Below the pieces are notes generated by a model. That model did not search any database, was not told the origin of the DNA, and was given only the letters and a program-made list of their open reading frames with translations. This document shows, piece by piece, positions 1-64,000 of a stretch of DNA of 64,000 bases (its first letter is position 1; the number at the start of each line of letters is the position of its first letter). This DNA comes from Crambe crambe. Its lineage: Eukaryota; Porifera; Demospongiae; Poecilosclerida; Crambeidae. The DNA lies in contig OZ004581.1 of assembly GCA_963924555.1 (NCBI GenBank), positions 3,844,001 to 3,908,000 on the forward strand, written 5' to 3'. The translations under genes were made by a program, and so were the position numbers.

Positions 1-340
1 GCAATCTTTGAAATCTTTCTTGGAAGATGTCCAGTAATGGTAACAGCAACAGTGTACCTATTGCTAGAGTTTTCAGGTTCTCTTCTGCAAGAAAACTGTT
101 TTCCGCATGCCATTATTTTGATACACATTTTAGCCTCTGATCCACCGCAGTACTTCCAAATCTTCCATAGTTGAACTGGCTAGCTAGCTAGCTAGCTATG
201 GCATGTTTATCATGTGCACATTATGTGCTATATTTTTTGCGTTTTGGTCAGAGTGTGTGTGTGAAATTATTTTTTCAATATGTGAATTATTACATACTGA
301 CCACACAAACATCATAAATTGCTATTTTCTATACTTTCAG

Positions 341-673
341 AGCCAAGCATTTCTGCCACTCTTAAGGATAGTGTGTGTCCGACATTGGGAGAGCAATACT
401 CACTGGAGTGCACAATATCTGCAACAGACTGTCTCATTGAGTATCATGATACGACTTGTGAAATAACATGGTACAAGAATGGAACAAGGTTACACACAGA
501 TTATCTTCAATTATCGAATGCTAAATCTGTTCAGTATGAATTGGGATCCCTCAAATACTCTCATAGGGGACGCTACACATGTGAAGTCACCATTACATGT
601 GGTCTAGTAAATGCACTCCCCAGAACTGCATCCCTCAAAGCCACAAGTAATCAAGTGGATGTTCAACTAAGTG
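341..673 (+). CDS. Ig-like domain exon 1 of receptor gene A
   Basis: This exon codes one immunoglobulin fold of about 110 residues. The pattern is clear: a first Cys in YSLECTIS, the core Trp in ITWYKNG, and the last strand GRYTCEVTI with the paired Cys. The acceptor is a pyrimidine-rich tract ending at 340 and the donor is gtatgt at 674. Both ends are phase 1, the usual phase for Ig exons, so the domain can be skipped or shuffled without changing frame. A reading frame open upstream of 341 is only intron read-through. The 5' part of the gene (start codon, signal peptide) lies left of the window. Homologous to the remnant at 52191. The Ig fold is a firm reading; membership in the same transcript as the NACHT exon is inferred from order, strand and phase. 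Confidence 0.8.
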
Positions 674-1133
674 GTATGTTAGTTTTATATGCATTTGTTG
701 CATATTTATGTCTATAATTGCCTAGTGCAATTACCTAACCAAATTGCACAAAAAAAAAGAGTAGATTACTTGTATCAGCCTGGGCAGCTGCATGTAGGAA
801 GCTGTTTATGTGAACCTGTAATACTTGCCACAAAACACTTACTTAAGCCTAGGGTGGCCTATATAGGCCAACAATCCACTTAGATAAGAATGCTGTAGAA
901 ATCAATCAAGCTTGCCTACCCAGTGGAGTAGGAACAGAAGAAATAACCACTAGCAGTGCACTGTAGTGTGAATTAACAACTTGTACAACAATGAATGTAC
1001 ACATTCCATGCATCTTGTGTCTTTTATTATATAACACTTCTATAATCATGCTGTAGTATTATTGCAGCTAGCGAGCTGACTCAGGTCATGACTCATTGAA
1101 ATTTTAAATAATCTAGGTCTACACTCCAAAATG

Positions 1134-1732
1134 CTAGTATTGCGGGCCCGACCCTTTACCAACCGCGAAGGAAGGAAAGAGTCTGGTCAAATCCAATACA
1201 TGATCTTGTTGTGCACAGTCAGCAATCTTCTGAAGGAAGGGCGCGGCTATGACGTTATTATACATCACGAATTTTAGGAAAAATCTGTGCTCCGGATTTC
1301 TTAGCGCCACATGGCTGAGCAGGAATATGATTACAGATTGGAGGCGGCTATCCAAGAGAGTGGGAGGAGGCTTGGAAACAGCTTTCTGGTCAGAAAGTGT
1401 CGGAATTTTTTTCAGTGCAACTCCTGCAAGTACCTGGAGCAGTTCTTTGGCTGATGCACACCCTGGACCATGCAGCCTTTTCTTTTTCCTATGATCACTA
1501 CCAATGAGATCTCTGCACAAGCAGCAGCTGGTTAACATGACTAAACTCATAGGACTACTCTAGCTCTGCAAGTGCACGCACGAAAAAAATCGTTCGAGAG
1601 CCGTGACGTATCGTGACGTTTTGCGCATGCCCGCCACCAAATCTTTGGCAAGTTGAAACAAGATCATGTATTGGATTTGACCAGACTCTTTCCTTCCCTC
1701 GCGGTTGGTAAAGGGTCGGGCCTGCGAGACTA
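1134..1732. mobile_element. hAT-type non-autonomous TIR element
   Basis: A 599-bp element in the intron between the two Ig exons. About 70 bp near the left end (1141-1209) returns as the reverse complement at 1654-1725. The element is flanked by a perfect 8-bp direct repeat CCAAAATG (1126-1133 and 1733-1740), the duplication length typical of hAT transposons. Its ends resemble those of the element at 61225. The minus-strand frame inside shows no transposase motif, so it is probably non-autonomous. Confidence 0.85.
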
Positions 1733-2246
1733 CCAAAATGCCCCAGGCATACATACATACATGTACATACGTGTCCCGAAATAGTAGCACTGTCCAGCAC
1801 TGTCCGTGTGCATAATGCGCATGTTCCAATTGTTTTCTACAGCCTTTTGTCATAGAGGTGCTAGCTTATTTAAGTGGATTGTAGGCACTTGTTATCCAAG
1901 TGCTTGTGGTAAATATTTACAGCTTTCTATATATGGAGCTTCCCAGTTGGAACCACAACTTACATGACTCTTGTCTCTGACAGCAATATGAAGCACTGGG
2001 GCCTATCAGCTGCTCACTTGCTCACTGTCAAATGCTGTACATTACTATAGTAATAGTTGTAGAGGCTCTAGCCTGGCTTATTTAAGTACTTTGTTACATA
2101 TAAACTCAACAGCAAATCTTCGAAAGAGTTGTAGCACTAACTTGCTCGCTCGCTCGCTGTCAAAATTAATGTTGCACATTGCCCGTTCCCAGGCCTTCCT
2201 CTCCACCTCATAAAAATAACGCCTGGGAATGAGGCTAGTATTATAA

Positions 2247-2528
2247 GGGAAAAAGCATTTCGTGAAATGAAAAAAGAAGTAGGGATGACCACTGCTCAAA
2301 AAAGTAAGGAAACAAGAAGGATGGAAATGGGATCAATCTTTGTTCTGTATATCCAGCTACAATCCCTACATATACGTCGGGTAGCTTCAGATTATAGTGC
2401 AGTAATAATGGATTGTTGGCTGGATATACAGAACAAAGATTGATCCCATTTCCATCCTTCTTGTTTCCTTACTTTTTTGAGCAGTGGTCATCCCTACATC
2501 TTTTTTCATTTCACGAAATGCTTTTTTC
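2247..2528. mobile_element. Foldback (palindromic) element, TAGGGATG family
   Basis: A near-perfect palindrome: the left arm (2247-2357) contains GTAGGGATGACCACTGCTC and the right arm (about 2418-2528) is its reverse complement, with a short spacer. It is one of about a dozen such elements in this window, most of them around 200-300 bp. If transcribed as intron RNA it would form a long hairpin. No ORF. Unlike ordinary MITEs the arms make up nearly the whole element. Confidence 0.85.
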
Positions 2529-2559
2529 CTTACTTGTTCCTGGTCTTTTTTCCTCTCTT

Positions 2560-2880
2560 TTATGGTTTTAGCTATGTATAGAGTTCATTCTTCTATGCAG
2601 GGACAGATGGAATAAGAATAGTTCTCCAATAGCATAGCAACGAGTCAAGGTGTTGTGTTATTGTTGAGCTATACTTAGAGGTCGAATATGCTAAAATAGA
2701 GTCTACTGGTAGCTGGATTGGTGAATCTAAAATCCCCAAATCGATAGTGTAGTCTATTATCTAGAGATAGCTGAGTAACATTATAATTTCGAATAATCAG
2801 ATATCAAATACATGCGCATGCGTATTATAGGCTTCCTAATTGAATTAGTCGAGTGCTGTGCTCCGTAGTGTCTCCTTTTT
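2560..2880. repeat. Dispersed repeat shared with 38560-38800
   Basis: The segment next to the foldback matches 38560-38800, including the stretch ATTAGTCGAGTACTGTGCTC (one mismatch here). Both copies lie directly right of a foldback element, so the pair may be one larger repeat unit. The stretch from here to 3650 holds no recognised gene; 3121-3175 is locally GC-rich (GGCGGCGCGCGCGG) with no ORF assigned. Confidence 0.6.
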
Positions 2881-3650
2881 TCATCGACTCTTTCGAGGAT
2901 CAACGAGTAGAGTGGTTCGAGAGATATGGTTGTCTAAGAAGAAGAATAATAATAGTAGAGAAGAAGAAGAATCTAGCGATTTACCTGCTTGCCGTATTTC
3001 AGAAACGGTAAGCTTCCTGGTCCTGAAACTTGGTCTGCACATTGTAGTAGGCTCTAGTAGGCTGGATAATCATTCACAGTAGCTTTTGTTAGGTCTAAGT
3101 GGGGGAACTAGAATTTCACTTTTGTATTAGTCTAAAGGCGGCGCGCGCGGCCGTCCGAGTCATCCCTACATAGTGCTACTGCACTCTCTAATATATGTTT
3201 GTGGCAGAAAATTTTAAAATATGCACTTATTTGACACTAGCTTATTTCATACTTGCAACATTTTCTTGAAGCCATAATGCTGATTTGAATTCTTGTTGGC
3301 TTCGCCTCCAAGGCTATCAGTTAAATCGATCATGCCTGGATATATAGATTGCATGTGAGTTTAAAATTAATGATCCATCGATTGATCCATCAATTGATCC
3401 ATTGATTGAACTCTGTGAGCTTTAGTGAATTTTTGAACACAAACATTGTTCCTTATAATTATAGGAGCAAATCTGAAATGGTTATAAGCAAAGAGAGTGC
3501 AAACAAAATCTTTTGGTGACTACACCCACTATGTGATCAACAGTTATACTATGGTAACATAGTACTTACCATCAATGATCATGTACCATGAGAGTATACT
3601 ATTTTACGGTCACGCTGTCACATTTTGCATTTTTTTTTTGATGTATTCAG

Positions 3651-3967
3651 AACCAAAACTCAAAGCTACTTTATCTCTTCATCCAAAAGATGGTAACCTA
3701 GTTCTGGGGAAAGAATATGAACTGCAATGCAAGCCTGAATTGAATATTCCAGGAATGGATATTGATTATTCCAGACTTGATTGTACCTACAAGTGGCACA
3801 AAAAAGGAGAAAAAGAACCCAGAGACATTACAAAAGGAATCCTTAGCTTGAAATCTTTTGAATTTTCTGATGCTGGATGCTATACTTGTACAGTTACTGT
3901 TAAAAAAATCATCTTCTTGATAGTGACCTCACGGTCACAGAAGAAAGAGATGTGGAAGCAGTACTAG
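3651..3967 (+). CDS. Ig-like domain exon 2 of gene A, frameshifted
   Basis: Second Ig fold of gene A. Visible landmarks are YELQCKPEL (first Cys), CTYKWHKKGE (Trp) and the last strand DAGCYTCTVTV. Acceptor ends at 3650 and donor gtaaga starts at 3968, both phase 1. After TVTV the frame used by the domain runs on into unlikely residues, while the -1 frame gives DLTVTEERDVEAVL, a natural G strand that joins the NACHT exon in phase. One base therefore seems missing near the run of seven A at 3902-3908. Either the allele is broken, the assembly has a homopolymer error, or the exon is skipped (allowed by 1-1 phase). Paralogue at 52418-52708 has damage at the same spot. Confidence 0.7.
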
Positions 3968-4182
3968 GTAAGACAAGATATGTTTTGTCTGTTCAAAGGA
4001 ATGCATTGTGTAAAGCAAGGATTTGTGCAATAGTATTATTATGAGGGATGGAGCCTGATGTTGGATAAATGGGGGGAAGGAGGGGGGTGGGGGCAGGAGA
4101 TCCCTCAGAGGATATTCCTAATCCCGAGTCTTGAGTGCTTTTATGCTCAGCACTTACCAACTCTATATTCCAATTATTGCAG

Positions 4183-5689
4183 CAGAAAAATGCCGGGAAG
4201 AAATGAAGGAGAAGTATAAAACGATGCAGTTTGACCCCATTGATAAAAATTGGACAATGAGGCATGTGATCAAACTCTCACTTGAGAATCATGGTAAGGG
4301 AAAACCTGGAGATGGAAATAAAGGGACTCTAGAAGTTTCAGAGATTTACAAATCCTCTAAGCATATCAGAGTAATTAAGGGAAAACCTGGAGCTGGAAAA
4401 ACTACACTTATGAGAACAATTAGTCGTGACTGGTCATTTGGAACAATCAAAGAGTTTTCAAAAAAGATACTCATTCTGGTTACAATCCGAAATCTTCAAG
4501 ATTACAGTGAAGAAAAAATCATAAAACAATCATGCTCATCGTTGGACAGCGAAAAGTGTAAATACCTTCTTCAATGCCTTGACTTTGGTAGAGGAAAGGG
4601 CTTTATTTTTTTATTGGATGGATTAGATGAATATAAAGACAAAGACACCAATGCACCATCATACATTGAAGATATTCTAAGTGAGATTACATTAAAGGAA
4701 GCCACAATTATTGCTACATCCAGATACTCTGCCTACTTACTCAACAAAATTACCAATGATAATACATGCTATTTTGAAATCAAAGGTTTTCTTAGAAATG
4801 AAGTATTTGGTTACTTTCAAGAACGTTTTTCAAGTGACAAATATAGAGAAGTGGAAAAATACTTAAAAGACAATCCAAACATGGTGAAGTTATGCTATAT
4901 ACCTTTACACTGTGCTATTATGGCAAATATATTATTATTTTTATCATTTAAAAAAAATGAAAAAGACTATCCTATGACAGAAACAAAGTTTTTCGAGATG
5001 CATACAAGATGTAGAATTATCCGATCAGTACGTAGACAGAGTGATAGTCATTTCAAACTACTAACACTTGATAAACTTGAGGGTAAAAACCGAAACCTAT
5101 TTAATGGTATTTGCGAGTTAGCATACCATGCAACAATGGAAAATACACAGAGTTTAGATGAAATGGAACTAGAGAAGCTCGAACTTAAGTGTGACAGTTT
5201 CCATTCACATCAGGGTAATATAAATGGAGGCCTAGGGTTACTTGTTATCACCCCCAGTATAACACAAGAAGGTTTACCTATCAACACATACAGTTTCACT
5301 CATCTTGCTGTTCAAGAATTCTGTGCGGCGTTCCACATTGCTAAACTGCCACAGCCACATATAACCAAGATCATCGAGGATGAGAAATGCCGTAATCACT
5401 TCAATTCGGCGTGGAAGTTTATTTGTGGACTACTAGACTTCACTAACAACCTTAATGGTGCATTGGAAGCATTTCATACTTTAATGAAAAAATATGATGA
5501 TAATGATTTGCTTTTCAAGATTCAGTGTGCTCATGAGACTCAGGAACAAGCGCCATGTATAGACCTTTATAAATCCATCAAAGAAATTAACATTATTCTC
5601 ATGACACCACCAGAACTTTCATTTTTCATGGGTACGATGGAAATATTAGGGCATGCAGACACCGAACTTCCAGATCTCAAAAGTATCAA
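4183..5689 (+). CDS. NACHT NTPase exon of receptor gene A
   Basis: One long exon of 1507 nt (about 502 residues) holds the whole nucleotide-binding module of an NLR-type receptor. Walker A is GKPGAGKTTLMR (near 4379-4414). Walker B is FLLDGLDEY (near 4606-4632), the NACHT form with extra acidic residues. A sensor-like IIATSR follows, and near 5297-5335 stands FTHLAVQEFCAAFH, the winged-helix motif found before LRRs in animal NLRs. The acceptor is ttattgcag at 4182 (phase 1, joining the Ig exon) and the donor is gtgagt at 5690 (phase 2, joining LRR1). An ATG at 4131 is in the intron and is not the likely start. No Death, CARD or PYD domain is seen; Ig exons take the N-terminal place. No stop or frameshift within. 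By family knowledge it should bind ATP/dATP and oligomerise on sensing a ligand. Confidence 0.9.
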
Positions 5690-6005
5690 GTGAGTGTCAT
5701 TGATATGGCTGGTATGTACAGCAAGCATAATCATATAGTACAATGCAGTTTTATTATGCTCTAGCCAAATCACAGCTGTAAAGTCATAGGGTAGTTGTAA
5801 ATAAATCTTGTAGTGAAATTTTTTCAGAAAGTGTAAATAGCAGTACATGCACAGAAGTACTTAATTGAACAACAATTCTTCCAGTGTTTACTAAATACAA
5901 TCCATTTGTATAGTGTACTAATTATATAATAATTATGTAAGCAAAATAGTATATCCTTTCAAGTTTGTAGTGAAGATGAGATTTACTCTCCATATCCCTA
6001 CACAG

Positions 6006-6089
6006 CCTTGATTGCAACCAGATTGAAGATGAAGGAGCCAAGATTCTCTCTGGAGCCTTGAGGAAGATGCCCAATCTTCAGGTTTTAAA
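6006..6089 (+). CDS. LRR exon 1 of gene A
   Basis: An 84-nt exon, acceptor cctacacag and donor gtaagt, phase 2 at both ends, coding one ribonuclease-inhibitor-type leucine-rich repeat of 28 residues (LDCNQIEDEGAKILSGAL...). The split codon with the NACHT exon gives Asn. One LRR per exon is the usual NLR layout. Confidence 0.88.
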
Positions 6090-6109
6090 GTAAGTTGACC
6101 TATGTACAG

Positions 6110-7192
6110 CCATAGATATACTAGACAACATACACAGGATTGGAAACAGGTCACGTGCGCCCATAACGACAATACTGACAATCCATGTAGGCAGCTGTTC
6201 GTGCTAAATTGCCCCAAACAAACAGGGGAGGAGAAGTAGTGTGCCAAATTTCTGCTAAACTATAGCCAATTGGTAAGTTGAAAGAATGCAAAGAGTGGGC
6301 TAGTATAGTGCTAAACAAGCATAGTTCTTAAAAAGGCTGGTTTCTCAAGTGTTAGAGGGTATAATTGCGAGTAACAATGGTAGTTCAACTTTGTGGACCT
6401 CTGGAGCTTGGATATTAAAAGTATAGTCTCTTTTTTTCCACTCATCTGTTAGACAGTGATCATTCATATGTACATATGTACTTTTTAAAGGTGCCTGTAA
6501 AAAAATCATGTCAATGTTACTGTTTCTTCAGATTACCCATGGCTGGCTGTCAAGAAAAGCTATAGTAAAGAAGGATACTATAATGTAGCAACTAATACTG
6601 TCACTTTACACATATTTCCTTTCATGTTATAATAAAAAAAATGATAATAACAAGTACTGATAGTGCACTGCTGAACATCCAATTCATCGAGAGATTTGTT
6701 GTGATATACTTGTTTTGGGGGATCAAGATGAAGAGTAAAGCTGCCCCAGTGTATCCTTTCCTGCCCCTGATACAAGAAGGTATCTCATCTCCTCACATAA
6801 GAACAACAACATAATGAAATGGCTTCTCACACAAAAATTAAAACTACTTGAGTACATATGGTCAACTAGTATCTTTCATTTTATACCAAAAATAAGGCAG
6901 CTAGGCTTCTATTTTAGTAGTAGGAGTGCTTTCAGTCACCTGTTTCCACGTTTTTCTTCCATAGCAACAGTAAATAGACTAAACTGACATGATAAACTAC
7001 TACAGCTATAAGTCATTGAGCCTTTTCACTTATAATCATAATTATTGCTGCGCTAAATACCTTGCCTTTCACCCTCTTTCTTATTTTGTGTAAGATTTCT
7101 CTGTTCGCCAGGTACCTACACGGATGGTCTATAAATTCTACGCGCGCATGCCCTGTTTCCAATCCTGTGTACGTAGTCTAGTATATCTATGG
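6110..7192. mobile_element. TIR element with 5-bp target duplication
   Basis: The left end CCATAGATATACTAGAC returns inverted at the right end, and similarity continues for about 45-50 bp through a GGATTGGAAACAGG stretch. It is flanked by TACAG at 6105-6109 and 7193-7197. Inside it is AT-rich with no convincing ORF. It fills most of the first part of the 7.1-kb intron after LRR1. Confidence 0.7.
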
Positions 7193-7459
7193 TACAGCTA
7201 ACTACAACAGAACTCAGTGTCCAACTTACACTGATTAATATTCATGTTGCTGATACAATATAACAAGTAAGCTAATTACATGTGAGCTGTAACTACACGA
7301 GGGAAAAAACATTGAAAAGAAAATCGTAGGGATGACCATTGTTCAAAAAAAGTAAGCAAACAAGGGTAGAGGGATGAAGGGGGGTTAATCTTTGTTCTGT
7401 ATATCCAACCTACATAATACATCACAGGTACTGATAATGTATTGTTGGCTGGATTTAGA

Positions 7460-7602
7460 ACATAGTTCAGTGGTTTTACAATATTTCTAACTGACTTCGA
7501 AAGACAGCAGGTTTTCTAAGTGCCTAACAGTAGATTTTCTAAGTGCCCCAGGCTCTTAGAAAACCTACTGTTAGGCACTTAGAAAACCTACTGTTAGGCA
7601 TT
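7460..7602. repeat. Internal inverted/direct repeat around TTTTCTAAGTGCC
   Basis: The unit TTTTCTAAGTGCC occurs twice forward and its complement twice after it (7512-7600). A diverged copy lies at 52848-52985, starting with the same TTCAGTGGTTTTACA flank, so this is a dispersed repeat. Confidence 0.6.
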
Positions 7603-7775
7603 ATCTTGTATATGTTACTATAGCTACTAATGTGATCACCAAGGAGATGCGAAAAGAAGTGTTTCTTTTTGTGTTTTGTATAAGTAAATATAATCATGAT
7701 CATGGAATGATTAAGATAGCTAGATTTAGCTACATACATAGCTAAAATATGATCAAAGAGTTTGTTCTATCGAAG

Positions 7776-8640
7776 TTACTGAGCTGATCCAGCATTAAAA
7801 AGTGAAAGATCCTGTTTTTGAGGCCAAGCTATTTGGGAGAGAGAGTGTGTTGGTGATGGCATAAGAGCACTTATTGCCATCTGATCTTCTTTTGGCTCTG
7901 TAAGTGCAACATCTGTGCATTTCTTTTGGGGGTTGTTCAAAATATCAGAAACTGCTTCCTGTTGGTCACTGGATGTGCGCTTGTATGAACGTAGACCTTC
8001 AATGCTTCTATGTCCCGTTCTCTCCATTACAAGCTTTTCATCAATTCCTGATGAATATAGGCGAGTAGCCGCTGTGGCACGAAGGAAATAATTAGTTTAA
8101 ATCCCTGAATTCCACAAGCCTTGAACATATTTGAAACAGCATTAACTAGCTTATTTCTTTCCACTGGTGAGATTGAGTACCAGCAGTCTTTTTTGGTTTC
8201 TTGAGTGGTACTAAATAAAAAGCATTAGCTGGAGCTTCTAGAGGGCAGAGTGATAGGTATAGTTTGAAGAGTCGAACAAAGCATGTTGGCATAGTGACAT
8301 ACTACTTTTGGTTTTACTTTTCGACCTTTGATTCTTCCTGGACCGTTTTTAGAAATATCTTCTGTGTACAACAGGTAGGACTTCTCACCTGGTTTTTTCA
8401 ATAACTTGAATCTGACATGGGTTGTGTCGTAAATTTCTGTGCTCGTCCCCACTGCGTAGAGCAAAATACAGGCCGTTCTTGTAGATGATGGTATTAAGAG
8501 GACTGTGGTCACCTAAAATCTTCTCTTTCCACAATAATTCCTCCTCGTCTTCAGTGATTGCCTCAGCTTACCTGTGCACAGACCCCAGTCCTTTTGATTG
8601 CAACCGCTTCATTTCTGCATCTAGACTTCCACAAAATCCA
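7776..8640 (-). pseudogene. Decayed Crypton-like tyrosine recombinase (DUF3504 type)
   Basis: Read on the minus strand, pieces of one protein appear in order but in changing frames. Near 8590-8450: DAEMKRLQSKG, a stop, then EEELLWKEKILGDHSPLN and LYFALRSGDEHRNLR. Near 8420-8300: YTEDISKNGPGRIKGRKVKPK. Near 8280-8160: CFVRLFKLYLSLCP. Near 8030-7970: RTGHRSIEGLRSYKRTS. This matches the KIAA1958/ZMYM-type DUF3504 family derived from Crypton tyrosine recombinases. The GHRS and the Tyr about ten residues on would be catalytic-core residues, with an Arg in the RSG.EHR motif. At least one in-frame stop, one frameshift and a small internal deletion show it is dead. It lies inside a split foldback element, within an intron of gene A, antisense to it. 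Confidence 0.8.
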
Positions 8641-8810
8641 AAATGTCAACAGTCTTTCTGCAACCTAGACCGGAAGTCCATCAACGTAATACAAATTTTA
8701 TTTTTCGGTATAATATTGCGCACTCAACCCGCGAATTAATTCTAATTCTGGGTAAATGGCGGATTTTACAGGCTATTACAGGAATCACGCTAAAACATAG
8801 AAACCATCGA

Positions 8811-8892
8811 CAGCCCTCAGGCCTTTAGTAGCACCCTCGCTTCGAGGCCTTCGGGTGTCTAAATTACTTAGATCCCTTGGTCTCACTGTCTA
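8811..8892 (-). repeat. Short dispersed repeat, copy 1 of 3
   Basis: Reverse complement of a 90-120 bp unit beginning ACAACGAGACCG and containing GGCCCTGGGCTGTAGTG. The other copies are at 30783-30900 and 53062-53180. No ORF and no tRNA-like boxes found, so the class is unknown. Confidence 0.65.
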
Positions 8893-10756
8893 ACTATTAT
8901 ATACAGAACAAAGATTGACCCCCTTCTACCCTTGTTAGTTCATTCATTAGTAAGTACATTTGGCAATGGAAAGAGGGTTGGGGAAGCTGCAATAGTTGTG
9001 GGTTGACTGCTCACCGGATGGTTCGTGGAGACTTGAGACAATTGAGAGAAACTATATATCATGTCGGCCATTGATGTTGATGGCATTGTAGTGTAGGTAT
9101 ACTATACAAGAACCATCATAAGGCTGCTGTAGTGGTTTCCTGACAGCATTATGTCAAATGGAGACATGCATGGAAAAGGCTAGAGCATGTGGCTTCATCC
9201 TGACTGAGTTAAACTGAAGCATTCACTGGGAGATATAGACTAGTGCAAAACACCAACTCAGCAGCAGTATTTTTGAGTGCTGTACGAACACCCAGGAGTA
9301 CCATGGGTAGGGTATCTGTCAAGTGTTCTGGATTGGGGTGTGCTTTCAGAGATGCTTTCAGTTGAAATCGCTCTATGAGTCTATTTGCAATGAGGTGATA
9401 TGATGTAGTGTGAAGATTTTTTGCTTAAGAGATGAATGAGTTTCTCCCTATGTAAGTGTGCACTCAAAAATTGATGTCCACAATCAGTATTTCCAACCAT
9501 TTATGAATGCTTGAGCAACAGTCTCTTCTGTGATATCTGCCATTGGAATGGCTTCCAGCCAACATATGAAAAGATCAATACAGGTGATGATATAGCTAGG
9601 TACAGCTAGCTGATGGATGGACCTATGATAGTGAGATGAATCTTATCAAAGTGGACATTGGGGGTAGCAATAGTGAGTGGGGTAACTGTATATCTCTGTA
9701 CCTTTGATTGTTGACATTGTAGATAGGATCAAGTCCATTGTCTAATATCAGCATTGATGCTCGGCATACAAACTGGGAGTAAAAATTGCACGGTGAAAAC
9801 TAATTGGAACAAAAGGATGGCTACCGTAAGTTTGAGTGAGTGTAGGAAGGCTTGCAAATGTGTAAGTTCAGGATCATCTGATTATGCTATAGCCATTGTT
9901 CTGGGTACGATGACTGGGATCCCAGTGAATCATCCAAGTTCAGTGTATTTGATGGCCAAGTAGATTGAGAAGTTCACAATCGTGTTGGTTTGAGTGTTTT
10001 GAGATTGGACACCACTGATAATTGATGTATTGCTGAAGGATTCCTCCAACTGCTACATTGTCATGATGCAGGTTGGTGCATCTGGTTCTGGGTGAGCAAG
10101 GAGTGTAGCACTAGCCAGCACTTGTATTGAATGCTGTCATGGCAGTGTCATTCCACACCATGGTCTTTGAGCTGTTTGTGAGTGGTGTGTTGAGTGGCTG
10201 CAGGGTGTTCACACAGGAACTTGTGGTAGAAGTTCGCAAAGACCAAGGAATTCATGATATTTCTGTTATCAAAATGACTTTAAATTTGTCCTCTAGTAGA
10301 CCATTCTATCACTGTTAATGTGGTGGCCAAGGAAAATTGAGAGAGATTAAGATGCTGCTTGTGCTCTTTTGGGCTGGAACTAGTGATCAATATATAAGTC
10401 ATTGATATACATAGCAGAAGTGGAGGCTACGCAGCACCTGTTCCAGGAATTGCTGAAACATTAATTGTGGGCAGCATTCAAAAAAGGCATATGGAGGAAT
10501 TCAAAAGGAATGTTTACTGCTGTCTTGGAGATATCAGGAGGCTCCACTGGGATTTAGTGGTATGTAGATGAGATGAAAATTGGCTTGGGTGTTATGGCCT
10601 GACAACTTTCAGCCACATACTTTATCAGAGTACGATAGTACTCTCTAAGTAGGGATGGCACGGATGATCCATTGGAGTAGTACTTAATATTTTCTTTCAT
10701 AGTTCCAGAATACTTACTTCCTGCAGTCAGCAACTCCTAACTTGAAGACAGAACAC

Positions 10757-10905
10757 CTTCAATGTGCTAGGACTCGAGTATGAAGATCAGAGAACAAAGC
10801 AGTATCATTTTACAGCGACTTCAAAAATCGCTGTTTTCATCTGGTCGTTCATCATCATCGTCATCGTCATCATCATCAAACAACTTATTTCAGAAATGGT
10901 TCGTT
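10757..10905. repeat. Dispersed repeat (GAAGAYCAGARRACRAAGC unit)
   Basis: This stretch (…AAGCAGTATCATTTTACAGC…) recurs at about 14490-14620, 15850-15985 and 22225-22350. Here it includes an expanded CATCATCGTCATCGTCATC microsatellite. It sits between two blocks of the decayed gypsy element. Confidence 0.6.
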
Positions 10906-11089
10906 CAAATACTATAATTCTCTACTCAGAAATGACTGCGCTATAATCCTTTACCTTTAAATCGACATGTTCGAAAATATCACATCATTTTCCAACTTGT
11001 TAGCTTTCAACCTATAATGAGGCAGACATTTTTATGCCCCACCCCATACACGTGATTCTTGGACCTTGACCTCGCAACTGCTAGTGAAT

Positions 11090-11700
11090 CTGGAATCTAT
11101 CATTAGCTTTCTCAGTCTCTCGATACTCAGAGCGTAAACCCTAGGCACTAGTCTGGTTATGAATCAAGCCTTGATGTCAGGTACATATCAGTAAAGGCCT
11201 TAAAAATTATAAGCAATCTTATTATAAACTGTATAGATCTTCCAGATCAGATTCATTTCAGCTCATACAATATTATGATGAAATCTCCAATGAACTGCAT
11301 AGCTACAATATATGAACTTTAACTTTTGATAGCATCCAGTTGCCTATAATAAAATAATAGAACATTACATCAAAAAAGATGATGAACAAGCAAAGGGAAA
11401 AATATTTATTCTAAATAAAAAAGAGAAGTAGGGATGGCTGTGTGCGGTTCAAAAAAGTTCAGCAACAAGAAAATGAACTCCCCTTACCCACCACCAACTA
11501 CGAGGTAACTATTCCTACTCCACTCCCTTTATATCTCATCATGGGAGTGAAGTAGGAATAGTTACCTCGTAGTTGGTGATGGATAAGGGGAGCTCATTCT
11601 CTTGTTGCTGAACTTTTTTGAACCGCACACAGCCATCCCTACTCCTCTTTTTTATCCTTTACTTGTGACCACTTAGCCATGCATGCATTTTCACCTTTGG
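11090..11700. mobile_element. Foldback element 11396-11665 with flanking repeat
   Basis: The palindrome (arms carry GTAGGGATGGCTGTGTGCGG and its complement) is about 270 bp. The flank 11090-11390 is also present, inverted, beside the foldback at 57927-58195, where it occupies 58200-58475 (shared CCTAGGCACTAGTCTGGTTA). The mobile or duplicated unit is therefore larger than the hairpin alone. Confidence 0.75.
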
Positions 11701-12814
11701 AACAATGGTACATGAACTTTGGGTGTTAATCTGTGTCAAGTGTTAGGGCAATGTGCCATATTCTTCATGTACAAAGAATATACTGACAATTTAAGCTTGG
11801 TAGTTGTAGCTAATGAATTTGTAAATAAAGGAGATAGGAGATCCCGTGTATGTATTTTTGATGTCAGTAACGCATCTCCTCATGGTACCTAAAAAAGACC
11901 CCCAGAGATTGGCGTCCTTAAGCTTGTGGTGACTACCGCTGCCCTGAACAATGCTATTGTTCCCAATCATTACGTCACATCCAAGATTTCATATCTACAC
12001 TATACAGGGCACTATTCAGGGGTGGCTCTGGCATATTGTTGTCAGGCCAAGGGGTTATTACCAGTTGCTGGACAGGCTATACCCAGTTCCATCATGTGCT
12101 CAATTCCTGATGAGCAATTTGTAGTGATTCAGGAGCTAGTCGACGAGGACCGGCAGTCTTGATGTGGTGTATCACACTGTGCTTGACTGGGAAATCAATG
12201 GAGATCAGCAATGATGAAGACCCATCAGAAATTATGGTGAAGGGTGAGCAAACAAGTTCCAAAAGTTGCTATTGTGTAGTTCCTTGAAGGCTGAAATTTT
12301 CTTGTTGATGTGTCAACTTGGTATGTGAAGGAGGTATCACACTGACTTCCACACCAGTAACAATAAGGAAATGGAGGTTGGTACAGTGATTGTTAATATA
12401 ATGGACTACTAGTTGTAGGCCAGTAGACTTGACCACTTCCTGGAGACGCATAACCTCAAATCGAAGCTGCTCCACTTCTATATTGTGTTTGGCTGTTACA
12501 GTGGGGATGAAGTAACCACTTTCACCACCCTGTCAGCTAGTTCTACCAGTGTCAGCAGCAGAGGCTCAAACTATGGAGAGCGTCAGACATTAGCTAGGAG
12601 AAATTCTCAGAGGAAAGCACCATCAGTGATTCCAGCTCAGTCTCCTAATAACTGCTGCATCTGAGAAAGCAATTATGTTGGCTTGCAGTCCCCTATATAG
12701 CTCTTCGGTAGTGCCCTGTAGTGTAGATATGAAATCTTGGATGTGAGGTAATGATCAGTGATAGTAGCATTATTCAGGACACAGTAGTCATGTGGAGAGG
12801 TTATTACCAGTTGC

Positions 12815-13145
12815 TGAAAACTATTAGCTCACATTGCAAAATTTGTAAGAGAAATTGATAGCAAGTTTTGTCGAGATAGGTTCCTCCTAGTGTAGGTTTA
12901 TGCTCTGTGGATTTTTGGCTGGTTTTAGTGATGTATTAGCAGGATACAAAACCTATATAATACCATACTCTATCCAAAAAATTTCCATCTGAGAGTTAGC
13001 TCATTCACTTCACTTCCTCACTGAATTACTTGAACATTTTGCATTATTCCCTAACTACAGTAGCCATACTCCATCAGGAAGTCCCTGATCATGACCTAGT
13101 CTAATGAGATTGTATCCCAAACTTAGTTATGTTTAGAATAGAAAA
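12815..13145. repeat. Duplicated segment, pair with 15235-15597
   Basis: A stretch of about 330 bp (starts GCTGAAAACTATTAGCTCAC, ends near TTATGTTTAGAATAGAAAA) matches 15235-15597 with small indels. It lies just upstream of LRR exon 2; the second copy lies between LRR exons 2 and 3. No coding content seen. Confidence 0.7.
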
Positions 13146-13231
13146 TACTGTTGTAACTATTTTGTATATCATAAGACTTTAAGTGCTGCATGCACAGAGC
13201 TAGTGAATCATTCAATAATATCCTTTCACAG

Positions 13232-13315
13232 CCTTAGAGGGAACAAGATTGGAGATGGAGGAGTTAAGGCTCTATCTGAAGTCTTGGAGAGCATGAAACA
13301 ACTTAAACACTTAAT
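13232..13315 (+). CDS. LRR exon 2 of gene A
   Basis: 84 nt, phase 2 at both ends, acceptor cctttcacag, donor gtgagt. Codes LRGNKIGDGGVKALSEVLES..., one RI-type LRR. Its closest relative is LRR exon 7 (21321-21404), and the flanking intron sequence matches too, so the pair arose by segmental duplication. Confidence 0.88.
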
Positions 13316-13453
13316 GTGAGTTGCAATGATATATTCTTACAAGCCACACCCACTAGTATATATATATAGTACATTTATCCCATAGACAAGCCATTGAATA
13401 AATCCCATATTCAATGATTTCATGGAATACTGAGCACTCTATAAACTTTATTA

Positions 13454-13725
13454 GGCCACTATTAATAGAATCCTAGTTTCCTGTCCAAGAAGGCATCCAC
13501 AAGTGCTACAGGCGGGAGGTTATTAATTATTGCTTTGTTGTTTGTCTCAAAGGTCCTGTCTTGATCATTCACCATGGGCTTTCTCAAAAGAGCTGTATGA
13601 TGTCCAAACTGCTGCACTCTACTGCACTCATGAGCAGTATTTAGCAGTAATAATATTTTTTGATGTGGTGACATTTTCAATATGCGGGCGGTGGACAGGA
13701 AACAATCATTCCATTAATAGTGGCC
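13454..13725. mobile_element. 272-bp MITE with TTA target duplication
   Basis: Inverted ends GGCCACTATTAATAG... and ...CTATTAATAGTGGCC-like (about 36 bp with small differences, 13454-13489 and 13690-13725), flanked by TTA on each side. The paralogous intron segment at 21531-21556 reads straight through (…CTTTTATTATTAACTTC…) without the element, giving an empty site. It is nested in a larger palindromic repeat. Confidence 0.85.
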
Positions 13726-13739
13726 TTATTAACTTCTAC

Positions 13740-13990
13740 CAAAGACTCTATGAACATCTACAATGTATTGTTGTCAGCTGTGAGCGAATAAATCACTTAT
13801 TACAAGCCACAAGTTAGTGTGAGATATGGCAATTAATTTCATAAGCCGAAGGCAAGTGACATATCTCACAGCTGACAAGTGTAATAAGTGATTTATTCGC
13901 TCATGCACAGCTGACAACAATACAATAATATAGAAATTCATAGAGTCTTCTGCAGAAGTTAACAACAATATTTATAGAGTGCCATGAAAT
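13740..13990. repeat. Palindromic repeat (copy also at 21555-21760)
   Basis: AGCGAATAAATCACTTATTA and its complement flank a short core containing CATAAGCCGAAGGC. Further out, CTCTATGAACATCTACA on the left and its partial complement on the right extend the pairing. The copy in the 21.6-kb segment is very similar; a further core-only copy is near 15600-15680. Confidence 0.7.
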
Positions 13991-14069
13991 ATAACTGTTG
14001 AGTGTGTCTATGGGACAAATTTACTAGTGGGTGTGGCTTATCAGAACAATAAGTATATATTATACACAT

Positions 14070-14650
14070 ACTAGGTACATTAGGAAAGTTGTTGAATAGC
14101 TTGAAACAACAATTTGGAAAGTTTCAAACTCGTGCATGCTTCCATTGCACGATTGTTTTGCATTGCCCTAATGTACTAAATTGCAAGCTTTTCTCTTGCT
14201 CTTCAATTAGTGTTCTTTTACAGTTATAGTGTGTACTCTGATGACTCTACATCCGTAATCATCTCTGGCTATGTTTCTTGTGCAGTGGCTCCTTTATAGA
14301 GCTATGAAAAATATTACAAATGGTTTAACTTTTGAAGTCTTGCATGTGTCGATTGATTTTCAAGGTCTTGTAGGTCAAGCTAGTGCTCGCTATACTTGAA
14401 GCACAGGATGAAAGTGTTTCTTCTTCTGTTGAGCAGCCATCATGGCTAAGATTGGGATCTTTCCGAAAGCAAGTAAGTAAGACTGTGAAGAATGGGACTC
14501 AATATGAAGAACAGAAGACGAAGCACTATCATTTTACAGTGACTTCTAATATCGCTGTTTTCATCTGCTCGTTCATCATCATCAAACAACATATTTGAGA
14601 AATGGTTCATTAAAAGCTATAATTTTTATGCCAATCTACTCAATCTTTAA
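14070..14650. repeat. Segment duplicated at 21840-22350
   Basis: A long intronic match (for example GGAAAGTTGTTGAATAGCTT and AATCATCTCTGGCTATGTTT) with 21840-22350. Part of the large tandem duplication of the LRR block. The stretch 14650-15230 has no recognised gene or repeat beyond AT-rich intron sequence. Confidence 0.7.
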
Positions 14651-15234
14651 CATGACATGTTCAATAACGGCGCATCACTTCCAACCTAGCTTACAGTGCA
14701 GTGGTAAAGGGTCACTTATGCAGTGCACATTAAACAGGCCCCACCCCTTGATTCTGAGCAAATATATAGTGGTCTTGGTTATTAAGCTCCATCAAATCAA
14801 GCTATTTATTGTCACTTAGTTCATAATTATTTATAAGCTAGAAAGCCTACCTTAGTTCTGGTGATTTTCCAACTCTTTCTTCCATGCACAACGCTTTCGT
14901 GGCTGACAAACTTTTATTTAAGGATCATAGTTGTGAGTTATAAGCTTACAGAAAAAAAATTTTTTTGTTAATTATGACTCATTAAAATTACTCCTATACA
15001 TTTAGCTACGTCATACCAAATTTAATAGTAGCAAACAAAGACAAATTTTAAGCTAGCACAATGGATGGATAACCATGGCTCCATTTCTATCATTTATTCA
15101 GATGTATGAAATGACTTCAAGAGTCTGCTACAATAGGATCATTTCAGTGAAGTCAACTTCAGTACTGCATTTTGTTATCGTCACAGCCTCTGCCATTTCA
15201 ATGTAGTTCTACTTGTCTGAAACAGAAAATCTGG

Positions 15235-16000
15235 CTGAAAACTATTAGCTCACATTGCAACACAGATATTGGTAGCAAGTTTGTCGAGATAGGTTCCATC
15301 CTAGTCTAGGTTTACATCCTCTTGCTCTGCATTTGTTAGAGCTGATCCGTGTTGCTTGGCTGGTTTTAATGATGTATTACCAGGATACAAAACCTGGGAT
15401 ATCCCTATATAATACCATACTCTATTATACATATATCAAAACAATTTCAATAGTCATCATCTGAGAGTCAGCTCATTCACTTTGCTCCCTCACTGAATTA
15501 ACGTAACATTTTGCATTATTCCCAGTCATACTCCGTCTGATCTTGACCTGGTCAAACGAGATTGTATCCCAAGCTTAGTTATGTTTAGAATAGAAAAGCC
15601 ATAAGTCAGTATGAGATATGGCAATAAATTTCATAAGCCGAAGGCGAGTGACTTATCTCACAGCTGACAACTGTAATAAGTTCCATATTTCAATGGTTTA
15701 ACTTTTGAAGTCTTGCATGTGTCAATTGATTTTCAAGGTCTTGTAGGTCAAGCTAGTGCTCGCTATACTTGAAGCACAGCATGAAAGAGTTTCTTCTTCT
15801 GTTGAGCAGCCATCATGGTTATGATCGGGATTTTTCCGAAAGCAAGAAAGTAAGACTGTGAAGAATGGGACTCAAATATGAAGAACAGAAGATGAAGCAC
15901 TATCATTTTACAGTGACTTCTAAAATAGCTATTTTCATCTGGTTGCTCATCATCATCAAACGACATATTTCAGAAATGGTTCATAAAAAAGCTTTAGATC
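15235..16000. repeat. Repeat cluster (copies of 12815-13145, 14340-14620)
   Basis: 15235-15597 repeats 12815-13145. 15600-15680 repeats the core of the 13740 palindrome. 15690-15990 repeats 14320-14620 (GCTAGTGCTCGCTATACTTG). No coding sequence; the frames here arise from the repeat. Confidence 0.65.
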
Positions 16001-16132
16001 CCATTGTTATGTGGTTGCTATGTCGATTAAATCAGCAAGTGTGTGTAGGAGTGCACTAATTCTGTAGGAGTGCACTAATTTTTTTTGCATCCCCAGGCTA
16101 TGATTGTTTATGCTGAATGCTGTAAGACAGCT

Positions 16133-16275
16133 TGAAGTTCTGCCTTTTATGCTGGCTGAAAAGCTTGTTGGGTTTGAATATCACGTGCAACGTGGTCAAT
16201 GAATAAATTAAATCCCACGTTTCAAACCCAACAAGCTTTTCTGAGAATAGCTAGTATAAAAGACAGAACATTCTA
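16133..16275. repeat. Hairpin repeat
   Basis: AAAAGCTTGTTGGGTTTGAA on the left pairs with TTTCAAACCCAACAAGCTTT on the right, and the outer parts (TTCTGCCTTTTATGCT / AGTATAAAAGACAGAA) pair imperfectly. A small palindromic element in an intron. Confidence 0.7.
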
Positions 16276-16544
16276 GCTAAACCTGGTGTTTTGCACGCCG
16301 CCTTTTTGATCTTCGGACTGGGCGGACACAAAATACTTATATCCTTCATGTTCGGGAGTATCCGGATTTATAGATAGCTATAACAGGAGCATTATATCAG
16401 CAGGTAAGTGGACTATTCTTTTCTCCATTTCACAACTCAAGAAAGAAGTGGAGACACAGCAATGAAGTAGCTAATAGCAAACCAAACAATACTGATGTTT
16501 GTAACTATGGACTACAGTAGCTATGCACATGCGCAACTGGATCT

Positions 16545-16655
16545 AATATAGATAAAGCATGCACACTCGGTTTCTGGTTGATTTAGTGCACCATCCCTCG
16601 GGCTACAGAGTGCACTAAATCAACCAGAAACCTTGTGCACATGCTTTATCTATTA
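16545..16655. repeat. Hairpin repeat
   Basis: GGTTTCTGGTTGATTTAGTG pairs with its complement at 16608-16632, and the outer TAGATAAAGCATG pairs with CATGCTTTATCTA. Loop is about 20 bp. Short palindromic element. Confidence 0.75.
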
Positions 16656-16722
16656 CATAATTCATTCAGAAATGACTCCACTACAATTTTTTACCTTTAA
16701 CTCAACACAGCACATCACTTCG

Positions 16723-16902
16723 CCATGGGTGTATCCACAGAATTTGAGTGGTCCAGTGTGCTTGTGTGTGGAAATTTTTGGATGGCCATGCCCACATGCT
16801 AGTTTGAATTTTGCAAAAATTGGTGTATGATGTTTCATAGGTGGGATAATATAAAAGTATTCTGGTGAAAACCGGACCAACCGCAGTGGTGGATACACCC
16901 CT
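16723..16902. mobile_element. Small TIR element (GGGTGTATCCAC ends)
   Basis: About 180 bp with inverted ends GGGTGTATCCAC and GTGGATACACCC. The same element is at about 22410-22590 in the paralogous segment, so it was present before the tandem duplication. Minus-strand frames conserved in both copies show no known protein motif and look like passive repeat sequence. Confidence 0.65.
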
Positions 16903-17527
16903 GACTTCCAACCTAGCTTTTGACCTGCAGTGCAGTGCAGTGTGCAGTTGGTGGGTAAAGGGTCACTTATGCAGTGAGGCCCCACCCCTTGATTCTGAGC
17001 AAATAGTGATCTTGGTTATTAAGCTCCATCAAATCAAGCAATTTACTGTCACCAACGGTTCTCTATCTTGTAGTTAGCTGTGTTAGTTCATAATTATTTC
17101 AAGCATAATTATAAGCTACCATAGTTCTGGTAATTTTCCAACTCTCTGCTCCATGCACAAAGCTTTCATGGCTGACTAACTAGCTTCAGTGCCTTTCTAC
17201 TTTAGTCTAAGCTCTTAAAACTGTCAAAATTTTGTTTAATGATCATAGTTGTGATTTATAAGCTTACAGAAAAAAAATTTTGTGACTCATTAAAATCTTA
17301 TAGCTACATCATACCAAATAGTAAGCAAACAAAGACAAATTGCAGCTAACAAAATGGATGGAGAATTTCATCCACGGCTCCATTTCTATCATTTATTCAA
17401 GTGTATGAAATGATTTGAAGAGTCTGCTACAATTGGATCATTTCAGTACAGAGTTAGTTGTATTGGGAGGGCATGTCTCCAACAGTTGTAGATTCAAGAA
17501 TTAAATTTATGTACTCTTCTTTCACAG

Positions 17528-17611
17528 CCTTGCAATGAATGAGTTTGGAGTTGATGGGATTAAGGATCTATCTGGAGCCTTGAAGAATATGAGCCAACTT
17601 CAGGAATTACA
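17528..17611 (+). CDS. LRR exon 3 of gene A
   Basis: 84 nt, phase 2/2, acceptor tctttcacag, donor gtgagt. Codes LAMNEFGVDGIKDLSGALKN... Nearly the same as LRR exon 8 (27814-27897) together with its introns. Confidence 0.88.
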
Positions 17612-17730
17612 GTGAGTTGCTACGTACATATACTACAGATTTAAGAATCTTTATTCCCAGGCTACTCTATAGAGAGGCCTATCACCATTCATTTATGACC
17701 ACTGCTTTCAGCGTGCTGCCACCCTCACTC

Positions 17731-18184
17731 CAGTGGTGTAACTAGGCTTGATTGAGAGGGGTTCACAAAGGGTTCAAAAAATTAATATGCAGAAAATTTT
17801 TTGCCTGGCCATGCCCACTTTTGACTTACCACCCCTTTTGGAGAACTGCACCTACTTGATAAAATTATTCCTTTCCTCAATGATTCGGCATGGGTTCATT
17901 GCTATGAATCTGGACATTGTAATGTGTGTGAATGAGAGCCAAACCACTCATTCTCTCCTGTCCCATAGTGGATCAAAGGTAGCACCTCTTTATAGCTTGC
18001 TAATTGGAATTAAGCCCTAGCCCTAGCCCTAGGGCTAGGGCTAATTCCAATTGGTTGTATACCACTCTGGTATACAACCAAAATACTCTACTGTACCTAT
18101 AACCACCAGGTTGGGCTATGGCCATACTTGGTAGGTGAAGGGGGGTTCACATGCAACCTGTGAACAATAGTAGTTACACCCCTG
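17731..18184. mobile_element. 454-bp TIR element with empty site in the paralogue
   Basis: Ends CAGTGGTGTAACTA and TAGTTACACCCCTG (13 of 14 bases pair), flanked by CACTC at 17726-17730 and 18185-18189. The paralogous intron near 28228-28246 reads CACCCTCACTCAGCTATAAT with one CACTC and no insert. Inside are two short palindromes: three CCCTAG units meeting their complement (17998-18042) and a GGTTGTATACCA hairpin (18049-18081). Confidence 0.85.
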
Positions 18185-18307
18185 CACTCAGCTATAATCT
18201 GATCAGTGAAACAATCTGCTACAAAATAAAGGAGCAATCCTTTATTGAGAGATTATATTTTAGGTGTCTTAACATTATATTCACTTACTCTTAATCATCA
18301 TTAACAG

Positions 18308-18494
18308 CTTACAACAGAATGACTTTAGTTGGGAGGAAGCAGACTTACTCCAACCCATCCAGTGGCTTGATGTAGGGAAGGACATTGATCCCTTGAAATT
18401 GAAATCTAGACAGAGCCTAGCTATAGCTAATAACCTGAACCTGTGTTGGCAGTCCCAGAATTTGTGCTTTAGTCAATTCTTTATAGCAAGCTAA
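18308..18494 (+). CDS. Candidate alternative last LRR exon of gene A
   Basis: Acceptor cattaacag, then an open phase-2 frame starting LQQNDFSWEEADLL, which aligns with LRR exon 10 (LHGNGFSREEANEI). Unlike the other LRR exons no donor occurs at 84 nt; the frame runs for 61 codons to TAA at 18492. It could be a C-terminal exon giving a receptor without the membrane tail, or a decayed LRR exon that is skipped. The part after 18345 also occurs at 27012-27110 without its LRR start. Confidence 0.5.
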
Positions 18495-19133
18495 AAGCCT
18501 ACATAACAAACTCAAAGCAGCATGTTCATTGTTGTAGACTTGAGAATTGTAGGGCGTGGCAACGGCATTGGGAATTATGGCTCAATAACTTCAGGCCAGC
18601 ATCCTCAGAATTGGCAGTTTATTTGCCATAATTCCCAGCTACTGTGATTTAACTATTACTTAAAGTAGCACTCAGTTTTGAGATCTGGTGGATGCTCCAA
18701 ACCTGTAGAAAGTCTAGTATAATCATATTTTGGGGGGCTGCATTATTTCTGACATTTTATGCCATGCTGTTGCTATATTGTGTACTGGCACTGGTGCTGT
18801 AGCCACAACATATAATGTATCCAGACTAGCTGCATGTTGTGGCAATTTTACTGCATTTTATTGTTGGGAATTTTATCTGGCAGGGGATTTATAGGTAGTG
18901 TAAAAAATTAAGTAGATAAGACACAAAAAATTATAGACAAAACTCAAGATCTATGCACAAAAAACTGGCACACAACTGAAAAAAATCAGCATCATAATTA
19001 TAGTTGTGTGTGCACATGAATAATCAACACTCTACATCTTGTGACTTCCAACCTCTTAAGACTTAGTCTCTGGCATGAGCTGTGCATGGTTGTTCAAGAA
19101 TTTTTATTTATATACTCTCAACATCTTTCACAG

Positions 19134-19217
19134 CCTTGGAAGTAACAAGATTGGAGTTGAAGGAATTAGATCTCTATTTGGAGCCTTAGAGAGTATGACC
19201 AGTCTTCAGTTTTTAGG
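19134..19217 (+). CDS. LRR exon 5 of gene A
   Basis: 84 nt, phase 2/2, acceptor tctttcacag, donor gtgagt. Codes LGSNKIGVEGIRSLFGALES... Closest to LRR exon 9 (27966-28049). Confidence 0.88.
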
Positions 19218-19512
19218 GTGAGTTGCTATGTACATAAGTGGGAGGGATGGGGGGAGGGAGAGATGAAACAAAATAGGATGTGGTCCCTCTTAGCTAGTTT
19301 GAAGACATGATCATGGGGGTGTTGTCTGAAAACTAAAATTAGGTTACAGTCCACATCAGGCTACTTTATAGAGAGTTTATAGTATTTCCAAATTGCCACT
19401 GTGTGGATCCCCCTCCTGCACCCTCCCCCTTGCCATGGCCTTTTGCCATGCAGTATGTACAACGCATGTAACTATTTACTTTATGAGAATTACTCTCCAT
19501 TTCTCCTCACAG

Positions 19513-19599
19513 GCTTGAATACAATGAGATTGGACCTAAAGGATTTGAGACTGTCTTTGAAAAAACCTCGGGGAAGGTGCCCAAACTTAAAAGATTATA
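19513..19599 (+). CDS. LRR exon 6 of gene A
   Basis: 87 nt, one codon longer than the others, phase 2/2, acceptor tcctcacag, donor gtaagt. Codes LEYNEIGPKGFETVFEKTS... The consensus is weaker in the second half. No counterpart in the downstream duplicate block was found. Confidence 0.8.
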
Positions 19600-19919
19600 G
19601 TAAGTTGGTATTCACATAGAATTGAAGAAAGGTGCAACAAACTTAATGGTGCACCATTTCAAGACAAGAGACTATACTATTATCATAATACCAACACATC
19701 AAGGTCTACCATTTGAAAAAAAAAATTATACATCAAGTGGGAAAAAAGTAAAAATAAAACAACAACAATAAAATGACGTAATAATGAAGTTCCACTGCTT
19801 CCCAGAACAAGCTATGGGTCTTATTCTTACAGCTGTACTCTGCTATGGCTACTTACCTTTATCTTCAATGCAGAGTCCTGTGGAAAATCACTAAATACTA
19901 AGGTAGTGTTTCGAGCTTT

Positions 19920-20098
19920 GTAAAACTTCTCTAGATACTAGCTTAAAATTCTTTTTACAGCCGACGTTTCGGCCTGGTGCTCAGGCCTTCCTCAGAGGAT
20001 ACAATCACAACACTGAAAAAACACGCGTGGTGAGGTGACTTATAAAGGCTTAGTCAGATGACGTGATGTGTGACAGCTAGTATCTAGAGAAGTTTTAC
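19920..20098. mobile_element. 179-bp MITE with perfect 24-bp inverted ends
   Basis: Positions 19920-19943 and 20075-20098 are exact complements (GTAAAACTTCTCTAGATACT...). Inside lies CCGACGTTTCGGCCTGGTGC followed by CAGGCCTTCCTCAG, itself a partial palindrome. No ORF. The following intron to 21320 holds a diverged repeat shared, inverted, with 32990-33290 (CTTCCCTAGGCTT; GGAAACCCCACC) and otherwise nothing I can name. Confidence 0.75.
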
Positions 20099-21320
20099 AT
20101 AGCATATGCAGTAGCTTTCAAGCTTATACACAACTAAGGTAGCACAAATAAACTATATACCTTTGTTGTTCTTCCCTAGGCTTAGTCTACGCTTCATGGC
20201 ATGAACGAGCTTCTCTATGACTATAAAAGGAAACCCCACCCCTTGTGCATCTAAAACATTATCTTTATTTGATATGCAGTTGGCCCTTGGAAAAAAAAAA
20301 AAAGAACAAGAAGTTAGGATTTGGACTAAGATGTTTTTAAAAGTGGTTCTAGTAAGCTCTACAGGTTGTATAAGGGAAGGATAAAGCGATTTCTTTTGGG
20401 GGGGACTGTAATAATTATGACTAGCCTCCACCCACAGAAAATATGTGTTTTGCTTTTGAAATTGCATGTGGTTTCTTCTAGCTAAGCCTATGCTGTGCTC
20501 TTCTTCCTTCAGTGAGGCTTTTCCTATGCAGTTATCCTTGCTATCTAGGCTTGCTACAGCCATGCATTCTCTGCTGGCCTAGGCTTACTGCAGTCTCCAG
20601 CCCCTTGCTTGCTTCTATCTTCGCCAGCCTGGCTAGGCTCAGTAGCTATTGACCTTTGAACCGTATTTCCCTTCTTTCTTTTTTTTTCTTTCTCACTTCA
20701 CCTCTTCATAACGTTGGACACTTAAAGCGTCAAGATTCATTGTTGAGTCAAGTCCATAGCTGGAAACTCGAGTGTTTGGGCGTATCGAGCTGCTCTGCGG
20801 CTCAATCCGCCCTTCCTTCATTGCTTTGAATTTGCATGTTGCCACGAGTGACATGCATGCGCGTTACCAATTGACCTTTCAACCGTGACGGATGTATGTA
20901 CAAGCATATTAATATATAGATAATAGTAGATTCATGTGTGTAGCTACAGTTCTGTTCAGTTAGCCCAAGCACACTAATAGTTATTCTACTTTATATGGTA
21001 TAGTGTCAAATGGAGTGCTTATTATATTGGAGTTCACAGGGCCTGGAGTGACAATCCACCTAAAATATGATTAAAATTTATGACACTATAATATTATTTC
21101 ATCATCTTTTAGTGCTTGAATTGATCACTCCTACATTATTTAAGAATTGCACATTTTTTCACAGTCTTCACAAAAATACTTATAATGATTTTCTTTCTTA
21201 TACATATAAAGGTTAGAAGGACAGCCTAGTTACTTAATTTAGAATTAATATTACTACTAACATAGAACTTGTAATTACACCTATGTCTGAAACTCACTCT
21301 CCATCCATGTCCCTTCACAG

Positions 21321-21404
21321 CCTTGATAGTAATGGAATTGGAGATCAAGGAGCTAAGGCTCTATCTGAAGTCTTGAAGAGCATGAAAGAACTTGAAGAGT
21401 TATG
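21321..21404 (+). CDS. LRR exon 7 of gene A
   Basis: 84 nt, phase 2/2, acceptor cccttcacag, donor gtgagt. Codes LDSNGIGDQGAKALSEVLKS... First LRR of the second duplicate block; pairs with LRR exon 2. Confidence 0.88.
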
Positions 21405-21412
21405 GTGAGTTG

Positions 21413-23100
21413 CAATGATATTACAAGCCCACACCCACTACACTCATTAGTTCATTTATCCCATAGACAAGCCATTGAATAAATCCCCATATTCAATGAT
21501 TAATTATTTCATGGAATACTGAGCACTGTATAAACTTTTATTATTAACTTCTACAGAAGACTCTATGAACATCTACAATGTATAGTGAGCGAATAAATCA
21601 CTTACTACAAGCCACGAATCAGCATGAGATATGGCAATAGATTTCATGAGCTGAAGGCGAGTGACTTATCTCACAGCTGACAAGTGTAATAAGTGATTTA
21701 TTCGCTCATTCACAGCTGACAACAATATAATATAGACATTCATAGAGTCTTCTGCAGAAGTTAACGTTTATAGAGTGCTCACTATGCCATGAAATATAAC
21801 TGTTGAGTATGTGTATGGGACAAATTTACTAGTGGGTGTGGCTTATAAGAACAATAATTATAATATACATGCTAGGTACATTAGGAAAGTTGTTGAATAG
21901 CTTGAAACAACAATTTGGAAAGTTTCAAACTCATGCATGCTTCCGTTGCATGCTTCTGTTGCATTGCCCTAGTGTACTGAATTGCAAGCTTTTCTCTTGC
22001 TCTTCAATTAGTGTTCTTTTACAGTTATAGTGTGTACTCTGATGACTCTACATACGTAATCATCTCTGGCTATGTTTCTTGTGCAGTGGCTCCTTTATAC
22101 AAAGGAGCTATGAAAATATTCCAAATGGTTTAACTTTTGAAGTCTTGCATGTGTCAATTGATTTTCAAGGTCTTGTAGGTCAAGCTAGTGCTCGCTATAC
22201 TTGAAGCACAGGATAAAGTAAAACTGTGAAGAATGGGACTCAAATATGAAGAAAAGAAGACAAATCACTATCATTTTACATTGACTTCTAAAATAGCTGT
22301 TTTCATCTGGTCGTTCATCAAACGATTTCAGAAATTGTTCATAAAAAAGCTCTAATTGACTCCACTACAATTTTTTACCTTTAACTCAACACAGCACATC
22401 ACTTCACCAGGGGTGTATCCACAGAATTTGAGTGGTCTGGTGTGCTTGTGCATGGAAATTTTTGGATGGCCATGCCCACATGCTAGTGTAAATTTTGCAA
22501 AAATTGGTGTGTGGTGTTTCATAGGTGGGATAATATAAAAGTAATCCGGTGAAAACTGCACCAACCGGAGTGGTGGATACACCTCTAACTTCAGCCTAGC
22601 TTTCGACCTACAGTGCAGTGCAGTGTGCTTGGTGGGTAAAGGGTCACTTATGCAGTGAGGCCCCACCCCTTGATTCTGAACAAATAGTGATCTTGGTTAT
22701 TAAGCTCCGTCACCAATTGTTCTCTATCTTGTAGTTAGTTATGTTAGTTCATAATTATTTCAAGCATAATTATAAGCTACCATTCCAATTCTCTGCTCCG
22801 TGCACAAAGCTTTCATGGCTAAATAACTAGCTTCAATGCCTTTCTACTTTAGTCTAAGCTCTTAAAATTGTCAAAATTTTGTTTAGTGATCATAGTTGTG
22901 ATTTATAAGCTTACAGAAAAAAACTCATTAAAATTACTCCTATAGCTACATCATACCAAATAGTAAGCAAACAAAGACAAATTGCAGCTAACAAAATGGA
23001 TGGAGAATTTCATCCACGGCTCCACTTTTTATTCAAGTGTATGAAATGATTTGAAGAGTCTGCTACAATTGGGTCATTTCAGTACAGACTCTTGGAAGTC
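21413..23100. repeat. Second copy of the duplicated LRR intron block
   Basis: Matches, in order, the material at 13317-14650 and 16660-17450, but lacks the MITE at 13454 and the repeat cluster at 15235-16000. Contains the palindromic repeat (21555-21760) and the small TIR element (22410-22590). No protein-coding sequence beyond LRR exon 7. Confidence 0.8.
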
Positions 23101-23299
23101 ATTTCAGTACTGCGAAACCAGGTCCACCATGACATTTAGCTAGGCCACAGAATAAAAAATTTCGAAATTTTAAAAATGCTATTGTAATAACAATTGTGTG
23201 TTGCTTCTGCCAACTTGACTGTCTTGTTTTTAATGCCAGCTAGAAACATGGACTCCACCATACTTTATCACTACCTGCATCATAAAAAAAAAGGAGCTG

Positions 23300-25700
23300 A
23301 ATAAGTAAAGGTATTTTAAATGAACTAGACAAGTAGGGATGGCTAATACCTGTGGAATTTAAGTTTATTTAAATGGAGTTAACATAGGAATCCCAGATAC
23401 AATGGCGCGGGCGGGTATGTGAAATACACATTTGGTAAGGGGTTTTTGGGCATGCGCACATCAGCTAATCAGGTCTACACACAGCAGCTATCAGACACAG
23501 GCAGAAAATCTCTCAGTCTCTAGTATCTAATTCTTTCCTTTCTCTCGCTCGCAAGTCAGGACATGGCCACGCCAGCAGACAGCGACAGAACAGAGGCGAA
23601 CCAAGAGCTGAGCCGGGCAGCGCTCGACGCCATAATCGAGGGAGTGACTGAGTGCCTCCTGCAGAAGAAGGAGAGCGAGCAGCCAGGTAAGCTCTAACCT
23701 TTGAAGTGAGATATTCTCCCCAGGGCTGGCGGGCTGTTCATCTCCACCCAGTGGGTGTGACGGCGGCCAGTCGGCCGGCCAGTCCTTGTTCAGTCTGGCC
23801 GGTTGGCTGGTTGCTTAGCTTGACAGCCAGGGCAGAGCAAGTCTGGGGAGAATGCTGGACAATCTGGTAGTCTAAGCATATGTAGGAACCAGATGGGGCC
23901 CCTGAAATTAGAGGCTCAGGGTGGCATGCATAGAGCAGCAAGTGATGTGATCAGAGCTATACTGATACTATAAATATTAGGTGTTAGCCATGTGAGCAGG
24001 GCAGGTGGGAACAGCTCGTCATCACGCAGGCAGGTGTTGATGCAGGCAGAGCGGGGGGAAAAGCCATTGCAAGGGTTGTTGCTTGGTATGCAAAGAGCAT
24101 TGAGATAAAAAAAGAAAAAGCTTGGCAGGCAGGGGCAGGTCATCAACATGCAAGCAGGTGTTGATGTGAGCAGAGCTAGTGTATATGTATATACGTAGAT
24201 ATACATACATATTTAAAAAATTTAAAAAAAAGGTTTATGTTGTGTGGTATGTAGGGACAGAGCTGGGGGATATGCCAAATGTAGAACAGCTGCAGAGGCT
24301 GGCAGTGGCGAGGAGCAGTGCAGCAGCAGTACAGGGACCAGAGGGGGGTGAGCAGATCACCACTGGTGACAAAGCAGCGGAGAAGCCTGGAGCAGTGGTG
24401 CCATTGGGCCAGGGACTTCCAGCATTGCCTAAGAAAACCGTAGATCGCATTCGGTCCTACGAGTATGTGGATTTTACTGAGCTGCCCCCAGCCAAAGGAA
24501 AAATGCGAACAATCCCTCAAAGCGTGGAGGGTCAGATTATTGTAGTCCAAGCAGAGGACTTGATGCAGTCCAAAAAATTGATCCCAGACCTCCCCACTTG
24601 GCTACAGTGTTTCGCTCTGTATGTAACAGTAGCAGCAAAGCACCAGCCGGAAAGGATTCCTGACCTCATGGCCTACATGAACTCCATAGCCAAAGCCAGC
24701 AAGATATATAAGTGGCCAGCATGGGTGGTCTACGATCAAAACTTTAGGCAGGAGGTGGCAGGCTCGAGAGAGGCAGTTTGGGAAAGAGTAGACCCCAGCA
24801 TCTACTCCCAATGCTTCCTGGGCATGGCGAGGAACACGGAAGGGTGGTGATAATAGAAAATGTGTGTTCGATTCTTCTGTAGTGTCATTATAATAGGGTT
24901 CAGTGATCTGATGTTTTGTAGAGCAAGGGTTGGGGGCAGAGTGGTGGTAATATTTTAGGTGGTTATAATTGGGGAGACTTGTTTGGGTGGTTAAATTATC
25001 ACCCATTAGTGCAAGCGCTAAGGGTGATAGATCCGACCGCAAGAAGATCAGACCCCTATAATTAGCAGGCTAGATATGGTCAGTAACAGGATCTAATTCA
25101 CAAAAGGGGTCAGAGCTAATTAACAGCTATTATCACCACTTCATACTGTTCCCAGCCCTCGGCCACATCATACTACTAATCAGAACAAGGAGCTACCATA
25201 GAGTCAGTGGGAGATTCTCTCAGTAGGAGGGTGAACTATGTTAAATGTAATGTTCAAAAAAGTTCAGTTACAAGTGAGTCAAAACACCTTACCCGTACCC
25301 ATCACCAAACTCAAGAACCACACCAATTATTACTCAGCTAGCTACAAACTAACTATTCCTACTTCACTCCTAGCCCTCCTAATTTCAATAACCACACCCA
25401 TGTCACCTAACTTAAGCTAACTATTCCTACTTCCCCCCCCCCCCCCCCAATGAGAGGCCGGATAATTAATAACACATAGCGGGGGGGAGTGAAGTAGGGA
25501 TATCAGTTAGCTGTTAAGTTGGGAGATATGGGAGTGGTTTTTAAAATTATGAGGGTTAGGAGTGAAGTAGGAATGGCTAGTATGGTAATAATTGGTGTGG
25601 TTCTTGAGTTTGGCGATGGGTACGGGTGACTCACTTGTTGCTGAACTTTTTCGAATCGTACATATTAGCCATCCCTACTTCTCTTTTTTATTTAAATTTA
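23300..25700. mobile_element. Foldback element split by a gag-gene insertion
   Basis: Left arm start (GTAGGGATGGCTAATA, 23332-23347) breaks off and the pairing resumes near 25240 (TTCAAAAAAGTTCAG). It continues to a 16-C run at 25433-25448 and returns through a complementary right arm ending TTAGCCATCCCTACTTCTC near 25683. About 1.9 kb with the gag-like gene has landed inside the left arm. Confidence 0.7.
23563..24850 (+). CDS. Two-exon gag-like protein of a retroelement
   Basis: Exon 1 (23563-23686) starts at ATG in context GGACATGGCC and ends at CAG|gtaagc. Exon 2 (24255-24850) follows acceptor gtatgtag in matching phase 1; total about 239 residues. The C-terminal half (LPTWLQCFALYVTVAAKHQ, IPDLMAYMNSIAKASK, WPAWVVYDQNFRQEV, VDPSIYSQCF) looks like the conserved gag-like domain of DIRS/Ngaro-type or related retroelements in invertebrates. 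The TGA comes just where a CCHC zinc knuckle would normally begin, and no reverse transcriptase or recombinase follows. GC content is clearly higher than the surroundings. It may be a non-autonomous element or a captured gag gene. The intron (23687-24254) holds two diverged GCAGGTGTTGATG-containing repeats. Confidence 0.6.
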
Positions 25701-25987
25701 CATTATAAGACCCAGCATGCCTTCAGATCCTTATTCAGCAACAGATTATTATTTACATTAATTTTGTAAAGCTTTCAAGAGTGATGGATACATATCTGAA
25801 GTGATTACTCACTTTATGAACCAGCAATGCTGTAAACTAATGCTACCAGTGAAGGTTATGTACCTTGAGGAGGCTAATAATACTGCCATTCAACAATAAC
25901 TAAAACTTACTGGAATTGATTTTCAACTATCACAGAGAGCATGCATACTGGTTCTGATGTTTTGCAATAATTTCATTGCTATAGATG

Positions 25988-26290
25988 TGAAAGGAAAAAT
26001 TTATGCTAAATAAAAAGGCCATGTAGGGTTAATCTGTACTTTAACAGTTTCTGTCAACAAAAATCAAAATTATGCTGCCTTCAATAATAATCCCTACATT
26101 ACTGCCTCCCACCAAGCTGCTTTAATTGTTCATGTCAGTATAAAAGTGTTCTGCTTGATTTAGGCAGTGATGTAGGGATTATTATTGAAGGCAGCATAAT
26201 TTTGATTTTTGTTGACAGAAACTGTTAAAATACAGACTAACCCTACATGGCCTTTTTATTTAGCATAATTTTTTTTCCTTTCACTTGTTT
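25988..26290. mobile_element. Foldback element (ATGTAGGGTTAATC subtype)
   Basis: Long palindrome with arms containing ATGTAGGGTTAATCTGTA and the complement near 26235, around a core with AAGCTGCTTTAATTGTTC. A second copy of this subtype is at 42090-42333. From 26290 to 26890 no gene or named repeat was seen. Confidence 0.8.
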
Positions 26291-26894
26291 GTTTACATTT
26301 TGTTTTTAAGTAAAAATTGATTAATAGCTGGTTGGCACACACGTACATGCACGTGATAGTGACAGGTGCGCGCGCATGACGAATGATGTCATTTTTAAAT
26401 GGCTGACATAGTTATAATGAAAAGTCGTTTGATATGAGTGATCATTTTGAAGGGAAACTGTGGATATAACGATGGTAAAAGCACATTATGTGGTTATAAC
26501 TGCACAAGTTGATATGAGTTTCATTGTCGTATGTGAAAGGATCATGGAGTTACAGCTGTCAAAGATGATGATGATGATGATGAACGAATCATAAAAATTT
26601 TAGATTTAGGCAGCGGCTGGTGCCGATTGTTGACACTGTTCTGGAGGAGTTTGAGCGGTCATATCATCTTCTGCATTTTTTTCCGGATGTAAGAAGTTTA
26701 GTTGAACCTGTAGCAAGAATAGAAGAGATACAGAGAGTCTAGTTTGTATTATTCTAATAAGAGAAGCCACGCCCATTCCGTACTAACCTTACATAGAGAG
26801 TGCTACCACACTCTCTGATGAGAGGGGAAAAAAAATTTTTTATGCATAAAAAGATGTAGCTACATAGGATAACTATACTATCAATGTTGCCAAG

Positions 26895-27640
26895 TTGATT
26901 CTCAATGTCTTTCCCTACATGATCAAACCGCTGGAAGGATGGCTTGATATCTTATACAGTGTTATGTACAATCATTCAGTGTCCTGAAACTTTCTGATGG
27001 AGCTGCTTAACTCTTACTCCACCCATCCAGCGGCTTGATGTAGGGAAGAACATTGATTCCTTGAAATTGAAATCTAGACAGAGCCTAGCTATAGCTAATA
27101 ACCTGAGCATGTGTTGGCAGTGCTTTAGTCGGTTCTTTATAGCTAGCTAAAAGCCTACATAACAAACTCAAAGCAGCATGTTCATTGTTGTAGACTTGAG
27201 AATTGTAAGGTGTGGCAATGGCAGTTGGAAATTATAGCTCGATAACTTCGAGCCAGCATCCTCAGAATTTTTTGCCATAATTAGAACAGAAAAGTCTAAG
27301 GAAAGCTAGTATAATCATATTTTGGGGGGCTGCATTATTTCTGACATTTATGCCATGCTGTTGCTATATTGTGTACTGGCACTGATGCTGTAGCCACAAC
27401 ATATAATGTATCCAGACTAGCTGCATGTTGTGGCAATTTACTAAGTACATAATAAGTAGGTACTCAATAATAAGTAAGTACATTACAGCTCAATGATAAG
27501 TCCCTGCTATAGTACCTGCTATAGTAATGACACAATGATACTGCATTTTGTTGTTGTTGGGAATTTTATCTGGCAGGGGATTTGTAGGAAGCATAAAATT
27601 ATTAAGTAGATAGAAGGACACAAAAAAAACTGGCACGAAG
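26895..27640. repeat. Copy of the 18340-18900 intron segment
   Basis: Matches 18340-18900 (CGGCTTGATGTAGGGAAG, ATTTTGGGGGGCTGCATTAT, TATAATGTATCCAGACTAGC) with small insertions. Belongs to the tandem duplication of the LRR block. Confidence 0.7.
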
Positions 27641-27813
27641 CTGAAAAAATCAGCATCATTATTATATATGGAGGTAGAGTCTAATGTCTTCTTACCTCTT
27701 AAAACTTGGTCTCTGGCATGAGCTGTGCATGGTTGTTAATTAGTTGTATTGGGAGGGCATGTCTCCAACAGTTGTAGATTCAAGCATTAAATTTATGTAC
27801 TCTTCTTTCACAG

Positions 27814-27897
27814 CCTTGTAGAGAATGAGATTGGAGTTGATGGGATTAAGGATCTATCTGGAGCCTTGAAGAATATGAGCCAACTTCAGGAATTAGA
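27814..27897 (+). CDS. LRR exon 8 of gene A
   Basis: 84 nt, phase 2/2, acceptor tctttcacag, donor gtgagt. Codes LVENEIGVDGIKDLSGALKN...; paralogue of LRR exon 3. Confidence 0.88.
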
Positions 27898-27965
27898 GTG
27901 AGTTGCTATATACATATACTACAGATTCAAGGATTTTATTTATGTACTCTCAATATCTTTCACAG

Positions 27966-28049
27966 CCTTAATAGGAACAAGATTGGATTTGAAGGAGTTA
28001 GATCTCTATTTGGAGCCTTGGAGAGTATGACCAGTCTTCGAAAGTTAAA
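27966..28049 (+). CDS. LRR exon 9 of gene A
   Basis: 84 nt, phase 2/2, acceptor tctttcacag, donor gtgagt. Codes LNRNKIGFEGVRSLFGALES...; paralogue of LRR exon 5. The intron before it is only 68 nt, the shortest in the gene. Confidence 0.88.
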
Positions 28050-28377
28050 GTGAGTTGCTATGTACATCTAGAACGTCAATAGGAGAATGATTAAGGAGGG
28101 GATGAAACAAAATAGGGGTGTGGTCTGAAACTCAAATTAGGTCAGAGTCCACATCACATTTTCCCAGGCTACTTTATAAAGAGAGGCCTATCACCATTCA
28201 TTTATGACCACTGCTTTCAGTGTGCTGCCACCCTCACTCAGCTATAATCTGATCAGTGGAATAAATATCTTCACTCTTCTGCAAAATAATGGAGCAATCC
28301 TTTATTGAGAGATTATAGTCTGTATTTTAGGTGTCTTATTAACATTATATTCACTTACTTTTAATCTTCATTAACAG

Positions 28378-28461
28378 CTTACATGGAAATGGCTTTAGTA
28401 GGGAAGAAGCAAATGAGATTCATGGTTGGAGTTGGCCAAATACTCTTAGAGTATGGATAGA
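28378..28461 (+). CDS. LRR exon 10 of gene A
   Basis: 84 nt when the donor gtaagt at 28462 is used, phase 2/2, acceptor cattaacag. Codes LHGNGFSREEANEIHGWSW..., a diverged last LRR. If the donor were ignored the frame would stop at TAA four bases on. The exact 84-nt length and phase support splicing to the membrane exon at 30628. Confidence 0.75.
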
Positions 28462-30627
28462 GTAAGTTGAGTTGATGACAATACTAGGATATGTTCATAT
28501 AACATATTCAATTGGTGAACGAACCTTTTTATGAAAATTTCAACTTCTTAGGCTAAGATATTGCTGTCAGGATCCATGATGTTGTGGTGGCAGCTGCATA
28601 CATAGGCTGTATAAATCCTTTCCATAGGCAAGCTGTTAGAAACCCAATCAGTATAATCCACCTAGTGCCTCTATGACAAAATGCTATAGAAAGCAATTTT
28701 AAGCTCTAGCTATTCGTTGTGAACATATTAATTTGTGGGGTCAAAGGTCAAAATGAATATATGCACATGCATGTTAAATACAGAAATCTCAATTTGTATG
28801 AATAGGGGGCTTGCTTCGCTCGCCAATTATTTCAATGCATAAAATTAATTATAGTATCAAGAATTCAGCAAACTGATTGGTCAATTTCTATTATGTAATC
28901 TCCAAATTATAATAATCATCATAAGCACGCACCCAACCCGGGTTGAGATTTAATCCAGATTCCAACCCACCTAATTGATGTGGGTTAGGCTACCCAGATC
29001 GTGGCACCGTTCATACTCAAAGCGAATCTGGGTCAAATCCGGTTTAGAACCCCTGTGTAAACAGAGCTATAGAGTCACTTATAGTCATGTCCCCATAACC
29101 ATGATGATTCATATTTTGTTCCTACTATCACAGCACAAAGCACTTTGCCACCTGGGAGGTTTATATAATCATAGTCTCGTGCAACCAGACACTTTCCCGC
29201 TTCTTCCTGCAAGGACCAAAAGGGTGTGACACAACTTGTGTAGAGTGTTTTATTTGAGCTACGTAGGATGCAGCTGTGGTTGATGAAAAATGTGACCAGC
29301 CTCTTAGAATTTCTGCTAAGGATCACATGATTATGTTTTAATAAGATTCATTGACCACAACCACTTCAGCATTCAGTGGCACCCAAAACAAACACTCTAC
29401 ATACATGTAAGTGTGCCATGCAAACCCTTCGTAGGAAAACTGGTTGCAAAGACTAGCGGGTCTCCCCCTCAGAATTTTTTTGAGTTTAGGTATTCTGATC
29501 CTGATGCAATTTGAGGGAGGAAATAATGTCTTAGTAGTTTGTTGCTAAAATAAAATCAAGTGCTGAAACTATCACTTAACGGTAGGGACAAATTTTTTTT
29601 TTTTGCTGCATTTTCATGTGGCAAGAGAGTGGAGTAATATAGTTACATTCATGATTGTCATTTGACTATGACACATGTACATAACATGTTACATCATTGC
29701 CAAGTGTTCTGTACAATATATATTATTATTTTGTCATACAGGTGATGATGGGACTCTTACCATGCATTGATAGATACATTTCACTTTAGCTGTTCATAAT
29801 TATTGTTGTGTTGACTTAGTGAAACACTACATGCACACACACTAATTATTACTATACCTAGCAACTTACAAACAATAGAACTAGCTATTTAAATTTGGTT
29901 CTTATTGTCAAAAAAAGTTTAACCTGTATGACTGTGTTATCACTATGAATTTGATGTGGTGGCGAGGTTTCATTCGGCCCTTGCAAGAATAATAATAGTT
30001 ATTACACAAGATATGGTACATTAAATGGAGGCATTCATTAAGTACAATTCATAGCAGGTCCCTGTATTTGTCCTAGTCCCACACTGCCTCTCACGCTCAA
30101 CCAGCTGCTCTGGGGTTGGAGTACTAAGGTCCAAGGGCATTATCACAATAGGGATATCTATAGTCCTACAAAATCAGAGAGCACTCTCTAGAGCAGCTGC
30201 ATGGGGAGGGTTCACATGCTTTTGTATGTATAAAGTTGTACTAAAGCCTCAAAAAATTATTCTAAATATCTTTTAAAAGCAAGTAGGGATAGCTAACATG
30301 TATGGTTCAAGAATTTTAGCAACAAGAGAGTCAAGTAACCCCTTACCCGTACCCAGCACCAAATTCTCAAGAACCACATTAATATTCCCAAACTACACGC
30401 TAACAATTCCTACTTCATTCCCTTTATCTCATCCTGGCCCATCATGTGAGTGAAGTAGGAATAGTTAGTGTGTAGTTTGGTAATACTGGTGTGAAACATG
30501 TTGGTATATATCATGACTTTTAGATTGCAGAAAACACCAAATGTTAATAATATTGGTATGGGGTTATAAACCCAAATTTGCTGACAATGTCAGATTTGGT
30601 TGAGAGCAATTATTATTTATCTTCTAG
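28462..30627. other. Last intron of gene A
   Basis: About 2.2 kb. A foldback fragment is at 30290-30490. 28925-29065 contains AACCCGGGTTGAGATT and later GAATCTGGGTCAAATCCGG, a possible repeat end. No gene recognised elsewhere in it. Confidence 0.5.
30290..30490. mobile_element. Truncated foldback element
   Basis: A full left arm starting AAGTAGGGATAGCTAAC and about half of the right arm (AGTGAAGTAGGAATAGTTAG...) are present; the outer right arm is lost. Same subtype as 11396 and 57927. Confidence 0.7.
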
Positions 30628-30779
30628 CTGTGAGTTGTGGTACTTGGTTGTCACATCAGTAGTTGGAATTCTTGCATCTATTTTTTCTCTGTTGGTGCTT
30701 TGAGGTACAAGTATAGAAAAGAAGAAGAAGATCCATTTTCACAGGCTGATATTGAGGACACCATAACTAGGAATATATA
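30628..30779 (+). CDS. Transmembrane and tail exon of gene A, with a stop
   Basis: Acceptor ttatcttctag, phase 2, which fits LRR exon 10 (split codon gives Asp). The frame reads CELWYLVVTSVVGILASIF then SLLVL, a hydrophobic span of about 20 residues, and meets TGA at 30701. In the -1 frame just after, RYKYRKEEEDPFSQADIE runs on to TAA at 30778, which is a natural stop-transfer charge cluster and short cytoplasmic tail. One base is thus probably missing at about 30702, or the TGA is the true end and the tail is lost. This would make gene A a membrane-anchored receptor with the LRRs next to the membrane. Confidence 0.65.
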
Positions 30780-30782
30780 ATA

Positions 30783-30900
30783 GTTGGACAACGAGACCGA
30801 GGGATCTACCGTCTGTATAAACCCAAAGGCCCTGGGCTGTAGTGTCCCGAGTGTAGCGAAGCTGCCTCGGAGAACCTTGGTGTTCTGCGTGGGGCATTTG
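30783..30900 (+). repeat. Short dispersed repeat, copy 2 of 3
   Basis: Starts ACAACGAGACCGAGGGATC and contains AAGGCCCTGGGCTGTAGTG; inserted right after the tail stop of gene A. See 8811 and 53062. Confidence 0.7.
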
Positions 30901-31182
30901 CAAGGCCCAACCCAAGAACCTGTTGAACAAGCTATGAAACTAGAAACTAAGCATGGTCTGCAGTCAGAGTCTAGTGATGATAACATTTATTCAGAGTTGA
31001 AGTCTTTACTGCAAAATTCTGGCCCTCTACCTCACTTGAGCTCCATCCCTGGCCCTGCTCACTCCAGCTCCACTCCCGCCCCTCTACCTCACTCCAGCAC
31101 CACCCCCGCCCCTCTACCTCACTCCAGCTCCACCCCTCTAACCCCCATGCAAGCTAAGCCACCTGCATGCAAGAAGCAGTGA
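30901..31182 (+). pseudogene. Possible remnant tail: YxxL motif and Pro/Ser repeats
   Basis: An open frame gives PTQEPVEQAMKLETKH, then SSDDNIYSELKSLLQ, then a repeated decapeptide PLPHSS(S/T)TPA, and stops at 31182. The NIYSEL segment is a YxxL-type motif such as occurs in signalling tails, though the -2 position does not fit a strict ITIM. It may be an older C-terminal tail of gene A cut off by the repeat at 30783. No evidence that it is translated. Confidence 0.35.
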
Positions 31183-31258
31183 CAATTTAGAGTGACAGAG
31201 AGGTAGAAGATGCTAGGGCATTTGGAATCCCAGAAAACACACGATCTTTGTCACATCA

Positions 31259-31305
31259 TGATATGCTATTGATATGCTATTGATATGCTATTGATGATGC
31301 TATTA
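31259..31305. repeat. Short tandem repeat GATATGCTATT
   Basis: About four 11-12 bp units. The following 31370-31420 has a small hairpin (ACTTACCTATGCCCTGAG / GAGGTAAGT). No gene between 31183 and 35200 was recognised. Confidence 0.7.
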
Positions 31306-31989
31306 TATTGTACATTTTTAATCTTTGTCACCCAGCAATGCTATTATGCCTCAGGCACGGGGTGAATATATGTAGACTTACCTATGCCCTGAGAGGAGGT
31401 AAGTCTATATGTAGACACCTCCCAGTAAATAAGTGAACTGGTTTACCTCTAACTGACCAATCAGATTGCAGGAATCAATCAAGCCATGTTCTAACGAACA
31501 TGTAACACTTTCACTTTCATGTGTGTGTTATTGTCATTTTCTGCATGGCACAGAAATGTAATTGGGACCTTTGTTATTTACTTGCATTGTTTATAGAATC
31601 AAGCTGGAAGTGAAAGTCTCTTGAATAATGCAGAACAATAAAATGTTGCTGCACTGATGAATAGAAACATTACAACTGATATTCAGGACAATACTATTTC
31701 CAGAGAATATATAGATATGTGTATAACTAGTAAATACACCTACATACCTCAAAACAGCATCCTGCTTGGTCTCGTCACGTGCATGTGATTAACCACACAC
31801 TAGCTGCTAGTAATATTTACACAGGACATGTGGTATTGCTTTACTTCGTATAGATAGGACCTGATAGTTAACTCGATGCATATACAAAAAAAAAAGGAAC
31901 ACTTCTCCAAGTACCTTAGCACTCATCCACAAAGTTCTAATGTTGGGGTCACAAAATAAGTCAAGTGATCTCTGGAAGTAAGCATCAGA

Positions 31990-32400
31990 TGCTTGTAACA
32001 TAAGCATCTATGTAATATCTAACCAGTTCATTTGCATAACTGCTGTTGTTCCAAGCAGCTCTGGAGTTATAGTTCCATAGCAACCATGCATGTGTGAGGA
32101 GCTTTAAATCAAGAGCTCCCTAGTGTAATCAAGATCATTTATGCAGGTCACCATTTTGATGACTCTAACCTCATTCAACATGGCATTCCAGTAGTATCCT
32201 GTGCGGTTTGTGGCTCTAAAATTAAAATATTTGTTCACTGATACTGTTTTGACAACTTGTGTTATAAAAGTTTTAAGGCAGTAGCTACTAGCTACCTATA
32301 GATAATATAAACTAGAGGAACATCATAATAATATGTAGGCTAGCTAATTTTGCCACTATAGACTAACAATGGAAAAGTCTAAATGGGGTGATAAATCAAT
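31990..32400. repeat. Repeat paralogous to the flanks of the 55351 transposon
   Basis: Matches 55130-55350 and 57873-57915 (TTTAAATCAAGAGCTCCCTA; GGAACATCAT; ATATGTAGGCTAGCTA). At 32318-32341 the two flanks are joined, so this is an empty site for that transposon. A further diverged copy of the right flank is at 32805-32855. Confidence 0.75.
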
Positions 32401-33383
32401 GGGGCTCATGGAAGCTCTCAGCCTTTTTTTTCACCTATAACACAAGGTTGAATAATAAACCTATGGGGTGTAACAAAGATTATGCAGTCCAATTAATTTT
32501 GAGGCATACAACCATTTTATTTTCTTTACACACACCTGTCCAAGGTGGAATTCCTAGATGAAATCTTGTAGGGAGCCTCACCTAGCTAGATAGCTATTTT
32601 GTGGGGACCAAGATGTAGCACAGCTAGAGTTTCACCACACTTCTTCCACACTTCTTCCAAGGTGATTTTCATAGCTAGACTGGAGAAAACCACCAATCTC
32701 TTTCACTGCATCCATGCAGTGACAATTCTTCAGCCTTGAGAATTTCATTATTCACTGAGGGGGGACATTATTCACCAGTGAATTAATTCAGGGGAAGATC
32801 ATATGCAGGCTAGCTAATTTCACCACTATAGCAATGGAAAAGTCTACCGACCAATGTCTAGAGTTAGAAAGGCTTCAAATATAGCACTAAAGCTAGCTAG
32901 TCAGCCATGAAAGCTTCGTGCACAGAGAATCCAGCAGCAGAGTTGTGTGGAAATCACCAACTATATAAGGTAGGTTTTCCAGCTTATCAACTAACTATAT
33001 GGTACCTTGTTGCTCTTCCCTAGGCTTCAGTTGGTGTTCTTCATATAGTTTGTTCATAGCAGCTTCTCTCTAGCTCTAGATGGAAACCCCACCACACTCC
33101 TCCCTTGCCATATCGTAAATGTTACAACAACAACCTTCACTGAAAATTTCATGATTCAAGATTTAGGTATGCTATAAGTTTAGGATTGAGTTAAGGGAGC
33201 TGATGAACAAGGGTCTTAATCAGGGATTCAAGTGGTTTCACATAACATGATGCAGCCACCTCTAGTGAATGGGTTTCCAAGGGCCAACTGCATAGCTACC
33301 AAGTAGAAAATTATATAAACAAACAAGAATAGTGACCTTCATCTGTTACCCTGTATCCTATATGCCACTCTTATTCCAATTGC

Positions 33384-33385
<2 letters not shown>

Positions 33386-33464
<79 letters not shown>
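33386..33464. repeat. (CT)n microsatellite
   Basis: 79 bp of pure CT dinucleotide. A reading frame through it is meaningless. Confidence 0.98.
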
Positions 33465-33468
<4 letters not shown>

Positions 33469-34277
33469 CATTACAAAAAATGCTCTAGCTGATTTGCTTA
33501 ATTTCTTGATAGCTACATTGACATAATAATAATATGGTCATCATTTTTAATCAGCATCTATAACAAAAAATAATGTCTCAACCCATCTTGCCAGTAAGAA
33601 GACACAATAACTAGTGCACCAGCTTTTTCAAAGACCACACATTTACGAGCATATTCTGCATCGGTTCAAAAGAAATACTGATATGATGTTTACAAAGGTG
33701 AACTCGTGGGTGACAACTTGTCAAGAACATGTGCACCAGATCAAAACTGAAGACCTCAGACTGAGTAGAGAGCCAGAATCTGGAAAACTCATCCAGGTGG
33801 AGTGGATGGAAAGTCCAATCAAAACAAGACAGGGCAGTTCAAACAAATTGTAATCCTTTTGGACTGGAGGGGGTTACTGACTGATTAGCTTTCAAAATGC
33901 CTTTGTGATAAAGATAAAGATCCTGTCTACTGAGTCCCAGTTTGGCTCACGTACAACTTGGGTGAATACCATCAACTCTCTTATGAAAAATATGGCATTA
34001 GCTGCAGGGTTGGATGTTACCAACAAGCAAATTTACAAATCACAGTATAAGCTGGAGTGAGTATAGGAGTACCAATTCATGGCCATAACAGGCCACAAAA
34101 ATCAGCAGCTTATCAGACCATAGCTAATGACCATCACAAACTCGTGAGTAAAATTTGAAAATCCTTCCAGCTCCAGCTCTGATCCCAGTTCATGCACTTC
34201 TCTTTCTAGCATGAGCTCTCATCCCAGTCCATGCATTTCCAGATACAAGTGAAATTGTACTCCCATGCATGTGCAAA

Positions 34278-34318
34278 TCCCAGTACTAATCAAAGTACTA
34301 ATCAAAGTACTAATCAAA
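34278..34318. repeat. Short tandem repeat AGTACTAATCAA
   Basis: Three 12-bp units in an otherwise featureless AT-rich stretch. Confidence 0.8.
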
Positions 34319-35224
34319 GTGATGCCAGGGGCCAGTATTTAATTTCAGTAACTCTATATGTTGTTCTTTGGCACATCGACACAAATACACTGAACTTAGA
34401 GTTATGATTTAGATTCAGACTAATATTTATCTCTACTATTATACCTGCTAGCTATTATTATCATTGACATTGCATCAAACTGTCTAAAATTATAATTTGG
34501 CTCCGTCTCTAGCCAGTTTTCTCCACAGATGGAGTCTTCTCATCTCCCTCCAACTGTCGATGATCACAGGCATAAATAAAGATGATGATTGTTATTCGCA
34601 TCCGAGATCTTCATGAGCAGGTTGCAAAGTCTTACCCATACATGCATACCATGTTTGTAACGAAGAAATGCTGAAGCATATTAGCGTGAATCAATAATAT
34701 GAGTATTTAAAAATTATCTCGACTGAATTATTAACTTCTGTTTTGAAAGCCACAGTTCGATCGTTTAGGCCAAAGCTGTTGAATAGAAGGATCAGGTATG
34801 TTACGTACTTGCACCAAGGTTGCGTGAACCAATAGAGAAACTGAAAATAGACAAACAATGTAGCAGATTATACGTGACCATTAACAGAAGACTCTTTCAA
34901 GCATATTTTTCGAGTCAGCAATTAAAGCAAAGAAAAGCCTGGAAGAGGAGTTCTACTTCAGCAATGCAATGTAGGTGTGGGTATTATGAGTCAGTCTCTA
35001 CCACTTGCTAAGAATCTACACGAAAACTTACCTTATTCATGTATAATCATAAATAAGACCAAGTGACCAATCTGAATAAAAAAAGCACAGGGAAGCAAAG
35101 ATTGGAGTAAAAAATAAGTCAATTCTTAGAGACAGAAATCAAGCCAGTAACATACTTCTGACTCATAATACCTTCCGGAGTATGTAATTATTACACATAA
35201 TCTGGAGCAATTTTCAGCATTCGA

Positions 35225-35470
35225 TCTTATCTTCTAGCACGTGCACGCGCACGCGCACTTGCAAGAAACATGCCCCGCCCCATCGATTCTTGCAGTCGTG
35301 CACGTGGCAGGTGAATGTAGAGACTTGTCCAGGGTGTTGTAACGATTGATTGGTCAAAAAGATCTATAAGGCAGAACTAAACCGTTGGATTGACAAATTT
35401 ACTAACTTGCTGGTAAGTGTATTAGACGAATGTAGGGCATTTAGGGCATTGTGCAGATAACTGTATGATG
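35225..35470 (+). promoter_or_regulatory. Promoter-like block with leader exon, copy 1
   Basis: A GC-rich part (CACGTGCACGCGCACGCGCA, CCCCGCCCC) is followed by TCTATAAGG at about 35361, a TATA-like box. About 30 bp on comes GGATTGACAAATTTACTAAC ending TTGCTG|gtaagtg at 35411. The same leader and donor occur at 60660-60686 after another TATA box. Reading it as promoter plus non-coding first exon is an inference from the paired conservation. Confidence 0.45.
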
Positions 35471-35869
35471 CATGTTCCCTTAGCAGGGATAAAAGAGTGA
35501 GATGTGTGATTGGGGTTAGTGAGTTGGTGTAGAAAAGTTTCATTGAGATCTAGCTATTAATCAGAGAGTGCTAGCAAGTAGGGATGGCATGTCAAGGACG
35601 GTATGAACTAAAAACTCTTCTTTCTCTTCTACCCTTACTCTACAGGTTCTCAGAAGGCTACAGTGAATTATTACATCTACACAAAAGAGAGAAGAATGTT
35701 CAAAAATTCATTTGCTTACAAGGAAAAACTATATTTAAAATTGACTTTTGTTCTTTATAATAAGGATTTTTTCCTTCTTTATAACTTTATAATTATAGTG
35801 TCAAAGTGGACACAAGGTGAACCTACTAGCCGCTGGCTAATGAAACATAATAGCTACTATACACTATTG

Positions 35870-36570
35870 TGGTGAACAAATTCCAGTTTTAATTGTTTCT
35901 TAAAAGCCTGGTGAGATATTAGGCTCACAATTTCATCTGGGACTTTGTTCCAGAGCTTATAAATAGGAGCCACGACAATAGTTTGTTTTCACTCGAGGGA
36001 GAAATATTGGTGGGAGTTAACATGATAAATACCGCCTAGTGAAAACACTCAGCAGTATTAGTGACCTGCCATGGAGGATTCGCTTGCATAGGCAGAGCTT
36101 CAGCAAGCTCCTGTACCCGCTCCGGTTTGCAATGGCGTGATGTGGATCCCAGATACGGTGTAACCTCGGTTATCCGCACCTCGTTTATTCAGAACCTCAA
36201 CATCGTTTATCCAGCAACTACATAACAATAATCAGTAGATCTACACTGTTAGTACTGGCCCATAAAATTAAACAACACAGCATAACCGCAACATTATTAT
36301 TTCAATGCACTTCACTAATTCACTAATTGGGCAGCTTGGAAAAGAAGTTTGGACAAAAGTGTCCAGATAGGTTTGAGTGTATTGGCACTGGGACTACCAA
36401 TGATGCGTTTGGCCTGACAGCAAGTTGTGTTGATGTGAGCAGACCAGGAGAGATCATTAAAAAGGATGATTCCTAGATATTTGATGGAGGACACAGTCTC
36501 AGTGGCCTTCTTTTTGAGGTCTAAATTTAGGACAAGTGACTTCTTCCTTGTCACCAGCATTCACAGACCT
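35870..36570 (-). pseudogene. LINE (CR1/jockey-like) reverse transcriptase C-terminal fragment
   Basis: On the minus strand 36560-36400 reads MLVTRKKSLVLNLDL then VSSIKYLGIILFNDLSWSAH, the conserved end of a non-LTR reverse transcriptase. Further on, 35960-35880 gives LWNKVPDEIVSLISHQAFKK, the C-terminal segment of such ORFs. Between them the frame is broken, and at 36157-36300 an unrelated repeat end intervenes. Dead fragment. Confidence 0.75.
36157..36196. repeat. Possible pogo/Tigger-like terminal repeat
   Basis: TAACCTCGGTTATCCGCACC followed by TCGTTTATTCAGAACCTC. A diverged complement is at 44711-44750. Whether they belong to one element is unclear because 8.5 kb of other repeats lie between. 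The stretch 36600-37140 has nothing recognised. Confidence 0.35.
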
Positions 36571-37149
36571 TGGGTTTCAGTAAGATTGATGCACCAACTT
36601 ACTGGCTATAGTCATCAAATTCTGTTTGACCATCTGTTAGAGGGCACCTAGAGACTGATCTTTTGCTATTAGTTTTGACTAAGCTTTTACTTCACAATTC
36701 AGTGATATCGACTAGCTAATCTTTCTCTACCATTTTTTGAAGCTGTGCACATGCTACTAGGTCTTCATTTAGCAAGCTGTTTATTCTTTTCTGATTGTGT
36801 TCCAATTTCTCCTTATTGCACTACAGTACAGATGCTCATCCTATTATAGCCAGTACTTTGCTGTAGTGTAGTCAGCTCACTCTTCACCATGCCATGCACA
36901 TGTCATTTACATTGCTGTTGCTGTAAAGTTTGATATTACAACTAATAGCAAAAAAAATCACCGTACGTACCTACAAAAGAAAAAGATAAAGATCAGGTTT
37001 ATGATGTAGCTAGAACTTACTGTAGACTCATGTCAAATAACTACTGCATGCTCTCAGTTGAAGTGACAGTCAATACTGCCACCCTCAATTCTTTACATAC
37101 ACAAACTTTTAACTTCACAGTTATTTAAAGAAAAAGCACTAAGAAAAAG

Positions 37150-37375
37150 GATAGAAACAAGTGAGCGCAAAAAAATTTTTTTTCTAATTAAAAGGGTTAG
37201 GTAGGGATAGCCTAAAATTACTGCGGCCTTATATGAAAACAATCCCTACATTTACGACTTCCATTAGCTAGCTATAGGCAGTGGATGTGAATGTAGGGAT
37301 TGTTTTCATATGAGGCTGCAGTAAATTTTAGGCTATCCCTACTTTAAAAATTTTTCGCGATCACTTGTATATCAT
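37150..37375. mobile_element. Foldback element
   Basis: Palindrome with GTAGGGATAGCCTAAAATT on the left and its complement on the right; inner arms contain GAAAACAATCCCTACATT. Directly adjoins the next foldback. Confidence 0.85.
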
Positions 37376-37377
37376 AC

Positions 37378-37625
37378 AAGAAAAAACATTAATTTTATTT
37401 AAATAAATGAAGGTGATGTAGGGATGACTAGTCAAAAAAGAGTTTGAATAAGAGCTGAATAGATGAAATCATGCAAGGATGAAGTCGAATGTGGGTACGT
37501 CAGACCTAGTGACAGCACCCGAATCCGACTTCATCCTTGCATAATTTCAATCTCGTTCCAACTCTTTTTTGAGTAGTCATCCCTACATCATCTTCATTTA
37601 TTTAAATGTTTTTTCTTGTTTCTTT
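37378..37625. mobile_element. Foldback element
   Basis: Palindrome with GATGTAGGGATGACTAGTC and its complement; inner arms contain GCAAGGATGAAGTCG. Separate subtype from its left neighbour but with the same TAGGGATG signature. Confidence 0.85.
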
Positions 37626-38134
37626 CGATTTTTTTTTCTTTGCAGGTTATTATTTTTGTGATTTCCTATACATACCACTGCCAATAAGACTGGTAGTGAG
37701 AGAGAGGGAAATTGAAGTTCAATTAATTCTTGCTTCATGAAATTCATAGCTCTTGTGTATCAATGTGTGGATCACAATCAACCCTGGCAAACAATTTAGT
37801 GAGACTAAATTTCAGATACTGCTGAGCTGCTCAATTAGCCTGCTAGCTTACATTTCTAACTAATGCACACCTCATGGGCACTCAAGCGTTCCCATTCAAA
37901 GTTTAAATGTTGTCCTTAGTACAGCTACAGTTAATAATCTTAGAGCTGATTAGTTCTGACCTCAGCTTTATTAGTTTTGTAAGTGATCGAGAGTCATGGG
38001 AAATTCGTTGTTTACGCATGCACGTTGTGTTTAATGGCTATAGTCTATTGTACTAAGACAGCAGCTTTTTTCTGAGTGAATTAGAGGCTAAACTGATGGG
38101 ACATGGACCTGGTCTGAGTAAAATGTTGTGAGCA

Positions 38135-38335
38135 CAAAAAATGTCTTCTGAATTTAAAGGTTAAGTAGGGTGTACTGTAGCCTCGTACGAAAACAATCCC
38201 TACATTTAATCCACTGCCTATAGCCAGTTGTAAATATAGGGATTGTTTCTGCAGTACATTTATACAGCCAAGCTAGATTCCTACTTAACCTTTTTATTTA
38301 GAAGAAATTTTTTGCGCTCACTTGTTTCCATCCTT
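38135..38335. mobile_element. Foldback element, diverged
   Basis: Arms contain GAAAACAATCCCTACATTTA and GAGCACAAAAAATG, close to the subtype at 37150, with more mismatches between arms. Confidence 0.75.
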
Positions 38336-38409
38336 TTTCTTTGCAAAATGTAAAGAGCTAGCTTAGCTAGCTAAACTGAAGAGAAGAGCAAGGAGAAGAG
38401 CTAGCTAGC

Positions 38410-38560
38410 TCGTACACAAGGGATGACCATTGCTCAAAAAAGTAAGGAAACAAGGATAGGGATGAAGGGATCAATCTTTGCTCTGTATAACAATCCCTAC
38501 ATATACGTCCATTACTGCACTATAATCTGAAGCTACCTGACGTATATGTAGGGATTGTTG
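38410..38560. mobile_element. Foldback element, partial
   Basis: Left arm GGGATGACCATTGCTCAAAA as in 2247 and 7318; only the inner part of the right arm (ACGTATATGTAGGGATTG) remains. Followed by the repeat shared with 2560-2880. From 38800 to 39230 nothing was recognised. Confidence 0.7.
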
Positions 38561-39229
38561 CAATGATTATTTATCAGCCAGTCAAGGCTTGACTATATTG
38601 GAGGTCCAGGATGCAGATGAATCCCCGAGTAGTCTACTATGATCTAGCCCGCACATATACATAGAGCTTGAGCTTAGCTAGCTGAGTGATATTATAATTT
38701 CGGATATCAAATACATGTGCATGCGTATTATCGACAACATGGCTTCCAATAATTAAATTAGTCGAGTACTGTGCTCTGTAGTGTCTCATTTTTCTTGAAG
38801 AGCCATCCTTTCAAAGGAAGAGAGAGCAAGCAGCTGAAATTCTCCTGTGGACGTGTCCGACAATTGTAGACATCCTAATAACAGCAACAGCATAGGGATC
38901 GCTACTGTTATCAGCCTCTCTCTCCTACAGTCCAATTCTTCTCCAAGAGTTGGAGTCCCTGTATAATATAATTCCCGTCAATATTTCCGGCTATACGGTA
39001 TTTTGTTTGCTAACTACCTACTAAAAAGTAAAAGTGCTAACTGGTGAATAAAACTTACTGACAGTATCATGTATTAGCATCATGTACTATTAAGTCTGTC
39101 TGAGTGACTCTAAAGAAATGCTGGTCTCTGACCGCCTTGTATATATGTATGTATATACTATTATGCCTGCAACTGAAACTTGAATATTTTTTTTTCCACT
39201 AGCATTTGTCAACCCTTGATAATGTGAAT

Positions 39230-39520
39230 TGCAACCTGAGCTGTACACGTGCATGGACGCTGACAAGTCGTATATCTGCATATCAAACTCATTCTACAGG
39301 AATATTACAACCGACGGTGATAATTAACTAAATCTGACATCACAATAAATCAGAAGTGCACATTAGGTATGAGCTTGCTTGTGGTAGCTAGCTATCTATG
39401 GCTGAGAGTATTTCTGCTTGGGCTCCAGGATTGACTTGGCCTCCTTGGTGAAGGTTAGACTCTGATTCCAAAGGATATCCTGAGCCTATGGAACGTATTT
39501 TAATGGTGTGGTCTCACGGC
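39230..39520. repeat. Dispersed repeat shared with 54680-54985
   Basis: Shares CTGTACACGTGCATGG, TAGCTATCTATGGCTG and AAAGGATATCCTGAGCCTA with 54680-54985. Next to it, 39620-39800 shares GGGCCCAATTGTGTGGGCA and following text with 48835-49000. Neither codes a recognised protein. 39870-40530 has no recognised gene. Confidence 0.6.
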
Positions 39521-40540
39521 ATGCAATAATTACTTGCACTACTTGCACCACTAGAAACAAGTTTACTATGCAAATGCCCTTTCCCAATATAAAGTATAAA
39601 AGAGGTAAAGGGTCAGGTGCTAGTTAGGTGGGCCCAATTGTGTGGGCATGGCAGGACCTAGAAATGAATGTGCCATATGTGGCAAATCTTACTAGGCCTT
39701 CCTCTTGTGATCGCTTAAGTTTTCTTCTTCATCCTCGCCATGTGGAGTTAAATTCAAGAGATCAAGATAGCAAGAGAGGAAAGGCCTGGGAGGACAACCG
39801 ACAAAGCCATAGTAGTAAATGGTTGGGAAAAAATGATTTTATGTTCATCTCTTCCTCCATTTCTTGAACATGAAGCCATGTATCATCTCCAATGCTCAAA
39901 TTTTTGTCTACAAGTTAAGTTGGTTTTTTAATCACCAGCTTCAAGAATAGCTTCTTCAGTGTATGCATTTGAAGTATAAACTTTTACAAGCCTCATGATG
40001 TCATTATTATAGCTCACATGGTGTATTTTCATTTAACTTTTGGGAAGCACATGCTTGAGAATTGGCTTATTTGGAGCCTTTCTGTGATGCTCATTTATCA
40101 TTGCATCATCTAGGTACCTATCTACACAGTCCAATATAAATGTCTAACCAACGTGTTTGACAATGTAACTTTAGGCTCATTAGCATAGAAGGAATGCTAC
40201 AAATCAGTAAACTGTTATCATTACGTATGATAAAAATAATATATAAAGAGCTGGTTGATACATCTATCCAATGGAAAGTTTTCATTCCAGCCTTGATGTA
40301 CAGATCAGCAAGGTGACATGTGCACCCTTCTCAACTTTAGACTTACATGAAGGACATGGCTTAGCTACAGTCAAGATCATAAGGCTTTAGTTGTTGTGGT
40401 GGTACTAAAGATTCTTTAATGATGGCTGTGCATTTTGTTCATCCACAAGCAAACTTCCTCACTATCTCAGAGTCAGGAAATGAACTTGGTCATGTTCGTG
40501 GCGTGATCACACATCAGGAAGGTCATAGCATGTTTTCCAA

Positions 40541-41161
40541 TTAGCCTCGTACCCAGGCCCGCTTTTTTCGCAGGGCGGTGGAAAAGCGAAGGGCCTGGTA
40601 TAAGTTGCATGCACATGCACTTAATTAGACACGAAATAATACGTAAAACTTCATGCATGATGAATGATGTAATCATAAAAACGTATTAACACGTGTGCAT
40701 TCAATCAGTGCAACTTAAAGCTAGCTAGCTAGCTAGATCTGGCTCCAGACCTTACACATCAGTGAGACACAACAAGAACAGATCTATCCCTCTCAAGCCA
40801 AGCTTATGGTCAAAAACAAAAGGTAAGGCATGATACTTTGATAGCAGCGACTCTTCTCGTCTAACCAGTGAGTAGCGACACAAACAAATAATTTCTTTCA
40901 TGAATAGCTTGCACAGAACGCTTCTTGGAGTGAGGTGAATTGAATCTAGTGCAAAAAGACAGAAGTCTAGAGCTAGCTGCTGACTCAGCTCTCAAAATTA
41001 TGATGATGTAATGTTTATTACGATTTGTGTAACGGACATGCCCGAAAGTATAGTGAATCCCCCCTAAATGGGGGGATGGAGCACATGCAACTTATACCAG
41101 GCCCTTCGCTTTTCCACCGCCCTGCAAAAGAAGTAGGCGCTAGGCCTGGGTACAAGGCTAG
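40541..41161. mobile_element. hAT-type non-autonomous element, 8-bp TSD
   Basis: 621 bp flanked by a perfect TTTTCCAA (40533-40540 and 41162-41169). About 75 bp at each end pair (AGCCTCGTACCCAGGC…, GGGCCTGGTATAAGTTGCAT). The end sequence resembles that of the larger transposon at 45270, which could supply transposase in trans. Confidence 0.85.
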
Positions 41162-41328
41162 TTTTCCAATAAATACAGGTTTCATAAGTACCTGAGGTGT
41201 AAAGAAATTAGATACAGATCTACTGGTGGAAGCATATGATTGTGTCCTTCTGTGGCATTTCCTATTTATAAGTTGTCACATTGTTATGACCTCCGTGGGA
41301 GATACCACAATCTGTCATGCACAGGGCA

Positions 41329-41480
41329 CATCTAGCAATGTATTACCTGGGATGGTATGATTGTGTGGTATACTTCCTGAACTTGTTTGGTGGTACCATC
41401 CCAGGTAATACATGCCCTGTGCCATGTGGATGTGTGGTATACTTCCTGAACTCTTGATTTGTTCAGGGGGGGGGGGGGGA
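41329..41480. repeat. Hairpin repeat and G-run
   Basis: GGGCACATCTAGCAATGTATTACCTGGGATGG (read as parts) pairs with CCATCCCAGGTAATACATGCCC at 41397-41418. A direct repeat TGTGTGGTATACTTCCTGAA lies inside and after it. A run of 14 G follows at 41466. Confidence 0.65.
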
Positions 41481-41538
41481 GGGAGGGAGGAGGAGGAGGA
41501 ATAGCCATGGGACTACCACTACAAAGCTTGAGCTATAA

Positions 41539-41625
41539 TAGCCTTGTACCCAGGGCTGTTTTTTTCTCGCGGGGCAGTAGAAAAGCGAAGGGCCTGGTAT
41601 CAGTTGCATGTGCACCTTCTTGAGC
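41539..41625. mobile_element. Solo end of the 40541-type element
   Basis: TAGCCTTGTACCCAGGGCTG through AGCGAAGGGCCTGGTAT matches the left end of 40541-41161. The rest of the element is absent. Confidence 0.7.
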
Positions 41626-42089
41626 AAGAACATCCAAGTCTGAACTATAACCACATGCCTTTGTTTTGCCAGTGAGTCAGACTAGACCTGCAAGGTTTAC
41701 ATAATATGATCATAATTATTGTTACAAAAAACAACAACATAGCAGTTGACGTGAACTTCTAGGAGTGATACTGTCTAACAATAGATATATACAACACAAA
41801 GGAATCTCTGTGTTTTAGCTATAATCTATGGTTGAACCACCCAAATTTCTTACCTAACATGTGCATATTTCCAACCATCGGGAACATCTGGGACAGTCTC
41901 AGATTTTTTTCCTCATCCCTGTCCTACCAAAATGTCCATTGTTGTCAAGCTACCCCAATGTAATTGCTTAACTCCTTGCTGTGCATGCACATGAAATCCT
42001 GCAATGACATCATCATGATAATTATTCATTCCAATACTCCAATTTTTTTAATAGTTGTCTACTACATAACAAATAATCTGAAGTAATTG

Positions 42090-44575
42090 GAAAATGAAGG
42101 GGAAAACTTATGCTCAATAAAATCAATGTAGGGTTAGTCTGTACTTGTACCTGTAGTGAACAGATATGCTGCCTTCAACTACCTCACATTACTGCCTAAA
42201 CCAAGCAGAACACTTTTACACTGACATGAACAATTAAAGCAGCTTGGTGAGAGGCAGTGATGTAGGGATCGTTATTGGCAGCATAATTTGTTTACAGAAA
42301 CTGCTATAGGTAAAGTACAGGCTAACCCTACAACAGTGCTCCCATTAAGTATTCAAAGTTGTTCAGACATGATGTGGGAGAGCTTTGGCTGACAACATAT
42401 TTTTTTGACCACACAACTATATTTTTAATAAATAAAAAAAAATTATAGAAACTTTCAAGTTTGTATGAAAATGTATGAAATGTTTTAGTGTATGTAAATG
42501 TTTTGTTGGGTTTTTCTTGCATGAGTTAGGTGATCCAATTTTCCCAATCTTCCAAAGAAAAGCGAGCTTCATCCTCGGACTCTGAATTAGACATTACAGT
42601 AGACTTCTCACAACGCTCACGGTACTCATCTTTGTGGTTGAGTCTCCGTACCTTTTCTTTAGTCCACAGCTCCAATGCACCACCTGCATCCCATTCTGAG
42701 AGAGGAGGACCTTCTACATTAATTCTGATGAGCTGATCGAGGGTGTCTTCTCCAAGGCAAGTTCGCCGATCAGTTTGAGCCGAGAAATACCCGTTCCAAG
42801 TGTCCATTTGACATAGGAAGACAAAACAATAACTCTATGACAGGTAGTATATTACTGTATCAACTGCTTCCACTAAATTACTTTATAATCTTCTTGTACA
42901 ATGTTCACGTATTTTCTTGCATACTCCACTATGTCGTCCCATTCATCTTGAAGCATTCTCCAGAGGGATTTCAAACCTTTGATAGATTGCTTGAAGAGGT
43001 ACATGTGCTGTATCACTTCTCTCCCAACCATTTGTAGCCAGAATGGTCACTGCATGGGTGAGCAACTCAAGTGTCCTCAAACTACACAAATCTCATCTTC
43101 CTGGAGAATTTTGCAAAGTATGGCACAAGGTTTAAGAAGGTCATGGAAGAAGGCACAGCCTAATAATATTTTGGAGTTCTACCACTTCAGTCTGTAACCT
43201 TTAGCTTTCTGTCTATCTGTGGATTTCATTCTGGAATCTTCTACAATAGCTGTCAAGTGAGTGAAGTATGCCCCAAATCTATTTATCACATTTGCTCCAG
43301 GGCAGCCACTTTATGACCGAGTTCCACACGCACGCAGAGGGCGAATTCCTCCTCCAGGGGTTTGTGAAGGTTCCAGGCAGGCTTTCAGTTCGATCACAAT
43401 ATCTTCTAATTCTTGGCACTTCTTGAATGATTTTTTTATACATGTAGTACATGCGTAAAAGAAGCTCATCAATGTCAGAAAAAAGGTTTGAGTTCAAGGC
43501 ATCCTTCACGGAAAGTTCGAGCCGATGAGCCAAACACCAAAACATGAAAATCCATGGCACCTCATTCTTAAGGAGCCTCTTTAAACCACCTTCAGCCATG
43601 TTGGCACTATACATCCATCGCAACCAAAGCCAATCATTTTTCCCTTCCATTGATCTTCAAATCCCATTATATGCTACAGCTTCTTTAAGAGACTTGAAAA
43701 GACGTTCACCTGTTGCACTACTAAGTGTCTTGCACTGAAAAATCTGCTTCTCACTTGAACTTTTCCATCTTCAGAGAAGGGATCAAAGTGAAGGACCAAG
43801 TACATTTCCACTAACACATTGACAGAATCTGTGCTTGCATCAGCTTGAATGCTTAAAAAGTTTGACTTTGATAGGGTTGCTATAAGTAAATTTTGCTGCT
43901 CACAAGCAATAAACTTAACAAAAGTGGAACAGGCTTGGTCATTTTATACCCATCTTCTAAATTAACACCATGCTGTTCTTCCAGCTCGCTTATGGACTTC
44001 ATCTTGGTGAATGCCAGGTTTTCCTTCACTATCGTGTATGCTATATCGAATTTCCTTATAGTCCTTTCAATAGTGGCAGAATCCATGGAAGACTGAGCCA
44101 GACACTTGGCGATAGGTGTGTAGTCACATACATTGGATGATTGGTGCTTCTTAAATAGTGTCATGCTCCTTAACCGATGGTTAGTAGTGCCATCGATGAA
44201 AGCAGACCTGAAATTTCTCATAGATTCAAGTTTATCCTTGAATTGACAGCAGACCGAGCACCTTAATGTTGCTACATGATCGCGATCGGCCATATCGAAC
44301 TTGAACCAAACTGTAGTATTCAGTTCTTTGTTGTTTTCTCTCACCCATTTCTCAACTGTGCACTGCTCTTTTCTTTGATAGTGGCTGAAAACAAGGACTA
44401 GTAGCACTAGAACTACAAGATTCACTAGAAGATAGCCTCTTTCTACCTTGATTGGAGATTTTGTCTGATCAAGAGCAATTTTACCCAGTCACGTGCAATG
44501 AATAACCGGAAATTGACCGTTATTTCTAGCACTGCTACAAGGATTTTATTTAGCATTTTTTCCCCTTCACTTGTC
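42090..44575. mobile_element. Foldback element split by a hAT transposon
   Basis: Left arm and core at 42090-42333 match the 25988 element; the outer end of the right arm is found at 44541-44575 (ATTTTATTTAGCATTTTTTC). CTACAA occurs at both break points (42328-42333 and 44535-44540), as expected for target duplication. Confidence 0.75.
42334..44534 (-). pseudogene. Decayed hAT (ZNF862-like) transposon
   Basis: Ends CAGTGCTCCC and ...AGCACTG are complementary for 7 bp. On the minus strand, remnants follow the order of a ZNF862/KIAA1586-type hAT transposase: zinc-finger part LRCSVCCQFKDKLESM with GTTNHR near 44290-44170; ISELEEQHGVNLEDGYK near 44000-43940; FWCLAHRLELSVKDAL near 43550-43500; and the C-terminal block TLDQLIRINVEGPPLSEW near 42745-42690 ending FSLEDWENWIT. 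Several frame changes and missing parts show it is not functional. It is a distant paralogue of the plus-strand copy at 45270. Confidence 0.85.
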
Positions 44576-45269
44576 ATAATTATTGGCCTTCTGAACTGCT
44601 AGTACATGCATGAATAACATCTTTCTAGATTGTAGTGTGTTTTCAACTGTTTCACAGCTATACTTCATACTGGCAGGTATTGTGATATTTCCATACTTTG
44701 AAGTGCAAAAGGTTTCTGATAAACGAAGCGTGGATAATCAAGGTTCTACCAATACGTAGCTGTAGCTGTCATACTGCTTGTATTAGAAGGTATGGTTTAT
44801 AGCTAATTATTGATTTGACTTACCAATGAAAATTTCATTCCTGTAATATTCTAGATGCCTCTTTCTTGTGTCCAAGAGTGGCGGGCTAGTACTGGCTCCT
44901 GCTGGTGTGTTCTTGGCCGACCTGCTAAATGTAGGTCTCCCTTTCATGGAAAGGAGAGTCAGCCATCTCAAACCTCATCTTTCACTACCTTTTTCCTGAT
45001 ACTACTTTCAGCAATGAATTTTGGGATGATATTGGATCTCATAAATGCAACTTGCCATCTTCTGAATTGGAGTAAGTACAGTTTATTGAAAAATGTGATG
45101 ATATTGCCACAAGGAATAATTACCTACACTAGTATAATTGTACATGCATCTTTACATAGGTGTGAATACGTTGATATTGTTGGTCACATGACTTGTGACC
45201 AATTTAGATCCTCTGAAAAATTTGCTTTAAATAACACTTCTCAGTGTTTATTTGAAGGTACATAGAAAC

Positions 45270-48200
45270 CTAGCCTCGTTCCCCGGCTCTAAAATTTTGC
45301 GGAGGTGGACAAAAGAGCCTGGTACCCACTGTTTGCACATGCGCCAATTCCCCCTAATTGGGGGAAATTGTAATCTCTCAGTAATCTTCTGTGACGCATG
45401 ACACAATACTGGTGAATCAGCACTGGAGCAGACTAGCTCTAGTTCACCAGTTCTTCTTTGCAGACGGAGTCAGTGTGTTTTGTTTCCACCTAGTACTGAA
45501 CAAGGAGCAGCAGCAAGCAATTCTCTCCGTTCGTTTGTTCGTTGGGGAATAGTGCAGAGCTGAGGCTGTGATCATCTCTGGATTTAAGGGAGAGCGGCTT
45601 TCTTGCCACCATGAATAGTTTTCAGTGCTAATTATAGCGGTCGGAAAACGGCCCTTTTCCTATCAAATGAGATCACATGCCGCTCAAACTCGATTTAGCC
45701 AGGCCAAAATGGCCGAACAAGCTAGGAAGCGTTTGTTTAGCAGTTCTTCTGTTAGCTCTAGTGAAGGAGAATCTTCTGCGGGAACAAAAAAGAAGCCTAA
45801 AAGGCAAGCTAAAGTGGCAACGTTCGAAAAGTGGAAGCGAGAATTCAATCCTAGGCACCGCTGCTTGGAGTGGCTCAGGTGTGATCGAGAAAAGTCTGAT
45901 AAAAATTCGGTTTCTACGTTATGGTGTGAAGTTTGTAGAAAATACAAGGACAAGATTCAAGGAATGAGAAACTACACTGGTGTTTGGGTTGTTGGCTCCA
46001 CCAACCACAAGACAAGTAACATCGTGGATCACACAACAAGTGATCAGCACATCACCTCGATGCAGCGCTTTGATTCTGATCGTGAAAAAGCTAGGGGGAG
46101 TCCTCTTGAAGATTACGCTCCTATCGTTCGGTCTCTGGTAGTGCTAGATGAAGGTGAGAAGGCTAAACTGAAGAGTAAGTTCGAAATTTGCTATGTACTA
46201 GCAAGGGAAAGCTTGGCCTTTGTCAAGTATCCAACTTTTCATGCCTTGTCAGAGCACCATGGAGTGCATCTAGGACACTCCTACAAGACAACTGATTCTG
46301 CCAAAGTGTTTACTCACTTCATTGCTGAGGCTCAAAGAAAGCTTTTCCTGCATGGTCTTGCCCGCGTCAAGTTTGTTAGCTTTCTCATGGATGGATCCAC
46401 TGATGCTGGCAACCTTGAACAGGAGGTAATTTTCGTAGTTTACTGTGAAAAAGATGAGGTTGCTCACCAAATTAGATCTGCTACACGCTATTTAGCAATT
46501 GTTAGTCCTCAGCATAGCACAGCTGAGGGTTTAGTAGATTGTTTGCAAGAAGCATTGAGCAGGCTTTGTATTGATATTCACCAAGATGAAGATAATGATG
46601 TGGATATTATCTTCAGTGATGGAAAACCAGTACTAGTAGGTGGGGGTACGGATGGGGCCTCTGTCAACATTGGTTGTCATAATGGTGTTAAAGAGAAATT
46701 ACAGTCTATGTTCCCTTGGCTCTTTTGGGCTTGGTGTTTCTCGCACAGACTTGAGTTAGCATGCAAAGATTCTTTTACCAGTCCTCTTTTCAATGAAGTC
46801 ACTATTTGTACAAGAAATCCCCAAAAAAGTCACGTGAGCTTGAATCTATTGCTGAAGATTTAAGGGAGTTTTTTGATATCCCTAAAGGAGGTAACTTGCC
46901 CATTAAATGCCAAGGAACACGATGGATAAATTATAAAAGAAGAGCTCTTCAGCGGGTTATTGATCGATATGGAGCATATATAACTCACCTTACCACTTTA
47001 GCAGAAGATAGTACTCTAAAATCAGCTGACAGAGCACAACTTAAAGGATACCTGAAGAAGTGGTCTTGTGGAAAGTTCATTATTGCTTGTGCTTTGTATG
47101 TTGATGCTCTTAAGCCACCTTCCCTTCTGAGCTTGGTTCTCCAAGATGACAAAAGAGTTGATATAGTACAAGGAATTAAAAGCATCCTTAAGTCTGTGAG
47201 TACCCCTTCAGGCTATGGTCCAGCAAGACCCTCTTCAGTGGCCAACGGTGAAACTTGTTTTATCCAGGATTTCGACCGACGGTAGTGGTGGAAAGCTTTA
47301 TCAAGGTAGTGTTCTTGCCCAATATACAGATAGCATGCTCACTAGATGCATTTCTGTGGCTGTATCTGACCTGAAGAAACTTGATTGTAAGATTAGGGAC
47401 AGGTTAGCTTGGTCTGATGCTGAGTTGTTGAGGTCTATTTTGGCTTTCCTAGACACTCGGAGTTGGGCTGCACCAGCAAAGGTATCTATGGTTGTGGAAG
47501 GATGTGATAGTTCTGATACCGAAAAAGTTCAGGAGGAAGCTGATGATAAAGCTGAAATTAGGGCAGCTATGCACTACATAACTTCTGTTTTTCGAAAGCC
47601 ACTGGAACTGAAAGGAACAAGCTTGTTTTTATGTGATGATGAGTTGGATGACATGATCGACTATTGCAGAAACTATCTTGATTGTAAGCTAGAAGACTAC
47701 AGAAGGATCTGGTATACCTTGCACACCACTCAAGATGCAGTGAGATGGCCAAATCTTCTTATTGTAAGTGAGCTTCTTTTTAGCTTACCTTTTACCAATA
47801 GCAAGGTAAAGAAGTCTTTTTCACATCTGAAGGTTATTAAGTCTGAACATCGTACCAGTCTCCATACTAGTACACTGGATGATTTGCTTGAGATTAATAT
47901 TGAAGGACCCCCATTTGAATCTTTTTCTGCTGGCTCTGCAGTGGACCTATGGTGGGCACAAACAGTTCGCAGGCCTAACCAGAAGTCAAGGAAAGACTAT
48001 AGACCCAGAGAAGGAAGCAGTAGCAGCACTGACGATGATTCTCAGTTTTATAAACCCACTGATGAGTATTCACTTGATGATTGGGACCAGTGGTTCAATA
48101 ATAACTCAGAATGAAATGAACATTTTCTTTCATATGAACTTTTTCAGATATTTTCAGACACATTTTCATGCAATAATTTTGATTGAGTGTATGTATGTCA

Positions 48201-48566
48201 TTTTCATGGAATAATTATGATTGAGTGTTGAAATGTGTGTATGTGGACAGTACTTATCAGCTTGAACTTATGTCCTGCAGAGATCATAAAATGTCCTATC
48301 AATATTTGAATTGACCTGACTTTTGTCAGATTATCTCAAAAATGTTATAATTAGCACTGGTTTTAGAAGTGCCAGTCTTGTCTTCCCTTCTCCTTGGTAT
48401 CTTATGCGCATGCTCATACACGTAGTTACATGCTGTGACATCACACACTGTCATAAAGTATAATAGGCGGGACACTCACGTGAATTTTTTGGCGCCTGCG
48501 CAAACAGTGGGTACCAGGCTCTATTTTCCACCTCCACATAATTTTAGAGCCTGGGTATGAGGCTAC
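45270..48566 (+). mobile_element. hAT-type DNA transposon (ZNF862-like), near complete
   Basis: 3.3 kb with imperfect inverted ends of about 65-70 bp (CTAGCCTCGTTCCCCGGCTC at left; its partial complement ends near 48566; both contain CCTGGTACCCACTGTTTGC on one strand or the other). Flanks ATAGAAAC and ATAGGAGC agree in 6 of 8 positions, a decayed 8-bp duplication. Encloses one plus-strand transposase gene. The non-autonomous elements at 40541 and 41539 share its terminal motif. Confidence 0.7.
45709..48114 (+). pseudogene. hAT-family transposase, ZNF862-like, two frame breaks
   Basis: Starts at ATG 45709 (context AAAATGGCC; an upstream in-frame ATG lies at 45667). Landmarks in order: Lys-rich N-terminus; zinc finger LWCEVCRKYKDK with GSTNHK and SDQH; LSEHHGVHLGHSYKTT; RNase H-fold segment FLMDGSTDAGNLEQE (first Asp) and GGTDGASVNIGCHNG (second Asp); CFSHRLELACKD, the conserved CxxH insertion motif; then VKKSFSHLKVIKSEHRTSL, the hAT dimerisation region, and an acidic end. 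The frame breaks near 46800 (a few codons appear deleted before LYKKSPKKS) and again near 47200 (one-base change before AMVQQDPLQW). Everything else is open, so the inactivation is recent, or these are assembly errors. Total about 800 residues if restored. Confidence 0.85.
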
Positions 48567-49385
48567 ATAGGAGCCTAGTGAAAGTTCTGCTGGAACTATG
48601 ACCTTCCAGCCTCAGTCCCAAGTGCTTACAGTAAGATAGGAACTGAAAGTCTTCTTTTTATAACTTCATGGCAACATTTATTTTGGTTACCTCTAAGAGT
48701 GGCCAACCTCTGAACAAGACACAGATAGAGCTGACTGTATTGTTATTTAATACTTTGACTGGATATGTAGATTGCTCGTACTGTGGCTTGAATTTTCTTG
48801 TGCAGGTTGCAGTTGTAGCCAGCTTAACTACCTGGGCCCAATTGTGTGGGCAGAAATGGATATGCTCATGGCCATGCCCCATTAAAGTTTTTTTCTGCCT
48901 TTCTTCTTCTTCATTTTCCCCTCTACATGGGGTCAGAGTGCAAATAAGGGGTCAAGATAGTGCAAGAGAGTGTAAACAAAAAAGCCTGAGAATGAGGTTG
49001 TGGTATTCTTGCAGCACAGTTAGCAGAGTATATACTCCACAGCCGTTTCTAGGGGCAGCCTATGACTGAATTGACTCTGTACTACTCCCATAGAAGGCAG
49101 GGAAACACGAGTCATATTACTGGAAATTTATGGTGCAGTAATACCATTCATTGCCACCCTTAAGGTAGCTTCCTACTCCGAAGAAGTATTATCATATCAT
49201 AAACTCAAACTGAATATACTGTTCATTTCGAATGGATCTTAAAACCATCTACATGAACATGCTTTTGCTACTTGTATTCAGTGATAGTGGCTATTTGGTA
49301 GACTATAGGTACAGCATAGTCTCATGCGCATGAGACTAGGTGCAGCTCTAGATGTATGGACCTTATGATGCTTACCTTTCTACAG
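48567..49385. other. Spacer before gene B exons
   Basis: Contains the repeat shared with 39620-39800 (48835-49000). No confident exon. The first exons and promoter of gene B should lie here or further left, or have been lost. Confidence 0.5.
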
Positions 49386-49466
49386 AATTTTTCTGGGCCC
49401 ATGTGTACCTTCAACCATTGGAAACCCTTCTTATTGTATGTGTGAGTCAGAAGCTAATTTCTAAAG
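49386..49466 (+). CDS. Possible short exon of gene B
   Basis: 81 nt between a good acceptor (cctttctacag) and donor (ctaaag|gtgaga), open in phase 1 and joining the next exon in frame. It codes FFWAHVYLQPLETLLIVC-like text with no known motif. Support is only splice signals and phase. Confidence 0.35.
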
Positions 49467-49521
49467 GTGAGACTCATGACAGCTAAATGCAATTAATGTG
49501 ACTTCACTTTCTGTAATACAG

Positions 49522-49749
49522 TAAAGAGTACCTACAAATTATCTCATCAAAAAATATCGTGGTATTGTCAAGAAGTGTTTGACTGTCATACAAGCCAGAT
49601 ATTTCCATTGAACTACACAGTGAAGACTGTACATATAAAAGTAGCTACAGCTGTGGTTTCCGTAGCATTTATTGCTGCCAGCATCATCTTCTATCTACTA
49701 TTGCTCTCTGGGGATGTGGAATTGAACCCTGGGCCAGCTATTTTCTCTG
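49522..49749 (+). CDS. Exon with hydrophobic segment and 2A-like motif (gene B)
   Basis: Acceptor tttctgtaatacag, donor gtaaga, phase 1 at both ends, 228 nt. The frame ends VATAVVSVAFIAASIIFY then LLLLSGDVELNPGP and AIFS. The last ten residues fit the 2A ribosome-skipping consensus (DxExNPGP), with the hydrophobic run just before it that is typical of 2A motifs in invertebrate NLRs and LINE ORFs. On translation the Gly-Pro bond would often not form, freeing the upstream part and restarting at Pro. There is no in-frame ATG in the exon, so an upstream exon must give the start. A LINE origin is possible, but the motif is followed by a splice donor rather than by an endonuclease reading frame. 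Confidence 0.65.
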
Positions 49750-49813
49750 GTAAGAACTATAGTTAAATTCTTGAATTGTATATGCATGAGATAGCTACTA
49801 TTTCCTTTTGTAG

Positions 49814-49954
49814 TTTCATTCTTCCTTTGCTTCATCGGGATGACTTCTGTCCACCTAGTGCATGCACTACCAGTCATTCGTCAAGTGATGAGTGACAACA
49901 GCACTACAGGAGATGGTGCAACTGGTAGCACATCCCTCCCTCCATCCCTCTCTG
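49814..49954 (+). CDS. Signal-peptide-like exon of gene B
   Basis: Acceptor ttccttttgtag, donor gtacgt, phase 1 at both ends, 141 nt. Codes VSFFLCFIGMTSVHLVHA then LPVIRQVMSDNSTTGDGAT and a Ser/Pro-rich end. The first half looks like the hydrophobic core and AxA-type cleavage site (VHA-LP) of a signal peptide. The rest is a short hydrophilic linker with an NST glycosylation sequon. It follows directly after the 2A motif, so ribosome skipping would place this segment at a new N-terminus. Confidence 0.6.
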
Positions 49955-50017
49955 GTACGTGGTATTCTATAATAATTATTATGTAACATTATCCAAAAAA
50001 TTGTAATGTTAACTCAG

Positions 50018-50134
50018 GTGGTGACATTGCCGGAATTGTAACAGGTGTCTTTGGAATGTTTACTGGCCTCATTGGAGCTCTCATTGCTATTGCTGTCTTT
50101 TGCTTCAATGTGTATAAACATTGCCATCAACCAG
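50018..50134 (+). CDS. Transmembrane exon of gene B
   Basis: Acceptor ttaactcag, donor gtataa (weak), phase 1 at both ends, 117 nt. Codes GGDIAGIVTGVFGMFTGLIG then ALIAIAVFCFNVYKHCHQP: a membrane span of about 25 residues ending in a basic stop-transfer patch. With the previous exon it would form a short type I membrane protein front end. What follows is interrupted by the element at 50246. Confidence 0.65.
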
Positions 50135-50245
50135 GTATAACACTAGCAGGATAATTAATTTACTTGTGCATGATGATGTTTCTTAAGATCAAAAGGCTAT
50201 ACCACCATATATGAACAAACACTGCAGAGAACAGCCTGGACATTG

Positions 50246-51524
50246 GCACTAATTAAATATAAAGCGCAAGGGACCATGCAGCGAATCCACCACAAAAATC
50301 ACTCAACATCGGACAATCTCATTGATTATCGCTACTACAATTGTTCAGCAATTCAACTTCCCAGCTGCAAACTGGGAAGAGCTAATAGAATTTAAAATGA
50401 ACACGTCAGCAACTTGATATTCGGACTGCGAACGATCCATCGACTCTTCCTGGCCATTACAAAGCATTAGAAGTAAGTTTTGGAGCATTTTTAAGTTGAA
50501 AAATAGCACATCCGACATATTTAGCCTAAGCTAAGGTTAATCTCACGTGCCAGACGTATTTTTGTGAGGAGGGGAAGGGAAAAATATGTCTGGTAACAAT
50601 CGCCAGGTTTCCGTTCTTTCAAAGAATGTACATTACGTGACTTGTAGGATAATAATTTACCACATGCATGTGTGCACACAATTAAAATCAGATCTAAACT
50701 TTGAGATGGCTTCGCTGTTCAGAGCTTGCATGTTCTGTGCTGCAACATCCAAACTCAGGCATAACATGGCCGACTCAAGCGCCAAGAAAGGTCTTGGTAG
50801 TCCAACTAGTCTATAGCTAGCTATTCTGACCTATCTGTTGGAAGGCACACAATCCTTTCCCAAAACAAAGCTCTTTATGTTGGAAGGCACACAATCCTTT
50901 CCCGAAACAAAGCTCTTTATCTTGCTTGATTGCCGAGCTTATTGGCAGCAGCAGAGATTGCTGCACTGACAGAACTCTCTGAGTAGACAGCTAGCTGGCC
51001 AGATAGTTTTGAGCCGCGCGCACATGCGCGTTATCAAATTTTTTGTCATATGTCAAGAAAACCTGGCAATTGTTACCAGACGTACTTTTTTTTATCCTCC
51101 CTCGCAAAATAAAAGTGTGGCTGGCTAGCGAGACTACGATAATACCAATCTTAGAATAAAAGTACGCTAGCTAGATCTTTCTAAATATGTCGGATGTACT
51201 ATTTATGCAACTTTGTAATGGCCGGAAGAGTCAGTGGATCGTTCACAGTCCGAATATCAAGTTGCTGGCGTGTTCATTTTAAATTCTATTAGCTCTGCCC
51301 AGTTTGCAGCTGGGAAGTTGAATTGTTGAACGATTGTAGTAGCAGCTTGGTGCTACCAGTTAGTCTGTAGTCTTGGTTGGTATCGTATAAAGTGTGATTT
51401 CTACTAGGAGGTATCCGATTATCAATGAGATTGATGTTGAGTGATTTTCGGACGTTTCATTTGTGGTCGATTCTCTGCACGGTATTATTCCATTGATCCC
51501 TTGCGCTTCATGTTTAATTAGTGC
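50246..51524. mobile_element. Large inverted-repeat element in gene B
   Basis: The left end GCACTAATTAAATATAAAGC pairs with the right end GCTTCATGTTTAATTAGTGC, and complementarity continues inward for about 280 bp (AACATCGGACAATCTCATTG; CATCGACTCTTCCTGGCCATT; ATATTCGGACTGCG). A second pairing block (50545-50620 with 51040-51120) includes CAGGTTTCC and GTAACAATCGCC. Inside is a 43-bp direct repeat (50838-50925, GTTGGAAGGCACACAATCCT). Short frames in it have no known motif. Clear target duplication was not found. It separates the membrane exon from the Ig exons. Confidence 0.8.
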
Positions 51525-51864
51525 AGGTTTGCCCTATCTTTCCATCGTGGAATTTTATTTTATACTGTCCTCTGTAGTGTCCGTTCATATATGGCGGTCG
51601 ATAATTGAAAATCTACTCTACTACGTTGGCTTATCACAGAGCCAAGTATCCAATAACCATTTGTAGATAGGCTTAATTCTTATTTCCAATAAACCCTCCG
51701 GCCTTAGTATAGCATCCTTTCTGCACTGGGATGCTACAGCTCAGGATCCATGGGATTCTAAACACTATAGATCCCTCTTGGTTTTAGAGCCTGTACAGAT
51801 CTCCTAGGAAACATGCAGGAAGTCATTATATATCGTGTCCATTCTGGTGTCTTTCCTCCTTTAG

Positions 51865-52141
51865 TTCGTCTCGAAATTGAACCTAATGGTACCAACGTCA
51901 TTGGAAAAGATTACTCTCTAACATGTACTGCCATGACTGATATTCCTGGGGACACATTTGAATTTTCTTGGTACCATATTATCAACACTGATAATAAAAA
52001 AAAGGTTGGTGCAACAAGCGAACTGTCATTCAGACCCCTGAAAAGTTCTGATAAAGGAAAGTACACTTGTGAATGTTCACTAAAGCAGGAAATTGCTTCC
52101 AAACATAGACAATTCGAAATCATACCCCTTGGATGTAACTG
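51865..52141 (+). CDS. Ig-like domain exon of gene B
   Basis: Acceptor ttcctcctttag, phase 1. Codes VRLEIEPNGTNVIGKDYSL with TCTAMTDIP (first Cys), FSWYHII (Trp) and GKYTCECSL (last strand), a complete Ig fold. The only good donor (gtaagc at 52142) is in phase 2, while all other Ig exons here end in phase 1; joined to the next exon it would create TGA. So either the 3' end has mutated or another donor is used. Confidence 0.75.
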
Positions 52142-52190
52142 GTAAGCACCACCATGCACCTGAAATAACGTCATTTACCCTTACTTCCAG

Positions 52191-52330
52191 ACCCTATCAT
52201 TTCCGCTACTATCAAGGATGATAAGTATCCAATAGTTGAAGAAAGTTATAAACTGCGGGAGGCCGGTATTACAGTTAATGTCCAGCCCTCCTATGGGAGT
52301 AAATGTACTAGGTGCAATTATCTTGTGTTT
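52191..52330 (+). pseudogene. Truncated Ig exon of gene B
   Basis: After acceptor cttacttccag the frame DPIISATIKDDKYPIVEESYKL matches the start of the Ig exon at 341 (EPSISATLKD). It loses Ig character after about 25 codons. The sequence from 52321 instead matches the intron upstream of 341 (TTTTGGTCAGAGTGTGTGTG), so most of the exon was deleted or replaced. Confidence 0.65.
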
Positions 52331-52417
52331 TGGCCGGAGTGTGTGTGTGTGAAATTAATTTTTCGATATGATTTTTTAACGTGAATATTACTGTCATGAT
52401 ATTTCGGATTTTTTCAG

Positions 52418-52708
52418 TTCCAAAACTTGAAGCTCCTTTATCTCTTGATCCAAAGGATGATAACCTAGTTCTGGGGAAAGATTATAAACTGCAGTGCAAG
52501 CCTGAATTGAATATTCCAGGAATTGATTTTACCTACAAGTGGTGCAAAGAAGGAGAACCCACAGATGTTACAAAAGGAACTTTTACCTTGGAATCTTTTA
52601 AATTTTCTGATGCTTGACACTACACTTGTACAGTTACTGTTTAAAAAAATGATCTACTTGATGGTGTCCTCACGGTCACAGGAGAACAAGATGTGAATCT
52701 AAGACTAG
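52418..52708 (+). pseudogene. Ig exon of gene B with two stops
   Basis: Paralogue of 3651-3967: VPKLEAPLSLDPKDDNLVLG, KLQCKPELNIPG, YKWCKEGEPT. It has TGA at 52615 where DAG-HYTC is expected (GCTTGAC in place of GCTGGAC), and TAA at about 52642 in GTTTAAAAAAAT. After that the same frame gives VLTVTGEQDVNLRL and a proper phase-1 end. Acceptor and donor are intact, so skipping this 1-1 exon would rescue the frame. Confidence 0.75.
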
Positions 52709-53061
52709 GTAAGACACTATGTAAGTTATGTTCTGTCCAGCATTGTGTAAAGCAGGCAAATAAAGGGATGTTTTATGGCAGAGCCTGATGTAGACATCCC
52801 AAAGGCATAGGCATAAATAGTTTCGACTATAGCTGTGCAATCTGACTAATTCAGTGGTTTTACAGTGTTTCTAACTGACTTAGAAAACAGTAGGGTGCTT
52901 AACAGTTTTTCTAAGAGCCTAGGGCACTTAGAATACCTACTTATTGGCACTTAAAACCCTAGCTCTCAGGGCATAGTTACTACATGCTGTCATGTGGTAA
53001 ATCCCCAGATATGCCCGCGCACTATAAAAATTGAACAGTAAAATATATATGCTACATAATA

Positions 53062-53180
53062 GTGAGACAACGAGACCGAATGATCTAAGTTATTTAGAGA
53101 CCCGAAGGCCCTGGGCTGTAGTGACCCGAGTGTAGCAAGGGCACTACTAAGGGCCTGAGGCTCTCCAAATAACTTAGATC
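53062..53180 (+). repeat. Short dispersed repeat, copy 3 of 3
   Basis: AGACAACGAGACCGAATGATC followed by AAGGCCCTGGGCTGTAGTGA. Ends of this copy (ATGATCTAAGTTATTTAGAG and CTCTCCAAATAACTTAGATCA) are complementary, which the others show only in part, so it may be a small palindromic element. Confidence 0.7.
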
Positions 53181-53202
53181 ACATTGGTCATAAATGGTAT
53201 CT

Positions 53203-53206
53203 GTGT

Positions 53207-53237
<31 letters not shown>

Positions 53238-53246
53238 GGGGGGGGG
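53203..53246. repeat. (GT)n followed by 26 G
   Basis: A GT dinucleotide tract runs into a 26-base G homopolymer just upstream of the NACHT exon acceptor. The length is unreliable in most sequencing. Confidence 0.95.
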
Positions 53247-53333
53247 CAGGAGATCCCTCAGAAGATATTCGTGATCCTGAGTCTTGTGCTTCTATGCTCA
53301 GCAATTACCAAATCTATATTCCAATTATTGCAG

Positions 53334-54646
53334 CAAAAACATGCTGGAAAGAAATGAAGGAGAAGTATAAAATTATGCAGACATTGGATGTGATCAAACT
53401 TTCACTTGAGAATCGGGATGGTAAGGGAAAACCTGGAGATGGACATAAAGAGACTCTAGAAGTTTCAGAGATTTACAAATCCTCTAAGCACATCAGAGTA
53501 ATTATGGGAAAACCTGGAGCTGGAAAAACTACACTTATGAGAACAATTGGTCATAAGTGGTCATCTGGAGAGATCAAAGAGTTTAAAAAAAAGATACTCA
53601 TTCTTGTTACAATCAGAGATCTTCATCAAAACTACAATGTAGAAAACATCATATATCAATCATGCCCATATTTGAGCGAAGAAGAGCGTGAATACCTTCT
53701 TCAATGCCTTGACAGTGGTAGAGGAGAGGGCTTTGTGTTTTTATTGGATGGATTAGATGAATATCAAGATCAAAAAGACACAGATGCAACATACATTGAA
53801 AATATTCTAAGTGAGAATAAGTTGAAGAAAGCCATAATTATTGCTACATCCAGAGACTCTGCCTACTTACTCAACAAAATTACCAATGATAATAATACAT
53901 GCTATTTTGAAATCAAAGGTTTTCAGGAAGATGAAGTATTTGATTACTTTGAAAAACGTTTTCCAGGGGACAAAAAAGTGAAAGATTATTTAACAAGCAA
54001 TCCAAACATAATGAAGTTATGCTATGTACCCTTACACTGTGATATTATGGCAAATATATTATTTAAAGAATTTGAAGATCCACCTCCTGAGACGGAAACT
54101 GAGATTTTCAAGATGTATACGAGACATAGAATTGTCCGATCTGTACATAGACAGGGTAATATTTTTCAACCACTAATGTTTGATGAACTTAAGAGTAAAG
54201 ACAGAGAACTATTTGATGATATTTGCGAGTTAGCATACCATGCAACAATGAAAAATACACAAAGTTTAGATGAGAAGGATCTAAAGGGGCTCAAACTTAA
54301 GCGTGACAATTTCCGTTCACATCAGGCTAATATAAATAAAGGCCAAGACATGCTAGGGTTACTTGTTATCACCCACGTTGAAACACGGGAAGATTTACTT
54401 AACAAATACAGTTTTACTCATCTCACCGTTCAAGAATTCTGTGCAGCGTTTCACATTGCTAAACTGCCACAGCAAAGTATAACTGAGATCATCGAGGATG
54501 AGGAACGCCGTAATCGCCTCAATTCTGTGTGGAAGTTTATTTGTGGACTACTAGACTTCACTACAACAACACAACAATATGAAAAATCATGTGATTCCAT
54601 GCATCATCCATTGTGTATGCACGTGACTATGACCTATGATGACTAA
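53334..54646 (+). CDS. NACHT exon of receptor gene B, truncated
   Basis: Paralogue of the gene A NACHT exon, with acceptor ccaattattgcag and phase 1. Walker A GKPGAGKTTLMR (near 53509), Walker B FLLDGLDEY (near 53735), IIATSRDSAY, and FTHLTVQEFCAAFH (near 54415) are intact. Identity to gene A holds to WKFICGLLDFT (about 54560). After that it switches to unrelated sequence and stops at TGA... in fact at the stop codon ending 54646, about 90 codons before gene A's exon end. No donor matching gene A and no LRR exon follow to the window end. It may be a truncated pseudogene or an LRR-less NACHT protein. The ATP-binding core itself has no lesions. Confidence 0.85.
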
Positions 54647-54679
54647 TCAGCACTATTGTTCTTTATGAGGTAGTCTTGC

Positions 54680-55350
54680 GAACTGAGCTGTACACGTGCA
54701 TGGGTGCTAACAAGTTGTGTTGGTGGCGTATCTCCAACAGGTGGTTGAATTAATATATCAAAAGAAAAGAGGAGGGGGTTGTCACAACCAACAGTGATAT
54801 ATAAATCTGACGTCACAATAAATCAGTAATAAAGCAAGTGCATTAGGTATGAGCTAGCTTGCTATCTATGGCTGGGAGTATTTTCTGCTTGGGCTGCAGG
54901 ATTGACTTAGCCTCTTTAGTTAAGAATCTTGGCTCCAAAGGATGTCCTGAGCCTAGGGAACGTGTTGTAATGGTGAGGTTTTAGGAAAACAAAGGTTGGG
55001 GTCTTCCAGGATCCAAGAAATTGTGTAGGAAAAATGCTTTTGCAACTTTTGACAAGTTTTATAACTATACAATCAACTATGAATTGGCAGGAATGATGTA
55101 TTACATAGTGCCATTGATTAGTTAATGAACCATGGTATGCATAACTGCTGTTGCACATTGATGCATGCGTGAGGAGAAAGAGTACCTTTAAATCAAGAGT
55201 TCCCTAGTGTAATCAATACAGTCATTTAGCTATTGGTCGCATTCAATGTATATACCAAAGGTCAACTCGGCTGTATACCTATCTAACAAAAATTTCCCAA
55301 TTTACGGTAGATAACTTATTTATTGAATAGAAACATGTGGAACATCATAT
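54680..55350. repeat. Repeats between gene B and the transposon
   Basis: 54680-54985 matches 39230-39520. 55130-55350 matches 31990-32340 and is the left flank of the transposon insertion. No gene. Confidence 0.6.
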
Positions 55351-57872
55351 GGGGCATGGAAAATAGAAAGGGTCCTTAGGGTTATTCTGGTGGACAATGA
55401 GATAAACACCAAAATGTATTTTTAAGTGGTTCTAAAGCTTGAAAATGGCCATTTTCCTCTGGGCTATCAGATATAAAGTGGAATTTTACTACCTTTTTAA
55501 TAATGAAGTGGAAAAGTGGTGTTTTGAGAAAAAAACATTTAAAGATAGAAAATGAAGTTTGTGTATAAAAGTTTGGAAAAGTGACTTCAAAAAAATTTAT
55601 GGTTCTGGACAGGTTATATCTTGATATTCCTCATTAACAAACCGGCGAATTTGCTCATACAAATATTTTTTTCGTTCTGGTGTTAGTCCGGCAGGAGGTA
55701 ATATAGAGGGAATACGAGCACGTTTGACATTTGTTAACCTTACTCCCTGTTTTAGGATATCAACCTTTGTTTCACTGGAGTTCCAGGATTTACGAACATA
55801 TACAATACCTGGTTCAGCATTATGCATCCGAAAATGTTGATATTTGGTAATGCCTGGGATCTTCTTGAAATATTTTAAGAAGAAAACATCCCATTCTCGC
55901 CATCGCCAATCATATAATTGAGGAATATTATTAGCACTGGACCTTCTAACAACTTGAGCCATTTGATCCAATGTATCAGTCTCCGACTGACGATAAATCT
56001 TTTTGATTAAACCAAAGTGACCATCCACTAAACATCTAGTATGCCCAACACGCATGAAAGAGAGAGTAATTTTTTTGTGTTTCCCTTTTATTATACGCCA
56101 TGCCAAATAGCCGATAACATAGTTATTTTTGTTCTGGCCTACACAGTTATCACAATGTAAGTGACATTCTTCCTCTATCAGAGAATGTTTAGTAAAGTAA
56201 TGGTCAAGCATTGATATGACAGAATTTGGCCCATGGGTAGTACTACCATTAAATCCAATGCTGTTGTCCTCATCAATGAGATAATTGATTTGCTTTCTGT
56301 TGCTATCACAACAAATACCAAATAATTGAATTTTTCGGCATACCTTGAAGTAAATTGGCCCAACTTGACGTGAATGATGAGGAATATGAACCTGCTCAGC
56401 AAAATCAAAAGTATAGTGAGCATATTTTGGTTTCGATTGAGTGCCCGAGACCTTGGCTAACTCTGCTTCTGATTTCTTCATTGAATCAAGGTAATAATCC
56501 CGCTCCTGTTGTGCCATTGTAATATGCAGGCTAAAGTCTGTGGTATATTTTATTTTTTCTTCTTCATTTATAGCATTTCTCAGTTTATAGCGAAAGTTTT
56601 CACAGGTAGCACACACATCTGACCGGGGAGTCATAAAAACAATATCTGGTAAACATTTCTTCCACATTTGAGTAAATGACTTATACTTCAAAAAACGTGC
56701 ATGTGGATCCTTAGCTTGACATGCTTCCACATATTTGGAGTGAACAATCATATAGTTTTGTGATGCAGGGAGGTAAATTGGAGGGTTTTTTGCTCGTCCA
56801 GACCTTGCTGCTGGCTGAGGAATTCCATAAACTTCAGCATAATTACGAATAAAGCGAGCCCCTTCGCTGACAATACTATAGGGGTATGTGGTAGCAGGCA
56901 TACGACCAATTAAACCATGCTCTCGAGCAATAGGGCCATTATTTCGAAGATGCTTTTGTAAATTTTTCAATTGTTTAGTACCAATGTCATGCAATAAAAT
57001 AAAAGCATCCTTACACACACTACGATAGTCAAAGTGATAATCACATGTAACTCGTTTACGTTTTCCAGGGTGTACTCGATTAGCATGATGCACTGAGCTC
57101 TCATTACGAGAGAGAACATGAAGTTTCCCCAAAATTAACATGTCCTTTTCAGTTTTAGTCATTTCACGCAGTGACAGAATAAAGGAGTATACTTCAGCAA
57201 CAGTAAACTGTGACAGGCAATTACTTGAACAGGAACAAGTTGAATCAATTTTGCTGGTTAGTTTAGCATGGAGTGGGTCACTATCTGGAGTGATCAGGCT
57301 AGAGTTTAAACCCTCCCCAGGAGTATCACCCTCTTCATCAGATCCTGAATCACTCTCTAGCTGTTCAGAAGCTCTTAGTATTCTAGTCTCTAACTCAATA
57401 TCATCAATAATACCTTGTTCTTCAACTTCCTCCTGGTCACTTTCATACTCACTGCCTTGATTCTCTTCTGATTCACAATGCTCACCAAAGAATTCTTCAT
57501 CTTCACTCTCTAAGTGAGTTTGTTCTTCCGGAGTGAGCCCATACACAGCTTCACTGCTAGCTACACTCATACTTGTAACCTTCAGCTACATGCTTTGTGG
57601 TTAGTGGCTGGCCATGTGCTTTAGCTTGCGGTTCATGGTCATGTGCTTATGTAAACGGAGCCAAACCATATCCTAGAGATTACTACACTAGCGCGAGTGA
57701 GTAAAATTAAACTTCTAGCGCATAAATAGAGCAATTCTGCAATCTAAGGTAACCAAAGAATAAATTTCTGAAGAAAAACAATTTTTCAAAAAAATGACCT
57801 TTTGCACTATATTTGGGCATACTTTTAAACAACCTTTTTAACCCTAAGGACCCTTTCTATTTTCCATGCCCC
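55351..57872 (-). mobile_element. Intact 2.5-kb DNA transposon with DUF7869-type ORF
   Basis: 2522 bp with perfect 34-bp terminal inverted repeats (starting GGGGCATGGAAAATAGAAAG at each end, read inward) and ATAT on both sides (55347-55350, 57873-57876). One uninterrupted minus-strand ORF of 657 codons fills most of it. The paralogous locus at 32318-32341 lacks the element. Perfect ends, a short direct repeat, an empty site and an open ORF all point to a recent insertion. The superfamily is not one I can name from TIR and duplication length. Confidence 0.9.
55597..57570 (-). CDS. DUF7869-type protein, putative transposase (657 aa)
   Basis: ATG at 57570 and TAA at 55597, no introns. Residues 1-100 are acidic (Glu/Ser/Asp-rich). 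A Cys cluster CSCSSNC lies near 112-118. Residues 175-225 (RVTCDYHF...CKDAFILLHDIG...LQKHLRNNG...HGLIGRMP) resemble a helix-turn-helix DNA-binding region of this family. CATCE near 320-324 could bind zinc. Residues 381-530 carry YTFDFAEQVHIP (Asp389), HCDNCVGQNKNNYVIGYLAW (Asp474) and LVDGHFGLIKKIYR (Asp516), the most conserved motifs of DUF7869 proteins. Their spacing is compatible with an RNase H-like DDE/DDD core, but that is an inference. Given the inverted ends it is probably the transposase. Many annotated 'uncharacterized' invertebrate proteins share this domain. Confidence 0.8.
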   Translation of the reverse strand: MSVASSEAVYGLTPEEQTHLESEDEEFFGEHCESEENQGSEYESDQEEVEEQGIIDDIELETRILRASEQLESDSGSDEEGDTPGEGLNSSLITPDSDPLHAKLTSKIDSTCSCSSNCLSQFTVAEVYSFILSLREMTKTEKDMLILGKLHVLSRNESSVHHANRVHPGKRKRVTCDYHFDYRSVCKDAFILLHDIGTKQLKNLQKHLRNNGPIAREHGLIGRMPATTYPYSIVSEGARFIRNYAEVYGIPQPAARSGRAKNPPIYLPASQNYMIVHSKYVEACQAKDPHARFLKYKSFTQMWKKCLPDIVFMTPRSDVCATCENFRYKLRNAINEEEKIKYTTDFSLHITMAQQERDYYLDSMKKSEAELAKVSGTQSKPKYAHYTFDFAEQVHIPHHSRQVGPIYFKVCRKIQLFGICCDSNRKQINYLIDEDNSIGFNGSTTHGPNSVISMLDHYFTKHSLIEEECHLHCDNCVGQNKNNYVIGYLAWRIIKGKHKKITLSFMRVGHTRCLVDGHFGLIKKIYRQSETDTLDQMAQVVRRSSANNIPQLYDWRWREWDVFFLKYFKKIPGITKYQHFRMHNAEPGIVYVRKSWNSSETKVDILKQGVRLTNVKRARIPSILPPAGLTPERKKYLYEQIRRFVNEEYQDITCPEP

Positions 57873-57926
57873 ATATGTAGGCTAGCTACTATAGCAATGG
57901 AAAAGTCTACTAACCATCTATAAAAA

Positions 57927-58475
57927 GCAAAGGAAAAAATATTTATCCTAAATGAAAAAGAAATGGCTGTGTGCAGTTCAAAAAAGTTCAGCAACAAGAG
58001 AGTCAAGTAACCCCTTAGCTACCCATCACCAATATTACCAAACTACGAGTTACTTCACTCCCATGACAGGCCAAGATGAGATATAGCTCGTAGTTTGGTG
58101 ATGGGTAGAGTTCACTCTCTTGTTGCTGAACTTTTTTTGAACTGCACACAGCCATCCCTACTTTTCTTTTTTATTTGTGAATAAATATTTTTTCTTGATG
58201 TAGCTAATGGTCTATCATTTTATTATAGGAAACTGGATGATGTAATCCTGCTATCCAAGTTAAAGTTCACATATCATAGCTATGTAGCTAGCTAGTTCAT
58301 TGGAGGTCTCATAATATTGCATGAGCCGAAATGAATATCTGGAAGGACTAATGCTGATGAAGCTGGTATCTATACAGTCTAATAATTTTTAAGGCCTTTA
58401 CTGATTAATGTTGCATCAAGGGCTTGATTCATAACCAGACTAGTGCCTAGGGTTTATGCTCTGAGCATCAAGAGG
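57927..58475. mobile_element. Foldback element with flanking repeat (inverted copy of 11090-11700)
   Basis: Palindrome 57927-58195 (GGCTGTGTGCAGTTCAAAAA and its complement). 58200-58475 is the inverted counterpart of 11090-11390 (GGCTTGATTCATAACCAGAC). 58475-59330 shows no gene; frames are short. Confidence 0.75.
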
Positions 58476-59360
58476 ATGTTATATCTATGGTGTGGTACAC
58501 ACACATGGTGAAAAACTGCTCATGCGCAATATAGTGCACAGTAGAATAATTACCAATTACCTGGCACTTTTTCTGGCATCTGGTTTATAGCTACCAGTAC
58601 CTATGATTTAGGTATCAAAAGATAGCCCATTGAAAACTGATTCAGAATCCTGACTTTTAGTCATGGCTGTTAATTCATATAGCTAGATTTTATACATCAT
58701 TAAAGCAGGTGACCAATAATCAGAATATTTCAGACAGCTACGGCAGAGTTTTCTAGGTATGATTGTCAAAGTTGGAAGACAGGAAGTTCTATCCTTCCTC
58801 TATCTGTATCTCTATCTATAGAAGTCAAGCTTCCAATACAAACCTGAACTTTAGGTAATCAATCTTCAGACAGCAAAAAATGGATTGAGTTGTAATTTTG
58901 ACCATTCACTCTGAATATAAGCCAATCAGCACCTGCTGAATGTAGCTAATATACCCAAAGTTTCAAGTCCCGAAAATAAATGGTAGCATTGTTACTCTCA
59001 TCTGTAGGTGTCAGCTCTCAATACCATAGCCATGTAAAAATTGAAAATGTGAGCTATTATTTATAATAGGTAAAAAGGGGATGCTGATACCACTCATAGT
59101 GTTAAATGTAGTTAATAGTGTGGTCAAACTAAACATTTCTTGTGGTCTGAATAATTATTGGTTACCTAAGTGTCTTAAATTCAGGTTTTTATTGCAGCAG
59201 TATTTGAAGCTTGACTTCTATGAATGAAAAACACAGGGGAAGGATGTTTTCCAACTTTGATAATCATACCTAGAAAACTGCCATTGGTAATTGATCCGTC
59301 TGATAATTGATCACCTACTGCTGACGAATGTAAGTGAAAAAATTGGGAAAGTGTAAAAGC

Positions 59361-59484
59361 TGGACTCTGGACTGGACTCTGGACTGGACTATGGACTGGA
59401 CTCTGGACTGGACTCTGGACTGGACTATGGACTGGACTATGGACTGGACTATCATGGACTGGACTATATGGACTGGAACATGGA
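59361..59484. repeat. 12-bp minisatellite, GGACTGGACTCT/GGACTGGACTAT
   Basis: About ten units. Because the unit is 12 bp the plus frame reads as tetrapeptides WTLD/WTMD. An open frame from 59334 to 59600 spans it, but flanking residues show no motif, so coding is doubtful. Confidence 0.9.
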
Positions 59485-59689
59485 GCCAGGACTCAATTGT
59501 TCAAACTTCTAGTTATGGTGATTCTACAGCAGCCCTTACACATTTTCAGGTGTCAGCAGAGCTTTCCACTTCTTGTACAGATCTCCCTCCCCCTATATAG
59601 CTATAGTCTTGATGCCAAGATTTCTTCTCCATGCCCCCCATGTGGAGAGGGGCAAAATTAGGTGCTATTAGTCTCGATCCTAGCCCCTA

Positions 59690-60500
59690 ACACTGGAGAA
59701 ATGATATAAAGCACCAATGATGGAGCTATGGTACCTGCTCCCACAACACTGAACTTCTTGCTTGGTAGCTTGCTCAATAACATAATTATATGTACACGCT
59801 GTATCCACTACCAACAAGCTAGCTGGCGGCTCTCCTGTGTTATTACTAGCCTCAGCACTGCTCTTAGCCAAGTCCTCACTTGCTACCACAGCTAAAAGCT
59901 CAGTCCGTCCGTAGTCAGTCAACAACTCTGGGTTATGGGGAGGCCGCCTTGAGCGTACATACTTTGATGTGAGGGTTTTTAACCCACATGCCCCCTCCAA
60001 CAGGCACACTACTCCCTCTGCATGCTACCGCAAACATGAGAACCTGAAGAAGCGTGCTTATCAACAAAGAATCAGAGAAATAGAGCACTCTTCCTTTTCT
60101 CTACTGGTGTTATCCTCAACAGGAGGTCTAGGACCTGCAGCCACCTCAACGTACAAGCGTCTGGGAAATCTATTATCCATCAAGTTGGATCAATCTTATA
60201 GTTCAACAATGAGTTGGCTGAGGTGCCGCCTATCGTTTTCACTACTGAGATCCTCAATCCAAGCCATCAGAGGAGCTAGATCAGCTGCTGGCAGAGCTAC
60301 AAAATCACCTATACCTCCAATAGACCTTGTGACTAGTGAATCACAAGTTACTCAGCTCTCTGAAGCATGAACTGACTCCTTCACCAAACACCATAAGGGA
60401 AGAAGTCCCACTCTACTTTATCATTGTGAACTCCCCCTATTATTATGTATCTATATATAAAAAATATTTAATTGCAAAAAAAAAAAAAAAAAAAAAAAAA
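59690..60500 (+). pseudogene. 5'-truncated LINE 3' end with poly(A)
   Basis: The plus frame from about 59938 reads GGRLERTYFDVRVFNPHAPS, then RKHENLKKRAYQQRIREIEH, LLVLSSTGGLGPAATSTYKR and WLRCRLSFSLLRSSIQAIRG to a stop at 60370. This is the conserved C-terminal part of non-LTR retrotransposon ORFs common in sponges and cnidarians. A run of about 24 A at 60477-60500 follows the 3' UTR, as expected from target-primed reverse transcription. Upstream of 59938 the frame is broken; a minus frame there is a shadow. Confidence 0.75.
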
Positions 60501-60760
60501 CAACTCTGCAGATCTGGGACGTAGTACGCATGCGCAAGCAAAGCCGGAGCCCGCGGCGCGCCGGCCGGAGCTCGAGGGGGCCCGGGCCGGGGTGGAACGA
60601 GGGCTATAAAGGGGGTGGAACAAGGCTAAAAAGGGGGTGGAACGAGAGGTAAAAGGAGATGGATTGACAAATTCACTACATTGCTGGTAAGTGTCTAGAT
60701 GAATGCAGGGCATTTATAGGGCAAATGAGATAACTGTGTGTGCATGTTCTTTATGATGAC
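60501..60760 (+). promoter_or_regulatory. GC-rich TATA promoter-like block with leader exon, copy 2
   Basis: A CpG-dense stretch (60545-60595) leads to GGCTATAAAGGGGG at about 60602, three GGGGTGGAAC units, then GGATTGACAAATTCACTACA and TTGCTG|gtaagtg at 60686. The leader and donor match 35383-35417. If it is a promoter the gene runs right, beyond the window. The GC-rich part lies directly after the LINE poly(A). Confidence 0.5.
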
Positions 60761-61224
60761 TCTGACTCATGTAGCTAGTAAGTATTAAAGCGAACCACTA
60801 ATTAATCATTGGGAAAAAGTATACATAACATGCATATGTACGTGGATAGTCCCGCTCCCCTTAGTATGCTATACTTTGCACGCACGCTTAGTTGCACGCA
60901 TGAAGAGAAGAGGAGAAGAAGAAGAGTCTGGTGTTGAGGCCTCTGGAATGTTAGCGGTCAGAGATACGTGTGATAAAAGGGCTGACAATCACGAGGATGA
61001 GGCGTGTGTCTTCCACGTGGCTCTTGTGTAGCGTGATGGCTAACAGAAATGTTTGTTCGATTGCTATTACAGAGAAGAAAGACTCGCAGATCTTGAGTGA
61101 TTGCTCAGCCTGCTTCCAAATTCGCGACGAAGAATGTGATGTGACAATTTGTAATGATATCAACAGTCATATGGCAAGGGATCTGATTGGTTCTGCCTAC
61201 TCTTACAGGGATGTCTATTTACAC

Positions 61225-61868
61225 CTAGTCTCGTATAGCCAGACCCGATTCTTTCCTTTTTCTTGGGGGCAGGGGAAAGAAAGGGTCTGGTCAAACTTGC
61301 ATGAACGTTTCGTTTCACCAGGTCCTGGATTTTTGACCGACCGGAAGGGGTGTGGTTACATGAATTTAAGTCTCGCGAAAGAAAAGTATGTATGGTCACA
61401 GCTAGCTCAGTGCTCCTTTTCATTTTGACGGCTGGTCGCTAGTGCTATAGCAGTAGGATGGCTGCAAGCAATTCTTCTGTAGGTACCTGTATTAAAAGAA
61501 CAAGCTAAGTCTGTGCAGTTAGTTAGCTAATAATGATCATCTTATCAAATTCACCAGGCAAAAGTGAAGACTTTCCATAGCCAGTAGGTAAAGACGCGAA
61601 TGTATCATGACCCTACACAAAAAAGAATATGGCCTCGGCTTGCTTGGCCTTCAACTCCAATCCACAGGCTCTGGATTTACTAGTATCTCTATTTGATGCG
61701 CATTAATAGTACTAATACGTGCGTAAAAGTATTACTTGATATTATTGCCCGCATTTAAAAATAATTGCTGACTGTGCAGAACGAAACGTTCATGCAAGTT
61801 TGACCAGACCCTTTCTTTCCCCCACCCCCAAGAAAAAGGAAAGAATCGGGTCTGGTTACGTGAGACTA
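61225..61868. mobile_element. hAT-type non-autonomous element, 8-bp TSD
   Basis: 644 bp flanked by perfect ATTTACAC (61217-61224 and 61869-61876). Inverted ends of about 85 bp (CTAGTCTCGTATAGCCAGAC..., AGGGTCTGGTCAAACTTGCA...). Related to 1134-1732 by the end motif. No transposase motif inside. Confidence 0.9.
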
Positions 61869-62109
61869 ATTTACACCAGACTCAGTCTCAGGCACTAACC
61901 GCTTTAAAGCTTCTGTTTTAAAGTCTAATGCTACAGTATAATTATTATAAAAGGGGGAGGGGGGATGAGGCTCAACACTGAGCTACATGCTGCTACATAA
62001 CTGAATTCTGGTTACTTTCTTCTTGTACCTTTCTTTTTCTTCTTGGGGAAGGGCAGCATTATTTGCGAGCAATCCAGTGTATGCAAACAGCAAGAGCAAA
62101 TTCTACCAA

Positions 62110-62520
62110 CATAGCTATCTAGCATTGCATAGGCGTAGGAAGGTGGGGGGTGGAGGTGCTTGAGCACCCCCAGTATTTAAGCACCCCAATATTTGAACCT
62201 TTATTTAATCACATCCTCACAAATATTTAACTGATTTTCTTGATTTAACAGAAATTGCGAAAGAATTTATTGCTGCAAATCTTGAGAGACAATCCTATTT
62301 TAAAACAACAATAATCTGATTTGCTCTAATAATTAATTATCATGGGAGTATGATCTTCATTAAGGCCAGTAGTTTTGAGGTTACGAATTTGATTATTTCA
62401 TAGCTAATACACTAGATTGCTTCTAGCAGACAAAATTTCTGGGGGGGGGGGGGGGGGGGGGGGGGGCATGCCCCCAGACCTGCGCTTAGCTGTTAAGCAC
62501 CTTCATGCACCTATGCATCG
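62110..62520. repeat. Repeat with 26-G run
   Basis: GCATAGGCGTAGGAAGG at 62127 and CACCTATGCATCG near 62508 may be inverted ends. Inside, GAGCACCCCCAGTATTTAAG and a 26-base G run at 62441-62466 followed by GCATGCCCCC. Looks like a degenerate TIR element. From 62520 to 63400 nothing was recognised. Confidence 0.4.
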
Positions 62521-63429
62521 TAGAACATTTCTAAGAAGTGGAGCCTAGATTCATGTTATAGTTCTTGGCTAAGTTAACTACTTTAAGCTGGCTCTGTAGC
62601 TCTATAGGAGACTTTAGGAAATAAGCAATGCAGCCTATCCACTATGTATGATCAGAGAATTAAAGTAAAGTCACATGCATAGTTGTCAACTTCATTTCAT
62701 CCCCAGCCTATTTCTTTTATTCTTACTTGCACTTTAACCCTGCATGGGAGGAAAAAAGGAAGGAGAAGAAAAGTTAGAGAAGGCACTATGCACATGCCTG
62801 GTAAAACTTACCATGCGACTGTCATGCACGGATTGTGTAGCATGCAAAGCACAAACTGTGTGCGTACCGTGGTGATATTTGATGACATCATGTGTCAATG
62901 GGTGCCTAGTATATATACAGTGCCTAGCAACTGTGCATTGTTTTGTCACACTTGGTACATCCCAGGAAAATTGCTTCTGTTCAAAAACTGCCACCATACT
63001 TGTATGATCATTTATAGCTAGCTACAGTGTAGATCATTAACTAGTCAGGTAGATATGCAGGGGCGGATCTATGATTTCTGGAAGGGAGGTTCTATTGTTA
63101 TCCATGTCCTTGCGTGTGGGGAACCCACTATTATTAAACCACATCCATTTGATTTTTATCATGCAGCATTCTGAGACCATATGTAGCTATATAATGTGAT
63201 GTATCGTAATGATCTTGCTTAACTGCATTCACAACAGCCAAGCACTCCTCTCTGTTGTAGTGTATCTCGTGAGATAAGTTTCCTAGAATAGAATGCAAGA
63301 GGTCTCTTATTGGCTGAGTGCAGCCTGTTGCCTGCTAAATGAAGGAATAATCTGACATTCTTGGTGAGTGGCTACTTGAAGTCTCAAATAGCTTGTGACT
63401 TGCACTCTTCTGATTTAAATTCTCCTCGC

Positions 63430-64000
63430 TTGATAACGCGTTCAAGAAAAGTGCACTCTGCTTTAGCAAACTGACATTCAGTCTGGCTGTAGTCAATCGC
63501 TAGAAGATGTCCTCTAAGTCCTTCAGATGTTGGTCCGCTGCTGTGTAGCCATCTGTTCCAGCCAGCACCTCGTCCTGGAAGGTAGATGTAGCACCTTTAA
63601 GTCCGAAAGGCATCTTATTGAACTCGAACTTTCCAAATAGTGCTGTTTTAGGCTTGTCTTCTTCAGCAACACCTGGTAGTAACCTTTTCTGAGATCCAGG
63701 GTAGAAATGTACTTTGCTCATCCAATGGTCTCCACAAGTTTGTCTGTCCTGGGCATCTGGTAAAGATTATCCACTGCCTTTGGTAGTCGATATACGCTTT
63801 CTTAAAGTACTGTCTTTCTTACTCACTGTGACAATTGGTGAGTTCAACGGGCTCATCAACTGATTACCCCAAGCTCCAGTAACTGCTGGATTTTTTCTCG
63901 AACCTCATTTTGCCAGGCAAGTGGGATTTGATATGCCGGGTGGACTACTAGATCGAATGTTCCAGTAACGTGGTGTGTCCCAGTGGTTCATTGAATGTCC
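63430..64000 (-). pseudogene. Ty3/gypsy reverse transcriptase fragment
   Basis: On the minus strand from the window edge: GTFDLVVHPAYQIPLAWQNE and VREKIQQLLELGVIS (start of RT), then TLDLRKGYYQV-like, AEEDKPKTALFGKFEFNKMP and MPFGLKGATSTFQDEVLAG. After that a piece corresponding to the YLDD region is missing, and HLKDLEDIF follows. Stops and frame changes interrupt it. The remainder lies right of the window. It belongs to a different gypsy lineage from the copy at 9-12.7 kb, judging from motif wording. Confidence 0.8.

Follow-up and report, generated by a model that had tools for sequence, protein, structure and literature searches.

The transposable element described here, located in a window of 64,000 nucleotides of the Crambe crambe genome (contig OZ004581.1, positions 3,844,001 to 3,908,000), is a DDD-type DNA transposon. 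The assignment follows from its inverted ends, from 4-bp duplications of the form AWWT, and from three recurring Asp residues that are found also in a relative from a Nitrospirales bin. We file the element as most probably a Sola2-type DNA transposon whose DUF7869 open reading frame (ORF) encodes the DDD transposase, at a probability of about 0.83. It shows each Sola or Sola2 trait examined, and it is placed by published descriptions rather than by protein sequence. DUF7869, by the same token, is likely the transposase domain of a Sola2-like group.

Structure, copies and empty sites of the window element

The features of the element are collected in Table 1. The two inverted ends are complementary at 34 of 34 bp, and the inverted match as a whole extends to 39 bp, the flanking CATAT and ATATG being complementary to each other. 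The longest open frame extends over 662 codons, whereas 300 mononucleotide shuffles gave no frame longer than 170, and the remaining ORFs inside the element reach at most 106 amino acids. Pfam model PF25273 (DUF7869), labeled as a domain with function unassigned, matches residues 444-597 of the protein with an E-value of 5.1e-21; the score of 75.6 bits exceeds the curated cut-off of 26. An earlier, sequence-only reading had proposed inverted ends of 34 bp without mismatch, flanks of ATAT, and a single 657-codon ORF, and all three were recovered at the positions listed.

Table 1. Coordinates (window numbering) of the transposon and its parts.
Feature	Position	Strand	Basis or remark
Whole transposon	55351..57872	-	2,522 bp; one long gene, minus strand
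Left 4-bp target-site duplication, ATAT	55347..55350	.	ATAT occurs once in empty paralogues
Left terminal inverted repeat, 34 bp, GGGGCATGG...	55351..55384	+	perfect match to right repeat
Right terminal inverted repeat, 34 bp	57839..57872	-	pairs with left repeat
Right 4-bp target-site duplication, ATAT	57873..57876	.	flank reading
Transposase ORF (putative), 657 aa, DUF7869; D389, D474, D516	55597..57570	-	ORF list, Pfam, alignment

The same 34-bp ends recur elsewhere in the host genome, which was searched over 143 Mb in 119 contigs. A second full copy of this family, designated family A, lies at C5:9091871-9094395 and is 99% identical to the window element, with its ORF split into three frames. 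The third copy, on contig C3, is degraded and retains one end. Among the three family-A copies found, therefore, only the one in the window looks intact. We infer that this copy may be active at the present day.

The left flank of the element has paralogues on the same contig, C1. At one of these (L038, C1:3774294 onwards) the joined flanks align without gaps, identical at 296 of 300 positions, and ATAT occurs once. Two more paralogues, L041 (176/197) and L042 (175/197), also carry a single ATAT. These loci bear out the suggestion, made from the sequence by itself, of an empty site at a paralogous locus; all three lie on the same contig outside the window, and a search within the window gave no match that reaches the insertion junction. 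The window contains NACHT-domain ORFs at 4131-5693 and 53207-54646, and the duplicated flank on C1 is therefore probably part of an NLR-type gene cluster.

Two other features of the window may be recorded. An ORF at 45625-46863 has a C17orf113-type zinc finger (E-value 4e-7), and a hAT dimerisation region is found slightly below cut-off (E-value 2e-4) at 47215-48114; these neighboring ORFs probably represent a hAT-derived element. To the right of the transposon, at 57930-58196, lies a palindromic repeat with arms (57963-57985 and 58133-58155) that are 100% complementary. Similar DNA is present elsewhere in the window, and the repeat appears to be short DNA of the foldback or MITE kind.

Target sites and relatives in the host genome and in bacteria

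PF25273 matches at least 47 stretches of the host genome, at least 46 of them over the cut-off, where the count is of stretches and not of genes. About 10 kb was examined around each of 20 DUF7869 loci, together with three additional regions (L002, L015, and L016). Paired inverted ends surround the gene at 12 of the 20 loci. No inverted-end pair was found at the other eight (L017, L018, L020, L026, L027, L028, L033, and L036), among which L033 has inner remnants of a family-D end. Both ends are present at L002 and one at L015, and inverted ends were not found in the region inspected at L016.

Copies with paired ends number 14, counting the window copy, and 13 of them have an exact 4-bp AWWT duplication. 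The duplication is ATAT in eight (window, L002, L021, L023, L025, L032, L034, and L035), its exact length being ambiguous at L021 and L034 because of a surrounding AT repeat; ATTT in two (L019 and L024); AATT in two (L029 and L030); and AAAT in one (L022). In the fourteenth copy, L031, the left end is eroded and a duplication is absent. Two 4-mers drawn at random from the window would be identical with a probability of 0.005. ATTT and AAAT are not palindromic, and the 4 bp must therefore be viewed as target DNA rather than as an extension of the inverted ends. The target length, a point raised by the sequence-only reading, is accordingly 4 bp.

We placed the element borders at the first G of each end, L034 included. 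Termini beside AWWT duplications begin with G, with the left terminus of L029 mutated to A. Copies measure 2.4-4.7 kb, nested DNA included, and have ends of about 30-40 bp, some of them imperfect. The initial G and an inner AAAAGGG-like box are common to the ends of families A, B, C, and D and of L023 and L034; the box is slightly divergent in family A, and the ends of L030 and L035 differ more. Substitution counts between copies are given no weight: dN 0.06 and dS 1.14 for the old pair L032/L033, which suggests constraint, and dN 0.010 and dS 0.014 for L024/L025, near neutrality.

Among the five closest proteins, an N-terminal CxC-x3-C stretch and a P-x2-D-x-C-x2-C stretch are invariant, as are three further motifs, FD-x-A, DNC-x-GQNKN, and GHT-x4-D-x2-FG. 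A literature search that combined GQNKN with "transpos" found nothing. In an alignment of eight members (A1), all matched by PF25273, D474 and D516 are invariant in every row. Designating D389, D474, and D516 as D1, D2, and D3, all 11 aligned sequences have a spacing of 42 residues between D2 and D3, and nine of them have 79 or 85 between D1 and D2; the exceptions are L026, which is without the first part, and L020, with a spacing of 80 and D1 one residue off. The three Asp residues stand at the positions first proposed and recur across relatives, the Nitrospirales protein included. Judged from this conservation, D389, D474, and D516 are a putative DDD site of a transposase. Three of the eight rows of A1 also have a C-terminal C-x2-C-x4-H stretch, and L030 has a PHD finger slightly below cut-off (E-value 1e-4, 22.7 bits versus 24).

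A collection of bacterial and archaeal genomes was scanned with two motif patterns, which found 33 matching stretches, two of them relatives. One, L048, comes from a sponge-derived Cycloclasticus bin; it has 64% identity with family D across 156 residues and probably represents contamination from the host. The other, L047, on contig JAHRAK010000131.1 of a Nitrospirales bin, encodes a near full-length relative with 33% identity over 575 residues, for which a profile comparison by hhalign gives a probability of 100 and an E-value of 1.4e-92 over 521 columns. Inverted ends of about 30 bp enclose its gene in an element at 201-3739, and the 4-mers that flank them differ, ATAT and AAAT. The tie of DUF7869 to a defined DNA element, noticed at the single locus, is repeated in several families of the host genome and in a bacterial contig.

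Across the end of the DUF7869 gene of L047, at 2281-3621, lies an insertion with 12-bp inverted ends and an 8-bp duplication, CCCCATGT, which we take from its ends and protein to be of the ISL3 family. The nesting of an ISL3-type element there, with its own duplication, is evidence that this DNA resided in a bacterium. The ISL3 transposase of the contig gave no match to A1. Relatives of the L047 type are rare: one was found in 395 genomes drawn from its phylum, and it is the source genome itself. Plasmids and phages gave no match to the L047 protein, homology scans and a pattern scan of viral contigs found no DUF7869 relative, and a tree of 14 rows does not fix the position of the bacterial protein.

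Comparison with Sola2 and other superfamilies

Sola2 transposons are included in Repbase, reportedly from work by Bao et al. in 2009. Bao and Jurka (2013; PMC3627910), in a paper on Fanzor proteins, ascribe to Sola2 4-bp AT-rich AWWT duplications, with ATAT, AAAT, and ATTT named, and describe an amoebozoan Sola2 transposase of 888 amino acids with terminal inverted repeats (TIRs) of 12-13 or 21 bp. For Sola in general, PMC10741241 reports a DDD transposase, a 4-bp duplication, sizes of mostly 2-9 kb, TIRs of 11-1124 bp, and occurrence in bacteria and metazoans. According to PMC4455052, Repbase unites Sola1, Sola2, and Sola3 as groups within a single superfamily.

Compared by these descriptions, the DUF7869 elements resemble Sola2 in their AWWT 4-bp duplications, their inverted ends, and a host range that includes bacteria. 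Their three conserved Asp residues correspond to the DDD transposase reported for Sola in general, and their sizes and ends fit the ranges given for Sola. Sola1 and Sola3, as Sola members, share the 4-bp duplications and the DDD transposase, and by sequence either may still apply. Differences are seen in the amoebozoan examples, whose protein is longer and whose TIRs are shorter than the 657 residues and 34 bp here. The window element has no second long ORF. Further points against the Sola2 reading are the transposase models that give no significant match, the DUF7869 loci without a TIR pair, the family C/L023 ends away from listed DUF7869 matches, the paired copy L031 with no duplication, the unequal flanks of the bacterial copy, and the low confidence of the AlphaFold models. 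Membership of Sola2, beyond likeness to it, is what we infer from this comparison. The sequence-only reading is supported as to the transposon, its tie to DUF7869, and the three-Asp motif. Its suggestion of a poorly described transposase family is probably wrong, since by these descriptions the Repbase superfamily Sola2 most likely fits, through the AWWT duplications and the DDD of Sola. Kolobok (PMC9587614) and piggyBac resemble the present elements in having 4-bp duplications, but both duplicate TTAA only, a sequence that accounts for none of the 13 duplications found here.

It is unlikely that the DUF7869 elements form a separate, unnamed DDD superfamily that shares the AWWT target and the 4-bp duplication with Sola2 by chance. 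In favor of such a superfamily, none of the transposase models of Pfam and NCBIfam and none of the PHROGs matches DUF7869 members significantly, Pfam assigns no function to the domain, and a literature search on the word DUF7869 found nothing. However, Pfam may merely be without a Sola model, and the target rule, duplication length, size, three Asp residues, and bacterial range all fit the published Sola and Sola2 descriptions. We also find it quite doubtful that DUF7869 defines a transposase superfamily distinct from Sola2, occurring in a bacterium and the host genome with a fixed AWWT rule, and perhaps a distant DDD cousin of PF07592. Were that the case, the intron-bearing clade without ends described below would consist of captured host genes or of elements that move otherwise.

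For a Sola2-type element, the DUF7869 transposase would be expected to bind the inverted ends through its N-terminal part. The three Asp residues would form a metal-binding DDD site at which hydrolysis cuts the element out, strand transfer would join it to a target staggered by 4 bp at AWWT, and gap repair would then produce the 4-bp target-site duplication. Movement would be by cut-and-paste rather than by copying. The likely identity of DUF7869 as a Sola2-like transposase, with relatives in the host genome and in a bacterial bin, gives working meaning to an unannotated Pfam domain; a protein that carries it is to be regarded as a suspected DDD transposase or a derivative of one. Gene sets that list such proteins as host genes may therefore contain transposons. 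Since the element is compact, with an intact ORF and defined ends, and has a bacterial relative, this transposase group could be tested in vitro.

Association of gene and ends, and the predicted fold

Alternatively, the DUF7869 protein could be a passenger or host gene lying between ends moved by another transposase. Ends of family A (up to three mismatches to the first 25 bases) number five, all at DUF7869 copies, and the nine ends of family B all lie at DUF7869 DNA: four copies account for eight of them, and the ninth is 345 bases away from a DUF7869 stretch. Of ten ends of the family C/L023 type, six lie at three DUF7869 copies. The other four, all on contig C3, comprise a pair separated by 3.5 kb and two isolated ends, and lie away from any listed DUF7869 match. 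These four, and a clade of intron-bearing genes (L017, L018, L027, and L028) without detectable inverted ends, favor a passenger. Against it, the DUF7869 ORF is by far the longest in the window element, DUF7869 is carried by several families with different ends, and the bacterial contig repeats the gene between inverted ends, the adjoining ISL3-type element being a nested insertion with a duplication of its own. A passenger role is therefore very improbable.

The pair of family C/L023-type ends at C3:2212284-2215803, with no DUF7869 match listed between them, is possibly a non-autonomous or decayed element. Contig C3 holds 18 of the 47 DUF7869 stretches and makes up 6.8% of the genome (binomial 6e-10, for stretches that are not independent), and may be a contig where old transposons accumulate. 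In the intron-bearing clade, the match to a gene is divided among several exon-like pieces. The two highest PF25273 profile scores are those of L017 and L018; L027 and L028 are 99.8% identical over 5.2 kb, and some genes of this clade are multicopy.

RNase H-fold (DDE/D) transposases bring three acidic residues together through their fold. Searches of the PDB by sequence gave no match at an E-value of 1 for the window protein, and the best E-value against an eight-row profile was 1.8. NCBIfam model ISNCY_2 touched three of eight members (best E-value 0.013) and was rejected; in L023 the match (E-value 0.028) covers residues 181-231, outside the catalytic part and far below cut-off.

Pfam model PF07592, a bacterial DDE transposase, found one member of the eight, L023, with an E-value of 0.053 over residues 431-526, which hold D2 and D3. 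Aligned by hhalign with six PF07592 proteins, the ADN of D2 pairs with ADG, GHT-x4-D pairs with GTSKWNKIEH, and, with the register unchanged, D3 comes to lie a single residue away from the E of NKIEHR. The hhalign probability is 0.2-0.4%, the score is reached by two of 40 column shuffles, and HMMER scores in both directions lie within shuffled and reversed controls. This register has low probability and is not above controls, and the RNase H fold of the DUF7869 protein still rests on analogy. In the window, the PF07592-like stretch corresponds to 55951-56172 (protein residues 467-540), sub-threshold and in register, at a level not above controls. Zator duplicates 3 bp, in contrast to 4 bp here, and in spite of the sub-threshold resemblance around the second and third acidic residues it is scarcely credible that the element belongs to the PF07592 (TP36/Zator-type) transposases or to some distant branch of that group.

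Two AlphaFold models, built with three-row alignments, have mean pLDDT values of 43.5 and 40.2. For the second, Foldseek gave no match at an E-value of 0.001; at 10 it gave 343 matches, the best 50 of which include a retroviral integrase (rank 27, E-value 1.3, TM-score 0.16) to which we give no weight. D1 lies in or at the end of a predicted strand in both models, D2 follows a strand in the second only, and D3 begins a helix in the first only. At this low confidence, the most that can be said of the predicted structures is that they are compatible with an RNase H core.
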